From Singulisphaera sp. GP187 (lineage in GTDB: Bacteria > Planctomycetota > UBA1135 > UBA2386): DNA of 64,000 bases. The number at the start of each line of letters is the position of its first letter. Within the stretch, counting starts at the first letter, position 1. A model generated the notes under the pieces. That model saw nothing but the letters and a program-made list of their open reading frames with translations, was not told the origin of the DNA and did not search any database. The position numbers and the translations under genes are program-made. Positions 1 through 64,000 of this stretch are shown one piece after another. The stretch is from the NCBI GenBank assembly GCA_945871815.1, contig CAMBXM010000003.1, forward strand, positions 1-64,000, in the 5' to 3' direction.

Positions 1-2
1 AG

Positions 3-713
3 TCAACCGTCGCAGTCAACCTCGCTTGTGCGCTGCAGTTGAGCGGCGCGCGCGTTGGCATCCTTGACGCCGACGTCTACGGCCCCAACGTACCGCTGAT
101 GCTCGGTGTCCGCGGCCAACCTGAGGTCAAGGACAAGAAGATCCAGCCGTTTGAGCATTACGGACTGCAGATCATGTCGATGGCGCTCCTGGTCGCCGAT
201 GACCAGCCGGTCATCTGGCGCGGGCCCATGCTCCACTCGGCCGTGCGGCAGTTCCTGTTCGATGTCGCATGGCACGATCTCGACTACCTCGTCGTGGATC
301 TGCCGCCTGGCACCGGCGATGCGCAGTTGTCACTGAGCCAGCAGGCCCACCTCATGGGTGCGGTCATCGTCACCACTCCGCAGGACGTCTCCGTCCTCGA
401 CGTGAGGAAGGCGATCCGCATGTTCCAGTCGGTCAACGTGCCGATGCTCGGAATCGTCGAGAACATGGCGTGGTTCACGCCTCCTGGCAGCACCGAGAAG
501 TACCACATTTTCGGCGAAGGCGGCGGCGCTCGCATCGAGCGCGAGTTTGGGTTGCCGCTGCTCGGCCAGATCCCCATCGAGATTGCGGTTCGCGAAGGCG
601 GCGACAAGGGTCACCCGATCGTGCACGCATTCCCCGAATCCATCACCGCCAAGGCGCTGCGCAGCATCGCCGGCAAGGTGGCACAACGAGTCAGCATCCT
701 CAACGCGGAGTGA
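3..713 (+). CDS. mrp: Mrp/ApbC family Fe-S cluster carrier ATPase, 5' partial
   Basis: A P-loop ATPase of the Mrp/NBP35 family, which carries Fe-S clusters to apo-proteins in the cytoplasm. The reading frame is already open at base 3 and begins STVAVNLACAL, the residues that follow the Walker A lysine, so the N-terminus lies outside the window. Visible family motifs are GARVGILDADVYGPN (switch region), LVVDLPPGTGDAQLSL (Walker B) and VTTPQDVSVLDVRKAI. No CxxC is visible in the C-terminal part; I see only NMAWFTPPG where many homologues have NMSxFxCPxC. The apparent TTG start at 39 is internal. The DUF1858 gene follows after 4 bases. Confidence 0.93.
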   Translation, partial: STVAVNLACALQLSGARVGILDADVYGPNVPLMLGVRGQPEVKDKKIQPFEHYGLQIMSMALLVADDQPVIWRGPMLHSAVRQFLFDVAWHDLDYLVVDLPPGTGDAQLSLSQQAHLMGAVIVTTPQDVSVLDVRKAIRMFQSVNVPMLGIVENMAWFTPPGSTEKYHIFGEGGGARIEREFGLPLLGQIPIEIAVREGGDKGHPIVHAFPESITAKALRSIAGKVAQRVSILNAE

Positions 714-717
714 TCCT

Positions 718-948
718 ATGAACCCGACCCAGAAGAGCAACACGAAGACCGGCCCCTTCAACCCCAAGACCACGATGCTGGAGGCGCTCACCGCCGATCC
801 GTCGCTCGGTATGGTACTCATGCGCGATTTCCACATCGGTGGCTGCAGCAACTGCGGCTTCGATCCGCATGCGTCGATTGAAGAGGTCGCACAGCAGAAT
901 GGCGTTCCGACCGAACGACTGCTGGCTGCCCTCAACCGCCAGGGCTGA
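718..948 (+). CDS. DUF1858-like small CxxC protein
   Basis: 76-residue cytoplasmic protein. Its core resembles the DUF1858 / hybrid-cluster-associated redox-disulfide domain: a short helix, the motif GGCSNCGFDPHASIEEVA and a C-terminal helix NGVPTERLLAALN. The two cysteines (CSNC) could bind a metal or cycle as a disulfide; that is inference from the family. The ATG lies 4 bases after the mrp stop, so the two genes are probably co-transcribed and may both concern Fe-S or redox chemistry. The first 20 or so residues are polar and look disordered. Confidence 0.75.
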   Translation: MNPTQKSNTKTGPFNPKTTMLEALTADPSLGMVLMRDFHIGGCSNCGFDPHASIEEVAQQNGVPTERLLAALNRQG

Positions 949-1119
949 GCCCCTCCGAAATCACCCAGGGCGAGCGATTCTGCCTGCGTCGCAGCACTCG
1001 CCAACCGCAGCGCCTCGAGCCGACGATTCGTCGGCTCGCAGGTTGTGCCCTTGCACCGGACCGTCCGGCGGCCAAAATGCCCCGCCCGAACGGCGGTCCA
1101 GAACCGAAGAACGAGAACC

Positions 1120-1446
1120 ATGAGCAAGGTCACCGAACTCACCGACGACAACTTCCAGAAGACCATCGCAGCAGCAAGCATGCCGGTGTTGGTCGACTTC
1201 AGCGCCACTTGGTGCGGCCCGTGCAAGGCACTCGCCCCGACGATCGACAAGATCGCGGCCGAGTACGCCGGCAAGCTCGCGGTCTACAAAGTCGACATCG
1301 ACAACGCGCAAGAAGCCGCGTCCGACTTCAACATCAGCTCGGTTCCGACCTGCGTCTTCTTCAAGAGCAGCAAGGAAGTCGATCGGTTCTCGGGCGCGCT
1401 CGACCTGCGCTCGATCAAGAGTCACATCGAGAAGGTCCTCGCCTGA
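1120..1446 (+). CDS. trxA: Thioredoxin
   Basis: 108-residue classical thioredoxin, a cytoplasmic disulfide reductase reduced by thioredoxin reductase; a trxB gene lies at 52780-53721. The active site is FSATWCGPCKALAP, followed by the VDIDN strand and the cis-proline segment SSVPTCVFF. Length matches the family (about 105-110). ATG at 1120 is chosen because it gives the standard N-terminus MSKVTELTDDNF; the frame is open further upstream but that part is not conserved-looking. The gene stands alone and is convergent with the next gene. Confidence 0.96.
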   Translation: MSKVTELTDDNFQKTIAAASMPVLVDFSATWCGPCKALAPTIDKIAAEYAGKLAVYKVDIDNAQEAASDFNISSVPTCVFFKSSKEVDRFSGALDLRSIKSHIEKVLA

Positions 1447-1526
1447 TCCGCGACGGCCGACGTCTCGCGTCGGCTTCCCCCGCCCACCGGCCGGATCTGC
1501 CCGCCGGCCGCGCAAATCCGTCAGCG

Positions 1527-1913
1527 TCAGCTTCCGGCGGCGGACTCATCGGCACGCGCCCGGCGCAGAGCGCGCCACAAGAGCACGATGCCGAGCGGCA
1601 TGCAGACCATCGCATAGAGCCCGCGCCTCGGCGCTGGCACGACCTGCAGTGGCGCAATCCACCGCGAGCGATCGCGCGTCGCGACGAAGTGTACGAGCCC
1701 TTCTGCCTGTGGCACGAAGCGCACTTCGCCATTCAGGTCGGTCGCGCCAACGTCGATCCTCGACCCGTCGGCCAACTCAACGACGACGGCAAGATCGGCG
1801 ATCGGCTTGCCCTCCGCCGCAGCGCGCACAGCGACCGGCGCGCCAACCTCGCATGGCGAAGGCGACACACTGAGTTGCTGCAACACCAAGGAGAGTACCA
1901 GAGCGGTCGCCAT
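1527..1913 (-). CDS. Small membrane-anchored protein with carboxypeptidase-regulatory-like fold
   Basis: 128 residues. A hydrophobic N-terminus (MATALVLSLVLQQLS) looks like a signal peptide. A beta-rich middle follows, with GEVRFVPQAEGLVHFVATRD, typical of a single CarboxypepD_reg / Ig-like domain. A hydrophobic segment GLYAMVCMPLGIVLLWRALRR near the C-terminus looks like a membrane anchor with a positive stop-transfer end. I do not recognise a specific function. Its start codon (1911-1913) overlaps the proposed lipB ATG (1912-1914) on the other strand, so the two promoters would lie inside each other's coding sequence unless one start is wrong. Confidence 0.65.
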   Translation of the reverse strand: MATALVLSLVLQQLSVSPSPCEVGAPVAVRAAAEGKPIADLAVVVELADGSRIDVGATDLNGEVRFVPQAEGLVHFVATRDRSRWIAPLQVVPAPRRGLYAMVCMPLGIVLLWRALRRARADESAAGS

Positions 1914-2550
1914 GTTTGGTTCGTCGAGTAGTCTGACGGCCGTGGCGATCGAAATCGAGGACCTTGGCCGCGCTGCCTATGCACCCGTGCTCGAGCACAT
2001 GCGCAGACTGCATGCGCAGGTCGCGAACGGTGACCTGCCAGGTCGCGTGCTGCTGGTCGAACACGACCCCGTCTACACCGCCGGCCGCGCCACGCCGCCA
2101 ACCGAACTCGGCGAGCACATTGTGCCGATCGAACGCGGCGGCAAGGTGACCTACCACGGCCCAGGTCAACTCGTCATCTACCCGATCGTGCCGCTCCCGG
2201 TGCGCGACGTACGCGATTGGCTCCGTCGACTCGAGGCCTTCGGTGTCGCAGTCTGCTCGGCCTTCGGCCTCGAAGCCAAGGCCTCGGTTGATGGCACGGG
2301 CGTTTTCGTCGGTGCCCACAAAGTCGCGTCGATCGGCGTCGCCATCAAGCGATGGACCAACCTCCACGGCATCGCCCTCAACGTCGCCATGGACAGCTCG
2401 CCGTGGTTTGCCGTTCGCCCTTGCGGCCGCGCCCCCGAGTCCATGAGCGATTTACGCACCGCCTGCAACCGCGACCTCACGGTCGAGGACGCACGCGCCG
2501 CAGTGCGCGCCCGCGTTTTCCTGCTGACCGCCGAGGGGCGCTCGGTATGA
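1912..2550 (+). CDS. lipB: Octanoyl-[acyl-carrier-protein]:protein N-octanoyltransferase
   Basis: LipB moves octanoate from acyl carrier protein to the lipoyl domains of 2-oxoacid dehydrogenases and GcvH, the first step of lipoate synthesis. The 212-residue protein has all family signatures: RGGKVTYHGPGQLVIYP, GAHKVASIGVAI with the catalytic lysine, and FAVRPCGRAPESMSDL with the catalytic cysteine. Two starts are possible. ATG 1912 lies 16 bases after a purine-rich AAGGAGAG, which is too far for a normal ribosome site; GTG 1942 would remove ten non-conserved residues. No lipA is seen next to it. Confidence 0.93.
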   Translation: MFGSSSSLTAVAIEIEDLGRAAYAPVLEHMRRLHAQVANGDLPGRVLLVEHDPVYTAGRATPPTELGEHIVPIERGGKVTYHGPGQLVIYPIVPLPVRDVRDWLRRLEAFGVAVCSAFGLEAKASVDGTGVFVGAHKVASIGVAIKRWTNLHGIALNVAMDSSPWFAVRPCGRAPESMSDLRTACNRDLTVEDARAAVRARVFLLTAEGRSV

Positions 2551-2563
2551 CCCAGAACTCGCG

Positions 2564-4243
2564 ATGAACAACACAGTCGAACTCGCGCGAGACGGCGTGA
2601 ACCTGGAGATCCGGTTTGGCTACCGCCCCGATCTCGTCGCGCTGGTCAAGGAACTGCCCGAACGGCGCTTCGACGGACGCAACAAGACATGGAGCGTGCC
2701 CGCTCGCCACGCTGAAATCGTCTACGACAAGCTGTCGCGCCATCTGTTCGAGTTCACCCCCGAGGTCATGAGCATCGTCGCCGGCACGATGGGAAAGCCG
2801 AAGCCGCGCATCGAGGACTCCGATGGCAGCGTCGCTCCTGCGACAGAAGAGACCAAGGCCATCGACTCGCTGACGATCTCTGCGTTCAGCGCTCGCGTTC
2901 GCGACTGCTTGCTCGCGGGCTTCTCGCAGAAAGTGTGGGTCACCGGCGAAGTCGTTGACTTCGACAAGGGCGCGAGCAAGAACCACAAGTTCTTCGCTCT
3001 GGTCGAGAAGGCCGAGGGCGAGACGACTCCGCGCGCGCGCGTCGATGCGGTGATGTGGGAGACGACTGCAGCAGCAATCTTCCGCCGCATCCGCGAACAG
3101 GCGCCAGACTTCGCGATGCGCGACGGCATCGAGATCCGCGTGGAGGTGCGCGTCGACTTCTACGTCAAGAGCGGCCGCTTCCAGGTTGTCGTCGAAGACG
3201 TCGATCCGTCGTTCACGCTCGGCAAGCTCGCGCAGAACCGCGAACAGATCCTGCGCGAATTGCGCGAACGTGGCCTCGCCGATCGCAATCGCGAACTGCC
3301 GTTGCCGATCCCGCCGCTGCGAGTTGGCGTGCTGACTAGCCCGGCGGCCGACGGCTGGAACGACTTCCTCCGTCACGTCGAGCAGTCGGGCGTCGGCTTT
3401 CAGTTGACCCTCGTGCCAGTCCAGGTCCAAGGTGACAAAGTGCGCGCGACCGTGCTGGCCGGCCTGCGCTGGCTCTCCGACCACGCGGAGGAATTCGACT
3501 GCATCTGCATCGTTCGCGGCGGCGGTTCGCGCACCGACCTCGCGTGGTTCGACGATCTCGAGATCGCGCTGGCGGTGGCCCAACACCCCATCAAGGTCCT
3601 GATCGGCATCGGCCACGAACGCGACCGCTCGGTACTCGACGAGATCGCCCATTCGGAGAAGACCCCAACTGCGCTGGCTGGCTTTCTTGTCGGGATCGTG
3701 ATCAACGAACGCCGCCGCAACGCGGATCGCGCGGTTGCCTTGCAGCGCAACGTCGGCCGCACATTGGCCTCGGCGCGCTCGCGGCTCGACTCGGCCACCA
3801 GTTCGCTGCGACTCGTCGCCACCTCGCGAATCACTCACGAACGGCAACGCCTGCAAGTCGCGGCGCACGGGATCGGCCGCGACTCGCTGCGACTCCTCAC
3901 CACTGGACGCCGCAACCTCGAACGGACCGCCCGTTCCCTGCAGTTGTCGGCAGTCCAAGCCTGCGAGCGAGCGCGCCAGGTCCTGTTCCACGGCACCGAG
4001 CGTGCGCGCCGCGGCACCGACAACGTGCTGCAGCGACTCGCGGCTCGACTCGACGAACGCGCGATGCGCCTCCGACTGCTTGACCCTCGCACCGTGCTGC
4101 GCCGCGGGTTTGCACTGGTCCGCGACGACGAAGGCCGCGTTCTGCCGTCGGTAGCGCGCGTCGCTGCAGGCCAACACCTCGACATCCAACTGCGAGACGG
4201 CACCATTCGCACCCGCGCCGAATCGATCGAGACGAACTCATGA
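2564..4243 (+). CDS. xseA: Exonuclease VII large subunit with extra N-terminal HARP-like domain
   Basis: XseA is the catalytic subunit of exonuclease VII, which degrades single-stranded DNA to oligonucleotides. Residues about 105-210 are the OB-fold (SAFSARVRDCLLAG, VWVTGEVVDF). The nuclease core follows, with VGVLTSPAADGWNDFL, CICIVRGGGSRTDLAWFDD and IGIGHERDRSVLDEIAH. Then comes the long helical region and the C-terminal RTVLRRGFALVRDDEGRVL. At 559 residues it is about 100 longer than E. coli XseA. The excess is an N-terminal domain (residues 1-75) with FGYRPDLVALVKELPERRF and KTWSVPARHAE, resembling the HARP domain of annealing helicases. The stop overlaps the xseB start. Confidence 0.93.
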   Translation: MNNTVELARDGVNLEIRFGYRPDLVALVKELPERRFDGRNKTWSVPARHAEIVYDKLSRHLFEFTPEVMSIVAGTMGKPKPRIEDSDGSVAPATEETKAIDSLTISAFSARVRDCLLAGFSQKVWVTGEVVDFDKGASKNHKFFALVEKAEGETTPRARVDAVMWETTAAAIFRRIREQAPDFAMRDGIEIRVEVRVDFYVKSGRFQVVVEDVDPSFTLGKLAQNREQILRELRERGLADRNRELPLPIPPLRVGVLTSPAADGWNDFLRHVEQSGVGFQLTLVPVQVQGDKVRATVLAGLRWLSDHAEEFDCICIVRGGGSRTDLAWFDDLEIALAVAQHPIKVLIGIGHERDRSVLDEIAHSEKTPTALAGFLVGIVINERRRNADRAVALQRNVGRTLASARSRLDSATSSLRLVATSRITHERQRLQVAAHGIGRDSLRLLTTGRRNLERTARSLQLSAVQACERARQVLFHGTERARRGTDNVLQRLAARLDERAMRLRLLDPRTVLRRGFALVRDDEGRVLPSVARVAAGQHLDIQLRDGTIRTRAESIETNS

Positions 4244-4506
4244 ACGACAAGAAGAAGAAGGCCTCCGAGCCGAGCTACGCCGAGGCAAGCACCGAGCTCG
4301 AGACGATCCTGACCGAAATCGAGTCCGGCGAGATCGACTTGGACCTGCTGTCAGAAAAGGTCGAGCGCGCTGCGGCCTTGCTGGCGATGTGCCGAGCGCG
4401 CCTCGCATCCACCGAGACCAAAGTCAAAAAAGTAGTCGCCGATCTGCACGCTGGCACCAGCGACCGCGCCGACAGCAACTCCAACAGCAGCGAGGACGAC
4501 ACGTGA
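4240..4506 (+). CDS. xseB: Exonuclease VII small subunit
   Basis: 88-residue XseB, a helical hairpin that packs on the C-terminal helices of XseA and is needed for exonuclease VII activity. The family pattern is clear: SYAEASTELETILTEIESG, then DLDLLSEKVERAAALLAMC. The tail after residue 70 is acidic and serine-rich and probably disordered. The ATG overlaps the xseA stop by four bases (ATGA), and its own TGA overlaps the GTG of the next gene, so the three genes are translationally coupled. Confidence 0.93.
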   Translation: MNDKKKKASEPSYAEASTELETILTEIESGEIDLDLLSEKVERAAALLAMCRARLASTETKVKKVVADLHAGTSDRADSNSNSSEDDT

Positions 4507-5171
4507 TCGCGGCCGCCAACTTCGACGTCACGGCAGCCGTCATCCTGTTCATCGTGCTCTTGATCAGCAACACCGTGCACGAAGCTGCGCACGCGCTGTT
4601 CGCCAAACTCGGCGGTGACCTCACGGCTTACAAGGGCGGCCAAGTATCGCTGAACCCACTGCCGCACATCCGGCGCGAGCCCTTTGGCATGGTGCTGCTG
4701 CCCTTGATCACGATTGTCAGCAGCGGCGGCACGATGTGCCTTGGCTATGCCAGTGCACCGATCGATCCAGTCTGGGCCTTCCACCATCCAAAACGCGCCG
4801 CACTCGTCTCCGCTGCAGGGCCCTTGTCGAACTTGGTGCTGGCCGCGATCGCGTTCTCGGTGCTGCAGTACGTCGGTCGACCCGAGTCCAGTGAGGGCGA
4901 TGCCGTCCGACGGATCGCCGGCGTCTTCTTGATGCTGAATCTGCTACTGGCCGTGCTCAACCTGTTCCCCTTGCCGCCACTCGACGGCTCCGGAGTGCTG
5001 GGCGGGCTCGTGAAGCCTGTGCGCGTTCTCTACGACAACCTAGCGCGTCTGCCGATGTTCCCCATCGCGGTGCTGGTGCTTGTGATGTACGTGATGCCCA
5101 CCGTCATCAACCCGATCTGGAACGTCGTCAACGGCTGGCTCGACTACCGGCTGCCGTACCACTTCGGCTGA
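4503..5171 (+). CDS. Site-2-protease-like M50 family membrane metallopeptidase
   Basis: 222-residue polytopic protein of the M50 / S2P-like family. The zinc site is HEAAH (HExxH form) in the first membrane helix (TVHEAAHALFAKL), and the third ligand motif is FPLPPLDGSGVL. NPLPHIRREPFGMVLLPL is the usual conserved loop. About five to six hydrophobic segments are present. Such short stand-alone members often have unknown substrates. The start is GTG 4503, which overlaps the xseB stop (GTGA) and places the first membrane helix right at the N-terminus. Placement behind xseAB is probably just shared transcription. Confidence 0.85.
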   Translation: MIAAANFDVTAAVILFIVLLISNTVHEAAHALFAKLGGDLTAYKGGQVSLNPLPHIRREPFGMVLLPLITIVSSGGTMCLGYASAPIDPVWAFHHPKRAALVSAAGPLSNLVLAAIAFSVLQYVGRPESSEGDAVRRIAGVFLMLNLLLAVLNLFPLPPLDGSGVLGGLVKPVRVLYDNLARLPMFPIAVLVLVMYVMPTVINPIWNVVNGWLDYRLPYHFG

Positions 5172-5181
5172 GTCGCTGGCC

Positions 5182-6513
5182 TCACCAGTCGCGCGGCCCC
5201 ACCAGCGCCTCCTCGACCATCTCGCCGGCCCTCACGCAGGCGCTCATCGATCGCTCGTACGCGAACTCGGGATGCCGAGCATCTTGCTCGCGCATGAGGT
5301 AGCCGAGTTCGTCGTCACAGAGGCCGAACAGCAATAGGTCCGCCACACCGCTGCGCGCGCGGATGCGCTCGGCGAGCGCCGGCTCGACCTCGCCTGGGAC
5401 CGCGATCGCCTGCAGCGAACCGATGCGCAACCAGCCCACTGTGGTTCGGGCGCAGCCCTCGAACAACTCGCGAGGGATCGCCAGCGTCAATCGACCGAGC
5501 GCCAGCCCAAATGTGTTGAGCGGCACATAGACATCGCGACGACGCACCTCGATGGCATCGACCGGCAACGGCTCGGCGGTCGCGAGCGCACTTTTCGCAA
5601 GTTCGCACAGTTGCGCGCCCATCGCGCCCGCACCGTCCTGGTCGCGCTTGTCGACGCGCGGCGACACCATCGCACCGAGCGCGCCGTTCACGAACACCGC
5701 TTGCCCGTTGCCGGCGGCCTTCCATCCATCGCAGAGATCGCCAACGAAGTCCGCCGACAACAGCGACAACCGCCGTGAAAGCACTTCGGGATGGCAGGCG
5801 AGATGCAGCAAGGTCCCAAGTGGTCGACCATCCGCAACGGCACGAGCGTGCACGACCTCGAATCGGCGGTCGAAGCACTCCGCGTAGTTCGGGTTGCGCA
5901 CCGGGGCGTCCGGCGGGACCCGCGCCTGACCACGCACCAGCGTCGCGGGCGCGGCATTCGCACGAGCCTCGGCCACCGCCTCGCTGGTCGCCATGGCCAA
6001 CTGCCGCAGATAGTCATGCGAGCGCCCAGAGGTCAGGAAGTACCAACCCCACAACCCGATCAGGTCTGGACCAGCATGCGTGTGACTGGCACAGAGAAAG
6101 ACATCGCCGTTGGCGAATCCGGACAGCCCCGCTTTCAGCCAGTCGCTGTCCTCGCGCATGATGCCGAGGTTGTCGATGCCCACGATCGCAAAGCGGCGAT
6201 CGCCAGTCTCGAAGACCATGGCGCGGACCTTCAACGGCGAAGCGATGCCCGTGCTCGTGCGCGCCAGTGAGAAGCCGGCCATGTAGCCGCCGATCGGCGG
6301 CGTGATATCGCGCTCAGCCGAACCTACGCGCACCTCCTCGCCCGTCGCACGAACCGACCAAACTGCTGGTCTGTCGGGGATCGAACGCTGAAAGATGCCC
6401 GAGCACGAAGCGCTGACGAAAGCGGCCAGCGCCCACAGCATGGCGCGGCCGACGGTCGAGGCCCTTGGGGTCATTGCAGTGTCGTACGAGACTGCAACAA
6501 CGAACGCCATCAA
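5182..6513 (-). CDS. Neutral/alkaline ceramidase-like lipoprotein
   Basis: 443 residues. The body matches the neutral/alkaline non-lysosomal ceramidase N-terminal family: VGSAERDITPPIGGYMAGF, IVGIDNLGI and FLCASHTHAGPDLIG with the conserved histidines, then FVGDLCDGW. Members hydrolyse N-acyl linkages or have unknown substrates; the substrate here cannot be told. A hydrophobic stretch ending FVSASCSG gives a lipobox-like cysteine, suggesting an exported lipoprotein. ATG 6513 overlaps the upstream gene's stop (ATGA). ATG 6474 (MTPRASTVGR) would give a more normal signal peptide. The C-terminal beta domain seen in long ceramidases is absent. Confidence 0.8.
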   Translation of the reverse strand: MMAFVVAVSYDTAMTPRASTVGRAMLWALAAFVSASCSGIFQRSIPDRPAVWSVRATGEEVRVGSAERDITPPIGGYMAGFSLARTSTGIASPLKVRAMVFETGDRRFAIVGIDNLGIMREDSDWLKAGLSGFANGDVFLCASHTHAGPDLIGLWGWYFLTSGRSHDYLRQLAMATSEAVAEARANAAPATLVRGQARVPPDAPVRNPNYAECFDRRFEVVHARAVADGRPLGTLLHLACHPEVLSRRLSLLSADFVGDLCDGWKAAGNGQAVFVNGALGAMVSPRVDKRDQDGAGAMGAQLCELAKSALATAEPLPVDAIEVRRRDVYVPLNTFGLALGRLTLAIPRELFEGCARTTVGWLRIGSLQAIAVPGEVEPALAERIRARSGVADLLLFGLCDDELGYLMREQDARHPEFAYERSMSACVRAGEMVEEALVGPRDW

Positions 6514-7400
6514 CTCGTTCCGAGCTGAGACAGCGCCTCGCCAAGGGACCGCCGAGCGTCGTGCTGGCCGCGGTGGCTAGCCGTCCGCTGCAACTCGCGC
6601 AGGTAGTGCACAAGGACTTCGCGGTCGCTCAGGTCACGCATGTATTCACGGACCTGGTCGTAGCCAAGACTCTTGAGGTGGCGGATGCAGTCGACCTTGG
6701 TCACGGTTCGGCCGCCGTAGTACGGATCGACCAGCACCGGGCGCACACCGTGCAAACGCACGAGGAAGTGCTCTGGCATCCCGACTCCCGATACCGACAG
6801 CCCGGCCCAGCGCGCAACCAGCAGGTAGATCAGCGACAACGTCACCGGCACTCCGACGCGGCCATCGACAACACGGTCGAGCAGCACGTGCTCGAGTTCG
6901 AGAGGACTCGCCTCCCCGCCGGTATAGCCCAACGACTCATTGAGGTGCTCGCTGAGCATTCGGGCGCACAGGTTGAGACTACGTCCCTGGAAGCGAGCAC
7001 GCAGCACTTCGGCCTCACGCCACAGCTTGTGTCGCAGTTCGTGGGCGTCGGGTGCGAACGTGCGCACCATGTGCGAAGCGAACACCGCCCCGGCCAGGAG
7101 CGGCTCTGGGCTGCTCCAACCGGCGCTGTCGAGGTCAAGGCCTGCGAAACGCTGCAGATACTGCTCGACGTCGAACGAGCGCAGCAACGCTCGGGCGCGG
7201 ATTCGCGCGGCGGTGTCGCCATTCTGGCTGGCGTGCGTCAGCGCCTCGCGGCCAACAGCGCCAGCGGACAACAACAGCCGACGCACCGCTGCTACGACCG
7301 TTGGGGAATCGTCGCCGAGCAGGCGTGCGGCGGCAGCCAACCGGCGTTCGTGCGCGGTGCGGACAGCCGCAGACTCGGGCGTGGTTTCGGGCTCGATCAT
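6510..7400 (-). CDS. SirB1-like transglutaminase-fold protein
   Basis: 296 residues. Residues about 130-250 match the SirB1 N-terminal transglutaminase-like domain: LNESLGYTGG, then GRVGVPVTLSLIYLLVARWAG, VGMPEHFLVRL and LVDPYYGGR. The N-terminal 100 residues are helical, with a possible HEAT-like repeat. The cysteine of true transglutaminases is not in its usual place (the segment reads RVGVPVTLSLIY), as in many SirB1-type proteins, so an enzymatic role is doubtful. It is coupled by ATGA overlap to the ceramidase-like gene. SirB1 relatives have no firmly known function. Confidence 0.8.
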   Translation of the reverse strand: MIEPETTPESAAVRTAHERRLAAAARLLGDDSPTVVAAVRRLLLSAGAVGREALTHASQNGDTAARIRARALLRSFDVEQYLQRFAGLDLDSAGWSSPEPLLAGAVFASHMVRTFAPDAHELRHKLWREAEVLRARFQGRSLNLCARMLSEHLNESLGYTGGEASPLELEHVLLDRVVDGRVGVPVTLSLIYLLVARWAGLSVSGVGMPEHFLVRLHGVRPVLVDPYYGGRTVTKVDCIRHLKSLGYDQVREYMRDLSDREVLVHYLRELQRTASHRGQHDARRSLGEALSQLGTS

Positions 7401-7815
7401 CTTGGTCTCGGCCGCACGCGAGGGGGACGTGAAGCGGGCGGGATCATAGCCACGAGAATGGCACGCTGCTCACTCGATCTCGTACCCGGCCAAGCGCGCC
7501 GACGGACCTCAAACGACCATTCGCTCGCGTTCGGTCGCGCCAAGTCACGCTGTCATCGCGAGCAACGATCGCGCATGCGCTCGTCGACGGCTACCGCGCG
7601 CTGCAGCGCATGCACAGTCGCCCGCAGCGACGCGATGCCGATGACATCGGCGACGCGTTACCACGTGCGACGGCGTGCAGCTTTTTTTCGCATGCACGCT
7701 GAAATGCGCGGCGGACGCACTACCGCGGCAACGCGCCAGAACCGCATCCAAACGGGAGCGCCGACGCACAGTGGCCTAGCACCGCTGCGAGTCCGGATCG
7801 TCGAACAGCCTCGAA
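7401..7815. other. Intergenic stretch without recognisable gene
   Basis: About 415 bases between the SirB1-like gene and the proposed tRNA promoter. I find no ORF with protein-like composition, no tRNA and no strong terminator. A short T-run (about 7681-7687) follows a GC-rich stretch at about 7660-7680, but I could not pair it into a clean hairpin. Confidence 0.4.
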
Positions 7816-7818
7816 GTG

Positions 7819-7846
7819 TTGAATCCGCGCTTTGCAGGGATATGGT
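7819..7846 (+). promoter_or_regulatory. Possible sigma-70-type promoter of tRNA-Leu
   Basis: TTGAAT (7819-7824) and TATGGT (7841-7846) are separated by 16 bases and each matches 4 of 6 consensus positions. The predicted start would be about 10 bases upstream of the tRNA 5' end. The context is slightly less GC-rich than its surroundings. Inferred from spacing only. Confidence 0.4.
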
Positions 7847-7861
7847 TCCCCGCCCCACCAT

Positions 7862-7950
7862 GCCCAGGTGGCGAAACTGGCAGACGCACCAGCTTGAGGT
7901 GCTGGCGCCCTTTACCGGGCATGCAGGTTCAATTCCTGTCCTGGGCACCA
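7862..7950 (+). tRNA. tRNA-Leu (anticodon GAG), CCA encoded
   Basis: The 89-base gene folds as a class II tRNA. The acceptor stem is GCCCAGG paired with CCTGGGC, followed by discriminator A and an encoded CCA. The anticodon stem-loop is CCAGC-TTGAGGT-GCTGG with GAG at 7896-7898, reading leucine CUC/CUU. A long variable arm (CGCCCTTTACCGGGC) and T-loop GTTCAATTC are present. It is the only tRNA in the window and no integrase lies next to it. Confidence 0.96.
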
Positions 7951-7995
7951 CTTCCCGCCGTTGCGTCGGCTCGTCCGCGCGCAGCGAGCGGGAAG
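7951..7995 (+). terminator. Hairpin directly after tRNA-Leu, possible terminator or processing site
   Basis: CTTCCCGC (7951-7958) pairs perfectly with GCGGGAAG (7988-7995). TTGCG and CGCAG inside extend the arm across a small bulge. It begins one base after the tRNA CCA and is followed by CACATTTGC, which has only a short T-run, so termination is uncertain. Confidence 0.4.
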
Positions 7996-8085
7996 CACAT
8001 TTGCTGAGCTGACACCGACGGATCCGAGTCGGTGCCACAGCATCGCCTGCCGGTGCGGGTCGTGCCGCCGGCGCTGGCAGCGAGC

Positions 8086-8125
8086 CGATCGTCGCAGACC
8101 GATCGTCGCAGACCAATCGTCGCAG
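8086..8125. repeat. 14-bp tandem repeat, about 2.9 copies
   Basis: The unit CGATCGTCGCAGAC occurs at 8086-8099 and 8100-8113; a third, slightly changed copy CAATCGTCGCAG follows. It lies in the 270-base non-coding gap after tRNA-Leu. The unit contains GATC. No further copies are apparent nearby. Confidence 0.8.
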
Positions 8126-8221
8126 CGACGCCGACAGGGGCAACCAGTCGTCGCCGGCACAAGGCCTGCTGGCGCAGTCCAAAACCGCGGCGGCGCGACC
8201 GCTGGCCGCGAGGCTCTCGCG

Positions 8222-10372
8222 TCAGAACCCTGGCACCAGCTTTCCTTGGAAGCGGATGTAGTTGTTCTCGAGTTCGAGCTGCAGGTAGGCAGCGTCGACG
8301 AGTTTCGAGAAGCCACGCAACTGGTCGATCGCTGGCAGATCCTGCGCCGAGAACCCGGCCGAAGCCTTGCTCCACTGCTCGCGCAGATAGGCGCGGACGG
8401 CGTCCTGGAACTCGCCGTCGAGCACGCTCTTTGGCATCGATGCGAGACTCGGATACTGCGGGTACTTCGCGCGACGCACGGCGTCTTCAGCGGCCGAACG
8501 CTGCTCCATGATCCATGCCGGATCCGGCTCCACGTTCTGCTGCTCGCTGGCCCCGCGATAGTCATCGAGTACCGACAGCAGGCGCTGACCCCGCAGCCAC
8601 ACGAAGCCATTCAACGCATTCGGCAACTCGTCTTCGATGCGCCTGAACTGCGGATCCTCGACGATCGACTTGAGCGAACCGAAGTTGTAGCGAGTCCGCA
8701 GGATGTCACGGATCAGCGGGCCGGAGTTGGAGAGCACGAGGAAGTCGCGGAACACGATCGCGGCAATCTCGCCAGTGCCTGGGATCTGCGCATTGGCAAA
8801 CTCCCACACCGGCTCAGGGAGGCCATCGACCGGCAGGTTGTAGACGTTGCTGAAACGGAAGACGGGCACCGCGTACTTCCGCAGCGTGTCCACCAGTTCG
8901 TCGGCCGGGGACCGGCCGTCGCGAGGATCACGCACATCTTCGCGGAGCCAGAAAACCCACGCGAACTGTGGCACTGGTGAGCGCGCGGTGACTGGGAAGT
9001 AGAGCTGGCCCTGCTCGTTCTTGGACAGGTCCGGCACGTTCTTGCGGAACACGAATCCCATGCGTGGCAGCAGCGCGATCTTCAGCCGGTCGATCAGGTC
9101 GCGCGTGTCGGCGAGCTGCTGGCTCTTGAACGTGCAGCGGCGAAGCGCGTCATCCAGACCCTCGCGCTCGCTCTGGATCAGCGAGTCGTACATCGCGTGC
9201 AAGAACTCGCCCGCCGGCATACGCAGCGCCGCGGCGGCACATGCCGAATCCGGCACCATGCGCAAGAACGGCATGAGCCAGTCCTTCTTGTCCTGTTTCT
9301 CGGCGCGGTAGAAGCTGCTCTGAAAAGGCGTGTGCAGGTTGCTGTTGAGTACGATGCGCCCGAGCACCGACAGACCCGTTCGCTCGAACATCAAGGCGCT
9401 GCTGACGGAGTTCCAACCCTTGAGGTTGAGGAAGCTCGCCATCACGCGCTCGTTCATGCTGTCGATGTTCTTGGCGTCCGGAAACGTCGCGGCAAACCGG
9501 CGAAACGCATCGAACGAAGCTGTGGCAGCACTGAACTCGACCGAGTTGACGGACTCGGCCTGGTTGACCTCCACCCACTTGGCCATGGGGTCGACGACAC
9601 CCTCGGTGTACTGCGACGCGAGACCGAACGGTTGCTCCTCATCGTCGTCGGCGGCGAGGCGCAGCGACTGCAGCAGCAGGTCTTTGTTGTTGCCGAGCAG
9701 CACCACATCGAGGTGGCGGCCGAGGAACAGCGCTTCGGTGAGTTGCGGCGATCGCAGTGACAGCAGCCCGTCCTCGACAGCGATCTCGAGCCCCTGCGCC
9801 CGAGCCTGGTCTTGCACCATCGACCAGCCGAGAAGGCCGTGGACGAAGCGGAGCCGCCAACTGACGCGGGCGTAGACGCACCACCACGGTTGCTGCAGCG
9901 GCTGCGGCGGGTTCTTGCTGCGATCCTCGCTATAGCCGGCCACCACCAGTTCGCGGCCGATCGCGTCGCGCGCGAGGTCAAGGAACCCATTGCTCGACTC
10001 CTGCAACTGCGCCAGCGCGTCCATGGCCTGCTGTAGCGAGCGCTGCGAGCCGGTGCGGAAGCTGGTCGCGGCAGGACCCGTCAAGACGTCGCGCCAGCCG
10101 GGGGCATCCGTGAGCTGCGGCCAGAACTTTGGCTCCGGCAGCACGCCGCGAGCAATCTCGAGTCGGCCGTTTTCAGGTCCGAAGTCATCGATCAAGCCGG
10201 TCTTGCGCACGAAGAAATCCACTTCGCGCGGCACGATGTCGCGGACATCGCGCAGGTCGCCTTCGAACGGGTTGTAGACGAACGCGGCAAGGAACAGCGC
10301 GACCAAGGTCACGACTGTCAGGACCGAGATCCCGAGCCACTTCAAAAACCGGAAAGGGCGCTTCGACTTCAT
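8222..10372 (-). CDS. Large membrane-anchored protein of unknown function
   Basis: 716 residues. After a basic start (MKSKRPFRFLKW), residues about 13-35 form one membrane segment (ISVLTVVTLVALFLAAFVY) and the remaining 680 residues are polar, presumably outside the cytoplasmic membrane. I recognise no domain. Repeated features are alternating short hydrophobic strands and motifs such as WVFWLREDVRD, GFVWLRGQRLLSVLD and FRDFLVLSNSG, giving a mixed alpha/beta impression. There is no lipobox and no catalytic signature. The gene stands alone between the tRNA and a divergent aminotransferase. Length and composition suggest a genuine, conserved hypothetical protein. Confidence 0.75.
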   Translation of the reverse strand: MKSKRPFRFLKWLGISVLTVVTLVALFLAAFVYNPFEGDLRDVRDIVPREVDFFVRKTGLIDDFGPENGRLEIARGVLPEPKFWPQLTDAPGWRDVLTGPAATSFRTGSQRSLQQAMDALAQLQESSNGFLDLARDAIGRELVVAGYSEDRSKNPPQPLQQPWWCVYARVSWRLRFVHGLLGWSMVQDQARAQGLEIAVEDGLLSLRSPQLTEALFLGRHLDVVLLGNNKDLLLQSLRLAADDDEEQPFGLASQYTEGVVDPMAKWVEVNQAESVNSVEFSAATASFDAFRRFAATFPDAKNIDSMNERVMASFLNLKGWNSVSSALMFERTGLSVLGRIVLNSNLHTPFQSSFYRAEKQDKKDWLMPFLRMVPDSACAAAALRMPAGEFLHAMYDSLIQSEREGLDDALRRCTFKSQQLADTRDLIDRLKIALLPRMGFVFRKNVPDLSKNEQGQLYFPVTARSPVPQFAWVFWLREDVRDPRDGRSPADELVDTLRKYAVPVFRFSNVYNLPVDGLPEPVWEFANAQIPGTGEIAAIVFRDFLVLSNSGPLIRDILRTRYNFGSLKSIVEDPQFRRIEDELPNALNGFVWLRGQRLLSVLDDYRGASEQQNVEPDPAWIMEQRSAAEDAVRRAKYPQYPSLASMPKSVLDGEFQDAVRAYLREQWSKASAGFSAQDLPAIDQLRGFSKLVDAAYLQLELENNYIRFQGKLVPGF

Positions 10373-10561
10373 CTGCAGCAGAGCCTAGTGCCATGCGCCA
10401 CGGCGCACCACGAGCAGCAAGCACGCTGGCGCGGCGAGCCCTTGGCAGGCACTGCGGCCATGGACGTCTAGTGCGGCTGCGGCTTTCGTCCGTTCTCGGG
10501 GATCGCCAGCACGTTTGCGTTGCCGTCAGATGCCCGGTCTACTCCGGCACGCCCAGCCGCC

Positions 10562-11755
10562 ATGACGAGCCTCGTTCCCAACGCCCGTTCGCATCAGATC
10601 GAGGAGTCCGCGACCCTCGCGATCGCCGCGCGCGCGATGCAACTGCGCGCCGAGGGCAAGAACGTCATCGCTCTCGGGGCCGGCGAACCGGACTTCCCCA
10701 CCCCCGACGGCATCGCTCGCGCAGGCATCCGTGCCATCGAACAGGGAAAGTACCGCTACACCGCGACGAGCGGGCTCCCGCAGTTGCGAGCTGCCGGTGC
10801 CAAATGGCTCGCCGCTGCATTTGATCTCCACTACGCCGCCGAGGAAGTCCTGGTCACCGCCGGAGCCAAGCCTGCTCTGCACATGGCCCTCGACACCATC
10901 GTCGAGAAGGGCGACCGCGTACTGGTACTCGCGCCCTACTGGGTCTCCTACCCAGCCCTCGTTCGCATGGCCGACGGCGTGCCCGTGATCGTGCCACCAG
11001 TGCCTGAGCAGGACTTCGTGCACACGGAATCACAGATCGCCGCGTTGGCCCAACAGAGCGGGGCGAAGGGCATGATCCTGAACTTCCCCAACAACCCTTC
11101 GGGGGCGGTGCCGACTCGCTCGCAACTCGAGGGCATCGTTGGTGCCGCCGAGAAGCACGGGATGTGGATTGTCTCCGACGAGATCTACGCCCAGATTCGC
11201 TACGACCAGGCACCGCACGTGTCGCCCGCAAGCCTGCCAGGCGGGCGCGAGCGCACGATGGTGGTCACGGGCTTCACCAAGAGCCACACGCTGACCGGCT
11301 GGCGCGTCGGATTCCTCGCTGGCCCAAAGCGGGTGATCGACGCTGCGGCGCGCATCCAGAGCCAGGTCCTGGGCAACGCCTGCACCATCAGCCAAGAAGC
11401 CTCGCTCGCGGCGTGCGCCGAGCCGCCGCACGAGGAGATCGCGCGCCGGCTGCCCATCCTCGACGAACGCCGCTGCTTCCTCGTGCGGCAGATCAACACC
11501 ATCCGCGACCTGAAGCTGGCGATGCCAAACGGCACCTTCTATGCCCTCATCGATGCGCGGGCGCTCTGTGCTCGGCTAGGCATCGATGACGTGCGGCTTT
11601 GCACCCAACTGCTCGAGCAGCAATTGCTCGCGACGATCCCCGGCAGCGCGTTCGGCGCTCCCGGCTTTGTGCGACTGAGTTATGCGGCGCCGATGACGGA
11701 TCTTGAAGCCGCGGTGATGAGACTGCGGGCGTTCGTCGACGAGGGGGCCTCGTGA
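10562..11755 (+). CDS. Class I/II PLP aminotransferase, aspartate aminotransferase-like
   Basis: 397 residues, the usual length for fold-type I aminotransferases of the AspC (1-beta) subgroup, which transfer the amino group of aspartate to 2-oxoglutarate. Motifs: LGAGEPDFPTPDGI, YRYTATSGLPQLRAA, LNFPNNPSGAVP, IVSDEIYAQIRYD, and the PLP-lysine segment TGFTKSHTLTGWRVGF. The C-terminal arginine region is GFVRLSYA. ATG 10562 starts just before the conserved N-terminal helix. The TGA overlaps the GTG of the next gene. Substrate specificity cannot be read from the sequence, so no symbol is given. Confidence 0.9.
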   Translation: MTSLVPNARSHQIEESATLAIAARAMQLRAEGKNVIALGAGEPDFPTPDGIARAGIRAIEQGKYRYTATSGLPQLRAAGAKWLAAAFDLHYAAEEVLVTAGAKPALHMALDTIVEKGDRVLVLAPYWVSYPALVRMADGVPVIVPPVPEQDFVHTESQIAALAQQSGAKGMILNFPNNPSGAVPTRSQLEGIVGAAEKHGMWIVSDEIYAQIRYDQAPHVSPASLPGGRERTMVVTGFTKSHTLTGWRVGFLAGPKRVIDAAARIQSQVLGNACTISQEASLAACAEPPHEEIARRLPILDERRCFLVRQINTIRDLKLAMPNGTFYALIDARALCARLGIDDVRLCTQLLEQQLLATIPGSAFGAPGFVRLSYAAPMTDLEAAVMRLRAFVDEGAS

Positions 11756-12846
11756 ACACCGACGACCAGAACCTGCGCGTGGTCCGCGCGAACTCTCTCG
11801 CAGACGTGACGGTCGCCGACCATGCGTGGGACCTTTACGCCCGCCTCCTGTCCTGCAAGGACCTGGTCACGAAGGCGAACAAGCCCTTCCTCACGCTGCA
11901 GCTCGGCGACCAGGGAGGCACGATCGAGGCCAAGATCTGGAGCGACGCCAAGCTCGCGATGGAGGCCGCTCGCCAGCTCGAGCCACAGTCGATCGTCAAG
12001 GTGCGCGGACAGATGCGGGACTACCAAGGGCAGAAGCAACTGATCATCGAACGCATCAAGGCACTCGATCCCGGCGAGGACGCAGACTTCGACCGCAGCC
12101 AACTCACCGACCCCGCGCTCGAACTCGTCGAAGACCTCGTTTGCAAGACACTGGTGATCGACATCGAGACCGTTCCTGGTTTCGAACACGACCGACTCCC
12201 TGAGAGCGTCGCCGACGCGCTCGAGCAGTTCGCCCAGCGCAAGGAACCCGCGTCGAGCGCGGACGTGCTGCAGGCGCGCATCGGCATGTCGATGGGCCTC
12301 TCGCCGCTGTTCGGCAAGGTGGTGTCGATCGCTCTCGGTGACGGCGACGAGCCGGACGCCGACGTGCACGTGATCGCGGTGCCGCCCAACGGCTTCGTCA
12401 GCGAAGGCCACCCGAGCTGGTTGCGCTTCATGACCGAGGCTGACTTGCTGCGGTCCTTCTGGGCGCTTGCGAGCAAGGCCGAAGTCGTCGTGACGTTCAA
12501 CGGCAAGAGCTTCGACCTGCCATTCCTCGTCGGCCGCAGCCTCGTGCACGGGATCCCGGCGCGGTGCGATCTCGTGTCGCAGAAGTGGACGCTCAAGCCA
12601 CACCTTGACCTGTTCGAACTGCTCAGCCAGCGCGACAAGGCCCCGAGCAAGCTCGATGTCATTTGCTGGGCCCTCGGCGTCGAGAGTCCGAAGGGCGACA
12701 TGGACGGCTCCAAGGTCGCGCCGGCCTACGCGCGCGGCGAGATCGTCAAGATCGCTGAGTACAACCGCCAGGACGTGCGCGCGACTGCCGAGGTGTTTCG
12801 CAAGGTGCGCGACAACGTGCTGCGGTTTCGTGCCGACTGGAAGTGA
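11752..12846 (+). CDS. OB-fold nucleic-acid-binding domain fused to 3'-5' exonuclease
   Basis: 364 residues. Residues about 15-115 form an OB-fold like that of YhaM/CBF1 (KPFLTLQLGDQGGTIEAKIW, VKVRGQMRDYQGQKQLII). Residues about 135-360 form a predicted 3'-5' exonuclease of the RNase H / DnaQ-like class: LVIDIETVPG (Exo I with D and E), VVVTFNGKSFDLPFLVGR (Exo II), KLDVICWALG and the final YNRQDVRATAEVFRKV (Exo III). It probably trims DNA or RNA ends; the OB domain should give substrate binding. GTG start coupled to the aminotransferase stop (GTGA). Confidence 0.8.
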   Translation: MNTDDQNLRVVRANSLADVTVADHAWDLYARLLSCKDLVTKANKPFLTLQLGDQGGTIEAKIWSDAKLAMEAARQLEPQSIVKVRGQMRDYQGQKQLIIERIKALDPGEDADFDRSQLTDPALELVEDLVCKTLVIDIETVPGFEHDRLPESVADALEQFAQRKEPASSADVLQARIGMSMGLSPLFGKVVSIALGDGDEPDADVHVIAVPPNGFVSEGHPSWLRFMTEADLLRSFWALASKAEVVVTFNGKSFDLPFLVGRSLVHGIPARCDLVSQKWTLKPHLDLFELLSQRDKAPSKLDVICWALGVESPKGDMDGSKVAPAYARGEIVKIAEYNRQDVRATAEVFRKVRDNVLRFRADWK

Positions 12847-12870
12847 GCGGACACGGCCCGTGGCCGCGGT

Positions 12871-14214
12871 TCAGAGCTTCAGCGCGTTGGCAACGCCCTG
12901 AGGCATCGCGGCGAGACACATCTCCTGCAACTGCCGCCGCACCACAAGGTCGGGCTCCGACGTGAAGACGTAGAGCTTCCACATCCGCGGATAGGCATCG
13001 CGCAGGTCGCGCAATCGCGGAATGTCGCTGGCAAACGAGTCGAGCGGGAGCGTGCGATCGCCGGCACCAGGAAAGCGAACCAGGGTCTTCGCCTCCTTCA
13101 ACTGCATCGCGCGAGCCGGGCAGTAGAGGAGCACGTCCATCGGCCGACCGAAGCGGCGCAGTGCCTGCTGCTCCATTTCGATTTCCCACTGCCGCCGCAC
13201 GTCGTGTCGACCTGGTGCAAACCAAGTGTCGATCAACGTCGCCTGCAGCGGCGCGTTCAGATAGTACGGCAACACCAGCACGCGCTTGGGCAATTGTCGG
13301 CGGCGGAAACGCTCCACGAAGCGCTGCAGCCGCTCATCGGCTTCGCCGTCGCCGAGGCGCACTCTTGCCAGCGACAGCAGGAGTGACTCATCGGTCGCGC
13401 GCTGCAGGTCCTCGGCCGTCATGGCGCCGGCCCGAAGCGCCATCTCGACCATTCGCGACAGCAGCGCGCCCGCTGCAATCTTCGCGTGGTGGTAGTAGAC
13501 CCGCTCACTGAAGTGATAGCGCGTCTCGAGCACTCGCAGGAGTTCGGACACGATGTCCTCGCGCAACATGCCGTTCTTCTCACAGTCGACGAACATCTGC
13601 TGCGAACGTCGGTCGACCCGGAAGTAGTCGATCACGCGCCGGTCGTAGCGCAGCTCGAGCCCGGTGTAGTGGGCATCGCGACGCAAGTAGTCGAGGAGGT
13701 CGGCGTCGATGGTGTCGCTGACCACTTGTTGCCAGAACGGCGGCACCTGTTGCTGACCGGCGCCAAGCACCGACAGCACGCTGTCGCGAACGCCCATCCG
13801 GTCGAGTTCATGGCCGAGCTCGGTGTCCGACAGAATCGCCAAGAAGCGCTCGGGCTTGTCGTGGCGCGGCAAGAGCCCGGTCTGATCCTCGATGTTGTGC
13901 CCGAACGGGATGTGCGTCACGTCATGAAGCAAGGCCGCGATCCGCAACACGCGCTTCTCTTCGTCGGTCACGCGATAGCACACAGCCGGGTCCTTGCTCG
14001 CGTTCTTGTTGGCTGCCGACAACATCAGCTCTGCCATGTGCAGGGTGCCGATGGAATGCTCGAAGCGCGTGTGCATCGCGCCGGGGAACACGAGATAGGC
14101 AAAGCCAAGCTGCTTGATGCCGCGCAGACGCTGGAACTCGGCGGTGTCGATCAGCCGAGTTTCCTCGCGTGTCAGCTCGATGTCGCCGTGGATAGGCTCG
14201 CGAAGGACGGTCAC
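12871..14214 (-). CDS. HD-domain phosphohydrolase, SAMHD1/YdhJ-like
   Basis: 447 residues. The N-terminal half is an HD superfamily metal-dependent phosphohydrolase: PIHGDIEL, EFQRLRGIKQLGFAYLVFPGAMHTRFEHSIG, then ALLHDVTHIPFGHNIED with the HD pair. Relatives include dNTP triphosphohydrolases and other nucleotidases; the true substrate is unknown. GTG 14214 is the preferred start: it lies five bases after GGAG on the reverse strand and opens with VTVLREPIHGDIEL. The longer frame to 14322 runs through a terminator hairpin and is not credible. Convergent with the exonuclease gene. Confidence 0.85.
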   Translation of the reverse strand: MTVLREPIHGDIELTREETRLIDTAEFQRLRGIKQLGFAYLVFPGAMHTRFEHSIGTLHMAELMLSAANKNASKDPAVCYRVTDEEKRVLRIAALLHDVTHIPFGHNIEDQTGLLPRHDKPERFLAILSDTELGHELDRMGVRDSVLSVLGAGQQQVPPFWQQVVSDTIDADLLDYLRRDAHYTGLELRYDRRVIDYFRVDRRSQQMFVDCEKNGMLREDIVSELLRVLETRYHFSERVYYHHAKIAAGALLSRMVEMALRAGAMTAEDLQRATDESLLLSLARVRLGDGEADERLQRFVERFRRRQLPKRVLVLPYYLNAPLQATLIDTWFAPGRHDVRRQWEIEMEQQALRRFGRPMDVLLYCPARAMQLKEAKTLVRFPGAGDRTLPLDSFASDIPRLRDLRDAYPRMWKLYVFTSEPDLVVRRQLQEMCLAAMPQGVANALKL

Positions 14215-14266
14215 GGAAGCTCCGGTTCGGGCCACGCAAGGTAGCGAGAGCATCCGCCCTGAAGCC

Positions 14267-14294
14267 AAAAAAAGAGGGCCGGATGCTCCGGCCC
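14267..14294 (-). terminator. Intrinsic terminator for reverse-strand transcripts
   Basis: On the reverse strand GGGCCGGA and its complement form a perfect 8-bp stem with a 3-base loop (arms 14276-14283 and 14287-14294). It is followed after CT by seven Ts (14273-14267). It would stop transcripts coming from the secreted-protein gene at 14621-16138 before the HD gene. It is the clearest intrinsic terminator I found. Confidence 0.8.
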
Positions 14295-14576
14295 CCCACC
14301 ACACCCAACCAAGAGGACGCACTCGCTGGGAGCACGTGGCCTCGTCGGATTCGTTCCGCGCCGTCCGGGCCTCACGGCACGCCGGGCGACGCGCCGCACC
14401 TTACCACGTAAACGTGCACGCGGTCGGCGGCAGAGAGCCTCGGCCAAACGCGGGGGCGCGAAACGCCAGCAGCACCGGACGCACCGCGATCCCCATTTTG
14501 GAATCCGTGCGCCGATCGCATCGCCGTCCGAGGGCAGGACGCCGTTGCCCGGCGACATCGGTGGCCAACTTCGCAG

Positions 14577-14648
14577 TCACCCCGCTAGCGCCGCGTCAGT
14601 TGACGCGGCAGTTCACCCCGCTAGCGCCGCGTCAGTTGACGCGGCAGG
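14577..14648. repeat. 36-bp tandem duplication with internal palindrome
   Basis: Two near-perfect 36-base copies lie at 14577-14612 and 14613-14648. Each holds the palindrome CCGCGTCA-GT-TGACGCGG. The second copy covers the last codons and stop (14621-14623) of the reverse-strand secreted-protein gene; the first is its downstream echo. Together they give two hairpins at the end of that transcript. Confidence 0.9.
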
Positions 14649-16138
14649 GTCGTGGGACCACCGATCACGAACCCGCGCAGCTCGCGCGGCACCGACCACG
14701 AGTCGCCATCCGGAACGCGCACGCTCAGGTCCGCAACCATCGCCGTCTCGAACTGCGCAATGAATGGCTGGTCCGCCACCATTACTACGAAGCGACCTTC
14801 GGTGACCGGATCGACCCGAACCTCCCAGGCGACGCCTGGCTGCGGCGGTGCGATCTGAATCGACGCCGTCGCGGCGACTCGGCTTGGCAGCACGAGCGTC
14901 GCCTCGCTGTCGTCCGGCGAGAACGGCTCCGCCGCTGCGTTCACGGCACCGGCGCGCGCAACCACGACGATTGCCTCATGTCCCGCTGGCCGAGCGATGC
15001 GGAATGAGCCGTCCGCGGCGGCGACCCCGACCGACGCATCGCGGGGCGGCAGGCTCGCTGGCCAGAGCCCCTGCTCGGCTGCGCCTTCCTGGGTCACATC
15101 GGCTCGCACGCACGCCACGCTGGCCACCGGGACAGGCTGACCACGTTCGTCGACCAGCTTCCCGCTGAGGATGTCTCGGTCCGGAACGGCGGCCGTGACG
15201 ACCGCCGCCTGGTCCCCGTGCAGCGCCACTTCGATCGCAGCCGTCCGCAGGACGAGCGGCCCGCCGATGACGATGCTCGGGACGCAGTCGCGCGGCAGAC
15301 CCTCGATCTGCAGGCGCCCGTTGCCATCCAGTAGAGAGTCCGTCCAGAAGCCTTGCGCGAAAAACGGGAACGCCTGCAGCTCGGTCGTTGGCGTCGCACC
15401 GGGTAACACGACGGCGAAGGCACCGGCAAGTGCTTCGTGCGATCCAGCGGCCTGCACGACCAAGGTCGCGGCATCTACCAGCACGAAGTCAGCGCTGGCG
15501 CCGACGGTGGGCGAGACTTCGACAAATGCATGCTTCCACGCCTTGCCACTCTTCCGAACCACCACGGGGACCCCGAGCGACGCGGCTACAACCGCCTCGT
15601 AGCGACCGTCGCTGTTGGTCATGACCGTGCTCGCCGTCGCCTCGCCGAACCAAACCAGCGCGCCTTCGATCGGCTTTGCGGCGGCATCGACCACGCGCCC
15701 CGAGAGTGTGCGGGCCACGCCAAGCTCGATGTGCAGTTCTCCATTGGCGTCCGGTTCGACGCGGCGAAACACAACGGTCTCGCCATCTTCCACCTGCACC
15801 AACGACGCCCCACGGCGCTGCCCGCGGGCCCGCCACGGACCGCCGTCTCCAGCTACGACTTCGGCGAGCACTTCGCGTTCGCGCCCAAAACGCGTCACGT
15901 GGATCCGATCGCCGCTGGCGAACAGCCGCTGCCGTGGCGTCACTTCGAGCCAGATGCGCGCCGCCGCTGGAACAGCAGACCTTGCCGGCGCGGACGAGGT
16001 CGCCATGGCCGCATCCGGCAACGGTGCGAGCCCATCCGGTAGCGGCACAGCCACGCCATCGCCCGCGCCGATGAGCACATAGGCCGCGCCAGCGAGTGCG
16101 ACGGAACAGCAGATACCGAGGGCGAGCGCGCGGGCCAT
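14621..16138 (-). CDS. Secreted protein with carboxypeptidase-regulatory-like domains
   Basis: 505 residues. The N-terminus MARALALGICCSVALAGAAY is a signal peptide or anchor. The rest is beta-rich, with at least two carboxypeptidase-regulatory-like units: TLSGRVVDAAAKPIEGALVWFG with SDGRYEAVV, and ILSGKLVDERGQPVPVASVAC with ADGSFRIARPAG. Such modules are found in exported adhesion or scaffold proteins and give no enzymatic role. ATG 16138 is chosen because the signal peptide starts there; the frame is open to 16195. No clear Shine-Dalgarno. It shares its style with the longer protein at 48522-50369. Confidence 0.75.
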   Translation of the reverse strand: MARALALGICCSVALAGAAYVLIGAGDGVAVPLPDGLAPLPDAAMATSSAPARSAVPAAARIWLEVTPRQRLFASGDRIHVTRFGREREVLAEVVAGDGGPWRARGQRRGASLVQVEDGETVVFRRVEPDANGELHIELGVARTLSGRVVDAAAKPIEGALVWFGEATASTVMTNSDGRYEAVVAASLGVPVVVRKSGKAWKHAFVEVSPTVGASADFVLVDAATLVVQAAGSHEALAGAFAVVLPGATPTTELQAFPFFAQGFWTDSLLDGNGRLQIEGLPRDCVPSIVIGGPLVLRTAAIEVALHGDQAAVVTAAVPDRDILSGKLVDERGQPVPVASVACVRADVTQEGAAEQGLWPASLPPRDASVGVAAADGSFRIARPAGHEAIVVVARAGAVNAAAEPFSPDDSEATLVLPSRVAATASIQIAPPQPGVAWEVRVDPVTEGRFVVMVADQPFIAQFETAMVADLSVRVPDGDSWSVPRELRGFVIGGPTTLPRQLTRR

Positions 16139-16187
16139 GCAGAAAGAAAGTCGGAAGCAGTCTACTGTCTGATAGGTCCCCCTGCCC

Positions 16188-17267
16188 GTGCGCACTGTAC
16201 TCGCCCTCGACTATCGCCCCGCACTGCTGTCGCAAGCCGGCATCGGGCGCGCCGTCCGAGAACTCGCGCGGGCGCTCGCGCGACGCGACGATGTCGAATT
16301 GCACCTGTTCGCGCACTCGTTGGCCGCGGCGCGCGTTCCGTGCGAGGTCCCCGCTGGAGTACGACTGCACCGCGGGCCCATCCCCGGTCGCTCGCTGCCA
16401 TGGCTCGCGCGCGTCGGCCTCGGCGCGGATCGCCTCGCCGGGCGCTGCGAAGTGTTCCACTGGACCGACTACGTGCAACCGCCAGTCATTCAGGCCAAGA
16501 CGGTCTGGACCGTGCACGATCTCGCCTTTCTGCGCGACCCATCATGGCACGGCAACGATGCGGCGCCGCTCGCGGCCCGGACGCGAGCGATGGCAACCGG
16601 CGCCACCGCCATCGTCGCACCGTCGAAGGCCACGGCTGCTGACGTCGCACGCCTGCTGCCAGGAACGACTCCGCCCATCGTGATCCCGTTCGGCAGCGAC
16701 CACGTACCGAGCTTCTCGGCGCCAACCAGCACCGGCTTTGACTATGTCCTGTGCATCGGCACGATCGAGCCGCGCAAGAACCACCGCGCCCTCCTCGCCG
16801 CAATGCGCCGACTGCGACCGCCTCGGCCGCGCTTGCTCGTCATCGGCAAACCCGGCTGGGAGTGCCAGGACATCGTCGCCGATCTGCGGGCTGCGCAGCG
16901 AGATGGCATCGCGCAGTGGCGAACCGGTGTCGGCGACGCCGAGATGTTTGCGTTGCTGCGAGGCGCGAAACTGCTGGTCTATCCGTCCCTGTGGGAAGGC
17001 TTCGGCTTTCCACCGCTCGAAGCGATGGCGCTGGGGACGCCAGTCGTCCTGCATGATTGTGAGCCGATGCGCGAGTTGACCGACGGCAACGCCCTCCTCT
17101 GCGATGCGACCGTGCCCGAAGCTCTCGCTGCTGCAATCGAACGTGGCCTTTGCGATGCGGAGTTGCGCGACCGGCTCACACACGATGGCCTGGCGCGCGC
17201 CGGGTCTTTTCGGTGGGCGGACTGCGCCGCAGCGCACGCACGGCTCTATCGCGAGATCGCGCAATGA
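16188..17267 (+). CDS. GT4 family glycosyltransferase (first of three)
   Basis: 359-residue GT-B fold glycosyltransferase. Acceptor-side start: LALDYRPALLSQAGIGRAVRELARAL. Mid-protein it has TVHDLAFLRDPSW. The donor-binding C-terminal half contains IGTIEPRKNHRALLAAM and LWEGFGFPPLEAMALGTPVV with the E-x7-E pair. Members transfer sugars from nucleotide donors onto lipid or polysaccharide acceptors in the cytoplasm. GTG start at 16188, 50 bases from the divergent secreted-protein gene. Its stop overlaps the next glycosyltransferase (ATGA). Confidence 0.9.
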   Translation: MRTVLALDYRPALLSQAGIGRAVRELARALARRDDVELHLFAHSLAAARVPCEVPAGVRLHRGPIPGRSLPWLARVGLGADRLAGRCEVFHWTDYVQPPVIQAKTVWTVHDLAFLRDPSWHGNDAAPLAARTRAMATGATAIVAPSKATAADVARLLPGTTPPIVIPFGSDHVPSFSAPTSTGFDYVLCIGTIEPRKNHRALLAAMRRLRPPRPRLLVIGKPGWECQDIVADLRAAQRDGIAQWRTGVGDAEMFALLRGAKLLVYPSLWEGFGFPPLEAMALGTPVVLHDCEPMRELTDGNALLCDATVPEALAAAIERGLCDAELRDRLTHDGLARAGSFRWADCAAAHARLYREIAQ

Positions 17268-18256
17268 GAGTCGCATTCGACGGCGCGCCACTCGACGACG
17301 GCGACGCACTGGGCGTTGCAACGTCGTTCTTGACCGGACTCCGGGCCTACGTCGCTCGGTGGCCCGGCGAAGCCGTGCTGCTGCTGCCAAAGGGCGCGCG
17401 GGACCCCGGCATCGCGACGCTCTTGGTCGTGGCGGCGCCACGCGGCGCGCTCGCACGCCAGTGGGCGCTGCCACGACTCGTGCGCAAGCTGGGGGCAAAG
17501 GTGCTGCACAGCCCCGTCGCCGCGGTTCCGCTCGGCTGCTCGCGTCCCGTCATTGCGACCGTTCACGACCTCCCTTGGCTGTGCGAAGGCAGCGGTGAGT
17601 CCACGTCGCGCCGCCAACGCCTTGCAACCAAGTGGTCCCTGCGGAGCGCCGCAGCCGTGGTCGCACCGTCGCGATTCACCCTCGCCGCCGCGAAAAGGCT
17701 CGTATCGCCGACGACGCGGCTTCGTTGCATCCCGCACGCGACCACGTTGCCGACGACGACGCCGGTGGACCCCGCCCGACGACAGGGTCCGTTGTTGACG
17801 CTCGGCGATGAGCGCCCGCGCAAGAACCGCACGCGAGTTCACGCGGCAATGACACTCGCGCGCAAACTGGACGATCGCGTACCCGAGCCGTGTTTTGCCG
17901 GCCCGCCCTACAACTACGTCGACGATGCGGGCAAGCAGGCGCTGCTGCGCGGTTGCCGCGCGTTGATTCACTGTTCGCTCTTCGAAGGCTTCGGGCTGCC
18001 TGTGCTGGAGGGCCTCGCGCACGGCATTCCGGTGTTGTGTTCGGACCTGCCCCCGCACCGCGAGATCGCTGGCGATACCGCGTTGTTCGTCGATCCGCGC
18101 GACACGGGTGCGATCCGCGACGGCATCATCCGCGTCTGCAGCGACGAGACCCTGAGGCTTCGCCTCGCCACCGCAGGCCCGGTCCGAGCCGCCGACTTTG
18201 CCCCCGGAGTGGTCGCTGCCGCCTGGCGCGCTCTGCATGAGGAACTGTGCCAATGA
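17264..18256 (+). CDS. GT4 family glycosyltransferase (second of three)
   Basis: 330 residues. The N-terminal half is weakly conserved (MRVAFDGAPLDDGDALGVAT). VHDLPWLCEGSGES is the usual linker region, LTLGDERPRKNRTRVHAAM the start of the donor domain and LFEGFGLPVLEGLAHGIPVL the E-x7-E motif. It is somewhat short for the family. ATG 17264 overlaps the stop of the first enzyme and its own stop overlaps the third. The tight coupling suggests the three act one after another on one glycan. Confidence 0.87.
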   Translation: MRVAFDGAPLDDGDALGVATSFLTGLRAYVARWPGEAVLLLPKGARDPGIATLLVVAAPRGALARQWALPRLVRKLGAKVLHSPVAAVPLGCSRPVIATVHDLPWLCEGSGESTSRRQRLATKWSLRSAAAVVAPSRFTLAAAKRLVSPTTRLRCIPHATTLPTTTPVDPARRQGPLLTLGDERPRKNRTRVHAAMTLARKLDDRVPEPCFAGPPYNYVDDAGKQALLRGCRALIHCSLFEGFGLPVLEGLAHGIPVLCSDLPPHREIAGDTALFVDPRDTGAIRDGIIRVCSDETLRLRLATAGPVRAADFAPGVVAAAWRALHEELCQ

Positions 18257-19308
18257 GCCTCCACGTCGCCGTTTCGGGCTGGCTGCTCGGCACGCACTCG
18301 GGCGCAAACCGCCGTTTGCTGGCGCTGTTGACCCACGTGGCCCCGCTCCTCGCCCGCGACGAACGGATCACGGTGCTGCACCGAGCGGACCTGAAAGTGC
18401 CGCAACTGCCACCACGCATCGCCTTCGCGCCAGTCGCGATCGCTGCGGGCCCGCTGTGGCGACGAGCCCTCGGCGAACGATGGCGACTTCGCGCGGCACT
18501 GGCGCAGCTCGGCGCCACGGTCTGCGATCACGGGTTCCTGCCGACCCCCACCGTGACGACCCCGCTGGCGTTGACGATCCACGATGTGCGCGATCTCGAC
18601 GGCCACGGTCGCCGCGCCAGATGGCTAGCGCAGCTTGCACTGCGGCACGCCGCCGCGCGGGCGCAGTGCATCGTCGTGCCGAGCGAATTCACGGCTCTGC
18701 GCGTCCGTTCGACGGCACCCGGAGCCCGCATTGAAGTCGTCGGCAACGGCGTCGACCTCACCGGCCGCGGGGTAACCAGCGATGCAGTGCAGGGCCCGCT
18801 GCTTCACGTCGGCCACCTCGAATCACGCAAGAACCTCGACCTCTTGCTGCGCGCATTGGCCTTGATGAACCAGGACCAGAGGCCTGAGCTGTGGCTCGCG
18901 GGCGCCGACGCGGGCTGCGGCGAGACACTGCGCAAGACCGCGGCGACGCTGGGCATCGCCGAACGCGTTCGGTTCCTCGGCATCGTCGACGAACGATCGC
19001 TCACGCAGCTCTACTCACGAGCCCGCGCAGTCGTGGTGCCATCGCGCCACGAGGGCTTCGGCCTGTGCGCACTCGAAGGACTCGCCCACGGCCGCCCCGT
19101 TCTCGTCGCGGATGCCGCGGCGTTGCCTGAAGTCGTGGGCGACGCGGGCATCGTCCTGCCTGCCGAACAGCCTGAGGCTTGGGCCTCGGCGCTGTTGCAA
19201 CTGGACGACAGCAATGACGCGCGCGCGCGACGGCGACGACGCGCCGAACACTATTCGTGGGCCAACGCCGCGGCGCGCATGTTGGCCGTCTGGCGTTCGC
19301 TCGGCTGA
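18253..19308 (+). CDS. GT4 family glycosyltransferase (third of three)
   Basis: 351 residues. GT-B enzyme with the acceptor-side start VAVSGWLLGTHSGANRRLLALL, TIHDVRDLDGHGRRARWLAQ, PLLHVGHLESRKNLDLLLRAL and RHEGFGLCALEGLAHGRPVL with E-x7-E. ATG 18253 is chosen for its four-base overlap with the previous stop; an in-frame GTG at 18247 would add two residues. The operon ends here, with the convergent FHA gene 16 bases further on. Confidence 0.88.
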   Translation: MSLHVAVSGWLLGTHSGANRRLLALLTHVAPLLARDERITVLHRADLKVPQLPPRIAFAPVAIAAGPLWRRALGERWRLRAALAQLGATVCDHGFLPTPTVTTPLALTIHDVRDLDGHGRRARWLAQLALRHAAARAQCIVVPSEFTALRVRSTAPGARIEVVGNGVDLTGRGVTSDAVQGPLLHVGHLESRKNLDLLLRALALMNQDQRPELWLAGADAGCGETLRKTAATLGIAERVRFLGIVDERSLTQLYSRARAVVVPSRHEGFGLCALEGLAHGRPVLVADAAALPEVVGDAGIVLPAEQPEAWASALLQLDDSNDARARRRRRAEHYSWANAAARMLAVWRSLG

Positions 19309-19324
19309 TGCCGGGCGGCGTCGC

Positions 19325-20014
19325 TCAGGACACGAGCGTCATCGCCAGATAGCCGACGCCCGCGGCCGCGGCGATGACGCCGACGACGATTGCCGCACGC
19401 ACGCCGTTGCTCATCTGGGCAAGGTCGTCGCCGAGTGCGCCGCGTTCGGCCTGTTGGGAGAACTGCAGCACGCGCGGCTTCTGCGCGAGCACCGGTTCGC
19501 CACCACCGACACTCTTGGCAGCAGCGGCGCCGGCGCGACCCGTCGGCAGGGCCTTGCGGACTTCCACCACCTCGTCCGCAAACTCGACCAGACCACCACC
19601 ACGCGCAGGCTGCGGGGGCGGCTCGATCGCAGGCGCGGGGGTCAATGCAGGCCGCGGATTCGGCGCCGTCGGTCTTGGCGCTGGCGCGTCGTCGCCGAAC
19701 AGATCGACGCCATCACTGGGGGGAGCGGCCGCCGTGGCGATCGCTTCGCGGTAAGTCAGTGTCGTGGCGCCGATCTGGATCACGTCCCCATCCCGCAGCA
19801 CCCGCTTCTGCACCGGCTTGCCGTTCAGCAACGTACCGTTGCTGCTGCCGAGATCTTCGATCTCGACCACGCCACCTTCGGCGACGAACCGAGCATGACG
19901 GCGCGAGGCTTTGGTGTCGTCGATGACGACGTCGCAGCCGACGATGCGGCCGAGGGTGAGCCCGTCGCGGATCAAAACAGTGCGTCCGTCGGAGATCTGA
20001 AGTTGACCCGTCAC
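19325..20014 (-). CDS. FHA domain protein with C-terminal membrane anchor
   Basis: 229 residues. Residues about 1-92 form an FHA domain that would bind phosphothreonine: LTLGRIVGCDVVIDD, KASRRHARFVAEGG and EDLGSSNGTLLNGKPV, all key residues (GR, SRxH, SNG) present. A proline- and alanine-rich linker follows (about 95-150). The last 22 residues (AIVVGVIAAAAGVGYLAMTLVS) form a single membrane helix, so the protein is tail-anchored with the FHA domain in the cytoplasm. No kinase gene is seen close by. Divergent from the ABC operon. Confidence 0.9.
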   Translation of the reverse strand: MTGQLQISDGRTVLIRDGLTLGRIVGCDVVIDDTKASRRHARFVAEGGVVEIEDLGSSNGTLLNGKPVQKRVLRDGDVIQIGATTLTYREAIATAAAPPSDGVDLFGDDAPAPRPTAPNPRPALTPAPAIEPPPQPARGGGLVEFADEVVEVRKALPTGRAGAAAAKSVGGGEPVLAQKPRVLQFSQQAERGALGDDLAQMSNGVRAAIVVGVIAAAAGVGYLAMTLVS

Positions 20015-20105
20015 GTCGCCTAGCCTAGCGCCGAGCGAACGACCTCACCACCGCGCACAGTTCGGTGCTTGACGGCACCACCCGCGCATCGCGACCATCG
20101 CCCCG

Positions 20106-20984
20106 ATGGCCGCCATCTCGGTCCGCCAGTTGTGCGTCACGTTCCCTGGCCGCTGGCGGAAGCCCGCGGTCCAGGCGCTGCTGCCGCTGGACCTCGAGGT
20201 GCAGCCCGGCGCGATCGTCGGCGTGCTGGGCCAGAACGGCTCGGGCAAGACCACGTTGCTGCGCGTGCTGGCCGGCCTGCAGGACTGGAGCGCTGGGACC
20301 GCAACCGTGCTTGGCCGACCGCCAGGTGACGGGATCCTCGTTCGGCGAGTCGCGTGGCAGCCCGATGGCCCTCCCCCACTGGCGATGCTCAACGGCCGCG
20401 AAGTACTGCAGTGGTTTGGTAGCCAACTCGGTCTCGAAAACGACCTCGCCGATGCCCGCGTCGACGAGTGGCTTTCGTACTTCGAACTTCAGCACGCAAG
20501 CAGGCGAGCGGTACGCACCTACAGCAGCGGCATGCAGCGGCGGCTGCTGCTCGCCGCATCGCTGCTGGGCGAACCCGAGGTGATGCTGCTCGATGAGCCG
20601 ACCTCGGGCCTCGATCCAGTCGGCTCCGAACTCGCGATGGCGGCGCTTCGTCAGTGTGCACGCAAGGGCGCGGCGATCGTGATGGCCTCCCATCACCTGC
20701 TGGAAGTCGAACAACTCTGCTCCGACGTGCTCGTGTTGCACGAAGGTCGGTGCGCGCTCCGCGGCACGCTCGACGAACTGCTCGGTAGCGGCGACCGGTC
20801 GCTGGTCGTGCGCGGACTCGCCGAGGACGCTTTGCCGGCGATTCGCGCCGCCATCACTGCGCACGGCGGCACGCTCGTGCGCAGCGAAGCGCAGCGCCAA
20901 CACCTCTACGCGCTCTATCGCCAGCTCGCGGTGCGGCCGCCGAGCGGCACCGTGCCAGCGGTGGACCACCGCGGCGCCAACTGA
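20106..20984 (+). CDS. ABC transporter ATP-binding protein
   Basis: 292-residue nucleotide-binding domain of an ABC exporter: Walker A GQNGSGKTT, a Q-loop near VRRVAWQPDG, signature YSSGMQRRLLLAASLL, Walker B VMLLDEPTSGLDP and the switch histidine in MASHHLLEVEQLC. The signature is SSGMQ instead of LSGGQ, which is usual in the ABC-2 exporter group. The next gene, three bases downstream, is a membrane protein that is its likely partner. The substrate is unknown. Confidence 0.92.
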   Translation: MAAISVRQLCVTFPGRWRKPAVQALLPLDLEVQPGAIVGVLGQNGSGKTTLLRVLAGLQDWSAGTATVLGRPPGDGILVRRVAWQPDGPPPLAMLNGREVLQWFGSQLGLENDLADARVDEWLSYFELQHASRRAVRTYSSGMQRRLLLAASLLGEPEVMLLDEPTSGLDPVGSELAMAALRQCARKGAAIVMASHHLLEVEQLCSDVLVLHEGRCALRGTLDELLGSGDRSLVVRGLAEDALPAIRAAITAHGGTLVRSEAQRQHLYALYRQLAVRPPSGTVPAVDHRGAN

Positions 20985-20987
20985 GCC

Positions 20988-21959
20988 ATGCGCACGCTCT
21001 GGTTCGCCTGCCGCCAAAGCCTACTCTGGGCGCTGCCCGCGACTGCGCTCGCCCTTGCCGTGCTCTGGATCGGGGTGGCGACCACCGGGACGGGGACACC
21101 TTGGTTGCACGTAGCAGCGTTCCTGCCGGTCGTGGCCAGCAGCCTCTCGGCGGTCGCCTTCTGGCCGCCATTCGCAACGGATGCGCGCGGTGCCGAGCTC
21201 GTTCGCCGCACCACCAAGGGCCCGCTGCACGGCATGCCGACGGCGACCCTGGGTGCCCTGCTCGCAGCCGCAGCGTGCCTCTTGCTGCTGGCGGTGGCGG
21301 CGAGCCCGCTCGTGCCGGAGCCCCGCGCCCACCATCGGTTGCGGGCGCACGAACGCCCCTTGCTCGACGACGGCCGAATCGAACTCTCCTTTGCGCTGCC
21401 CGAGGACTGCGTCGAGCTACAACTCCGCCCCGTCGTACTGATGCCGCGCGCGGCCCCCGAAGCCACGAGCCTGCAGATCGCGATCGACGGCAAGGAGCTT
21501 GCGGCCGGACCAGTGATGATCTTCGGCGATCGGCAGCTCGTGCGCGTGCCGCTCGAACGAGGCTCCGGGACGACCGTCGCGCTGCGGCGGATTTCCGGCA
21601 ACCTGCCGCTGTGGTTCGATGCTGCCGCGGTGCTAGCCGTCGACGGCAGTGGCCCCCCTCGCCTACTCGGTTGCGCGCTGGCGTTTTCGGTCTGGTTGCT
21701 ACCGCTCTGGGTCACGCTCGGAACGGCGATGTTGCTGTCGCGATGGCTGCGGCAGCCAATGGCCCTGGTGGTGGCGGGCGTGGCACTAGTACTTCAGTCG
21801 CTGGGTCAAGTTGGCCCGGCAACTGCGGCTGTCACGCTGTGCGCACGCGGGCACTGGCTGCTGACTGAGCCGATATTCTGGCCGTGCATCACTTCCCTCG
21901 GTGCCGGTGTCGCGGCGATGATCGCCGCAATGGCACTTCGCGCAGAGCACCGGCGGTGA
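20988..21959 (+). CDS. Polytopic membrane protein, probable ABC permease subunit
   Basis: 323 residues. I see hydrophobic segments at about 13-30, 38-60 and 85-105, then a polar block of about 110 residues with beta-like alternation (about 110-220), then segments near 225-250, 258-278 and 285-315. That suggests six helices with one large outside loop between helices 3 and 4. No family motif is recognised. Its place directly behind an ABC ATPase and its coupling to the next gene (GTGA) support a transport role; this is inference. Confidence 0.7.
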   Translation: MRTLWFACRQSLLWALPATALALAVLWIGVATTGTGTPWLHVAAFLPVVASSLSAVAFWPPFATDARGAELVRRTTKGPLHGMPTATLGALLAAAACLLLLAVAASPLVPEPRAHHRLRAHERPLLDDGRIELSFALPEDCVELQLRPVVLMPRAAPEATSLQIAIDGKELAAGPVMIFGDRQLVRVPLERGSGTTVALRRISGNLPLWFDAAAVLAVDGSGPPRLLGCALAFSVWLLPLWVTLGTAMLLSRWLRQPMALVVAGVALVLQSLGQVGPATAAVTLCARGHWLLTEPIFWPCITSLGAGVAAMIAAMALRAEHRR

Positions 21960-22729
21960 GGCAACTCGCACCGGTCGTGACCCTCTGTCTGTTCGGCGCG
22001 GCATACGCGCTGGGCGGCGAGGCCAAAGCGGTCGAAGACTCGATTGCGGCGCTGGTGCGCCCACTGACGCTGCCGTTTCTGTGGCGATCGCTCGCGGACG
22101 CCACTGCTCATGGCGATCCACGCGAGGCCTGGGAGGCGGCGCAACTGCTGCTCGAAGCGACGCCGGGCTGGGCCGACGGTCACACCGTGTTCGCCTTTCG
22201 CTACGCGCTGGACGGCGGTGACGCCGTCTTGCCGAAGGCGGCGCGCGAAGTCGCCGCCTTCGACCGTCTGCGCCTTTCGCTGCGCCTGCTCGAAGACGCC
22301 CGCGCCGAATGTGGCAAGCGGGAGCCTCAAGTGTTGTCCGACATGGCCTGGCTGGTCGAACTCGCGGTGCGCAACGAACCAGGCATCGCCGCACACCTAG
22401 GCACCGACCCTGCGGTGCTGGCCGATCGCTATCTCGAGCAAGCTGAGGCACTTGGAGCCGGCCGCATGGTCTTGGAGCAGAGGCTCTACGAGGTTCCGCG
22501 GTTGTGCGCAGCGTTCTTGCGCGCCGGCGATCGCGAGCGCGCCCTGGCGGTGCTCGACGAGGCCATCCGCCGCGCTGGCCAGCAGCCGGATCCGGCTCTG
22601 GCGCACGAGTGGCGGTCGACCCTGCTGGCAGTCCGCGGCGATTTGCGCGGCGACGGCGAGGATGCCGCCGGGCGCGAACTTCGGAAAGCCGATGCGCGGC
22701 TGCAACCCCTGGCCCCGTTCCTCCGATAG
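21956..22729 (+). CDS. Helical repeat protein, third gene of ABC operon
   Basis: 257 residues. A short hydrophobic N-terminus (LAPVVTLCLFGAAYALGG) may be a signal peptide. The rest is helical, with TPR-like spacing: AWEAAQLLLEATPGWADGHTVF, LSDMAWLVELAVRNEP and RLCAAFLRAGDRERALAVLDEAIRR. I do not recognise a named family. GTG 21956 overlaps the stop of the membrane protein, so it is probably part of the same transport or envelope unit. Confidence 0.68.
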   Translation: MRQLAPVVTLCLFGAAYALGGEAKAVEDSIAALVRPLTLPFLWRSLADATAHGDPREAWEAAQLLLEATPGWADGHTVFAFRYALDGGDAVLPKAAREVAAFDRLRLSLRLLEDARAECGKREPQVLSDMAWLVELAVRNEPGIAAHLGTDPAVLADRYLEQAEALGAGRMVLEQRLYEVPRLCAAFLRAGDRERALAVLDEAIRRAGQQPDPALAHEWRSTLLAVRGDLRGDGEDAAGRELRKADARLQPLAPFLR

Positions 22730-22747
22730 CCAAAGCAGCACCGGGCC

Positions 22748-23533
22748 ATGTTCGACAGCCTCGTAGAGACCATCGCCGAGTATCCGTACATCGGCATCGC
22801 CATGGTCTTCGCGATCTGCGCGATCGGCTTGCCGCTGCCCGAGGAGCTGGTGCTGATCGCTGCTGGCTACGTATGCGCGAAGTTCCCCGAGAAGGCATCG
22901 CTGCACTGGATGATGATCTGGTGCGCAACCTCGATCGTCAGTTTCGACCTCGTGCCCTATCTGCTGGGTCGGGTCTTCGGGGCGCGGTTGCTGCGCATTC
23001 GCTGGTTGCGCGTCATCGTCACGCGACGGCGGCTGGCTGACTTCGACCGCTGGTTCCGCAAACGCGGCGACTTGGTCATCTTCTTTGCACGCTTTCTCGC
23101 CGGCATTCGCACGATTGCGTTCTTCACTGCCGGCGTGATGAAGATGCCAGCGCAGCGATTCCTGCTGCTCGACGGCCTCGGCATCACGATCATCGTCCCG
23201 CTGATGATCTGGATCGGCCACCGCGGCGCCGGCGTCATCGATGTGGTGATCGAACGGGTCCAAGCGGTCGAACGCGGCTTGGTGTGGACGATCCTTGGGG
23301 CAGCCGTGGTGCTGGGGGTCTGGTGGCTCGGGCGCCGCCGCGCCCGACGCCGCGCCAGCGCGGAAGGCCCGACGGAGACGTTTGTCGAGCCGCAATTGCC
23401 GGTGCAAAGAGACATCATCGACCTGCCGCCGATGGCAAATGCCGAAGCCGTCGAGCCGGCGGCGGTGGACATCGAGAGGCGCCCAGAGGGCACCACGCCC
23501 GACGACAGCGCGCCGGCTTCGCACAAACCCTGA
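22748..23533 (+). CDS. DedA family (VTT domain) membrane protein
   Basis: 261 residues. Residues 1-190 match the DedA/SNARE-associated family, which acts in undecaprenyl-phosphate and phospholipid flipping: AICAIGLPLPEELVLIAAGYV with the acidic re-entrant loop, the RFLAGIRTIAFFTAGVMKMP arginine motif and a last helix before residue 195. The final 60 residues are charged, proline-rich and probably disordered in the cytoplasm. It stands 18 bases after the ABC operon and may be read through from it. Confidence 0.9.
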   Translation: MFDSLVETIAEYPYIGIAMVFAICAIGLPLPEELVLIAAGYVCAKFPEKASLHWMMIWCATSIVSFDLVPYLLGRVFGARLLRIRWLRVIVTRRRLADFDRWFRKRGDLVIFFARFLAGIRTIAFFTAGVMKMPAQRFLLLDGLGITIIVPLMIWIGHRGAGVIDVVIERVQAVERGLVWTILGAAVVLGVWWLGRRRARRRASAEGPTETFVEPQLPVQRDIIDLPPMANAEAVEPAAVDIERRPEGTTPDDSAPASHKP

Positions 23534-23641
23534 CGCCGAGCGGATGCAGGGGCTCGGATCCTTGCCCCCGAACGACCTCGGCGGCTATGGTGCTGGCCCC
23601 TTTTGCCGCCGGATCGTCCCCCGGCCCTTCACGATCACTCC

Positions 23642-25753
23642 ATGTACGTCCTTTGGAACGTCCTGTCGCTCGCCATTGCTGTGGCGAGCATTTTCTACGC
23701 GGTATCCCTGTTCAAGCAGATCATGACCAAGGATCCCGGTGATGAGGTGATGCAAAAGATCGCCCGCGCCGTGCAAGAGGGTGGCCGCGCGTTCCTTCAC
23801 GCCGAATACAAGTGGCTAGCGGTCTTCGTGGTGGTGGTCTTCGCCCTGCTCTGCTTGGGTAGCGAAGCGAGCTTCCTCGGCTGGAAGACGGCCATCGCAT
23901 TTCTGATGGGTTCGGTCGCTTCCGCCGGTGCCGGCTACTTCGGCATGCACTGCGCCACGCGCGCGGCCGTACGCACGACGCAGGCGGCAAAGACCAGCCT
24001 CGGCGCTGCGCTCGACGTGGCGTTCAAGTCGGGCACGGTCATGGGCATGACGGTCGTCGGTCTCGGGCTGATGGGCATCACGGTGCTGATGCTGGCCTAC
24101 CGCGGAGACATGGCGAACAACGCGCCCAACTTCGTCAACTACGTGCTCGGCTTCAGCTTCGGCGCCAGCTCGATCGCACTGTTTGCCCGCGTCGGTGGCG
24201 GCATCTACACCAAGGCGGCGGACGTCGGCGGCGACCTCGTCGGCAAGGTCGAGGCCGGCATCCCCGAGGACGATCCGCGCAACCCGGCGGTCATCGCCGA
24301 CAACGTCGGTGACAACGTCGGCGACGTCGCCGGCATGGGCGCGGACCTGTTCGAGAGCTACGTCGGCGCGATCATCTCGACCTCCATCATCGGCTTCGGC
24401 CTGGTCCCGGTGGGGCTCGAAGGCGACGCGCAGATCGCCGCCATGACCAACCTGCTGATGTACCCAATCGTGCTGTCGGCACTGGGCATCATCGCGAGCT
24501 TCTACGGCACGTTCCGCGTCAAGGTAACGGACGAAAGCAAGCTGTCGGCAGCGCTGTTCGGCGGCCTGATCGCGGCCTCGGGTGCATTGATCGTCGGTGG
24601 CGCTCTGGTCACCTGGGTGATGAAGCCGCAGCCGGCAATCGTGGACGCCGTAGGCACGTCGACTGCGGTGTTCTACGGCGAGTGGAGCGTCTACCTCGCG
24701 ATGGTGATCGGCCTCGTGGTCGGCGTGATCATCGGCAAGGTCACGGAGTACTACACGTCGGAGAAGATGGCGCCGGCGCAGATGATTGCCGAGCAGTCGA
24801 AGACCGGCGCGGCGACCAACATCATCTACGGCCTCGCCACTGGCATGGCCTCGACGTGGATCCCGACCGTACTGCTGGCGATCGCGATCTACTTCTGCAA
24901 CATGCTCGCGGGCATCTATGGCATCTGTGTGGCGGCCGTCGGCATGCTGAGCACACTCGGCATCTCGCTCGGCGTCGACGCCTACGGCCCGGTCGCCGAC
25001 AACGCCGGCGGTCTTGCCGAGATGTCGCACCAGCCGCCGGAAGTGCGCAAGCGCACCGACATGCTGGACGCCACCGGCAACACCACCGCCGCGATCGGCA
25101 AGGGCTTCGCCATTGGTTCGGCGGCACTGACGGCACTGGCACTGTTCGCGGCCTACAAGGTTGCAGCCTCCCGCATGGAAGGCGGCGTCAACCTCAGCCT
25201 CGACAACGCCGACGTCGTCATGGGCCTGCTGCTCGGTGCGATGCTGCCGTTCGTGTTCTCGTCGATGGCGATGAAGGCCGTCGGCAAGGCCGCGAACGCG
25301 ATGGTCGAAGAAGTGCGCCGCCAGTTCCGCGAGATCCCGGGTCTCAAGGACGGCACCGGCACCCAGCCCGCTGACTACGCGCGCTGCGTCGCGATCTCAA
25401 CGGAAGGCGCCCTGCGCGAAATGGTCGTCCCCGGCCTCCTCGCCGTCGTCGCCCCGGTCGTCGTCGGCATGATCTTCGGTCGCGCCGCAGTCGGCGGCCT
25501 GCTCGCCGGCTCGACGGCCGCAGGCGTGATGATGGCACTGTTCATGGCCAACGCCGGCGGTGCTTGGGACAACGCGAAGAAGTACATCGAAGCTGGCCAC
25601 CTCGGCGGCAAAGGCAGCGACACGCACAAGGCTGCGGTTACCGGCGACACCGTCGGGGACCCCTTCAAGGACACGGCCGGCCCGTCGATCAACATCCTGA
25701 TGAAGTTGATGACGATCGCCTCGCTGCTCGCATTGCCACTGTTCAAGGCCTGA
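23642..25753 (+). CDS. hppA: Membrane-bound ion-pumping pyrophosphatase, K+-dependent type
   Basis: 703 residues with about 16 membrane helices. It hydrolyses pyrophosphate and pumps H+ or Na+ out of the cytoplasm. The substrate site is unmistakable: VGGGIYTKAADVGGDLVGKVE, then DDPRNPAVIADNVGDNVGD and DLFESYVGA. A second acidic loop is DAYGPVADNAGGLAEM, and the last is GGAWDNAKKYIEAG with GDTVGDPFKDTAGPSIN. The segment DATGNTTAAIGKGFAIGSAA has alanine where K+-independent enzymes have lysine, so a K+-dependent type is inferred. ATG 23642 gives the normal N-terminal helix. Its pumped ion is not decided. Confidence 0.95.
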   Translation: MYVLWNVLSLAIAVASIFYAVSLFKQIMTKDPGDEVMQKIARAVQEGGRAFLHAEYKWLAVFVVVVFALLCLGSEASFLGWKTAIAFLMGSVASAGAGYFGMHCATRAAVRTTQAAKTSLGAALDVAFKSGTVMGMTVVGLGLMGITVLMLAYRGDMANNAPNFVNYVLGFSFGASSIALFARVGGGIYTKAADVGGDLVGKVEAGIPEDDPRNPAVIADNVGDNVGDVAGMGADLFESYVGAIISTSIIGFGLVPVGLEGDAQIAAMTNLLMYPIVLSALGIIASFYGTFRVKVTDESKLSAALFGGLIAASGALIVGGALVTWVMKPQPAIVDAVGTSTAVFYGEWSVYLAMVIGLVVGVIIGKVTEYYTSEKMAPAQMIAEQSKTGAATNIIYGLATGMASTWIPTVLLAIAIYFCNMLAGIYGICVAAVGMLSTLGISLGVDAYGPVADNAGGLAEMSHQPPEVRKRTDMLDATGNTTAAIGKGFAIGSAALTALALFAAYKVAASRMEGGVNLSLDNADVVMGLLLGAMLPFVFSSMAMKAVGKAANAMVEEVRRQFREIPGLKDGTGTQPADYARCVAISTEGALREMVVPGLLAVVAPVVVGMIFGRAAVGGLLAGSTAAGVMMALFMANAGGAWDNAKKYIEAGHLGGKGSDTHKAAVTGDTVGDPFKDTAGPSINILMKLMTIASLLALPLFKA

Positions 25754-25814
25754 CGCCAGCGGCGGACACCGCCCTGGTAGCCACCCCTCCGGTGCGCCGT
25801 ACGCGCGACGACTG

Positions 25815-25898
25815 TCCCTCGCGCGCACGCACCGGTCCCTCGCGCGCACGCACCGGCCCCTCGCGCGCACGCACCGGGCCTCGCGCGGGCGCACCGGG
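25815..25898. repeat. 21-bp tandem repeat, four copies
   Basis: Unit TCCCTCGCGCGCACGCACCGG at 25815-25835, repeated at 25836, 25857 and, with changes, 25878. It lies in the 310-base gap between hppA and rsfS. The rest of the gap shows no gene. The unit is rich in CG steps and the length is a multiple of three, but no credible protein covers it. Confidence 0.9.
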
Positions 25899-26063
25899 GC
25901 GAGACCGCAGCGCCGTCGTCTTTCGCGCCTGGTTCGCGGAACGGACCCGTGGGGGCTTACGCCGCGTGAGGCGTCCGATACATTCACGCCAACTTGTTCG
26001 CCCCGCAGCGCGCCCTTTCTAGCGTGCGCCGCCCCAGTAGCCTCCTACCGACCCACTGCGCCT

Positions 26064-26573
26064 TTGAGTTCACGACCTGCTCCCGAGCCCGTCCCCGCAA
26101 CCACCTCTTCTCGAACGGTGCACACGCCAAAGGCAGCGACCACGGACTTCGCCCGCCAACTGGCGGCTTCGCTGGCCGAGAAGCAAGGCGAGGAGATCGC
26201 CATCATCGATGTGCACAGCGCGCTCGCCATCGTCGACTACTTCGTGATCGCAACGGTGCGGAGCACGCGGCAGGCACAGGCTCTCGCCAAGGAGCTGGAC
26301 CAAGAGGTCAAGCACTCGCGCGGCCGGCGCAAGCACAACCAGGGCGGCATGGAGACGGATGACAGCAACTGGGTGTTGCTCGACTTCGACGAAGTCGTCG
26401 TTCACCTGTTCTTGCCAGAAGCGCGCACCTACTACGCCATCGAGAGCCTGTTTGCCGATGCGCCGCGCATTGAGGCACCCGTTGCGACGACACGCCCAGT
26501 CGAAGCCGCTCCAGTGCTGAAGCCCATCCGCCGCCGACTACGGCTGTCACCGCCGGCGGACGACGCCAAATAG
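26064..26573 (+). CDS. rsfS: Ribosomal silencing factor RsfS
   Basis: RsfS (Iojap family) binds ribosomal protein uL14 and blocks subunit joining when nutrients are low. Residues about 28-130 match the family: LAEKQGEEIAIIDVHSALAIVDYFVIAT, RQAQALAKELDQEVK and WVLLDFDEVVVHLFLPEARTYYAIESLF with the conserved W-x7-D-x-VVH-F pattern. At 169 residues it exceeds the usual 105-120, with a polar N-terminal part and a basic proline-rich tail. TTG 26064 is the longest start; GTG 26118 is an alternative that trims the non-conserved start. Confidence 0.9.
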   Translation: MSSRPAPEPVPATTSSRTVHTPKAATTDFARQLAASLAEKQGEEIAIIDVHSALAIVDYFVIATVRSTRQAQALAKELDQEVKHSRGRRKHNQGGMETDDSNWVLLDFDEVVVHLFLPEARTYYAIESLFADAPRIEAPVATTRPVEAAPVLKPIRRRLRLSPPADDAK

Positions 26574-26692
26574 GTCCAGGCGGTTCAGCGCCACCGAGAC
26601 TCCGGTCGATGATCGTGGCAGCCTCGACCGCTTCCAGCAGTAGAATTGCGCCTCTCGCCAATCTACGAGCGTGACCGAGAAGCGGCGCTGAC

Positions 26693-28459
26693 ATGACCGA
26701 CCCCATCGCTTGGCTGGAGTTCGCGCCCGACGCACTGAAGCGCGCAAAAGAGGCAGACTATCCAGTGGTCATGCTGCTCACGGTTCCGTGGTGCAGTCAC
26801 TGCAAGGAACTGCTGCAGACCACCTTCGGCGATGCCCAGATCGCGACCACGATCCGCGACGCGTTCGTGGCCGTGCACGTCGACGCGGAGCGCCGACCCG
26901 ACGTCAACGAGCGCTACGGCACCGGCAGCTGGCCCACGATTGCCTATCTCACGCCGGATGGCGAGCTGATCACCAACGACAGCTACCTCCTGCCAGCGGA
27001 GTTGCTCCAGCGCCTCCAGCGCGTCCGGACCGTCTGGCGCGATCAGCGCAACGAACTGCAGAAGGGCCTGCAAGAGCTCTGGAGCCACAAGAACCACCCG
27101 CAGGTGCGCAGCGGTCGATTGACGCAGCAAATGGTCGACGACGTTGCTGCGGCCATCTACGAGAAGCTCGACCATCGCTACGGCGGCTGGGGAACTGGCG
27201 CCAAGTTTCCGCACGCGGAAGCGCTCGACTTTGCCCTCGTGCAGTGGCAGAAGCGGGGCGACGAGAACATGCGCGAAGTCGTCACGCTGACGCTCGATCG
27301 CATGCAGGACAGCGCACTGCACGACACGGTCGACGGCGGGTTCTTCCGCTTCTCGAAGACGCCAGACTGGCGCAGCCCGAACTTCGAGAAGCTGCTCGAC
27401 GTCAACGTCCGGATCCTCCGCGCCTACCTAGAGGCCTATCAGGTCTTCGGCACAGCGAGCTATCGCACGACGGCCGAAGGCATCGTCCGCTGGATGCTGA
27501 CGTTCTTGCAGGAGCCCACGACCAAGGCGTTCCATGGCAGCCAGGACGCAGACGCCGACTACTACAACCTCGACGCCGAGGGGCGACGTCGCCGCGCACC
27601 GCCGTCCGTCGACCGAACGATTCACTGCCACGCCAACGCGATGGCGGTGTCGGGCCTGCTCAAGGCCTCGGTCGTGCTGTCGCGACCTGAGTGGCGCGAA
27701 GCGGCGCTCTCGGTCCTCCAGTTCTTGCGCACCGAGCTGTTCGACGGTCGCGACGTCTTCCACTACTGGGACGGCACCTACCACTTGCCGGGCATGTTGG
27801 CGGACCAGGCCTACCTGATCCGAGCGTTCATCGATGCCAGCCAACTCACCGGCGACGCCGACCTGTTGCTGCCGGCCGAGGCCATCGCCGAACAGGTCAT
27901 TGCGCGGCAGAAGGCACCTGGCGGTGGCTTCTACGACATCCTCAACGACCCGCGGCAGAGCGGCTCGATGCGGCGGCGCAATCGCTCGATCCTCGAGAAC
28001 TCGGTGATGGCGGAAGCGCTGGTGCGCCTCTCGTATCTGTCGCGCCGCCCCGAGTTCCATGCCGAGGCCATCGCGACGCTCGAAGCGTTCGCCACCGACT
28101 ACAAGGAGTACGGCTACTACGTGGCCGGCTTCGGTCGGGCCGTCGACCTCGTGTTCTACGAGCCTCTGGTGCTGACGATCGTGGGCGATCGCGACTCGGC
28201 GGCGGCGCAGACCCTGCGCTCGACGGCACTGTCGCGCTATGTGCCATCGCGCATGGTGCAGATGCTTGACCCGCGCTTCGACCCGATCCTGATCGGCCGT
28301 TCCGGCTACAAGGTCGAGGACCAACCCGTGGTCTACGTCACCCTCGGCAAGTCGACGCGGCAGACGGTGCGCACGCCCGGGGAACTGCTTCAGGCCCTCG
28401 AGCAGATCGCCTGGGAACGCCGCGGTCGTTCGCAGCGAACGCGCGGCCCCAATACGTAG
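26693..28459 (+). CDS. DUF255 thioredoxin-like / six-hairpin glycosidase-like protein (YyaL family)
   Basis: 588 residues. Residues about 5-115 are a DUF255 thioredoxin domain with the motif LTVPWCSHCKELLQTTF and GTGSWPTIAYLTPDGE. From about 145 on, the protein is all-helical, like a six-hairpin glycosidase barrel: YGGWGTGAKFPHAEALDF, DTVDGGFFRFSKTPDWRSPNFEKLL and GSQDADADYYN. The family (human SPATA20, bacterial YyaL) has no settled function; a redox-linked or glycan role is proposed from the folds. The common motif CHWCHVM is here CSHCKEL. No signal peptide. Confidence 0.85.
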   Translation: MTDPIAWLEFAPDALKRAKEADYPVVMLLTVPWCSHCKELLQTTFGDAQIATTIRDAFVAVHVDAERRPDVNERYGTGSWPTIAYLTPDGELITNDSYLLPAELLQRLQRVRTVWRDQRNELQKGLQELWSHKNHPQVRSGRLTQQMVDDVAAAIYEKLDHRYGGWGTGAKFPHAEALDFALVQWQKRGDENMREVVTLTLDRMQDSALHDTVDGGFFRFSKTPDWRSPNFEKLLDVNVRILRAYLEAYQVFGTASYRTTAEGIVRWMLTFLQEPTTKAFHGSQDADADYYNLDAEGRRRRAPPSVDRTIHCHANAMAVSGLLKASVVLSRPEWREAALSVLQFLRTELFDGRDVFHYWDGTYHLPGMLADQAYLIRAFIDASQLTGDADLLLPAEAIAEQVIARQKAPGGGFYDILNDPRQSGSMRRRNRSILENSVMAEALVRLSYLSRRPEFHAEAIATLEAFATDYKEYGYYVAGFGRAVDLVFYEPLVLTIVGDRDSAAAQTLRSTALSRYVPSRMVQMLDPRFDPILIGRSGYKVEDQPVVYVTLGKSTRQTVRTPGELLQALEQIAWERRGRSQRTRGPNT

Positions 28460-28495
28460 GAGCCCAGTACGTGGGAGCGCAGTACGTGGGAGCCC
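28451..28495. repeat. 15-bp tandem repeat, three copies
   Basis: Unit AGTACGTGGGAGCCC, three copies at 28451-28465 (two mismatches), 28466-28480 (one mismatch) and 28481-28495. The first copy contains the stop codon (28457-28459) of the DUF255 gene, so the expansion lies at the very 3' end of that gene. Confidence 0.88.
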
Positions 28496-28541
28496 AGCAC
28501 CGAGCAGGCCCGTAGCGACGGGCAACCGAGAGGGGCCGCGG

Positions 28542-28898
28542 TCAGACGTCGACCAGGACTTCAAAGCCGCCATACGACATCCGCGTGTAGTCGAACGGGG
28601 CTTTGCCGGTCATCAGCTTGGCGATACGCGGGTCCTTCATGACCTTGGCGTTGACGCGATCTCGCTGTGTTCTGGAGCGATAGACGATCCACGAGAACAC
28701 TGCACACTCGCCCTTCTTCAGTTCCACGCGGTCTGCGAACGAGATGCCCAGCTTGACCGAGAGGTCCTCGCCAACGCATTCGAGATACTCAAGCGCGCCG
28801 TGCTCCTTCCAGACCTTGCCGGCCTTCTTGGCAATTGCCGCATAGGCCTTGAGGTTCTTCTTCGGGACCACGAGCAGGAAGCCGTCGACGTAGCGCAT
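28542..28898 (-). CDS. DUF1428 family protein (YbaA-like)
   Basis: 118 residues, the usual length for DUF1428. It aligns by eye along its whole length with E. coli YbaA: MRYVDGFLLVVPKKNLKAY, then WKEHGALEYLECVGED, ECAVFSWIVYRSRTQRD and FDYTRMSYGGFEVLVDV. The fold is a dimeric ferredoxin-like alpha/beta barrel. The function of the family is not known; structure suggests small-molecule binding. Cytoplasmic, no partners nearby that suggest a pathway. Confidence 0.92.
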   Translation of the reverse strand: MRYVDGFLLVVPKKNLKAYAAIAKKAGKVWKEHGALEYLECVGEDLSVKLGISFADRVELKKGECAVFSWIVYRSRTQRDRVNAKVMKDPRIAKLMTGKAPFDYTRMSYGGFEVLVDV

Positions 28899-28984
28899 CG
28901 CTAGATCCTTCAGTGGGAATGGGGTCGGAAAGGTACCAGGTGCCGACTTCGATCACCGCCACTACAGGAGCGCGGCGCCTTGAG

Positions 28985-29437
28985 TCAGAACCACTCGGGC
29001 GCTTGCTCCGACGGCAGCCCCATCGCCTGCATGATCAGCGCGGAGATGTACTCCGGGTCGATCGCAAACTCCTTCAGGGTCTCGTAGCACGACCCGGACT
29101 TGACCGACATCAGCGCCAGTGCAATGTGCTCGGGCTCGACGATCTTGCTGCCCAGCTGTTGGGCGGCGTCGCGCGCGCGAGCGAACACAGTGTGCACGTG
29201 CCGATTGAACGGACCGTTGGGCACTTCGGGCTCTCGCGGGAGCGTCTTCACGTAGCCCGAGAACATCTCAGGGTCGACGTTCAGATCCTGGAAGATGTGA
29301 TGCAGGCACACGCTCTTGTCCACGGTCAACCCGTAGATGATGTGGCCTGTGGCGACCGACTCGTCGCCAAGCAACTTGGCGAGCGCCTCGGCTTGCTTGA
29401 CAGCGGCGACTGTCTTGATGGCGAAGTCCTCGAACAT
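28985..29437 (-). CDS. Stand-alone Clp N-terminal domain protein
   Basis: 150 residues made of two Clp N-domain repeats (about 1-65 and 78-145): FEDFAIKTVAAVKQAEALAK with VATGHIIYGL, and HVHTVFARARDAAQQLG with VEPEHIALALM. In ClpA/ClpC this domain receives substrates or adaptors. Here no AAA+ module follows, so it may be a free adaptor or decoy for a Clp protease (inference). ATG 29437 follows a run of nine Cs on the coding strand. A longer start would place that run inside the gene as prolines. Confidence 0.8.
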   Translation of the reverse strand: MFEDFAIKTVAAVKQAEALAKLLGDESVATGHIIYGLTVDKSVCLHHIFQDLNVDPEMFSGYVKTLPREPEVPNGPFNRHVHTVFARARDAAQQLGSKIVEPEHIALALMSVKSGSCYETLKEFAIDPEYISALIMQAMGLPSEQAPEWF

Positions 29438-29644
29438 CGGGGGGGGGAATCTAGCGACCACGCCGCCGCTGACCAGTCGCTGCTGCGGATTCCGGAATCT
29501 AACCGCGGATGAACGCCGGCATGCCCCCCCCCAGAAACGGCGCAGCCCGCGGCGACTCGAGGGCGCCTCGGGCTGGACTCTGCGGGCTGGGCTCCTCGGG
29601 CTGGGCTCCTGGTCGGGTTCAGCCGGCCGAGACCGGATGGCGGC

Positions 29645-31363
29645 TCAGAGGCTACCCATCAGGGAGCTGACCGCGTTCGAGACGATGATGCCGGCAGCAT
29701 TGGCGGCGGCGTCGAACGCAATCGCTTGGGAGAAGAACGACTGACCGACGAGTGGCGGCGAGTTCGGGATGGCGATGACCGACGCCGCCGTCGGGCCGCC
29801 GAGCTGGAGGTTGCTGAGAACCTCCGGCAGCGTCACGTAGGCATTGCAGCCCAGGGCGCCGATGATGCCCAGGTCGAGACCTGCGGGGATCTGGCCGGCG
29901 CTCAGCACATAGATCGAGAAGGCCGCCGTCGGTGGAATGCGGCTGGTCGTGAACGTGATGCTCTGATTGATGACCGGTCGACTGCCCGCGGCGAGTTTCA
30001 GTGATTGGACTTCCGTCCGACTCGAAACCGGGCCAGCCGTCAGATCGCTGCTCCCAGGGTCGTAGGCGCTACTGCCGCGCGAGAATCCAGTGAGCGCCAC
30101 GCCGCCGCCGCTCGACGAGTCGTTCGCCAGCGATTGGAAGCGGAACTCGACACGGTCGTTGGTGCCGTTGTTGATCAGCGCAACCTGAAAAGTCGAGGTC
30201 GGCACCGGCGCTCCACTCGAACCAAAGCACGGGACGTTGCGCCACGTGACGAGATAGACGTTTGGGTTACTCGGATCGAGTTGCGCAAAGACATTGGCAT
30301 TGTTGATGGCACCGTCCGGCACCAAGTCTTGCATCGACGGAACGAGGCGCGTGCTCGGCAAGCCCAGCATCGCCGAGCCGCTGCCGCCGGTGCTGCTGCT
30401 GACCGTGCCCGACAACCCGATGCTGCCGTTGCTGTCGATGACGATGCTCGTGGTGGAGCCGCCAGGAAACTGGAACGAGAACGGGAGCGCTTGGACGGCC
30501 GAGACGACATCGTCTCCGAGTGCCAGACCCGCGACTGTCGGAGCGACGACCGTGGCCCCCAGCGTGGTGGCCGAGGTGTAGCCACCCTGCACGTTCGGCG
30601 TCAGCGTGACCGTCCGGCCCGCGAGGTCGTTGGCGCCGCTGGCGAACTGCTCGTAGAGCGAGACGGCGCGGTCATAGCAACCAGCGCCGTAGTTGGCGTT
30701 GACGGCAGCGCCTGCCGCATTTGTGTAGCCGAAGCGGGCCACTGGGCAGAACAAGCTGATCGTGCCCGTCGGCGCAACGGACGAGCCCGGCGACCGAACC
30801 GAGTTGCAGAGGTGTGCGGCGCCGAGAAAGCCCGTGCTCGTCGTGTTGCCCAGCAACGGCGTCGGCGCCGCAGTGACGACGATCTCCATCAGCAGGTCGA
30901 CGCCAGCTTCTGGCGTGAATGCGAAGGGCGTCGTCAGCGGGATGTTGATGAAGTACTCGTTTGGTGTCGTGCTGGTGACTGCGAGTGTCGTGACTGGTCC
31001 CGAGAAGTTCGGCGTGCCCAACGGTGCGGAGCGATTGGCGGCAAACGTTGCCGACGGCGCCACGAAATCGACCGCTGCGTTCTGCAGATGGATCTCGACG
31101 CTTGGGTACGTCACGATCGCCGTCGCCAGACCGCCAGCGAGACGGAACTGCACGCGGTTGATCAGAATCGGCTGGCCCGTGTTCTGACTCGTGAAGTTGG
31201 TCGAGTCGTAGAGGCACTGAACGCGGTTGGCGCTCGCTCGCCAGACGTTGACCGTCGAACCGCCTTCCGTGTTCGCGAAGACGGCGGGAACGGTGATTTG
31301 CTGCGCGTCGAGTGCAACAATGTTCACGGCCATGACCGCAGCGGAGACGACGAGTTTGTGCAT
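29645..31363 (-). CDS. Secreted beta-rich protein, paralogue A
   Basis: 572 residues. The start MHKLVVSAAVMAVNIVALDAQ is a signal peptide. Three regions follow. First (25-210) is a beta domain beginning ITVPAVFANTEGGSTVNVW. Second (220-480) opens with YGAGCYDRAVSLYEQF and contains FQFPGGSTTSIVIDSNGSIG and YLVTWRNVPCFG. Third is a C-terminal domain of about 80 residues (GALGCNAYVTLPEVL, AIPNSPPLVGQSFFSQAIA). Function unknown. The style is one I associate with large families of exported planctomycete proteins. It closely parallels the gene directly upstream, so the two arose by tandem duplication. Confidence 0.78.
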   Translation of the reverse strand: MHKLVVSAAVMAVNIVALDAQQITVPAVFANTEGGSTVNVWRASANRVQCLYDSTNFTSQNTGQPILINRVQFRLAGGLATAIVTYPSVEIHLQNAAVDFVAPSATFAANRSAPLGTPNFSGPVTTLAVTSTTPNEYFINIPLTTPFAFTPEAGVDLLMEIVVTAAPTPLLGNTTSTGFLGAAHLCNSVRSPGSSVAPTGTISLFCPVARFGYTNAAGAAVNANYGAGCYDRAVSLYEQFASGANDLAGRTVTLTPNVQGGYTSATTLGATVVAPTVAGLALGDDVVSAVQALPFSFQFPGGSTTSIVIDSNGSIGLSGTVSSSTGGSGSAMLGLPSTRLVPSMQDLVPDGAINNANVFAQLDPSNPNVYLVTWRNVPCFGSSGAPVPTSTFQVALINNGTNDRVEFRFQSLANDSSSGGGVALTGFSRGSSAYDPGSSDLTAGPVSSRTEVQSLKLAAGSRPVINQSITFTTSRIPPTAAFSIYVLSAGQIPAGLDLGIIGALGCNAYVTLPEVLSNLQLGGPTAASVIAIPNSPPLVGQSFFSQAIAFDAAANAAGIIVSNAVSSLMGSL

Positions 31364-31584
31364 GGGAACCAGATGGGTCGAGAGACTGCGCCGAATCAGC
31401 GAAACGCGGCTCGGGAACGGGCCAGCAACCATGCGAATCATACTTGCCGCTGGACCGAATGCGGCGCGGCCGCGACTGCGCCATGCTGCTCGCCGAATGC
31501 GGCGCGCCTTGGCAGATACCAGAAAGGCCGCGGCACCACGGTGAACTGGCCGCAGCGACACGCCCCGTCTGCGCCTGGTCTCGT

Positions 31585-33312
31585 TCAGAGACTACCGACG
31601 AGCGACACGATGCCGTTCGACGAGATCATGCCGAGCGCGTTCTGTGCGACATCAAAGGCGACCGCCTGCGTGTAAACACGCTGACCGACCAGGACCGAGC
31701 TGTTTGGGACTGCGAACGAAAGGCCCGACGTCGGCGCACTGAGCAAGCGGACCGTGACTTTCTGTTGCACCAACACATAGGCGCTGCAACCTGCCGCGCC
31801 AACACTGCCGAGATCGGTACCGAGGTCTTGGCCGAGGCCCATCACCAACAGCGACAGGCTGGCCGAGGCTGGGATGTTGCTGGCCGTGAAGCCAAGGTTG
31901 GTGTTGATCACTGCACGGCTTGTTGCCACGAGCCTCAGCCGCGAGGTCTCGGCCCGGCTCGAGATCGGTCCGACTGTCAGATCGCTGCTCCCCGGATCGT
32001 GCGCACTACTGCCGCGCGAGAAGCCCGTGAGCGCGATGCCCGAGTTGCTCGACGAATCGTTTGCCAGCGACTGGAAGCGGAACTCGACGCGATCGTTCGT
32101 GCCGCTGTCGATCAGCGCGACCTGGAACGTCGAAGCCAGCCTCGGCGTCGCCACCGAACCAAAGCACGGGACGTTCCTCCAGGTGATCAGGTAGATGCTC
32201 GGATTGCCTGGATCGACATGCGCGAAGACGTTGTCCGTGTTGGTGAATCCATCTGGCACCAGGTCCTGCATCGATGGCATCAGGCGGACATTGGGCAAGG
32301 CGAGCACGGCCACGGCACTGCCGCCGATGCTGCTCGTCGCGGTGCCCGAAAGGCCGATGCTGCCGTTACTGTCGACGAAGATTCCCGTGGTCGATCCACC
32401 CGGGAACTGGAAGGTGAACGGCAACGGCTGGAGGTTCGAGACCGCGTCGTCCGCGAGGGACAATCCACCGGTCGGCGGCACGATCACGACGCCCGCCGTC
32501 GTTGTCGCGGTGTAACCACCCTGGCCGTTCATGGTCAGCGTGACCTTCTTGCCCGAGAGGTCGGCAGTGCCACCGGCGAACAACTCGTAGAGCGATGCGG
32601 CGTGGTCGTAACAACCAGTGCCATAGCTCTCGTTGACGGCAGCGCCCAGGGCGTTGGCGTAGCCAAAACGCACTGCCGGACAAAACGGACTGATGGCTCC
32701 GGTCAGGGCCGCGATCGAGCCCGGCGAACGCACGGAGTTGCACATGTGCAATGCCGGCACGAAACCCGTACTGATCGCGTGGCTGACGAGCGGCAACGGC
32801 GCCGCCGAGATGACGATCTCCATCAGGAGGTCGGCTCCGGCCTCTGGGGAGTAGAGGAACGGTCGAGTCAGTGGGATGCGGATGAAGTAGCCGTTGGGCG
32901 TCGCCCCAGTGACAGTCCGTGTGGTGACCTGGCCCGCGTAGTTGGGCGTGGTCAGAGGCACCGAGCGGTTGGCAGCAAACGTCGTCGACGGTGCGAGGAA
33001 GTCGACGGCGGCATTCTGCAGATGGATCTCGACACTGGGGTAGGTCACGATCGTCGACAGCAGCCCGCCACCGAGACGAAACTGGACGCTGTCGATGACC
33101 ATCGGCTGGCCGGTGTCCTGACTCGTGAAGTTGCTCGCGTCATAGAGGCACTGCACGCGATTGGGGCCAGCGCGCCAAACGTTGGCAGTCGCGCCACCCT
33201 CAGCATTGACCAAGACGGCAGGCACACCGATCTGCTGGGCGCAGAGAGTCGCCGTGCCGTGGACCATGGCAACGGTGCAGAGCCAAAGGATGTAGCGAAA
33301 GGAAGAGGACAC
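31585..33312 (-). CDS. Secreted beta-rich protein, paralogue B
   Basis: 575 residues with the same order of parts as paralogue A. After a signal peptide ending TATLCAQQ come IGVPAVLVNAEGGATANVW, YGTGCYDHAASLYELF, FQFPGGSTTGIFVDSNGSIG, YLITWRNVPCFG and a C-terminal block with GAAGCSAYVLVQQK and VPNSSVLVGQRVYTQA. GTG 33312 opens VSSSFRYILWLCTVAM, a plausible signal peptide. No enzyme motif, PEP-CTERM tail or other sorting signal is present. It lies 221 bases upstream of A, and no clear terminator separates them. Confidence 0.78.
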   Translation of the reverse strand: MSSSFRYILWLCTVAMVHGTATLCAQQIGVPAVLVNAEGGATANVWRAGPNRVQCLYDASNFTSQDTGQPMVIDSVQFRLGGGLLSTIVTYPSVEIHLQNAAVDFLAPSTTFAANRSVPLTTPNYAGQVTTRTVTGATPNGYFIRIPLTRPFLYSPEAGADLLMEIVISAAPLPLVSHAISTGFVPALHMCNSVRSPGSIAALTGAISPFCPAVRFGYANALGAAVNESYGTGCYDHAASLYELFAGGTADLSGKKVTLTMNGQGGYTATTTAGVVIVPPTGGLSLADDAVSNLQPLPFTFQFPGGSTTGIFVDSNGSIGLSGTATSSIGGSAVAVLALPNVRLMPSMQDLVPDGFTNTDNVFAHVDPGNPSIYLITWRNVPCFGSVATPRLASTFQVALIDSGTNDRVEFRFQSLANDSSSNSGIALTGFSRGSSAHDPGSSDLTVGPISSRAETSRLRLVATSRAVINTNLGFTASNIPASASLSLLVMGLGQDLGTDLGSVGAAGCSAYVLVQQKVTVRLLSAPTSGLSFAVPNSSVLVGQRVYTQAVAFDVAQNALGMISSNGIVSLVGSL

Positions 33313-33517
33313 TGCTCGGCTCGCGAAGGGACCCGCTACCGCAGGGAGCGGACCTGGAATCGAGCCGGGATGATAGCAGGCCGCTTCAGGATTGAGTGAG
33401 CCTCGCAACGCACAGCAGATCGGACCGGCATTGTGCGCGCAGCTGCTCACGGCCTGTTGAAGTGCGGCGCCGTCGTCGCGCGCCCAGCAGGATGTGCTCG
33501 GCAGCTGACTCCTCGCT

Positions 33518-34051
33518 CTACTTCTTCCGCTTGGCCTGTTCGTTGCGCACTTCGATGCGCAGTTCGCGACGGTGCTTGGCGTCGTGAAAGCGCCGCTTCT
33601 CCTCGGCGGTCTTGGGCAGGATCGGTGGCACTTCCCGAGGCTTGCGGCTGTCGGGGTCGAGCGAGACGAACGTCAGATAGGCCGAGACGACGTGTTTGCG
33701 TTCGCCGGTCGCGCGTTCTTCTTGCCAGACCTTGACGCCGACTTCCATCGAGGTGCGACCCGCGAAGTTGACCGATGCGCGCATCACGATGATGCCGCCA
33801 ACCGGCACTGGATTGACGAAGTCGATCTTGTCGACACTCGCGGTCACCACCGGCGTCCGCGCGTGACGGCCGGCGGCGACGGCGGCGCAGATGTCGACCC
33901 AGTGCATGACCCGGCCTCCCATCGCGTTTCCCAGCGGATTCGCATCGTTGGGAAACACCATCTCCGTCATCTCCACGCGCGACGCGGAAACAGGACGGCC
34001 GCGCAGCGACGCGGGAACGGCGGACTTGGACTTGGCTTTCCGGTTGGTCAT
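33518..34051 (-). CDS. Hotdog-fold acyl-CoA thioesterase
   Basis: 177 residues of the acyl-CoA hydrolase (YciA/BFIT-like) family, which cleaves acyl-CoA to free acid and CoA. The hotdog core has MVFPNDANPLGNAMGGRVMHWVD with the conserved N-x-G-N-x-x-GG, VVTASVDKIDFVNPVPVG, NFAGRTSMEVGVKVW and VSAYLTFVSLD. A basic, serine-rich N-terminus and a long Lys/Arg-rich C-terminal helix extend it. Chain-length preference cannot be read. 54 bases separate it from the lipoprotein gene upstream on the same strand. Confidence 0.88.
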   Translation of the reverse strand: MTNRKAKSKSAVPASLRGRPVSASRVEMTEMVFPNDANPLGNAMGGRVMHWVDICAAVAAGRHARTPVVTASVDKIDFVNPVPVGGIIVMRASVNFAGRTSMEVGVKVWQEERATGERKHVVSAYLTFVSLDPDSRKPREVPPILPKTAEEKRRFHDAKHRRELRIEVRNEQAKRKK

Positions 34052-34105
34052 GGCAGAGGGACAGAGGCAGAAACAGAATCTCCGCGCGGATGGCGGCCTT
34101 GGCAG

Positions 34106-34525
34106 TCAGTTCGACTTGCCCGCGCTCGCGGGTGCAGCGACGGGCAATTGGTGCAACTGCACCGGCCCCTCGACGGACAGCAACCGGGCCACGCCCTGTG
34201 CCATCGGCCAGATGCCGAGGTCATCCTCATCGTCGCGGAACGGCACGCGACGGCTGAAACGCCCCTGCTGGGTGGCATGGCCCACCCACGAGCCGTCGGC
34301 GGTGACCACGCGCCAGAACCGAAGCGGCCCATCGTGGTCGCGAATCTCGAGCTGGAGCAGGAGCGCCAGCTTGCGTTCGCCAAGGCGCACCTCGTAGCGC
34401 TCGACCTCCACGACCGCGCGGGGCACAAAATCGTGCGCCGCATGCACCGTGTGCGTGTTGCTGGCGCAGCCGCCGAGAACGAGGCCAAGGGCGATCGCTA
34501 CAGCAGGACCGCGCAGGGAGATCAT
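34106..34525 (-). CDS. Small lipoprotein of unknown function
   Basis: 139 residues. MISLRGPAVAIALGLVLGGCASN is a lipoprotein signal with a textbook lipobox (LGGC). The mature part is beta-rich with an Arg/Glu-rich strand pair (VVEVERYEVRLGERKLALLLQLEI) and no recognised domain. ATG 34525 is chosen for the signal peptide; the longer frame to 34591 lacks one. The protein sits upstream of the thioesterase and divergent from tdh, and gives no clue to role. Confidence 0.72.
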   Translation of the reverse strand: MISLRGPAVAIALGLVLGGCASNTHTVHAAHDFVPRAVVEVERYEVRLGERKLALLLQLEIRDHDGPLRFWRVVTADGSWVGHATQQGRFSRRVPFRDDEDDLGIWPMAQGVARLLSVEGPVQLHQLPVAAPASAGKSN

Positions 34526-34680
34526 GGCGCGCCGTTCTAGGTCCCCTACTTGCGGCAGGCAAGCATCGGCCGCGGTCTGACAGCACCACATGGGACGCGG
34601 GGATGGAACCGCGATGGTGGCGCGCGGGTCCGTTGCCTTGCAGAATGCTCGACCGCTCCCGCACTCGCGCCCCTACTCGC

Positions 34681-35760
34681 ATGACCTTGATGAAGGGCAT
34701 CCAGCTGACCGCCCCCGGTCAGTTCCGCCTCCGCCGCGATCTCCCCCTGCCCGAACCCAAACCCGGGGAGGTACGCATCCGTGTCGCCGCTTCCGGCATT
34801 TGCGGTACCGACGTGCACATCTGTGCCGGCGACCCGTCGATGAACGGGATCATTGCGCCCCCGGTCGTGCTCGGTCACGAGTTCTGTGGGCACATCGACA
34901 AGCTCGGTGCCGGCGTGGACGAGAAGAAGCTGCCGCTCGGCACCTACGTCAGCGCCGAGATGCATGAAGTCTGCGGCGTCTGTCCGGCCTGCCTCGACGG
35001 TGCGTTTCACGCCTGCACGACGACCAAGATCCGCGGCATCAACCTCGACGGCGCCTTCGCCGAGTTCGTCTGTGTGTCTGCCGGCAACGTCGTGCCACTG
35101 CCCGCAAAGCTGCCGGTGCAAGTCGGTGCGATCCTCGATCCGCTCGGCAACGCGGTACACACGACCTTGAAGGTGCCGATCAAAGACCGCACGGTCGCCG
35201 TCGTCGGCTACGGGCCCATCGGCGCCATGTGCGGGGAAGTCGCGAACTTCGTCGGCGCGAAGCACATCTTCCTCGTCGACGTCGCCGACCGCGCTCTGGA
35301 GCGCGCACGCCAGTGGGCCAAGATTCGCGGCGTCGGCAACAAGGTCACCGTCATCGATGCGCGCCAGCCCAACCCAGTGGATCATGTCGTCGCAGCAACG
35401 CGCGGCGGCGTCGACGTAGCCCTCGAAATCAGCGGTCACCCGGTCGGCATCAACAACGCCATCGCGATGACGCGCGCGGCCGGCAACGTCGTCCACCTCG
35501 GCCTGCCCAAGGGCGACAACGTCACCATCGAGCGCTTCAGCAAGAACTTCATCTTCAAGGGCCTGACGCTTCACGCCGTGATCGGGCGCGAGATGTTCCG
35601 CACCTGGGAACAGATGCTCGACCTGATCCAGAAGGGCATGGACGTGCACGAACTCGTCTCGGCCGAGATGGGACTCGACGACTTCGGCATGGGCATCGAC
35701 CGCTTCGGCCAGGGGCTGGAGTCCAAGGTGGTTCTGTACCCGAACGGCAAGCCTCGCTGA
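34681..35760 (+). CDS. tdh: L-threonine 3-dehydrogenase
   Basis: 359-residue zinc-dependent medium-chain dehydrogenase that oxidises threonine to 2-amino-3-ketobutyrate with NAD+. Catalytic zinc ligands lie in SGICGTDVHIC and VVLGHEFCGHI; the structural zinc cysteines are in EVCGVCPACLDGAFHAC. The family-specific LDPLGNAVHTTL and the ending GREMFRTWEQMLDLIQKGMD parallel E. coli Tdh closely. The Rossmann motif is VVGYGPIGAMCGEVA. ATG 34681 or ATG 34690 may be used; the second gives MKGIQLTAPG. The partner gene kbl follows after 24 bases. Confidence 0.93.
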   Translation: MTLMKGIQLTAPGQFRLRRDLPLPEPKPGEVRIRVAASGICGTDVHICAGDPSMNGIIAPPVVLGHEFCGHIDKLGAGVDEKKLPLGTYVSAEMHEVCGVCPACLDGAFHACTTTKIRGINLDGAFAEFVCVSAGNVVPLPAKLPVQVGAILDPLGNAVHTTLKVPIKDRTVAVVGYGPIGAMCGEVANFVGAKHIFLVDVADRALERARQWAKIRGVGNKVTVIDARQPNPVDHVVAATRGGVDVALEISGHPVGINNAIAMTRAAGNVVHLGLPKGDNVTIERFSKNFIFKGLTLHAVIGREMFRTWEQMLDLIQKGMDVHELVSAEMGLDDFGMGIDRFGQGLESKVVLYPNGKPR

Positions 35761-35784
35761 CTCACGCAACCACGAGACCCCACG

Positions 35785-36972
35785 ATGTTCGAACACGACC
35801 GCCAGCGCCTGCGCGCCGAACTCGACAGCATCCGCGAGCAGGGGCTGTGGAAAGAGGAGCGAGTTCTGCAAGGACCGCAGGGCGCAATGATCCGCGTCAA
35901 CGGCAAGGAGGTGTTGTGCATGTGTGCCAACAACTACCTCGGCCTCGCCAACGACCAGGAACTGCGCACCGCCGCCAAGCAGGCGATCGACTCGCACGGC
36001 CTCGGCCTCGCCAGCGTGCGTTTCATCTGCGGCACCCAGGACCTGCACAAGACCCTGGAACAGAGAGTCAGCACGTTCTTCGGCACCGAAGACACGATTC
36101 TCTACACCTCGTGCTTTGATGCGAACGGCGGCTTGTTCGAGACCCTCATGGGCGAACAGGACGCGATCATCAGCGACTCATTGAACCACGCGTCCATCAT
36201 CGACGGCATCCGTTTGAGCAAGGCCCAACGCCTGCGCTACCAGAACGGCGACATGCAAGAACTCGAGCAGCACCTGCAAGCAACGCAGAGTTGCCGCTCG
36301 CGACTGATCGCAACCGACGGCGTGTTCTCGATGGACGGGTTCATCGCCAAGCTGCCGCAGATCTGTGACCTCGCCGAGAAGTACGGTGCGATGCTGATGG
36401 TCGACGACAGCCACGCGACCGGCTTCTTCGGACCGACCGGTCGCGGCACACCAGAGTTCCACAAGTGCATGCACCGGATCGACGTGATGACGTCAACGTT
36501 CGGCAAAGCACTCGGCGGCGCGTCGGGCGGCTTCACCACCGGCAAGAAGGAGATCATCGACCTGCTGCGCAACCGCAGCCGGCCGTACCTGTTCTCCAAC
36601 ACCGTCGCGCCTGCCATCGCGGGCGCCACGATCGCGTGCATCGACAAGCTGTCGAAGACGACGGCGCTGCGCGACAAGCTCGAACGCAACACCAAGTTCT
36701 TCCGCCACGCGATGGCAGCAGCCGGTTTCGACATCGTGCCGGGCGAGCACCCCATCTGCCCAATCATGCTCGGCGACGCCAAGCTCGCAGTCGACATGGC
36801 GCGCCAGATGCTCGACGAGGGCGTCTACGTGATCGGCTTCTGCTTCCCGGTCGTGCCCAAGGGCAAGGCCCGCATCCGCGTGCAGATCAGCGCCGCGCAC
36901 GAGATCCCACAACTCGAGACCGCAGTGGCCGCCTTCGCCAAAGTCGGCAAGCGCCTCGGCGTCCTCCGCTGA
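35785..36972 (+). CDS. kbl: 2-amino-3-ketobutyrate CoA ligase
   Basis: 395-residue PLP enzyme of the alpha-oxoamine synthase family that splits 2-amino-3-ketobutyrate with CoA to glycine and acetyl-CoA, completing threonine breakdown with Tdh. Motifs: [70 protein letters not shown] and the PLP-lysine segment [18 protein letters not shown]. Length equals the family norm (about 398). Directly behind tdh, so an operon is likely, followed after 12 bases by a methionine aminopeptidase. Confidence 0.96.
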
Positions 36973-36984
36973 ATCGCTGGCATC

Positions 36985-37893
36985 ATGAAGGCAATCGATC
37001 TCGAAAAGCTGCGCCGCTCAGGCTTCATCTCCGCCACGGCGCGCGAGCACGGCAAGAAGATGATCAAACCAGGTGTGCGCATCGAGGCGATCGCGCGCGA
37101 GGTCGAGCAGATCATCCACGACATGGGCGGCAAACCGGCGTTCCCGGCGCAACTGTCGCGCAACAACATTGCCGCACACTATTGCTCGCCGCCTGACGAC
37201 CCGACCACCGTCCAGCCCGACGACATCATCAAGCTCGACCTCGGCACGCAGGTCGATGGCTATGTCACCGACAACGCCGTGACGGTCGATCTGCGCGACG
37301 GCGAGAACTCACTGATCGTCGCTGCGAGCCGGATGGCGCTCGACAACGCGATCTCCGTCATGGGCCCCGGCGCATCGATCACCGAGATCGGCCGGCAGAT
37401 CGAATCGACCGTCAAGGCGCTCGGCTTCAACCCGATCTACAACCTGACCGGCCACGGCGTTGCTCGCTTCGTGATCCACTGCGCACCTTCGATCCCCAAC
37501 TACCCGGACATGAAGGCCGGTCGCCTGCGCGCCAACATGACGATCGCGTGCGAGCCGTTCGTCTGCGACGGCAAGGGCTACATCGACATCAAGGGCGAGG
37601 CGGAGGTGTTCATGCTGCGACGCGACATCAAGCCGAAGGACAACGTGCCTCAGGACATCATCGCCGCGGTCTCCGTGACCGAAGGGCTGCCGTTCGCGCG
37701 ACGCCAGCTGCTGGCCGTTCTGCGCGATGCGCGCAAGGTCGAGGACGCGATCAAGCTGCTGACCAAGAAGGCGCTGATCGACGAGTACCCGCCGCTGTGC
37801 GAGAAGCCCGGCGTGCGCGTCGCGCAGACGGAACACACGATCTTCATCAGCGAAACCGGAGCCGAGGTCATGACGCGACTGCCGGCGTCTTGA
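36985..37893 (+). CDS. Methionine aminopeptidase, type II (archaeal/eukaryotic type)
   Basis: 302 residues. It removes the initiator methionine from new proteins using two metal ions. The pita-bread fold ligands are seen: KLDLGTQVDGYVTDNAVTV (two Asp), YNLTGHGVARFVIH (His), TIACEPFVCDG (Glu) and QTEHTIFISE (Glu). The order and spacing, with about 70 residues between the histidine-proximal and final ligands and an N-terminus starting MKAIDLEKLRRSGFISATARE, match archaeal type II enzymes rather than bacterial MapA. Whether a bacterial type I enzyme exists elsewhere is unknown. It may be co-transcribed with tdh-kbl. Confidence 0.88.
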   Translation: MKAIDLEKLRRSGFISATAREHGKKMIKPGVRIEAIAREVEQIIHDMGGKPAFPAQLSRNNIAAHYCSPPDDPTTVQPDDIIKLDLGTQVDGYVTDNAVTVDLRDGENSLIVAASRMALDNAISVMGPGASITEIGRQIESTVKALGFNPIYNLTGHGVARFVIHCAPSIPNYPDMKAGRLRANMTIACEPFVCDGKGYIDIKGEAEVFMLRRDIKPKDNVPQDIIAAVSVTEGLPFARRQLLAVLRDARKVEDAIKLLTKKALIDEYPPLCEKPGVRVAQTEHTIFISETGAEVMTRLPAS

Positions 37894-37902
37894 GCGAGTC
37901 CG

Positions 37903-39033
37903 ATGCGCATCGGACTCGATTCTCGTGAGGCCTTCCGTCCAGAACCGCGTGGCATCGGGCTCTACACAAGACACCTGATCCGCGAGTTCACCGAGCTGTG
38001 CCCTCACAACGAGTTCCTGCTCTACCACCAGTTGCCGCCGCCCCCGGACCTCACCGTTCCGCCGTCGATGCGCGCAGTGCTCACCGATATGCCTGGTGGT
38101 CGCTTTCACCTGTGGGAACGCCTGCAGATGCCGTGGCGCATGCGCCGCGACAAACTCGACGTCTACCACGGCACCTACAACACACTGCCGCCGCGATGGC
38201 GACCGTTTCGCTGCCCGCCAATGGTCGTCACGTTGCACGACGTGCTGGTGACCTACTGGCCTGACGATGGCACGGACCCGTTCGTCCGCTACGCGCGACA
38301 GGTCACACAGCGCGTAGTGCGCGAGGCCTCGCTGATCCTCACCGTCAGCGAATGGTCGCGCAAAGACATCTGCGACCGCTTCGACTGCGACCCAAGCAAA
38401 GTGCGCTTGTCGCTGAACGGACTCCACCCCGACTTTCTCGCCGGCCCCCCCGAGGGCGCAGCAGCCGCGGCGCGCGCGAAGTGGGCCGAGGGTCGCCCGT
38501 ATCTCTATTCGCCCGGTGCGCCGCTCGAACGCAAGAACACCGGCCGCCTCATCGAGGCCTTCGCCCTGTTGCGTGAGCGGCGAAAGAGCTTGCCGTACCT
38601 GCTGGTGATCACCGGCCTTGGCAAGTCGGTCGATCGCTTCCGGGATCGCGCTGCCAGAGCTGGCTGCCTCGATCACGTGCGCTTCGTACCGTACGTGCCG
38701 CTGGCTGAGCTGATCGGGCTCTACGCCGGCGCCGATCTCGCGGTCTACCCGAGCCTGGTCGAAGGCTGGGGGATCCCCGTCACCGAAGCCCTGGTGCTCG
38801 GCACGCCGGTCGCGACCAGCAATACGTCGGCGATGCCCGAGGCCGGCGGCGAGCACGCGTCGTACTTCGACCCCAACTCGAAGGAAGCGATCGCAACGGT
38901 GCTCGAACACGCAATCGACCGATTGGCCGATTGGCCGAAGGTCCGCGATGCCGCCATCGCGCGCGCGCGCCGACTGACGTGGCGCAGCACGGCGGCAGGC
39001 GTGCTCGCGGCGTATCGAGAGCTGGCGCGATGA
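37903..39033 (+). CDS. GT4 family glycosyltransferase
   Basis: 376-residue GT-B enzyme: GLDSREAFRPEPRGIGLYTRHL at the acceptor side, TLHDVLVTYWPDD, LILTVSEWSRKDICDRF, YSPGAPLERKNTGRLIEAF and LVEGWGIPVTEALVLGTPVA with the E-x7-E pair. It resembles mannosyltransferases that act on polyprenol-linked or lipid acceptors, but specificity is not visible. It lies nine bases after the methionine aminopeptidase and overlaps the GT87-like gene by four bases (ATGA), which ties it to that membrane enzyme. Confidence 0.9.
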   Translation: MRIGLDSREAFRPEPRGIGLYTRHLIREFTELCPHNEFLLYHQLPPPPDLTVPPSMRAVLTDMPGGRFHLWERLQMPWRMRRDKLDVYHGTYNTLPPRWRPFRCPPMVVTLHDVLVTYWPDDGTDPFVRYARQVTQRVVREASLILTVSEWSRKDICDRFDCDPSKVRLSLNGLHPDFLAGPPEGAAAAARAKWAEGRPYLYSPGAPLERKNTGRLIEAFALLRERRKSLPYLLVITGLGKSVDRFRDRAARAGCLDHVRFVPYVPLAELIGLYAGADLAVYPSLVEGWGIPVTEALVLGTPVATSNTSAMPEAGGEHASYFDPNSKEAIATVLEHAIDRLADWPKVRDAAIARARRLTWRSTAAGVLAAYRELAR

Positions 39034-40439
39034 CCGAGTCCGCAGCCACCTTCGACCGGAGCAGCCGATCGGCGAAGCAGCTGTTCACCGTGTCGCTGGT
39101 GGCCCACGGGATCTTGCTCGCCTGCGCCCTCCGGCACCGGTTCTTCTGGGGCGGCGACATGGCGCCGTATCTGCATCTCGCCGAGACCGCAGGGCTCGTT
39201 GCGTTTGCGGTCGTCGGCGGTCTTGCCTACGTGCGCGCGCTGCGCCGTGCCCCCGAGCTGCCGGCGCAAACGTGGCTGCGCTTTGGCCTGCTGCTGACGG
39301 CGCTCGCGACACTCTCGCCTCACTTCCTCAGCAACGACCTGTGGGATTACCTCGCCCGCGGTCGCGTCGCGGTGCTCGGCCACGATCCGTATCTCACGAC
39401 GGTTGCTGCCCTGCGCTCCGACCCGGCGATGTCGGAGTTCGCTGCGCGCGCCAATTGGCCAGGATGGGTGATGCCCTACGGCCCAGTGGCAGCAGTCCTG
39501 CAGTGGCTGTGCGCCGTGCCGGATTCGCCGTGGCTCGGTGCCTACCTATGGAAAGGGCTCGCCGCCGCCGCCCACGTCGCGACCGCGCTCAGCCTCGCCG
39601 CCACCACGCGCTCACTGTCCAACGAGGCGAACGCGCGCCGCATGCTCGTGCTGTGGCTATGGAACCCATGGCTGCTGCTCGAGAGTGCAGGCTCCGGGCA
39701 CAACGATGCCTTCGTCGCCCTCGGCCTCGCCGCCTGCGGCCACGCGATCGCACAGGCGCGGTTCGCCGTGGGCTCACTCGCCTACGGGGTTGCGATGTTG
39801 GTCAAGCACGGCAGTCCGACGCTGGCGCCGCTGCTGCTCGCCGCCGCCTTCCGCCAGCGGCGACTCGTGCCCTTCGCGATCGGCACCGGACTGGTGGCGA
39901 CGATCCTCGCCGTGGCTTGGCTCTTGTCGTGGAGCGCGCCATCTGGCCTCGATTGGATCACCGATCAGGCGAACGTCGCGCAGGGGTCGTTGTCGTCACT
40001 GCTCGCTGCGCATGTCGGCTCGGGCGCTGGCGTCGCGGCGACGTGGATCGGCACCGGCCTGCTCGTTGCCCTGTTGGTGCACGGCGCGATCGCGCTGCGC
40101 GACGCGAGGTCGTTCGGTCGCCACGGCGCCCTGGCGACAATCGTGCTCGTGCTGTTCTGCGTGCCCAACTTCGCGCCCTGGTACCACCTCTGGTGGCTGC
40201 CATTGGTCGCCGTGGCCGACGCCCGCGCGCTCGATCGAGCGCTTGTCGTGCTCGCGTTCACGGGGCCCGTCAGCTACGCGGTGTTCACGGCGACGCACGC
40301 GTTCGGCCAAGCCCACGAAGCGTGGGCCTGGGCCGCTGCCGCGCTGCCGCCCGCAGCCATCGTGCTGGGCAGCGCACGAGAACTGCTCAGCAACCGCTGC
40401 GGCCCTTCGGATTCGGCGGCAACGCCTGCGCCTTCTTGA
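39030..40439 (+). CDS. GT87-like (DUF2029) integral membrane glycosyltransferase
   Basis: 469 residues with about ten to twelve membrane helices. The signature SNDLWDYLARGRVAVLGHDPY with the acidic pair is typical of polyprenol-phosphate-mannose-using enzymes of the GT87 / DUF2029 type. A second conserved loop is VLWLWNPWLLLESAGSGHNDAF, and PNFAPWYHLWWLPLVA lies near the end. It would act on the outer face of the membrane. ATG 39030 overlaps the previous stop. Its 3' end overlaps the convergent leucine dehydrogenase gene by 53 bases. Confidence 0.82.
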   Translation: MTESAATFDRSSRSAKQLFTVSLVAHGILLACALRHRFFWGGDMAPYLHLAETAGLVAFAVVGGLAYVRALRRAPELPAQTWLRFGLLLTALATLSPHFLSNDLWDYLARGRVAVLGHDPYLTTVAALRSDPAMSEFAARANWPGWVMPYGPVAAVLQWLCAVPDSPWLGAYLWKGLAAAAHVATALSLAATTRSLSNEANARRMLVLWLWNPWLLLESAGSGHNDAFVALGLAACGHAIAQARFAVGSLAYGVAMLVKHGSPTLAPLLLAAAFRQRRLVPFAIGTGLVATILAVAWLLSWSAPSGLDWITDQANVAQGSLSSLLAAHVGSGAGVAATWIGTGLLVALLVHGAIALRDARSFGRHGALATIVLVLFCVPNFAPWYHLWWLPLVAVADARALDRALVVLAFTGPVSYAVFTATHAFGQAHEAWAWAAAALPPAAIVLGSARELLSNRCGPSDSAATPAPS

Positions 40440-41499
40440 CTCCTCGCGCATCTGCGATGATGCGTTCCGCAAGGCGGTCGGCGGCGTCGCTCGGCGGGAT
40501 CCGCTCTTCCTTGCTGATGGTCCACAGTTCCTTGAGGGCCTGCGGAATGCGCTCGATGCGGCTCAGCGCGACCTTCTCGTCGTAACCACCAGGGTTGAAC
40601 TCGACGGAGACGTTGACGATGCCGCCGGCGTTGATCACGTAGTCCGGCGCATAGAGGATGTCGCGGTCGGCGAGCACCTTGCCATGGCGCGGCTCCAGCA
40701 GCAGGTTGTTGGCGGCCCCGGCGATGATCGGGCACTTGAGGCCGGGAATCGTCTGGTCGTTGATGACGGCGCCGAGGGCGCACGGCGCGAACACGTCGCA
40801 CGGCATCGTCATCACTTGCTTCTCGTCCACTGGCTTCACACCGATCTCCGACTGCAACTGGCCGAGGCGCTCGATGTTGCGGTCGGCGGCGAAGACGGTG
40901 GCGCCGGCTTCGATCAAGCGGCGAGCGAGCGCGGAGCCGACGGCGCCGATGCCCTGGATCACCACGGTTCGGCCCTTCGGATTGTCGTTGCCGAACTTCC
41001 AGCCCAGCGCGGCGCGAATGCCGAGGTAGACGCCGTAGGCAGTGTAGGGCGATGGGTTGCCGCTGCCGCCATCCTTGCGGGCGAGGCCGGTTACGTGCTT
41101 CGTCGCTCGGCGAATGACCTCAAGGTCTTCGATCGAGGTATTGACGTCCTCGGCCGTGATGTAGCGACCGCCGAGCGCATCGATGAACCGCCCCATTGCG
41201 AGGTAGAGGGCTTCGCTCTTGATCGTCTTCGGATCGCCGACGATCACCGCCTTGCCGCCGCCGAGGCCCGTGTGCGCCACGGCCGACTTGAAGCTCATGC
41301 CGCGGGACAGGCGCTTCACGTCGAACAAAGCGTCGTCATCCGACGCGTAGGGCCACATGCGCAAACCGCCGAGGGACGGACCCAGCGTCGTGTCATGCAC
41401 AGCAATGAAGGCGCGTAGGCCGGACTTCGCGTCGGTGCCACGGACGACGCGTTCATAGCCGTCGACCTTGATGTCAGTAATCTGGAGGGAGTCGGTCAC
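40387..41499 (-). CDS. Leucine dehydrogenase (Glu/Leu/Phe/Val dehydrogenase family)
   Basis: 370 residues. It deaminates branched-chain amino acids to 2-oxoacids with NAD+, or runs in reverse. Motifs: PSLGGLRMWPYASDDDAL, the catalytic lysine in AHTGLGGGKAVIVGD, YITAEDVNTSIEDLEVI, the Rossmann fold VVIQGIGAVGSALARRLIEAG and PDYVINAGGIVNVSVE. Length fits leucine dehydrogenase (about 365) better than glutamate dehydrogenase. The C-terminus overlaps the GT87-like gene tail to tail. No neighbour suggests a larger pathway. Confidence 0.93.
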   Translation of the reverse strand: MTDSLQITDIKVDGYERVVRGTDAKSGLRAFIAVHDTTLGPSLGGLRMWPYASDDDALFDVKRLSRGMSFKSAVAHTGLGGGKAVIVGDPKTIKSEALYLAMGRFIDALGGRYITAEDVNTSIEDLEVIRRATKHVTGLARKDGGSGNPSPYTAYGVYLGIRAALGWKFGNDNPKGRTVVIQGIGAVGSALARRLIEAGATVFAADRNIERLGQLQSEIGVKPVDEKQVMTMPCDVFAPCALGAVINDQTIPGLKCPIIAGAANNLLLEPRHGKVLADRDILYAPDYVINAGGIVNVSVEFNPGGYDEKVALSRIERIPQALKELWTISKEERIPPSDAADRLAERIIADARGVKKAQALPPNPKGRSGC

Positions 41500-41571
41500 G
41501 GCAATGCGGGGGTTCGGGGTCCGATTGAGGGCGAAGGATGATAGGCGTGGGGCTCGGACCGCGCCATCGTT

Positions 41572-41590
41572 GCGCCGGGGTTCCCGGCGC
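41572..41590. terminator. Perfect 8-bp hairpin between gdh-like and GT2 genes
   Basis: GCGCCGGG (41572-41579), three-base loop, CCCGGCGC (41583-41590). On the plus strand it is followed by GCCTTTGG, only a weak T-run; on the minus strand, where both flanking genes lie, there is none. It may slow or end the GT2 transcript, but intrinsic termination is doubtful. Confidence 0.35.
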
Positions 41591-41670
41591 GCCTTTGGTC
41601 AATGCCCATCCGCCCTGGCGCACAAGGGGCGGCGCCATGGACAAACTGGCCCGACCTCGAGCCCGTTGGG

Positions 41671-42558
41671 CTACCGCCCAGCAACGGGTCGGAGGCGACT
41701 GCGCAGCCACAGGCGGAAGCCCTTCCAGGAGAGCGACAACCGATTGGCCTCGGCGATCAAGCGACGCGCCTCGGTCGCCCCGCCGTCGACGCGACCCTCC
41801 AACAGGTCCCAGGCAAGGTCGAGTCGCACCCCGGCACGGCGGCGGCGGACCAGCGCGTGTTGACGATCGCCCGCGAGTCCCGCCAGTTCGACCTTGTCCA
41901 AGATGCGCTCGACGCCGCGGAGGAATCGAGTGTTGGCCGAGAGCGAAACCCCATGGCGGCGGTAGCACGCCAGCGGTTCGGCCAAGTACGCGAGGGGCTG
42001 CTCGCGAGCGAGCCTTAGCCACAGATCGTAGTCCTCGGTCGCGATCAGCGTCGGGTCCTCATCAAACAGGCCGACGCGCACGAGTGCATCGCGGCGGGCG
42101 ACCACCGTGCTGCAGATCACCGGGTTCGAGACCAGCAGGGTCTCGAAGTTCAGCGTCTCCGGCACGTCGCGACCCCGGTTCTTCGGCGCTCCCTCCACAT
42201 CGCCATCGACCAGCCATGCGTCGCTGCAGATGGCATCGGCGCCGAGCTCGCGCAGTCGCCGCGTCTGCACTTCGAGCTTGGTGTTCGCAAACCAGTCGTC
42301 AGCATCGAGGAACGCCACCAGTGGCGCACTCGATTCGCGGACGCCGCGGTTGCGCGCCGCGCCCGGACCGCGCTGCAACTGGCGGACGACCTTTGCCCCC
42401 AGCTCGGCTGCGATCGTCGGCGTCGCGTCACTCGAACCATCGTCGACGACGACCACTTCGCGCGGGGGTTGCGTCTGCGCCCGCAGCGACTTCAGGGCGG
42501 CCGGGAGCCACGGTGCGGCGTTGTAGGCCGGGATCACGACCGCCACCGCCTCGCTCAC
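41671..42558 (-). CDS. GT2 family glycosyltransferase
   Basis: 295-residue GT-A fold enzyme: VAVVIPAYNAAPWLPAALKSL, VVVVDDGSSDATPTIAAE, GPGAARNRGVRES and VAFLDADDWFANTKLEV with the DxD, then TEDYDLWLRLA. It adds sugars from nucleotide donors in the cytoplasm. GTG 42558 overlaps the stop of the flippase gene (GTGA), so the two are coupled and probably build and export one glycan repeat. The C-terminal 70 residues are basic and helical. Confidence 0.92.
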   Translation of the reverse strand: MSEAVAVVIPAYNAAPWLPAALKSLRAQTQPPREVVVVDDGSSDATPTIAAELGAKVVRQLQRGPGAARNRGVRESSAPLVAFLDADDWFANTKLEVQTRRLRELGADAICSDAWLVDGDVEGAPKNRGRDVPETLNFETLLVSNPVICSTVVARRDALVRVGLFDEDPTLIATEDYDLWLRLAREQPLAYLAEPLACYRRHGVSLSANTRFLRGVERILDKVELAGLAGDRQHALVRRRRAGVRLDLAWDLLEGRVDGGATEARRLIAEANRLSLSWKGFRLWLRSRLRPVAGR

Positions 42559-44081
42559 GCCGGTCTCCGCCGCAGCTTCGCGATCACGCCGCGGAAAATG
42601 TCGCCGATGTAGCGGAAGTCCGACAGGTGCACGACCAGACAGGTCCAGGAGGCGATGCCCGTGTTCCGCGAGTAGGCCCAGACGGTGTAGAGCGTCGAAG
42701 CAACGTAGGCGACGGTCGACGCCAGTGCGGCGCCCAGGGCCCCGTAGTACGGCATCCACAACACATCGAGCGTCAGCATCACGACCATGACGATCGACTG
42801 CGCGATGACGCAGATCTGCAGCTTGTTGCGCGCCGCGAGGTCGGCCTGCAGCACCTTCGAAACCGTGAAGGCGACGGTCCCAGGGGTCAATAGCACGAGC
42901 GAACGCCCGACTGGGTCGCTCCAAGTGTTGACCCACGGGTCGCCTTGCTTGCCCGCGAGCCAGGTAATCGTGCTCATCGTCGGGTCTATCAGCATCACGA
43001 CGGCCAGCCCACCGAGCACGGACATCGCCAAACTCAAGCGCGACAGCACGGGCGTCAACTTCTTGGCCTCTTCGTGCGTCGAGCCGGCAACCTTGCTGAA
43101 GAACAGGTCGCGCATCGCCTCGGGGAAGTGCCACACCAATTCAGCCCACGTCACAGCCATGCTGTAGAAGCCGACCTGAGCGAACACGACCTCGTCGAGC
43201 AGCACCGGTTGCAGCACCATGCCGTCGCGCAGCACGGCCGGGACCGGGCTGACCGACGCAGTCCAGTTGTTGAGTGATTCCTGCAGCACATCGCCGCTGC
43301 CGAAGATCGACGGCAGCATGTCGAGAGTCGGCACGTAGAGCGCGCCGAGCACCAGCAGGTCGATGCGATGATTGAGGTAGGTCAGCGTCGACGTGAGATT
43401 GGCCTTCCAGCCGTAGCGAAGACCATCGCGCAAGAAGCCGCGATCGAGCCCGAAGCGGATGCGCACGACTTTGCGAACGAGCCACAGCACGACGATTGTG
43501 ACGATCGCACTCGAGACCAACCGCCCCCACGCGACCGCAAGCGGCACATCCCCATGGCCGACGTCGCCGCCGAGCAGGAAGAACACAGCGAAGAACGCCG
43601 GCAGGAACGCGATCGAAGTCGCGAGGTGGACTATGCCGTAGTCACGCACGCTGCCCTGCGCGAGCTGAACGGAATTGCCGTAGCTCGCGATCAAGAGCAT
43701 CGGCACCACCGCGCACCACGGAACGACCAGCCACGGACTGACGACCCAGCGCGGGTCGATCATCGGCAACACGTAGAGCGTGACGACCAGGGACAACAGC
43801 GACAGCGCGCCGCCCCACACCGTCGCCACGGTCAGCGTCGTCGAGAACGCTTGCTGGGCCGTGTAGCGTCCGCGCCGGATGAAGTAGACCAGCGACGTGG
43901 CGAGCCCGAGGTTCGCGACCGCCATCAACACGAACGGCAGCGACGCCACGATGCCCGACTTGCCGTGTTGGTCCGGCTGGTTGGCCGTCAACAGGTAGAG
44001 CACGAGCCCGCCACCCTTGTCGACCACGACGACAAGCGCGTGGACCAGGAAGGTGAACACGACCCAGCGCCGGAAGTTCAT
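42555..44081 (-). CDS. Polysaccharide flippase (Wzx/MATE-like)
   Basis: 508 residues with about 12-14 membrane helices and a typical flippase opening: RRWVVFTFLVHALVVVVDKGG. Then GLATSLVYFIRRGRYTAQQAF, YGWKANLTSTLTYLNHRIDLLVLGAL and FPEAMRDLFFSKVAGSTHEEA. Such proteins move undecaprenyl-linked glycan units across the membrane. Family assignment rests on length, helix layout and the coupled GT2 gene; the MOP superfamily is diverse and the exact branch is not clear. Confidence 0.83.
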   Translation of the reverse strand: MNFRRWVVFTFLVHALVVVVDKGGGLVLYLLTANQPDQHGKSGIVASLPFVLMAVANLGLATSLVYFIRRGRYTAQQAFSTTLTVATVWGGALSLLSLVVTLYVLPMIDPRWVVSPWLVVPWCAVVPMLLIASYGNSVQLAQGSVRDYGIVHLATSIAFLPAFFAVFFLLGGDVGHGDVPLAVAWGRLVSSAIVTIVVLWLVRKVVRIRFGLDRGFLRDGLRYGWKANLTSTLTYLNHRIDLLVLGALYVPTLDMLPSIFGSGDVLQESLNNWTASVSPVPAVLRDGMVLQPVLLDEVVFAQVGFYSMAVTWAELVWHFPEAMRDLFFSKVAGSTHEEAKKLTPVLSRLSLAMSVLGGLAVVMLIDPTMSTITWLAGKQGDPWVNTWSDPVGRSLVLLTPGTVAFTVSKVLQADLAARNKLQICVIAQSIVMVVMLTLDVLWMPYYGALGAALASTVAYVASTLYTVWAYSRNTGIASWTCLVVHLSDFRYIGDIFRGVIAKLRRRPA

Positions 44082-44170
44082 CGACCCCTCGGGCGGCTGG
44101 TGGCGAACTGGTTCACGAGGGGTACGGGGGGAGGGCGCAGCGCCGCGAACGGCGCGGGACGATCAGCGTG

Positions 44171-45043
44171 TCACCAGGGCATTTCGGACGCTGCGAAGTC
44201 CTCGGCAATCCGCGGCAACAGCGCTTCGACCTGGGCAGGTTCGAGACCCACTTGATCGTAGACCGTCGGCGCAATCAAAGGACCCACAGTTCCCGAAGTC
44301 GACGGCTTGCCCGCCTGCCAAGCGAGAGAATCGGCCAGATGGATGAGCGACGACAGCGACCGATGGAACGGGTCTCGTGCTGGCGCGTGATGGTAGCGAA
44401 TCGCGATCGCAAGGTCCTCGGGCAGTGACCACTTGATCGCGAGCACGGAACCGACGTCTGCGTGCGTGAAGCCGAAGTCCTCGAGCTCGACGTCGAACTG
44501 CTGACGACCGCTCTGACCGGCCTTTCGCAGGCAGGCGAGGTACTTCGGACCCGCGCGTTCGAGCAGGATGATCTTGCCGATGTCGTGCAGCAGGCCGGCG
44601 ATGTAGAGGTCCTCGGCGTTGCTGTCGGCAAACATCGTCGACTGTTGCCCCAGGGTGCGGGCGGCGACGCCGGTGTAGATGGCATGCTGCCAGAAAGCGA
44701 GCGGATCGAACTGCTGCAGCTTCTCGCGCTTCTTGCCGAACGCACTGAACACGGCCGCCTTCAAGGCGACCTTCTTGGTCATGTTGAAGCCAAGCACCGA
44801 CACGGCCAGCTTGATCGACGACACCCGCACTGGCAGTCCGTAGTAGGCGGAGTTGACGATGCGCAACATGTTGGCCGCAACGGCGGGGTCCTTCGACACC
44901 ACAGCCGCGACGGTCTCCGCCGACGAATTGGGACCGGCGGTGACCTCGTTGATCTTGGTCAGCACCTCCGGCATCGTCGGGAGTCCGATCGTCGTGTTGA
45001 CGAGACTGAGGATGTTGGTCTGCTGACCGGCCGAGGTGGTCAT
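44171..45043 (-). CDS. HDOD domain protein
   Basis: 290 residues. Residues about 18-215 form an HDOD domain, a degenerate HD fold used as a signalling or scaffold module: GLPTMPEVLTKINEV, VSKDPAVAANMLRIVNSAYYGLP, VSVLGFNMTKKVALKAAVF, then LYIAGLLHDIGKIIL and FGFTHADVGSVLAIKWSLPE. An HD pair is present in LLHDIGK, so catalysis is not fully excluded. No GGDEF, EAL or receiver domain is attached. It stands alone, divergent from the XrtA-type glycosyltransferase. Confidence 0.9.
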   Translation of the reverse strand: MTTSAGQQTNILSLVNTTIGLPTMPEVLTKINEVTAGPNSSAETVAAVVSKDPAVAANMLRIVNSAYYGLPVRVSSIKLAVSVLGFNMTKKVALKAAVFSAFGKKREKLQQFDPLAFWQHAIYTGVAARTLGQQSTMFADSNAEDLYIAGLLHDIGKIILLERAGPKYLACLRKAGQSGRQQFDVELEDFGFTHADVGSVLAIKWSLPEDLAIAIRYHHAPARDPFHRSLSSLIHLADSLAWQAGKPSTSGTVGPLIAPTVYDQVGLEPAQVEALLPRIAEDFAASEMPW

Positions 45044-45164
45044 GGTCTAAGATGCTCTCCGTTCGCCCCTATCGATCTCGCTGCATCACGGGCTTGAGAT
45101 GGGATTGCGCAGATGGCGATGACGATCTGCCGACCGCCAGAAGGCACCGCCCACAGACCGCGCC

Positions 45165-46412
45165 ATGGACATCCTCTTTCTCTGCCACCGCGTGCCCTAT
45201 CCGCCCGACCGGGGCGACCGCATCACGACCTGGCACTTCCTGCAGCACATGCTCGCGGAAGGGCACTCGGTCCGACTCGGCTGCTTTCGCGAAGAGGAGC
45301 GCGACGCCGCGGCCGTGACGTTTCTGCGCAGCAAGGGTGCGGAGGTCGAGGCGCCAATGCTGTCGCGTGGTTGGCGCAAGATGTGGAGCTTGCGCGGCCT
45401 GCTCACCGGCGAAGCGTTGACCATCCCGTTCTTCGCCCACGGCGAACTGCGCGCTGCCGTCGATCGCTGGTGCGCGGCCAAGCCGCCGGACCTCATCTAC
45501 GTCTATTCGTCGTCGATGGCGCAGTATGTGCTCGGTCGCAAGGGCTGCCCCAAGGCCATGCACTTTGCCGAACTCGACAGCGACAAGTGGCTCCAATACG
45601 CGACGAAGAGCGGCTGGCTCGGGCGATGGATCTATGGGCGCGAGGCGAAGAAGCTGCTCGCGTTCGAGGACGCAGTCGCGCGCGATTTCGACCTATCGAT
45701 CGTTGTCAGCGAGGTCGAGCGCGAGTTGTTCACGCGCCGCATCCCCGGCGTGAACCCCGAAGTCCTGCCTAACGGCGTCGACGTCGACCACTTCCGCAGC
45801 AGCGGCGACTCCGAGCGGCACCCTCACACGTTGGTCTTCACCGGCGTGATGGACTACGAGCCCAATGTCGATGGCGTGCAGTGGTTCGCCGACGAGTGCT
45901 GGCCGCAGTTGAAGGCCTCTCACCCCGACGCGCGGTTCCTCATCGTCGGCTCGCGACCCAATGCCGCCGTGAAGGCGCTGGCACAACGCGCCGGCATCGA
46001 AGTCACCGGCCGGGTAGAGACCACTCCGCCGTACTTCGACCGCGCCGCCGTCGCGATCGCGCCGCTGCGACTCGCACGCGGCGTGCAAAACAAAGTACTC
46101 GAAGCGATGAGCATGGGCATGCCCGTGGTGTCGACCCCAGAAGCAGCGCAGGGGCTCGGCGACGTGCCCGCGGGCACCCTGAGCATCCACAGCCAACCTC
46201 CCGCCATGGTCGCGGCGATCCGCGAATTGTTCGACTCGCCAGTGCGCGCGCGCGCAGAGGGGCGCGCCGCTGCGGAATGGGTGCGCGACCACTTCCGCTG
46301 GCAGAACATGTACGAGCGCCTCGACACGATGCTGTTGCGCCTCGGGCTGCCAGCGAGACCGCAACACGCGCCAGCTGGCCGCGCAGGTGATCCAACCGCG
46401 TCGCGCAGGTGA
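45165..46412 (+). CDS. TIGR03087-type PEP-CTERM/XrtA system glycosyltransferase
   Basis: 415-residue GT-B enzyme. By memory it matches the exosortase-A-associated family along its length: FLCHRVPYPPDRGDRITTWH, VYSSSMAQYVLGRKG, HFAELDSDKWLQYATKSGW, FTGVMDYEPNVDGVQWFAD and RLARGVQNKVLEAMSMGMPVV. Members sit in loci that make exopolysaccharide and display PEP-CTERM proteins. No exosortase, PEP-CTERM tail or PrsK/R genes are seen in this window, so the rest of such a system would have to lie elsewhere. Tail after residue 390 is low complexity. Confidence 0.85.
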   Translation: MDILFLCHRVPYPPDRGDRITTWHFLQHMLAEGHSVRLGCFREEERDAAAVTFLRSKGAEVEAPMLSRGWRKMWSLRGLLTGEALTIPFFAHGELRAAVDRWCAAKPPDLIYVYSSSMAQYVLGRKGCPKAMHFAELDSDKWLQYATKSGWLGRWIYGREAKKLLAFEDAVARDFDLSIVVSEVERELFTRRIPGVNPEVLPNGVDVDHFRSSGDSERHPHTLVFTGVMDYEPNVDGVQWFADECWPQLKASHPDARFLIVGSRPNAAVKALAQRAGIEVTGRVETTPPYFDRAAVAIAPLRLARGVQNKVLEAMSMGMPVVSTPEAAQGLGDVPAGTLSIHSQPPAMVAAIRELFDSPVRARAEGRAAAEWVRDHFRWQNMYERLDTMLLRLGLPARPQHAPAGRAGDPTASRR

Positions 46413-46436
46413 TCCAGCCGCGCCGCGCCCCTGCAC

Positions 46437-47666
46437 TCAGCGCGCGGCGCCGCGGCGAACGATTCGATAGACCTTGCCGTCGAAGCAGGTCATCAGCAGT
46501 TCGCCGTCCAGTTCTTCGGCAAAGCTCGACAGCTGCGCCGGAGCGCGGCCGATCTCGCGCACGACCGCGGTCTGGCCTTCGCTCGGCGGCGTCACAGCCC
46601 AGAGCCGAAACGTCGAGAAATCGCCGTAGATGTAGCTGCCTGCCAGTTCGGGCACTGCCGTTCCGCGATAGACATGGCCACCGGTGATCGACACGCCGTC
46701 CTGGTGCGGATACTCAGCCATCGGTGGGATCAAGTCGGCGGGCAACTCGGCGTCCTTGCGGAACACCTCGGTGCCTTCCATCAAGTTCCAGCCGTAGTTG
46801 CCGCCCTTGACCAACAGGTCGACCTCTTCGAGGCGGTCCTGGCCAACGTCGCCGCACCACAACGAACCGGTCTGGCGATCGAACGCGATGCGCCACGGAT
46901 TGCGCAAGCCGTAGCACCAGATCTCGCCGCGCGCGCCCTCTACCCCGACGAACGGGTTGTCGCCCGGGATCTCATAGGGCTTATCTGGAGTCGCGTTGCG
47001 GACATCGATGCGCAGCACCTTGCCGAGCAGCGAGCCCTTGTCTTGACCAGTCTTGAACGGATCGCGCGCCGCGCCGCCGTCGCCGAGCGCCACGTAGAGC
47101 ATGCCATCCGGGCCAAAGACGATCGTGCCGCCATTGTGGTTGGGAAACGGCTGGAACACCGTCATGGCGACGAGTTCCGTCGATGGATCCGCCGTGCGCA
47201 CGCCCTTGTCATCGGTCTTGGTGTCGTAGCGCGCGATCACCGAGCGGCGCGTCGACTTCGACTTGCGCCCCGGCTTGACCTCGCCCTGCTGCGACTCGGT
47301 CTTCTCGGTGAAGTAACACCAAACACGACCATTGGTTCGATACTGCGGGTCGAAGGCAAAACCGAGCAGCCCCTCCTCCCAGTTGTCGTTGGCGTAGACG
47401 CGCTTGCTCAGATCGAGGAACGGCGTGCGGTCCTTGCTCTCGTCATCGCGCTTCAACATCCACACGGTGCCTGGCTGTTCGACGACATAGGCCATCTCGG
47501 CGGCGGCATCGTGGAACGCCACGAACAGCGGTCGGTCGAACTTCTCCTGCGCGGCATAGACGCGCTGCGTGTCGATGGCAAAGGGCGCCTCGTTCGCGCC
47601 GTCCTCCTGCGCGCGCAGAGCGGTCATCGGCGATAGCAAAACGAGAGCAAGGAGGGCGGGACGCAT
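46437..47666 (-). CDS. PQQ-dependent aldose sugar dehydrogenase-like protein
   Basis: 409 residues. MRPALLALVLLSPMTALRAQ is a signal peptide. The six-bladed propeller of the glucose/sorbosone dehydrogenase family is seen in EGLLGFAFDPQYRTNGRVW, FPNHNGGTIVFGPDGMLYVALGDGG with the catalytic His and Gly-rich loop, EIWCYGLRNPWRIAFD, VGQDRLEEVDLLVKGGNYGWN and VSITGGHVYRGTAVPELAGSYIYGDF. It would oxidise sugars in the periplasm if PQQ is available; planctomycete homologues may have other roles. Solitary gene. Confidence 0.88.
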   Translation of the reverse strand: MRPALLALVLLSPMTALRAQEDGANEAPFAIDTQRVYAAQEKFDRPLFVAFHDAAAEMAYVVEQPGTVWMLKRDDESKDRTPFLDLSKRVYANDNWEEGLLGFAFDPQYRTNGRVWCYFTEKTESQQGEVKPGRKSKSTRRSVIARYDTKTDDKGVRTADPSTELVAMTVFQPFPNHNGGTIVFGPDGMLYVALGDGGAARDPFKTGQDKGSLLGKVLRIDVRNATPDKPYEIPGDNPFVGVEGARGEIWCYGLRNPWRIAFDRQTGSLWCGDVGQDRLEEVDLLVKGGNYGWNLMEGTEVFRKDAELPADLIPPMAEYPHQDGVSITGGHVYRGTAVPELAGSYIYGDFSTFRLWAVTPPSEGQTAVVREIGRAPAQLSSFAEELDGELLMTCFDGKVYRIVRRGAAR

Positions 47667-47747
47667 AGGAGCGGATTACGTGCGATCGCGGGGCGCGAGG
47701 CAAGAGCCACGGTCGACTTCGGCGCACGCACTTGCCAAGATGCGCGC

Positions 47748-48515
47748 ATGCTGCAGTTGCGTTCTCTGCGCAAGTCGTACGGATCGTTCACCGCGCTTCA
47801 CGGACTCGATCTCGACGTACGGCCGGGCGAGATCCTCGCCCTGCTCGGGCCAAACGGCGCCGGCAAGTCGACCACGGTCCGCTGCCTCGTCGGCCTGCAG
47901 AGCCCCGATGCGGGCACCGTCCGAATCGACGGCATCGATGCCCTCGCGGAGGCCCCGCGCGCACGGTCCATCACGGGCTACGTGCCCGAACTACCGCGAC
48001 TGCACGACGCCCTGACGCCGCGCGAGTTCTTGCTGCTGAAGGGCCGCCTATTTTCGCTCGACGACGACGTGATCACCGCGCGCGCCGAACGGATGCTCGC
48101 GGGATTTGGCATCGGCAGCCGCATCGACGAGCCGATGGCGTCCTTCAGTAAGGGCATGCAGCAAAAGGTGTCGCTGACCGCGGCGCTGCTGACCGAACCG
48201 CGACTGCTCGTCCTCGACGAACCGCTGTCGGGTCTCGACGTCGAGACCACGTTCACCGTCAAGGAAGTGATGCGCATGTTCGCGCAGCGCGGCGGCGCCG
48301 TGCTGTACTGCAGCCACATCCTCGATGTCGTGCAGACCGTTGCCCACCGCGTCGCGGTGCTGGCCCAAGGCAGGCTCCTCGCCTGCGGCACCGTCGCCGA
48401 ACTGCGCGCGACTGCGGGTTCGGGCAAGGACGCCGACCTCGGCAGCGTGTATCGCCAATTGACGCAAGCCAATGATCCGATCGCGGCGGCAAACACCATT
48501 CTCGGTGCGAGCTGA
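47748..48515 (+). CDS. ABC transporter ATP-binding protein, ABC-2 exporter type
   Basis: 255 residues: Walker A LLGPNGAGKSTTVRCL, signature FSKGMQQKVSLTAALL, Walker B LLVLDEPLSGLDVE and switch histidine in LYCSHILDVVQTV. The FSKGMQ signature is typical of multidrug or lipid ABC-2 exporters. No membrane partner is adjacent; the nearest candidate is the polytopic protein at 59695-61188. A reverse-strand gene follows immediately, so it is a single-gene unit. Confidence 0.92.
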   Translation: MLQLRSLRKSYGSFTALHGLDLDVRPGEILALLGPNGAGKSTTVRCLVGLQSPDAGTVRIDGIDALAEAPRARSITGYVPELPRLHDALTPREFLLLKGRLFSLDDDVITARAERMLAGFGIGSRIDEPMASFSKGMQQKVSLTAALLTEPRLLVLDEPLSGLDVETTFTVKEVMRMFAQRGGAVLYCSHILDVVQTVAHRVAVLAQGRLLACGTVAELRATAGSGKDADLGSVYRQLTQANDPIAAANTILGAS

Positions 48516-48521
48516 CCGCAG

Positions 48522-50369
48522 TCAGCGCAGTTGCAGCCGCACCAGCTTCGACGCATCCGGTGGGTCAGAGACCACCAGGTCGAGGTCTTCGCTCGTGCGC
48601 CCGTGGAACTTCGCACGCACCGCGACATGAATCGAATCGAAGGGTGAGGCTGGCAGCGAGAACGAACCGTCCGCTGCAGTCTCGCCAGCGGCTGCGACGA
48701 GCCGCGGTAGCGTCTTGGCGAGCCACGTGGCCAGCACTGCGTGCTCGGGCTTGCCGCCTTCGCGTCGCGTCGCGCGCAGTTCGAACTTCGCACCGACCAC
48801 CGGTGACCCATCGGCAGAACTGAGGATGCCGTGAACGCGCGGGTACTCGCGCAGGCGAACTTCCAACGCGTGCTCGCCGGCCTCGGCGAGCACCATGCGC
48901 GCCGTTCCCCAGCTCTCGTCGTCGAAGCACGTGACGTGCCAGTCGCCCTGACGGACGTCGACGCTGCCGCGACCGGCGCTGTCAACCACCGCGCGCAGCA
49001 CACCGTCGCGCGATGACGCCCGCGCACCACCAAGGCACTCCAAGTAGATCGCACGTCCGGCTGCAGGTCCGCTGCGGACGTCGAACACAGCGATCGACAG
49101 TTTCGCGAGATCGCGCACGTCGATGTCGCCCGGCTGCACCCGTCCGTTTTCGACGGGCAAGAGCAGCGGCGGCTGCGACAGACCGCGCTGCAGGACCCAC
49201 TGGTTGCTGTGGAGATCCGTCGGCACGTTCGCCATCGTGAACGAACCGTCCTCACTCACGGTCGCCGAATACTGCCGTGGATCGTGCAGATAGCTGTTGT
49301 TGCCCATGTAGAGCTTGGCCGCGACGCGCAACTGCACGATGGTCCCCGGCGCCGCCAGTCCATCCCCAACTCGCACCTTGCCTTGGATTGCGGGACGCGC
49401 AGACAACCGGAACGGCAGCTCTCCGACAGCAGGTGGCTCGCACTTTCTGCCGTCGATGAAGAAGTCCCCGCCGCGAGCCCCGCTCACCTGCTCGCCAAAG
49501 CCACTTGCCCGCGCCACGAACAAGCTCGCAGCACCGCTCCCGACCTGAAAGAGCTCCTCCTTCAGCGGCAGCTTCAGCTCGGCAACTCCGTCGACCCCGG
49601 TGATGCCGACTTCTCGTTCGTAGGCGCCGCGCACCGTCACGACTCCGTCGATCGTGCCATCGCTGCTGGTCATCCCGCGCAGGTGGATCGTCGCACCAGC
49701 GATCGGTGCACCCTGTTCGTCGACCACGCGGCAGCGCACGAGCCGAGGGGGCGGAATCGTCACGACGGCAGTCCCTACAGCTACCGCGGCGGCTTCCCAC
49801 AGCACGTCGCCGTTCCTGGCCCGCAGCTCGACGAAGCCGCGTGGCAACAGAGGCCACACAGCCGCGCCGTCCGCGGCTGCAGGGTTTGCGGTCGCAAACG
49901 GCATCGGCGCAAAACTGCCGGGGTAGCAAGGCCGGGCAAACCGCTGCAGCGGCCCCTCGGCGTCCCAAGCTTCGACGCCGCGAACGGTGACGACCAACGG
50001 GGCATCGACGCTGTTGCACGCCAAGTCCACCACGGCGCCGGCGCCGAACCAGCCACGCGGCGACGCCACCGGCACAGTGCCATCTGCCGCGGCTGGCCCG
50101 CAGGCAAACGCGAAGTACGGCAGCCCCGGTAGCACCATCGCTCGGTAGCGGCCGCGGTCGCCCGAACGAACCTCAACGACATCGACGGCGGCGGCGACCG
50201 GCGTGCCAGTGTGGGTGCCGACCAACACGACCTGGGCGTTCCCGACGGGTGCCCCAGTCTCACTCAGAACCCGGCCGAGTAACGGTCGCCGCAGTGGTTC
50301 TTGGGCCATCACGGCAGACGCGAGTGCGACGGTGCACAGCGACCACCAACGAGCTCGATCTCTGTCCAT
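48522..50369 (-). CDS. Large secreted protein with carboxypeptidase-regulatory-like domains
   Basis: 615 residues. Signal peptide WWSLCTVALASAVMAQEP. Repeated modules of the CarboxypepD_reg type follow: LLGRVLSETGAPVGNAQVVLV, RVVDEQGAPIAGATIHLRG, HGILSSADGSPVVGAKFELRA and ADGSFSLPASPF. ATG 50369 is chosen for the signal peptide. No enzyme motif. Same style as the gene at 14621-16138, suggesting one family of exported scaffold proteins. Confidence 0.75.
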   Translation of the reverse strand: MDRDRARWWSLCTVALASAVMAQEPLRRPLLGRVLSETGAPVGNAQVVLVGTHTGTPVAAAVDVVEVRSGDRGRYRAMVLPGLPYFAFACGPAAADGTVPVASPRGWFGAGAVVDLACNSVDAPLVVTVRGVEAWDAEGPLQRFARPCYPGSFAPMPFATANPAAADGAAVWPLLPRGFVELRARNGDVLWEAAAVAVGTAVVTIPPPRLVRCRVVDEQGAPIAGATIHLRGMTSSDGTIDGVVTVRGAYEREVGITGVDGVAELKLPLKEELFQVGSGAASLFVARASGFGEQVSGARGGDFFIDGRKCEPPAVGELPFRLSARPAIQGKVRVGDGLAAPGTIVQLRVAAKLYMGNNSYLHDPRQYSATVSEDGSFTMANVPTDLHSNQWVLQRGLSQPPLLLPVENGRVQPGDIDVRDLAKLSIAVFDVRSGPAAGRAIYLECLGGARASSRDGVLRAVVDSAGRGSVDVRQGDWHVTCFDDESWGTARMVLAEAGEHALEVRLREYPRVHGILSSADGSPVVGAKFELRATRREGGKPEHAVLATWLAKTLPRLVAAAGETAADGSFSLPASPFDSIHVAVRAKFHGRTSEDLDLVVSDPPDASKLVRLQLR

Positions 50370-50430
50370 CGCGGCGCCTACCTTACCCGCGGGCTCAAGA
50401 CCCCGCCTCGTTCTGGTCGATCCCGGTCGC

Positions 50431-50913
50431 ATGCGCGCGCGAACTTCCGTTGCCATCGGCACGACCGCTCTGTTGGCTCTTGCCTGCGGTCGCCCCGACG
50501 ACACGGTAGCCGTGCTCGCGACCTTTGACCGATTCCAGGACGCACTGTTCGCGGCTGACACCGTCGCCCTGCGTCGACTTGTGACCGAAGAGTCGACACC
50601 TGCGCTCGAGGGCCTGCCGTTCGCAGCGCTGCAGACAAGCCAGCGCTTGGTCGCGATCGACGCAAGCGGACGCTACGGCAGCTGGCAGGTGCGCGTTCGC
50701 GATCCGAACCACGGCGACGCCGAGGGCTGCTACGTCGTCGCGCGCGAACGCGGCAAACTGGTCGTCGACCTGATCGCGACGGCGCAGCTGCACGCGACCA
50801 CCACGACAACGACCACCCCACAGCAGTTCGTGCAGCGCGAGCTGTCGCCGTCAGATCGCGACGAGATCCGGCGCCGTGAGCTGGCGACGCCGCCGGGCGA
50901 ACCCGTCCGCTGA
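50431..50913 (+). CDS. Small lipoprotein of unknown function
   Basis: 160 residues. RTSVAIGTTALLALACGRPDD is a lipoprotein signal with lipobox LALAC. The mature part begins with a helix (VAVLATFDRFQDALFAADTVALRRL), as in NTF2-like or SnoaL-type folds, followed by beta strands (SWQVRVRDPNHGD, KLVVDLIATAQLHAT). The C-terminus is basic and polar after a run of seven threonines. ATG 50431 is chosen for the signal. Divergent from the secreted protein gene, with 61 bases between starts. Confidence 0.72.
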   Translation: MRARTSVAIGTTALLALACGRPDDTVAVLATFDRFQDALFAADTVALRRLVTEESTPALEGLPFAALQTSQRLVAIDASGRYGSWQVRVRDPNHGDAEGCYVVARERGKLVVDLIATAQLHATTTTTTTPQQFVQRELSPSDRDEIRRRELATPPGEPVR

Positions 50914-51096
50914 TCGAGGGCGCTCGGGGACAGGCGCCACTTGCGGCTCGCCGCAGCAGGCAGGACGCCGGTGGCCCATGAGCTCCTTCGGCCCAAACAG
51001 CCCATGTGGTGGGCGCCACAGCTCGCCGTTACGCTGCCTTGCTCCCGCGCAAGCCTGCCGCGCGACGCCCGTACTCGAAACCACCTGCATCCCACC

Positions 51097-52623
51097 ATGC
51101 TTCGTACCCTTGCCCTCCCGTTTCTCGCCACCGCGCTGCTCGTAAGTGCCACGAACGCACAAAACTTCGACCTTGGTCAACGCGGCGGTGGCCTCCCGGG
51201 CACCGCGACGTGGAGCCTGAGCGGCCCTGTTGGCTCGCCCTACATCCTGCTATTCCACGTCATCGAGCAGTCGACACCGATCCCGACGCTGGGCATCACG
51301 CTCGCCATCCCCCCGGACTTTGTCGACACCAGCCTCGCGATCCCTGGCTTCACCGGCACGCTGAACGGCGCGGGCCTCGCCTCGGTCACGATCCCGCTGC
51401 CCAGTGACCTCGAGTTTGCCGTCAAGGTCTTCTCGCTGCAGGCGGTTGGCCAAGACAGTTCGACCTTCTTCACGTCGAACCTCGTGCGCATGACCATGCA
51501 GCCCGTCGGCACCTTTGCCGAGCCGCTCAACCAACCGCTCGTGCCAGTCATCGGCGGTGGCGTCGTCGCCGAAGCCGGCGGCGAACTGCTGCTCGTCGGT
51601 GGCTCGGGCCCGATCGCGACGCGCTACAAGTCGCGCCTCGAAGAATGGGAAACCGCCGGCGCCTCGTTTGGCATCGGCCTGTTCTCGCAGACCACGGTGC
51701 TCGGCGATGGCCGCGTGCTGTTCACCGGCGGCCTCGACCTCTCGACGGGTCAACCTTCGGCAGCCGCGGCGATCTACGATCCGGCGACGCAGGTCACGAC
51801 CACGCTGGCGATGGCCCAGGCTCGAGCCGGCCACGGCGCCTCGCTGATGGGTAACGGTCGCGTGCTGATCACCGGCGGATCCGCGGCCTTCAGCCTGACC
51901 AACCCGCTCGGGCTGTTCACGAGCATCCTCAACACCACCGAGGTCTTCAACCCAACGACGAACACGTTCGCAGCGGGACCGCTCATGCTGGAAGCGCGCG
52001 CCTTCCACACCTCGACGTCCACCACCAACGGCCAGGTCCTGATCGCCGGCGGCATCTCGCTCATCCCGATCATCAACCTGCCCACGGTGTCGGCGACGGC
52101 GTATCGCTTCAACCCGACGACCAACAGCTTCGGTCTGCCGGCGGCATTCAGTGGTTCGCGCTTCATGCACACCGCCGTGCCGCTCACCAACAACAACCGC
52201 GTGCTGCTCGTCGGTGGCGCAACGCTCGACCTGTCGGTGTTCCTGACCACGGGCCAACTGCAAGACATCATCATCGCGACGCGGACCGACTGTCAGGTCT
52301 ACACGCCGAGCCTGTTTGGCTTCGGCACGTTTGCGACCGTCGCCGGCATGCAAGAAGGTCGCGCCGGTGCGGCGGCCGCGCCACTGCCCAATGGCGGGGC
52401 GCTGATCGCCGGTGGCTTCCAGCTCGCGCTCGACATCCCGAACGGGGTGTTCGCGTTCAACCCCACCAACTCGGCGGATCGGTTCTTTGCCAACAACACG
52501 ATCGCACCGACGGGCAACATGGCCGCAGCGCGCTCGTTCCCGTTCGCGATCAACCTGCCAGACGGCACCGTAATGGTGACCGGCGGCGGCCCGCTGAGCG
52601 CCGAGATCTACCAGCCGAACTGA
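51097..52623 (+). CDS. Secreted kelch-repeat beta-propeller protein
   Basis: 508 residues. MLRTLALPFLATALLVSATNA is a signal peptide. An N-terminal beta domain (25-140) opens NFDLGQRGGGLPGTATWSL. A propeller with kelch-like blades follows, each with a G-x-VLxxGG core: ELLLVGGSGP, RVLFTGGLDLS, RVLITGGSAA, QVLIAGGISL, RVLLVGGATL, GALIAGGFQL and TVMVTGGGPL. That makes six or seven blades. Such proteins bind carbohydrates or proteins outside the cell; no catalytic residue set is visible. ATG 51097 is chosen for the signal peptide. Confidence 0.85.
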   Translation: MLRTLALPFLATALLVSATNAQNFDLGQRGGGLPGTATWSLSGPVGSPYILLFHVIEQSTPIPTLGITLAIPPDFVDTSLAIPGFTGTLNGAGLASVTIPLPSDLEFAVKVFSLQAVGQDSSTFFTSNLVRMTMQPVGTFAEPLNQPLVPVIGGGVVAEAGGELLLVGGSGPIATRYKSRLEEWETAGASFGIGLFSQTTVLGDGRVLFTGGLDLSTGQPSAAAAIYDPATQVTTTLAMAQARAGHGASLMGNGRVLITGGSAAFSLTNPLGLFTSILNTTEVFNPTTNTFAAGPLMLEARAFHTSTSTTNGQVLIAGGISLIPIINLPTVSATAYRFNPTTNSFGLPAAFSGSRFMHTAVPLTNNNRVLLVGGATLDLSVFLTTGQLQDIIIATRTDCQVYTPSLFGFGTFATVAGMQEGRAGAAAAPLPNGGALIAGGFQLALDIPNGVFAFNPTNSADRFFANNTIAPTGNMAAARSFPFAINLPDGTVMVTGGGPLSAEIYQPN

Positions 52624-52779
52624 GCCGTGGCACGGCGGGTCGCTCGCCGAGGGCCTGCTGACAGCTCACCGAAGGCCGACCGACTGGGCTCCGAGGGGAC
52701 GTAGGGAGCCGAATGCTCTCGCGCCCCTCTGGCGCACCGCAGTAAGGTCTGCGCCGCGTTCGATCGCCCCTACCGCACC

Positions 52780-53721
52780 ATGAGCGACGTCAAAAAGACC
52801 CTGATCCTCGGCTCCGGCCCCGCTGGCTACACCGCCGCCATCTACGCCGCGCGCGCCAACCTCGAACCCGTGATGATCGCGGGCCAACAGCCCGGCGGGC
52901 AGCTCACGATCACCAGCGAGGTCGAGAACTACCCCGGCTTCCCCAAGGGCATCATGGGGCCGGAGATGATGGACCAGTTCCGCGAACAAGCGGAGCGGTT
53001 CGGCACCAAAGTCATCTATGCCGTCGGCACCGAAGTCGACCTCAGCAAGCGGCCGTTCACCGTCACGACCGACGATGACCAAGTGTACCAATCGCAATCG
53101 CTGATCATCTCGACCGGCGCGAGCGCGTTGTACCTCGGGCTGCCGAACGAGAAGAAGCTGCAGGGCCGCGGCGTGTCGGCGTGCGCCACGTGCGACGGAT
53201 TCTTCTTCAAGGGCAAGGTCGTCTACGTCGTCGGCGGCGGCGACTCGGCGTGCGAGGAAGCCAACTTCCTCACCAAGTTCGCGAGCAAGGTCTACCTCGT
53301 CGTGCGCCGCGATTCGCTGCGCGCCAGCAAGATCATGCAACAGCGCGCGCTCGACAACCCAAAGATCGAGGTGCTCTGGGGCCAGAACGTCACGGACGTG
53401 TTCGACGTGACGCAAGGCAAGGTGACGGGAGTCGAGCTGACGTCGACCGAAGGCGGTCACAAGAAGCGGGTGCCGGCCGACGGCCTGTTTCTAGCGATCG
53501 GTCACAAGCCCAACACCGACCTGTTCCGCGGCAGGCTGACCATGGACGACAAGGGCTACATCGTGACCAAGCCGGGCAAGGCCGCGACCAACATCGAAGG
53601 CGTGTTCGCCGCGGGCGATTGCCAGGACAGCTACTACCGCCAAGCGGTGACTGCAGCCGGCTCGGGCTGCATGGCCGCGATCGAAGTCGAACGCTGGCTC
53701 GAAGGTCAGCACGCACACTGA
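52780..53721 (+). CDS. trxB: Thioredoxin reductase
   Basis: 313-residue FAD-dependent NADPH:thioredoxin reductase. FAD motif LILGSGPAGYTAAIYAARA, then GQQPGGQLTITSEVENYPGF. The redox-active pair is SACATCDGFFFKG (CATC), the NADPH site is VVGGGDSACEEANFL and the C-terminal motif is GVFAAGDCQDSYYRQAVTAAGSGCMAAIE. The usual CAVCDG is here CATCDG, still CxxC. ATG 52780 is standard. The likely substrate, thioredoxin, is encoded at 1120-1446. Confidence 0.96.
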   Translation: MSDVKKTLILGSGPAGYTAAIYAARANLEPVMIAGQQPGGQLTITSEVENYPGFPKGIMGPEMMDQFREQAERFGTKVIYAVGTEVDLSKRPFTVTTDDDQVYQSQSLIISTGASALYLGLPNEKKLQGRGVSACATCDGFFFKGKVVYVVGGGDSACEEANFLTKFASKVYLVVRRDSLRASKIMQQRALDNPKIEVLWGQNVTDVFDVTQGKVTGVELTSTEGGHKKRVPADGLFLAIGHKPNTDLFRGRLTMDDKGYIVTKPGKAATNIEGVFAAGDCQDSYYRQAVTAAGSGCMAAIEVERWLEGQHAH

Positions 53722-53755
53722 GCGCGACCTCGCCGCGCCAACGGGGGAGCCCACC

Positions 53756-54709
53756 TCAATCGCGCGCGTCCGATGAGTGCCACCAGCGGCGACACTGCTC
53801 GGCTTCGGCAGCGATGTCGACGGCAATGGCGCCGACGGCACGGGGGTAGTCGAGTTCGTCCAGCAGGTCGCCCGCAAGCGCCTCGAACACTTGCAGATCG
53901 CGCGGCCCCATCTCGGCACTCCAGCTGCGCAAGCCTTTGGTCGGAGGCAACCACGCGCTCTTGGCCGAGGCGGTCGGCGCATACGAGCTCTTGCCCTCGT
54001 GGTAGCGCTCCATCTTTGGATCGTACGGCAAGCCAAGGAACTCAGTGATGCCTCTCAACGTGGCCGCCGGATCGTCGAGCAACTGCTCGTAGCGAAGCTC
54101 GTGGTAGAACTCGTTGCCCAACGCCTTCCCGTCCTTGCGGCCAGTCGCGACCTGCCAACACCACCACATCGCCGTGGTCGCCACAGGGTGCTTCTCGAAC
54201 AGCTCGAACTTGCTCGGCCCGATCCCCTTGCTGGCCCACTCGACCGACGACAGCGCCACATCGCGGCCGTCGCGGACGATGTGCACGAACTTCGACTGCG
54301 GGAACAACCGGTGGAGCAGCGGGATGCGACGCACGTAGTCAGGCGTCTTCTCACCGGAAAGCGGCTTGCTGCTGTTGGCTGCAAACTCGTCATAGAGAGC
54401 CGAGACGAACCTCGAGTACGTCGCCGCACCGGCAGCGCGATCGACCTGCTCGCTGGATAGACCGAGCCGCAGGAATCGCTTGTAGGTGCGGGTGTAGTCC
54501 ACGAGACCAGGCGTCAGTGGCACGTCGCCATCCTGCTGGATCGTGCGCCTCCAGTCCGGGACTACTGCCTTCAGCGGCTTGTGGATGAAGCTCGTATCGT
54601 TCGCCACAGCGAGCATCGAGTGACTGTCGAGCATGCGCTGCAGCAGTGTGGTGCCCGACCTCGGGCAACCGACAACGAAGACGCGCGGGTTCGCAGGAAT
54701 CAAAGCCAT
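53756..54709 (-). CDS. PAPS-dependent sulfotransferase
   Basis: 317 residues. It transfers sulfate from PAPS to an acceptor. The 5'-phosphosulfate loop is FVVGCPRSGTTLLQRMLDSH; the 3'-phosphate motif is FVHIVRDGRDVALSSVEW. Later conserved pieces are YHELRYEQLLDDPAATLRGITEFLGLPYD. ATG 54709 is chosen because the conserved loop starts 12 residues later; longer frames are Arg-rich and not credible. The acceptor could be a glycan or lipid made by the glycosyltransferases in this region (inference). Confidence 0.9.
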   Translation of the reverse strand: MALIPANPRVFVVGCPRSGTTLLQRMLDSHSMLAVANDTSFIHKPLKAVVPDWRRTIQQDGDVPLTPGLVDYTRTYKRFLRLGLSSEQVDRAAGAATYSRFVSALYDEFAANSSKPLSGEKTPDYVRRIPLLHRLFPQSKFVHIVRDGRDVALSSVEWASKGIGPSKFELFEKHPVATTAMWWCWQVATGRKDGKALGNEFYHELRYEQLLDDPAATLRGITEFLGLPYDPKMERYHEGKSSYAPTASAKSAWLPPTKGLRSWSAEMGPRDLQVFEALAGDLLDELDYPRAVGAIAVDIAAEAEQCRRWWHSSDARD

Positions 54710-54849
54710 GTCCGCGGCATTGTGGCCACTGTCACGCCGACGGCAACCACCCACCTGCCAACGCGTCGGCAGAAGGACACGGATCCGGCCCTTTCGGAGC
54801 AATGCGGCTGCTGCGCAATTCGCCTGGGTTCCGTAAGCTCCCGCCCCCC

Positions 54850-56475
54850 ATGCCGTACTCCGAGACTCAACGCCGCCTCCTCGAACGGTACTTCTCCGTC
54901 GTCGACGGCCCGGGGCACGCAGACGTCTATCTGGTCCGGAACCTGCCGCAGGAAGTCGCCGCAACGTTGAACGGCGTCTATTCGCGCAGCAGCAAATCGA
55001 TGCGCGACCAGTTCCTCGAGCGACTCGAGCAAGGCCTCACGGCGACTGGGCAAAGCCTCGACGAGTTTCTCGCCAAGACACCGGCCAGCGACACCCTGAC
55101 CTCGGTCATGGCCGACAAGGCCGGGCAGTTCCTGAAGACCTACGCGATCGACCACGGTCACAACTCGCTCCGCGAGGGCTCGATCGTTCACCTCGCCATC
55201 GAACGCGTCTCGCAGCTCGTCACGCGCTTCATCCAGCGCGAGCGCCGCTGCACCTTCGAAGAGTCGTCGACGCGCTACATCTCGTTCTCGGCCGAGACGC
55301 ATTGGCGCGATCCCGACGTGGTCGCTGCCGGCGGGGAGATCCTAGCAGCCTACGACTCCGTGCTGGCCTCGACCTTCGCGCTGTATCGCGAACTCACGGT
55401 CACGCTGCTGTCGCACCTCCAGGAACTGCGGCCGCGGCAGCAAGACGAGAAGGAAGGCCCGTGGCTGCGCACGCTCAAGGCCGAGGCCTTCGACGCCGCC
55501 CGCTACCTGCTGCTGCCGGCGATCTATACCAAGTGGGGCATGGTCGCTGATGCGCGCACGCTCAGCGACGTGATCACCGAACTCACGAGCCATCCACTCG
55601 CCGAGTTCCGCGCCGTTGGCGAGAAGATGCGCGAACAGGCCGAGCTGGCACTGCCGACCCTGTTGTCGTACGCGCGCCCAAACGACTACTTGCGAAGCCA
55701 GCACACGATGCTGCGACGCATCGCCGGCGAGCTGCAACTGCGGCCGGAGCAGACTGCGCAGAGCCACGCCGCGGAAGGTCACGTGACGCTGCTCCAGTAC
55801 GACCAGGACCTCGACGTGCGCCTGCTCGCCTCGCTGCTCTACGAGCACTGTTCGGTGCCATTCGCCGCCGCCACTGCTCGCGTGGCCACACTGACCGACG
55901 GGCAACGCGTGCAACTCCTCGACGAAATCATGGCCGCGCGCGGCAAGCACGACGGCTGGCCAAGCGGTCTGGAGGGCGGCGCACCGTTCGACTTCGAGGT
56001 GCTGCTCGACTTCGGCGCGTATCGAGACATCGGTCGCCACCGCAAGGGTTTCCAGCAGCAACAGACACTGACGGTGGAGCACGGCTTCGCAGTGCCGCCG
56101 CTGGTCGACAGCGCCGGGAAGGGTGCTCAATACCGCGAAGTGCTCGAGCGCGCGGCTGCAGCGCAACAGAAGGTCGCCGCGCGCTTTCCCCATGCCGCTG
56201 CCTACGTGACGCCATTCGCGTTCCTGCAACGCGTGCGCATCGTGTTCGAGCCGCGGCAGCTCGCGTACTTCGTCGAACTCCGCAGCGGCCCGGAGGGACA
56301 CTTCTCCTACCGCAAGGTGGCGATCGAGATGTTCTTGCGCATGCAGGCCGTGACGCCGCTGTTCGCACGCTACGTGCGCGTACGCCTGGGCGAGGCCTTC
56401 CTCGGGCGCATGGAGAATGAGCAAAGCGCCGACGAGCGGCGGCAGAAACGGATGCACGCGGCGGGCGACGCCTGA
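54850..56475 (+). CDS. Double-domain ThyX-like protein (degenerate flavin-dependent thymidylate synthase)
   Basis: 541 residues made of two ThyX-like halves. Half 1 (about 60-300) has DHGHNSLREGSIVHLAIERVSQLVTRF, then RERRCTFEESSTRY, which lines up with the ThyX motif RHRxxSxNExSxRY with H to E, S to T and N to E changes, and AARYLLLPAIYTKWGMVADARTL where ThyX has its substrate loop. Half 2 (about 350-520) has DFGAYRDIGRHRKGFQQQQ and FEPRQLAYFVELRSGPEGHFSYRKVA. True thymidylate synthase activity is uncertain because key residues of the dUMP/FAD motif differ. ATG 54850 has no clear Shine-Dalgarno. Confidence 0.72.
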   Translation: MPYSETQRRLLERYFSVVDGPGHADVYLVRNLPQEVAATLNGVYSRSSKSMRDQFLERLEQGLTATGQSLDEFLAKTPASDTLTSVMADKAGQFLKTYAIDHGHNSLREGSIVHLAIERVSQLVTRFIQRERRCTFEESSTRYISFSAETHWRDPDVVAAGGEILAAYDSVLASTFALYRELTVTLLSHLQELRPRQQDEKEGPWLRTLKAEAFDAARYLLLPAIYTKWGMVADARTLSDVITELTSHPLAEFRAVGEKMREQAELALPTLLSYARPNDYLRSQHTMLRRIAGELQLRPEQTAQSHAAEGHVTLLQYDQDLDVRLLASLLYEHCSVPFAAATARVATLTDGQRVQLLDEIMAARGKHDGWPSGLEGGAPFDFEVLLDFGAYRDIGRHRKGFQQQQTLTVEHGFAVPPLVDSAGKGAQYREVLERAAAAQQKVAARFPHAAAYVTPFAFLQRVRIVFEPRQLAYFVELRSGPEGHFSYRKVAIEMFLRMQAVTPLFARYVRVRLGEAFLGRMENEQSADERRQKRMHAAGDA

Positions 56476-56548
56476 GCTGTCGCGCGCGCGCCGCCGGTTT
56501 CCGCCACTTCGCCGTGGGTTGAGACCGGCCTCAGGACAAAGACTGCCG

Positions 56549-56986
56549 ATGGACTTGGATGCCCTGATCGCACGCTTCCGCGGCAACTGGGCTGACGACC
56601 GCGCGGTCGGTGCCTGGCTGCGCGGCATCGCTCGCAACCTGCATCGCCAAGGACGGCGTCGCGACCGCGGTCCCACCTCGCTTCGCCGTACCGGCACACT
56701 CGACGACGTCCCACCAGAACGACTCTCCGCCAGCAGCAGCACCGACGAACCCGCGGGGGCGGTGGCCGTTCGCGAGGCCATGCTGCGACTGCGGCAACCG
56801 TGGCGCACGGTGCTGACCATGCGCTACGTCGAAGGTAGCGGCCTCCCAGAAATCGCAGCAGTGCTCGGCACCAGCGTCCGCGCCGTGGAAGGGCGACTTC
56901 GTCGCGCCCGCCACGAACTCAAGGCGATGCTGCAGCAGGCATCGATCGCAACGCCGCCAGAACCGGCGAAGGAACTCGGCCGATGA
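56549..56986 (+). CDS. ECF-like sigma factor lacking most of region 2
   Basis: 145 residues. The C-terminal part is a sigma region 4: MLRLRQPWRTVLTMRYVEGSGLPEIAAVLGTSVRAVEGRLRRARHEL with a normal helix-turn-helix. Before it, DLDALIARFRGN is joined directly to VGAWLRGIARNLHRQGRRRDRG. In full ECF sigma factors about 35 residues (regions 2.1-2.3, with the DEAEDVVQEVF helix) stand between these two pieces, and they are missing. ATG 56549 is chosen; the longer frame overlaps the ThyX-like gene. The next gene overlaps by four bases. It may be a co-regulator or a decayed sigma factor. Confidence 0.75.
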   Translation: MDLDALIARFRGNWADDRAVGAWLRGIARNLHRQGRRRDRGPTSLRRTGTLDDVPPERLSASSSTDEPAGAVAVREAMLRLRQPWRTVLTMRYVEGSGLPEIAAVLGTSVRAVEGRLRRARHELKAMLQQASIATPPEPAKELGR

Positions 56987-58743
56987 GCGCTCCACTAGAA
57001 CTTCGCGACCCAACCGACTTCGAGCTCGAGGATCGCGAACTCACCGACGCCCTGCACAGCGGACTCGCTGGACTGCGACCCGACGCTGCAGAGTTTGCCG
57101 CCGGCGTACGCAAGCGCATCGAGGAGCCTCGTACAGAGAGGCGGACACTGTCACCGTTCTTGCGCGCAGCGGCGGCCATTCTCCCTGCAGCCATGCTGCC
57201 GAAGAGCCTCGTTGCCGCGGCACCAGCCGTGGCAACCAAGGCCTCGGTGAAGTGGCTGCCGACGCTCGTGCTGATGCCGATAGCGACGTTGGCAGCGGTG
57301 GCACTGACGTTGGTCGCTCTGGTGCGCGGACTGATGGCCAAGAACGGCACTACGCAACAGCGCGACGATGCCGCGATGGCACGCGAGGAGATCCGCTCGT
57401 GGCGCCAGGACCACCGGCTGAGCACGGTCATCGTGCCGATGGCCTTCGTCGTAGCGTTCGTGTTCGCACCGGCAGCTGCGGTCACGCTAGTGCTGCTCGT
57501 AGCCGCGCTCGTGATGCTGATGTTATGGCAGCGCCTCGCAGCGGCCGGTTTGGCAACGCGGGCCGAGCTCGGCAGCATGGCGGGCCAGTGGCTCGAGACT
57601 CTCGCAGTCCAGTCGCTCATGCTGGCTCCACTGCTCGCCGCCCATTCGCCACTGGCGTTTCACCTCGCGGGGTCGACACCGCAGATGGGAGTCTCGTTGC
57701 TCGCCCTGTTGCTACTGCTAGGGGCCCTCGCTTGCCACGCAATCGCAAGGTCCGGCAAGCCGTACGCGGCGCGCCTCGCATGGTGGTGCGTGACAATCCT
57801 TATGGTCAGCTCCCTCCAAAGAGCGCCGGACAGCCTCGTCGGCGAACCGGTTCGGTCGTCGGACGGCTGGGCCACGGCAGCGACGACGAGCTTCGCCGAG
57901 CCCAGCTTCGTCGACATCGCCGAGATGGTCGCAAACCTGCGCGCTGGTGGCCTTCCGGCGCCGACGATCGACGAACTTGCGCCGTTCTACCGCGAGGTCA
58001 ACCCCACGGCATTCTCCTACACCTGCCATGCGCTGCTCGATCTGGGGCTGGCTTCGCCCGACGTCGAACAGAACTGGCGCGCGGCCTTCGCCGGCAGCCC
58101 CGCGAACCCTGACCGCCTCGCTCGCCCCGATCTCGTGAACTCGCCGGCGGAGTTGCTGCGCTATCGACTGCACCAACGCCAAGGCCTGCTACTGCCTCTC
58201 GAGCGCGACCGCATCGTCGCCGCGGTGCTCGACGCCCACCGCACTCCGAATGAACACGACTCCCTCGGCCGTCTGCTTGCCGTTGCGGCCACGCTACGTG
58301 AGTTGGGCGCCGATCCGATGGCGCTGCGCGACCGCGTTCACGAACTGCTGCGCGCAACGGCGACAAACCCGGAGCCGACGCAAGGCGTGGGCTTCCTCGA
58401 CTACCGGCGCCAAGCCGGGACACGAGTGGTCGCTGACGCCTGCAATCCGGTGCATTCAGCGCGCGCCGTCTTGTTGATGGCACAGTTCGGCGCACTTTCT
58501 GATCTCGACGTCGCCGCCTTCGACCTACACCTGCAGCGTCGATGTGCGCCCCAGAACGCACCGGTGCAGTTCGGCAACTACGCTGCTTTCGCGGCCCTGC
58601 AGGCTTGGCGAGCACAGCCGGGTCACGTGCCATTTGAACCGACCTGGCTGGACTGCGCAGCGCGTTGGCAGGTGCTGTGCGCGGTCGTGCTGCTGGTCGG
58701 GTTTGCAGTCGCCGCGACGGTTTGCAGCAGGCCTTCGGCGTAA
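56983..58743 (+). CDS. Large membrane protein coupled to the sigma factor, putative anti-sigma or sensor
   Basis: 586 residues. The N-terminal 60 are polar and helical (DREL-TDALHSGLAGLRPDAAEFAAGVRKRI). Then come two hydrophobic segments near 65-112, a further pair near 145-185, more between 200 and 290, and one final helix near 560-582. A large polar, helical region of about 270 residues (290-555) has TPR-like spacing. No zinc-binding anti-sigma motif is seen. Coupling to the sigma gene (ATGA) suggests a regulator/partner pair; this is inference from position. Confidence 0.68.
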   Translation: MSAPLELRDPTDFELEDRELTDALHSGLAGLRPDAAEFAAGVRKRIEEPRTERRTLSPFLRAAAAILPAAMLPKSLVAAAPAVATKASVKWLPTLVLMPIATLAAVALTLVALVRGLMAKNGTTQQRDDAAMAREEIRSWRQDHRLSTVIVPMAFVVAFVFAPAAAVTLVLLVAALVMLMLWQRLAAAGLATRAELGSMAGQWLETLAVQSLMLAPLLAAHSPLAFHLAGSTPQMGVSLLALLLLLGALACHAIARSGKPYAARLAWWCVTILMVSSLQRAPDSLVGEPVRSSDGWATAATTSFAEPSFVDIAEMVANLRAGGLPAPTIDELAPFYREVNPTAFSYTCHALLDLGLASPDVEQNWRAAFAGSPANPDRLARPDLVNSPAELLRYRLHQRQGLLLPLERDRIVAAVLDAHRTPNEHDSLGRLLAVAATLRELGADPMALRDRVHELLRATATNPEPTQGVGFLDYRRQAGTRVVADACNPVHSARAVLLMAQFGALSDLDVAAFDLHLQRRCAPQNAPVQFGNYAAFAALQAWRAQPGHVPFEPTWLDCAARWQVLCAVVLLVGFAVAATVCSRPSA

Positions 58744-58759
58744 AGCCAGGGCTGCCGCC

Positions 58760-59527
58760 TCAGCCCCCTACGCCGACCATCTCCGCCAAGACCTGGGCGA
58801 CCGCGCGCGCGTCTGGATGCCCGCCGCCGACCGGCCCCACGACCTGCACGCTGCGCGCAGGCACACCGGCAGCAACCAGCTGCTCCTTCTCGATTGCGTC
58901 GGCAACCAGGACGTCGGAGAGCAACAGGCTGCCCAGCACGAGATCACTTCGCGACAGCATCGCAATTCGGTTGGGAAACGGCGAGTGCCCGCCAAGCCAG
59001 CGCAGCGCCCGCGCACACTTCGACTGCAGCAGTGAGAGGCCCTGCGACCACGGGGCGCAGGCACATTCTGTGCAACGCAGCGCGTCGTCGAAGCGATCGC
59101 ACCGCGCCCCAGTGCTGTCGACCAAGGTCTGTCGCGCACAGAGCACCTCGCGTGACGTGACCACCGAGATCGGTCGCGAACCCATGCGTTCGGCAAGCCA
59201 CAGCGGCGTTGCCGAACCAGCCGCGCCGAGCCCGAAATGGACCACGTGGGCGCGGCGCAGTGGGCGCAGCATGCGAGCGAGCTGTTGGTCGCAGGCCGTG
59301 TCGTCGACCCGAGCTTCGGTCGCTCGGAACGGAGCGACAGTACCGTCGACCGGCGCGATGGCGACACCGGCAAGCGGCGGTGGTGGCGGTTCGCCCTTAG
59401 TGGTCGGACACAGCCACTGCACGCGCGCGCCGGCGGCGACAAGCTCGCTGGCGACGATGCGGCACAGCCCTGCACTCCAGTGCGGGTGCGGTTCCGCCGT
59501 ACGCGCCGAGACCAGGACCACGTCCAT
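58760..59527 (-). CDS. Glycosyltransferase-like N-terminal domain protein
   Basis: 255 residues. It begins like the acceptor half of a GT4 enzyme: MDVVLVSARTAEPHPHWSAG, AGARVQWLCPTTKG and AHVVHFGLGAAGSATPLWLAE. A cysteine cluster (GARCDRFDDALRCTECACAPW) is the kind seen in some GT4 proteins between the two lobes. The donor-binding lobe with E-x7-E is missing, and the protein ends after a Rossmann-like VLVADAIEKEQLVAAGVP. It may be a truncated enzyme or a partner subunit. Divergent from the membrane protein at 59695. Confidence 0.6.
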   Translation of the reverse strand: MDVVLVSARTAEPHPHWSAGLCRIVASELVAAGARVQWLCPTTKGEPPPPPLAGVAIAPVDGTVAPFRATEARVDDTACDQQLARMLRPLRRAHVVHFGLGAAGSATPLWLAERMGSRPISVVTSREVLCARQTLVDSTGARCDRFDDALRCTECACAPWSQGLSLLQSKCARALRWLGGHSPFPNRIAMLSRSDLVLGSLLLSDVLVADAIEKEQLVAAGVPARSVQVVGPVGGGHPDARAVAQVLAEMVGVGG

Positions 59528-59694
59528 TGGACGCAACTTGGCGGCGCGACCGCCGCGTGGCAAGTACTGCGTCGGGCAACGCGCGCTTTGAGAGCAGGCG
59601 AGCACACGAACACCACCGCTCCATGCCAGGCGCACGCGATTGGCCCGATCTGCGTGCTGTCGATCGCGACACCGCAGCGCTACGGTGCTCGCCC

Positions 59695-61188
59695 ATGCAC
59701 GGCGGACACCGCACGCCCCCGCTCCGCGCCCTGGTCCACGCCTGGCTGGTGCTCGACTTCTTCGGCGAAGCGCGGCGCAGCGGCGGCGATGCCAGCACGT
59801 TGACGACGACGATCTTCTCGCAGTCGTTCCTGTCGCTCGGCGTGTCGGCCTTGCTCTATCCCGAGGTGCCGCCCGTGCCGTTCGCGGCCGCGACGCTCTC
59901 CGTGTCGACGTTGCTCGTGGCCCTCGGCGCGTTCGACACCGAGCAGCCGACGCACCGCCGTGCTGCCGATCGCATCCTGTTGGCGACGTCGCCAGTGTCG
60001 CGGTTGCAGGCGGTGCTCGCGCGCTGCGCACACGCTTCGTTTTCCACCATGCTGGTGACGATCGGGATGGCGCTACCACCTGCGATCTTGCTCGCGTGTC
60101 ACGAGAGTGATCCGTGGAAAGTGCCATTCTACATCCTGCTCGCGTGCATGTGCTCGGGACTCGCGATCGCTGGCTTGTCCGTCACGTTGCGCGCGGCGCG
60201 GGCACTCCTTGGTGGTCATGGCGCAGCACTGGTCGCGGGCACCGGCAAGGCGCTGTTGCTCGGGTTCGGCGTGGTGTTCTTCGCGTTGTCGATGACCAGT
60301 CTGCGCGGCGATGCTGCCGGCCTGCCGTTCGGGCGAGTCGGTGCCGAGCTGCTGCCGCCGTACCACGCCGCGAAACTGCTGCACGATCCGACCGCCAACT
60401 CGTGGCGCGCACTGCCATGGCTCGCGGTCTTGTTGACGTTGCTGACCGCTGCCGTGGCGATCGGCGACGGCGAGCACGATCGACGACGCTCGGTCAAGCG
60501 ACCAGGATGGCTCGCGCGACGGAGCCTGCAGCTTGCGGGCACACCCGCCGACGCGGCGATCGCGGCATTCACGTCGACGATGCTGTGGCGCAGCCCGGGC
60601 ATTCGTTCGCGCGTGCTGCCGCTGCTCGGCATGCCCGCCGCATTCGCCTTCTTGGCGCTACGCGGTAACGACGAACGCGGCTCGATGCTGTTCACTGCGA
60701 TGGCGCTGCAGTTTCCCGCCATCTACTTGCCGTTCGTGATCGCAATGCTGCAGCAGTCGGACCATCAGGGTGCGCGCTGGCTGTTCGACAGCGCGCCTCG
60801 ACTGCCACTCGTTCGCGTTCAGCGGGCAACGTGGATCGCGCTGCTGACGCACTTGCTGCTGCCAGTGCATGCACTCGCGCTGCTCGGATTGCTGGCGACA
60901 GGGATGCCGCCGCTGCGAGCGTTGCCGCTGTCGCTGTTTTCGTTCGCACTCGGCGGCATCGCGGCGCGCGCGATGATCCGCGTCCTGCCCGACGTGCCGT
61001 TCTCGATCGAGGCGCCGCAGCCCGAGCTCGATCTTGGCAATCTGATGGCCTACGGACTCGTTCTGGCCGGCGCTGGAGCAGCGGTCGCTATCGCTGCGCC
61101 TTTGGCCCAGTTCGTGGCCGCGGCTCTGGCGGTCCTCGGACTGGTGGCGATGCTCCGCCGCATGCCCGACGGGCTGGGTGCAGCATGA
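59695..61188 (+). CDS. Polytopic membrane protein, ABC-2-like
   Basis: 497 residues with about 12 hydrophobic segments and few charged loops. It begins MHGGHRTPPLRALVHAWLVLDFFG and contains FDTEQPTHRRAADRILLATSPVSR, a charged loop after the first helices, as in large ABC exporter membrane subunits. No clear family motif was recognised. It could be the missing partner of the ABC ATPase at 47748-48515, 11 kb away; that is a guess from content. Its stop overlaps the next small gene (ATGA). Confidence 0.68.
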   Translation: MHGGHRTPPLRALVHAWLVLDFFGEARRSGGDASTLTTTIFSQSFLSLGVSALLYPEVPPVPFAAATLSVSTLLVALGAFDTEQPTHRRAADRILLATSPVSRLQAVLARCAHASFSTMLVTIGMALPPAILLACHESDPWKVPFYILLACMCSGLAIAGLSVTLRAARALLGGHGAALVAGTGKALLLGFGVVFFALSMTSLRGDAAGLPFGRVGAELLPPYHAAKLLHDPTANSWRALPWLAVLLTLLTAAVAIGDGEHDRRRSVKRPGWLARRSLQLAGTPADAAIAAFTSTMLWRSPGIRSRVLPLLGMPAAFAFLALRGNDERGSMLFTAMALQFPAIYLPFVIAMLQQSDHQGARWLFDSAPRLPLVRVQRATWIALLTHLLLPVHALALLGLLATGMPPLRALPLSLFSFALGGIAARAMIRVLPDVPFSIEAPQPELDLGNLMAYGLVLAGAGAAVAIAAPLAQFVAAALAVLGLVAMLRRMPDGLGAA

Positions 61189-61328
61189 CTTTCGCAACGC
61201 CGCCTGGCCGCAACGCCGCGAAGACTGCAAAGCCCCAATCGCTGCGGCGCGAGCTCATGGCGATCGCTTTTCTCTACGTTGTTCTCTCGGTCCTGCCGTT
61301 GCTGATCGGTCTCCTGCTCGCCGCTTGA
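61185..61328 (+). CDS. 47-residue single-helix membrane protein
   Basis: MTFATPPGRNAAKTAKPQSL is followed by RRELMAIAFLYVVLSVLPLLIGLLLAA, one clear membrane helix at the C-terminus with a basic start inside. The ATG overlaps the stop of the large membrane protein by four bases. The coupling and helix suggest a small accessory subunit of that protein. Confidence 0.65.
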   Translation: MTFATPPGRNAAKTAKPQSLRRELMAIAFLYVVLSVLPLLIGLLLAA

Positions 61329-61444
61329 TGACCGCCGATTTGGCTCGCATCGAGACCCGACCTTGTGCGTAGCGCCGCCATGGCACGGGAGCCCTGGGGT
61401 TGCCAGAGTCCGCCACCCTTCGTACCCTCTGCCCTTCTGCCGAC

Positions 61445-61450
61445 AGGAGG
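61445..61450 (+). promoter_or_regulatory. Consensus Shine-Dalgarno AGGAGG
   Basis: AGGAGG at 61445-61450 lies five bases before the ATG at 61456, a full match to the anti-SD at close to ideal spacing. Most other genes in this window have weak or no such site, so this decides the start of the next small gene. Confidence 0.8.
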
Positions 61451-61455
61451 CACCC

Positions 61456-61671
61456 ATGAGCGCTAGCGCAAACGTGCAACCCGGTTCTGGACGCAGTGCG
61501 ATGACCGATCAGGCAACGCCGCCGTCCAAACTTTTGGCCACCACCAACCCGCGCGACAAAGCGCGCAGCGCGGCCGCTCCTGCCGCCGACACGGCGGCGC
61601 GATGCAGCCCGGACCCGTGCCAACACACGGATCGCTATCGGTTGGTGACACCGTTCTCGCTGCGGCTCTGA
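61456..61671 (+). CDS. 71-residue orphan protein with strong ribosome site
   Basis: Begins MSASANVQPGSGRSAMTDQA and ends TPFSLRL. The composition is Ala/Ser/Pro-rich with a single CSPDPC motif near residue 53 and no membrane helix. I do not recognise it. The consensus AGGAGG five bases upstream of the ATG is the main evidence that it is translated. It sits alone in a 450-base gap between the membrane protein and rluD. A non-coding transcript with a chance SD is the alternative. Confidence 0.5.
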   Translation: MSASANVQPGSGRSAMTDQATPPSKLLATTNPRDKARSAAAPAADTAARCSPDPCQHTDRYRLVTPFSLRL

Positions 61672-61780
61672 CGTCTGACTGCGACGCTGCGGCTGTTCGC
61701 CGCGGTAATCGGGGTCGCCGAGGGAATCGGGTTCCAGCACTCCCCACTCCGAGCTGCAGCCCCATCCGCCAGCTACTCAG

Positions 61781-62800
61781 CTACTCGTCCCCGATCAGCG
61801 ACCGCATGTCGGCAGGCAGAGGCGCCACGAGTTCCATCTCGCGGTCCAGCATCGGATGATGGAAGCGCAGCTTGTGGGCGTGCAGAGCTTGGCGATCGAG
61901 CACCAGGCGCGCTCGGCTCTCGTCGCTGAGAGGGCCCGCAAGCTGCTCCAAGAAGATGCGCTCGTCACCGCCGTAGATCTTGTCGCCGACCATGGGGCAA
62001 CCGATCGCCGACATGTGCACGCGGAGTTGGTGCGTGCGCCCCGTCTTGGGGTGCAGTTCGACGAGGGTGTAGCGCTCGTTGCCGCGAAGGACGCGATACT
62101 GAGTCGAGGCGGAGATGCCGGTGCCGTCACTGCGCGCCTCGAGCTTCAGCCGAACGGGCGACTTGCGGTCGGGCCCGATGCTGTAGTCGATCGTACCTTC
62201 ACTCCGCGCCGGCCTGCCATGCACCACGGCGAGATAGGTCTTCTGTACGTCGCGCTCCTCGAACTGACGCGCCACGAGGTGGTGAAACTGCTCGCACAAG
62301 CCAACCACCACGATGCCTGAGGTCTCGACATCGATGCGATGCAGCAACCGCGGCACGACGTCATGCGCAGGATCGTCCTTACGACGGTAGCGACGATGCA
62401 ACTCGGTGATCAACGTGCCCGCCAGCCGTCGACCAGCAGGATGCACCGCCATCCCGGCGGGCTTGTCGATGCCCAGCATCCACTGATCTTGGTAGACAAT
62501 CGGCAGGTGGATGCCGCCGTCTGACTCTGGAACGGGCTTGGGCAGCGCCTCCTTTGGCACATCGACGACGACGGTCTCGCCGGTACGGACGCGCCGCGAT
62601 GCACTCGCCTTGCGCCCAACGAGCGTGACGTAGCCACCGTCAATCAAGCGATGGATGCTCTGCCTCGACCGCCAGGGCAGAACGGTGGCGAGCGCTACGT
62701 CCAAGCGCTGGCCATCGAAGCGGACGTCGACCAGAAACTTGAGCTGCTCAAGAGGACGACTGAGGTCGCGCGGCCCTTCGCCAGGGAACTTCGGCAGCAC
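61781..62800 (-). CDS. RluA/RluD family 23S rRNA pseudouridine synthase
   Basis: 339 residues. An S4 RNA-binding domain (about 27-95: DGQRLDVALATVLPWRSRQSI) precedes the catalytic domain. The catalytic aspartate is in LLHRIDVETSGIVVVGL, followed by RPVSYLV-like FEERDVQKTYLAVVHG and HPKTGRTHQLRVHMSAIGCPMVGDKIYGG. Members isomerise uridines in 23S rRNA helix 69 or other sites; the exact target is not visible. The start ATG 62800 gives a short leader before the S4 domain. Confidence 0.93.
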   Translation of the reverse strand: MLPKFPGEGPRDLSRPLEQLKFLVDVRFDGQRLDVALATVLPWRSRQSIHRLIDGGYVTLVGRKASASRRVRTGETVVVDVPKEALPKPVPESDGGIHLPIVYQDQWMLGIDKPAGMAVHPAGRRLAGTLITELHRRYRRKDDPAHDVVPRLLHRIDVETSGIVVVGLCEQFHHLVARQFEERDVQKTYLAVVHGRPARSEGTIDYSIGPDRKSPVRLKLEARSDGTGISASTQYRVLRGNERYTLVELHPKTGRTHQLRVHMSAIGCPMVGDKIYGGDERIFLEQLAGPLSDESRARLVLDRQALHAHKLRFHHPMLDREMELVAPLPADMRSLIGDE

Positions 62801-62825
62801 GGCTGCGCCTGCGCGACCCTGCCGC

Positions 62826-63182
62826 TTACTCGACCGATGCGCCAGCCGCGACCGGCTTCTGCATCGTCGTATCAGCGGTCAACGGATCGAAGTCTTGCTC
62901 ACCGGGACGGCCACCGCGGCCACCGCGACCCGTTGCGTTCTTGCCCTTGCGCTTCTTGTTGCCCATGCGCGAGTTCTTCGGCGCGCCGCTGCCACGACGC
63001 CGTTCGGCAATCTGGATGTTGCGCAGACGCTCACGCTCTTCGCGGCGACGGCGGTCGCTGCGCTTCTCGTGATGGGCGTACTTCTTCGCGAGGCGGAAGA
63101 TGCCGGAGTAGTTGCACTGGCGCTTGAAGCGACGCAGAGCAGCTTCGAGCGGCTCGTTCGGGCGGACCTGGACGCGGATCAT
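62826..63182 (-). CDS. rpsU: Ribosomal protein bS21 with long C-terminal tail
   Basis: 118 residues. The first 60 are bS21, a protein of the 30S platform: IRVQVRPNEPLEAALRRFKRQC, then GIFRLAKKYAHHEKRSDRRRREE. Typical bS21 is about 60-70 residues. The rest here is an added tail with GSGAPKNSRMGNKKRKG and a glycine/arginine-rich stretch (GRGGRGGRPGEQ) ending acidic. The tail is probably disordered and RNA-binding. It lies upstream of rluD on the same strand, 25 bases away, so the two may be co-expressed. Divergent from recD2. Confidence 0.92.
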   Translation of the reverse strand: MIRVQVRPNEPLEAALRRFKRQCNYSGIFRLAKKYAHHEKRSDRRRREERERLRNIQIAERRRGSGAPKNSRMGNKKRKGKNATGRGGRGGRPGEQDFDPLTADTTMQKPVAAGASVE

Positions 63183-63367
63183 GGGAACTGGGAAATCGAA
63201 CGGGGTCGGAGGAAACTACAGCGGGACCGGCGACGCCGATGCCCCGATGGACGAATCCAGCCGGAGCACCCCGCAGGCGAAAGGGCGGGAAACGATAGCG
63301 ACCGCCGGCCAGAGAGCAACGCAGTAGAACTCACCTTACACCGCCCGCCACCACTCGCTCGCTTCGC

Positions 63368-64000
63368 ATGTCCACCGAAGGCCACCCTCTGCGCGCTGCA
63401 ACCGGCACCCTGGAGCGGTTCACCTTCCGCAATCCGGATACTGGGTTTGGCGTCGGCCGGCTGGTCGAAGAAGGCACAGGCAAGCTGCTGACCATCGTCG
63501 GGCAGATAGCGCAACTCGCTGAAGGTCAGACAGTTACGGTCACTGGCCAAGAAAGCGAGCACCCCAAGTTCGGTCGACAGATTCAGATCGACAGCTGTGA
63601 GCTCGTGGCGCCCAAGACGGTAGTCGGCATCGAGGCCTACCTCGGCTCCGGCCTAGTCAAGGGCATTGGCCCTTTGACCGCACAGAAGATCACGAAGGTC
63701 TTCGGCGACCAGACACTTCACATCATCGAGACCGAACCCGATCGCCTGCGCGAGATCCGCGGCCTCGGCGACAAAAAGATCCAGGAGCTGGTCGTGGCGC
63801 TGCAGGCGCAGAAGGACGTGCAGAACGTCCTCGTGTTCTTGCGCCAGCATGGCCTTGGCCCGGGCCTCGCCGCGCGCATCGTGCGGCGGTATGGCAAGAA
63901 CGCGTCGGCGCTGATCGCGGCAAATCCATTCCGCCTCGCCGACGAGGTGATCGGAATCGGCTTTCGCACCGCCGACCGACTCGCAGGCAGCCTCGGCATC
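63368..64000 (+). CDS. recD2: RecD2-type DNA helicase, N-terminal part, runs off window
   Basis: Open frame of 211 codons from ATG 63368 to the window end without a stop. It opens with the RecD2 OB-like domain (residues about 8-80: LRAATGTLERFTFRNPDTGFG, TVTVTGQESEHPKFGRQI). Helix-hairpin-helix motifs follow (YLGSGLVKGIGPLTAQKITKVFG, LREIRGLGDKKIQELVVAL), then FLRQHGLGPGLAARIVRRYG and NPFRLADEVIGIGFRTADRLA. The helicase core (Walker A onward) lies beyond the edge. RecD2 is a 5'-3' single-strand DNA helicase for repair. Confidence 0.93.
   Translation, partial: MSTEGHPLRAATGTLERFTFRNPDTGFGVGRLVEEGTGKLLTIVGQIAQLAEGQTVTVTGQESEHPKFGRQIQIDSCELVAPKTVVGIEAYLGSGLVKGIGPLTAQKITKVFGDQTLHIIETEPDRLREIRGLGDKKIQELVVALQAQKDVQNVLVFLRQHGLGPGLAARIVRRYGKNASALIAANPFRLADEVIGIGFRTADRLAGSLGI

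Follow-up and report, generated by a model that had tools for sequence, protein, structure and literature searches.

A HARP-like domain fused to the exonuclease VII large subunit in a group of Planctomycetota

Results

The window (the whole stretch of 64,000 nucleotides that was analysed, from Singulisphaera sp. GP187) carries on the + strand, at 2564-4240, an open reading frame of 559 aa, xseA, encoding the large subunit of exonuclease VII. Its product matches TIGR00237 with an E-value of 9.6e-86 (288.4 bits for a curated cut-off of 180). The lipoyl ligase gene lipB (1807-2550, + strand; Pfam LplA-B_cat, E = 1.6e-29) ends 13 bases upstream, and xseB, encoding the small subunit (4240-4506, + strand; Pfam Exonuc_VII_S, E = 4.7e-13), follows with its ATG at 4240 overlapping the stop codon of xseA. 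Since each of the 28 aligned relatives has a start codon at this position (26 ATG and 2 GTG) and lipB ends so close upstream, we consider the start at 2564 to be the natural one. The xseB gene was present in 40 of the 41 genomes searched, that of the window included; together with a few others it recurs in related genomes near xseA genes of the kind described below (hereafter HARP-XseA), and these neighbours give no functional clue. No defence system was assigned by PADLOC, the PHROGs search was without match, and no SNF2 or helicase domain was found in the XseA of the window by the Pfam search of the protein.

According to Pfam, this XseA comprises an OB fold (residues 103-213, 2870-3202, + strand; tRNA_anti_2, E = 8.9e-17) and then Exonuc_VII_L, which covers the nuclease, the long helical arm and the C-terminal domain (residues 239-550, 3278-4213, + strand). 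Four residues of the core, D267, R318, H351 and D354, are kept in 45/45 HARP-XseA and in 40/40 canonical sequences, and align with residues that we take to be essential in E. coli XseA; because these expected catalytic residues are invariant, the nuclease should be active. K366 (3659-3661), the Lys before a conserved T-P, is found in 44 of the 45 HARP-XseA and in 6 of the 40 canonical XseA; the catalytic motif is close by, and the Lys may be a sign of an altered active-site surface.

Ahead of the OB fold stand about 102 extra residues, in line with the hundred or so counted in an earlier, sequence-only reading of this DNA, which had taken the extension as one HARP-like unit. An AlphaFold2 model built from 28 sequences gives residues 1-74 (2564-2785, + strand) as a domain with a pLDDT of 92.5, made of strands at residues 4-7, 13-17, 35-37 and 42-46 and helices at 22-28, 47-60 and 66-74, in the order beta-beta-alpha-beta-beta-alpha followed by a short beta bridge and a final helix. 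In the model of the full-length protein, the pLDDT is about 91 for the domain and under 50 for residues 80-99, which are followed by the OB fold. The alignment of relatives is nearly gapless over residues 1-74 and not over the following 28 or so, the mean pairwise identity of residues 73-102 being 0.25 with many gaps. The single-unit description therefore holds for residues 1-74, which are folded and conserved, but not for residues 75-102 (2786-2869, + strand), where low pLDDT and low pairwise identity describe what is, on the model, a variable, disordered linker outside the domain. That the extension might be disordered and unconserved, which would have spoken against a HARP domain, is contradicted by this folded portion kept in relatives.

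Selection on the extension was estimated by comparison with two relatives from the genus and a third from the family. The dN/dS of the domain was 0.20-0.22, the lowest or near-lowest within XseA, with 0.23-0.33 for the nuclease core, 0.39-0.60 for the OB fold and 0.5-0.9 for the linker where computable, all these values being rough because synonymous distances are large. Such ratios indicate that the domain is under purifying selection. Among the 45 HARP-XseA, F18, V28, R34, W43 and F62 are invariant and Y20 is near-invariant. With a pI of 5.3-8.3 the domain is close to neutral, and its charge does not by itself point to DNA binding.

The motif region FGYRPDLVALVKELPERRFDGRNKTWSVPARHA (residues 18-50) had been likened to HARP in the sequence-only reading, and profile searches agree with this assignment. 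The Pfam family HARP (PF07443, curated cut-off 25) matches residues 15-47 of a 99-aa N-terminal fragment with E = 1.3e-5 and 25.1 bits, as the sole Pfam family reported for this fragment, and the 75-aa domain (residues 1-75) with E = 6.6e-6 and 26.0 bits; the full-length protein scores 21.5 bits, below the cut-off, which makes the match borderline for the window sequence. Each of the 28 aligned relatives matches HARP individually (28/28; best E = 1.1e-7). When all PDB sequences were searched, the HARP domain of SMARCAL1 (4o66) was matched by the single sequence with E = 1.8e-4 and by the domain profile with E = 6.9e-6, nothing else being significant in the latter search. W43, invariant in 45/45 HARP-XseA, belongs with V45 to the K-x-W-x-V-P motif (W43-x-V45 at 2690-2698, + strand) and aligns with the W-x-F of SMARCAL1 HARP (W372/F374 in HARP2), V45 standing at the position of F374, a correspondence inferred from shared spacing. 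The Trp of SMARCAL1 HARP2 is required for DNA binding (W372A/F374A).

Structure comparison points to the same fold. The 15 best Foldseek matches in the PDB are all either archaeal XPB, over its damage-recognition domain (DRD), or SMARCAL1 HARP, with a resemblance that does not go beyond the superfamily level (E = 0.03-0.2, TM about 0.5); 4o66 ranks sixth (probability 0.92, TM about 0.5, E 0.17), and the five best are archaeal XPB over its DRD, one of them in the XPB-Bax1 helicase-nuclease complex. Among predicted viral structures five matches pass 1e-3, and one of the best (E = 5.6e-5) comes from Bacillus phage vB_BcoS-136, where the protein is annotated as HepA-related. Close copies of the domain outside XseA occur in phage SNF2 helicases, and profile-profile comparison with their HARP segments gave a probability of 99.8%, for segments gathered with the same profile. 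Identification of the N-terminal domain as HARP is thus supported by sequence and predicted fold, and the comparison with the SMARCAL1 HARP structure, suggested earlier, yields a match, as does that with phage HARP proteins.

The domain also touches neighbouring families. Pfam XPB_DRD (PF18458) weakly matches 10 of the 28 relatives (best 8.5e-5) and is not listed for the window XseA at E-values up to 10, and DUF5710 cross-matches 16/28 of the domain relatives. Because XPB_DRD and DUF5710 cross-match weakly in some members, these matches suggest that HARP, XPB DRD and DUF5710 could form one superfamily of common ancestry sharing an R-[WF]-D-x3-K-x-W-x-V-P motif.

Surveyed across Planctomycetota, as the sequence-only reading had proposed, the extension recurs and its carriers form one XseA clade. 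XseA was recognised by TIGR00237 in 262 of the 294 sampled genomes and the domain in 26/294; leaving aside G067, where it lies outside XseA, and G154, where it is cut by a contig end, the fusion is directly readable in 24. Among the 41 nearest genomes, the extension is found in nearly all members of the family whose xseA can be read at its N terminus and in two sister families, and ordinary XseA in five other families of the same order; the domain is kept in other families too and, within the family, in most of the genera sampled. No second xseA was found in the HARP-XseA genomes, extra rows being pieces of the same gene. HARP-XseA is a planctomycete XseA subfamily defined by the fusion and standing in for ordinary XseA. 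A scan of the genomes of 84,980 species returned 30 loci, whose titles name either Planctomycetota lineages or an unnamed bacterium, and all 29 that are not truncated are XseA fusions; deep sampling concerned Planctomycetota and other phyla were covered by one peptide pattern, so that absence outside Planctomycetota is not proven.

A tree of the XseA core with the domain removed (quick method, unrooted) places the 38 HARP-bearing sequences on one side of a single branch with an SH-aLRT of 100, and a long branch separates their cores from canonical XseA. Distances of the domain and of the core are strongly correlated (Mantel r = 0.85, a value reached in 0 of 2000 permutations). Given the single clade and these correlated distances, the simplest history would be one fusion event, the domain and the core having been inherited together since. 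As families within one order differ, replacement or transfer of XseA between lineages is likely.

A contaminating contig was ruled out by the occurrence of the fusion in nearly all readable family members and by neighbours that recur in related genomes. That the fusion as a whole came from a phage or a mobile element was rejected as well: in viruses the domain has its relatives in helicases or other proteins, none of which is joined to XseA, and the plasmid and phage matches, which are weak, mostly bear the annotation helicase or hypothetical protein.

Several HARP-like sequences outside XseA were met in these searches. The genome G198, which has a HARP-XseA (L058), also encodes a standalone HARP-like protein of 84 aa (L040:1477-1731), flanked by acetyltransferase-like and serine-hydrolase-like genes (neighbours named by eye). 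The G067 match (L057, C32:95301-95429) is a weak one in a 172-aa ORF, XseA being ordinary in this genome. On viral contigs, the SNF2 domain of a HARP-like helicase (L100) is interrupted by a match to LAGLIDADG homing endonucleases, probably an intein, and L101 has a HARP-like SNF2 helicase ORF of equal length; L104:2995-3819 shows two HARP matches and L107:2224-3165 a HARP-like stretch with DUF6011, both without a helicase match.

Discussion

HARP is counted with the DNA-binding domains specific for junctions and described as a fork-reversal module (PMC4666394), and two HARP domains moved onto other SNF2 proteins give annealing helicase activity (PMC4035279). From this specificity and this transferable activity follows the idea of a junction holder tethered to a single-strand nuclease, and we infer, on good grounds from what is known of the HARP family, that the domain would bind junctions and target the nuclease. 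The reading that we favour, and hold to be rather probable, is that a HARP-type DNA-binding domain, flexibly tethered, holds junctions for the complete ExoVII large subunit of a subfamily defined by the fusion. The domain would bind and hold junctions between single- and double-stranded DNA, such as forks, flaps and ends that are resected or gapped. The neighbouring single strand would be taken by the OB fold together with the XseA-XseB nuclease and digested as far as the junction. More tentatively, and with somewhat less than even confidence, it can be proposed that bacterial families swapped ordinary ExoVII for a HARP-ExoVII able to sense these junctions and to trim precisely to them without a motor; its sites would then be stalled forks or resected ends, the structures on which HARP helicases act elsewhere.

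Since XPB DRD ranks above HARP in Foldseek, recognition of lesions or of duplex is possible instead of junctions: the domain could act more like the XPB damage-recognition domain, on distorted or damaged duplex beside a single strand, and recruit ExoVII to lesions. The five best PDB structural matches, XPB-Bax1 among them, and the XPB_DRD matches in 10/28 relatives are in agreement with this, but HARP matches all 28 members where DRD matches 10, the PDB sequence search is significant for 4o66 alone and the best structural matches in viruses include the HepA-related phage protein, and we regard lesion sensing as unlikely. The neutral charge of the domain and the long disordered linker, frequent in recruitment modules, would suit a domain serving mainly for protein contacts (packing on XseB, SSB or another partner) or for assembly of the holoenzyme, its DNA-binding role having been lost; such a loss seems improbable, as the aromatic and Arg motif positions of DNA-binding HARP are kept and W43 is invariant.

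A general extra grip on DNA, giving more affinity or processivity on any single strand without junction preference, would be natural for ExoVII, which is already modular with its OB fold for ssDNA, and yet appears very unlikely for a domain described as junction-specific in fork-remodelling enzymes (PMC4666394). As to a chance resemblance or a mis-called start, for which it may be said that the window sequence alone lies right at the Pfam cut-off, the start codon kept in 28/28 relatives, the dN/dS of about 0.2, the pLDDT of 92.5 and the conservation across genera and families already refute the idea that the extension is not a real domain, and we give it practically no credit.

In the literature searched, which left subscription papers mostly outside its reach, no earlier description of a link between HARP and exonuclease VII was found, nor any study of HARP without an adjoining ATP motor, which XseA does not have; the pairing may already be listed by an automatic domain database. 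HARP is known mainly for giving SNF2 motors their annealing and fork-reversal ability, and its presence on a motor-free nuclease separates junction recognition from ATP-driven rewinding, making it possible to test what the domain does by itself. The in vivo substrates of exonuclease VII are still debated, and HARP-XseA offers a natural handle on its cellular role. The fusion suggests a nuclease aimed at single-strand/double-strand DNA junctions in a large group of Planctomycetota, and it illustrates how a lineage could retarget a core repair nuclease through one added small domain.

Compared with known systems, HARP-XseA has the OB fold, nuclease core, helical arm, C-terminal domain and adjacent xseB of bacterial XseA (TIGR00237; E. 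coli 8txr), with the same four expected catalytic residues, whereas in the canonical planctomycete XseA examined the OB fold is preceded by no such domain and the cores stand apart from the distant HARP-XseA clade. With SMARCAL1 and the phage HARP-SNF2 helicases (PF07443; 4o66) it shares the motif, the overall fold and the invariant Trp of W-x-[FV]; in those proteins, however, HARP adjoins an SNF2 ATP motor, and here it is tethered to a motor-free ssDNA exonuclease, the window XseA lacking the SNF2 ATPase motor that a SMARCAL1-like annealing helicase carries. The DRD of XPB (PF18458), the best Foldseek neighbour in the PDB, likewise partners a nuclease, Bax1, in archaeal XPB-Bax1, but it belongs to the helicase, with the nuclease as a protein of its own, whereas the window domain is covalently joined to its nuclease. 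T4 UvsW, likened here by description, has a single HARP at its N terminus (PMC4666394) and, unlike HARP-XseA, is an ATP-driven fork-regression helicase.
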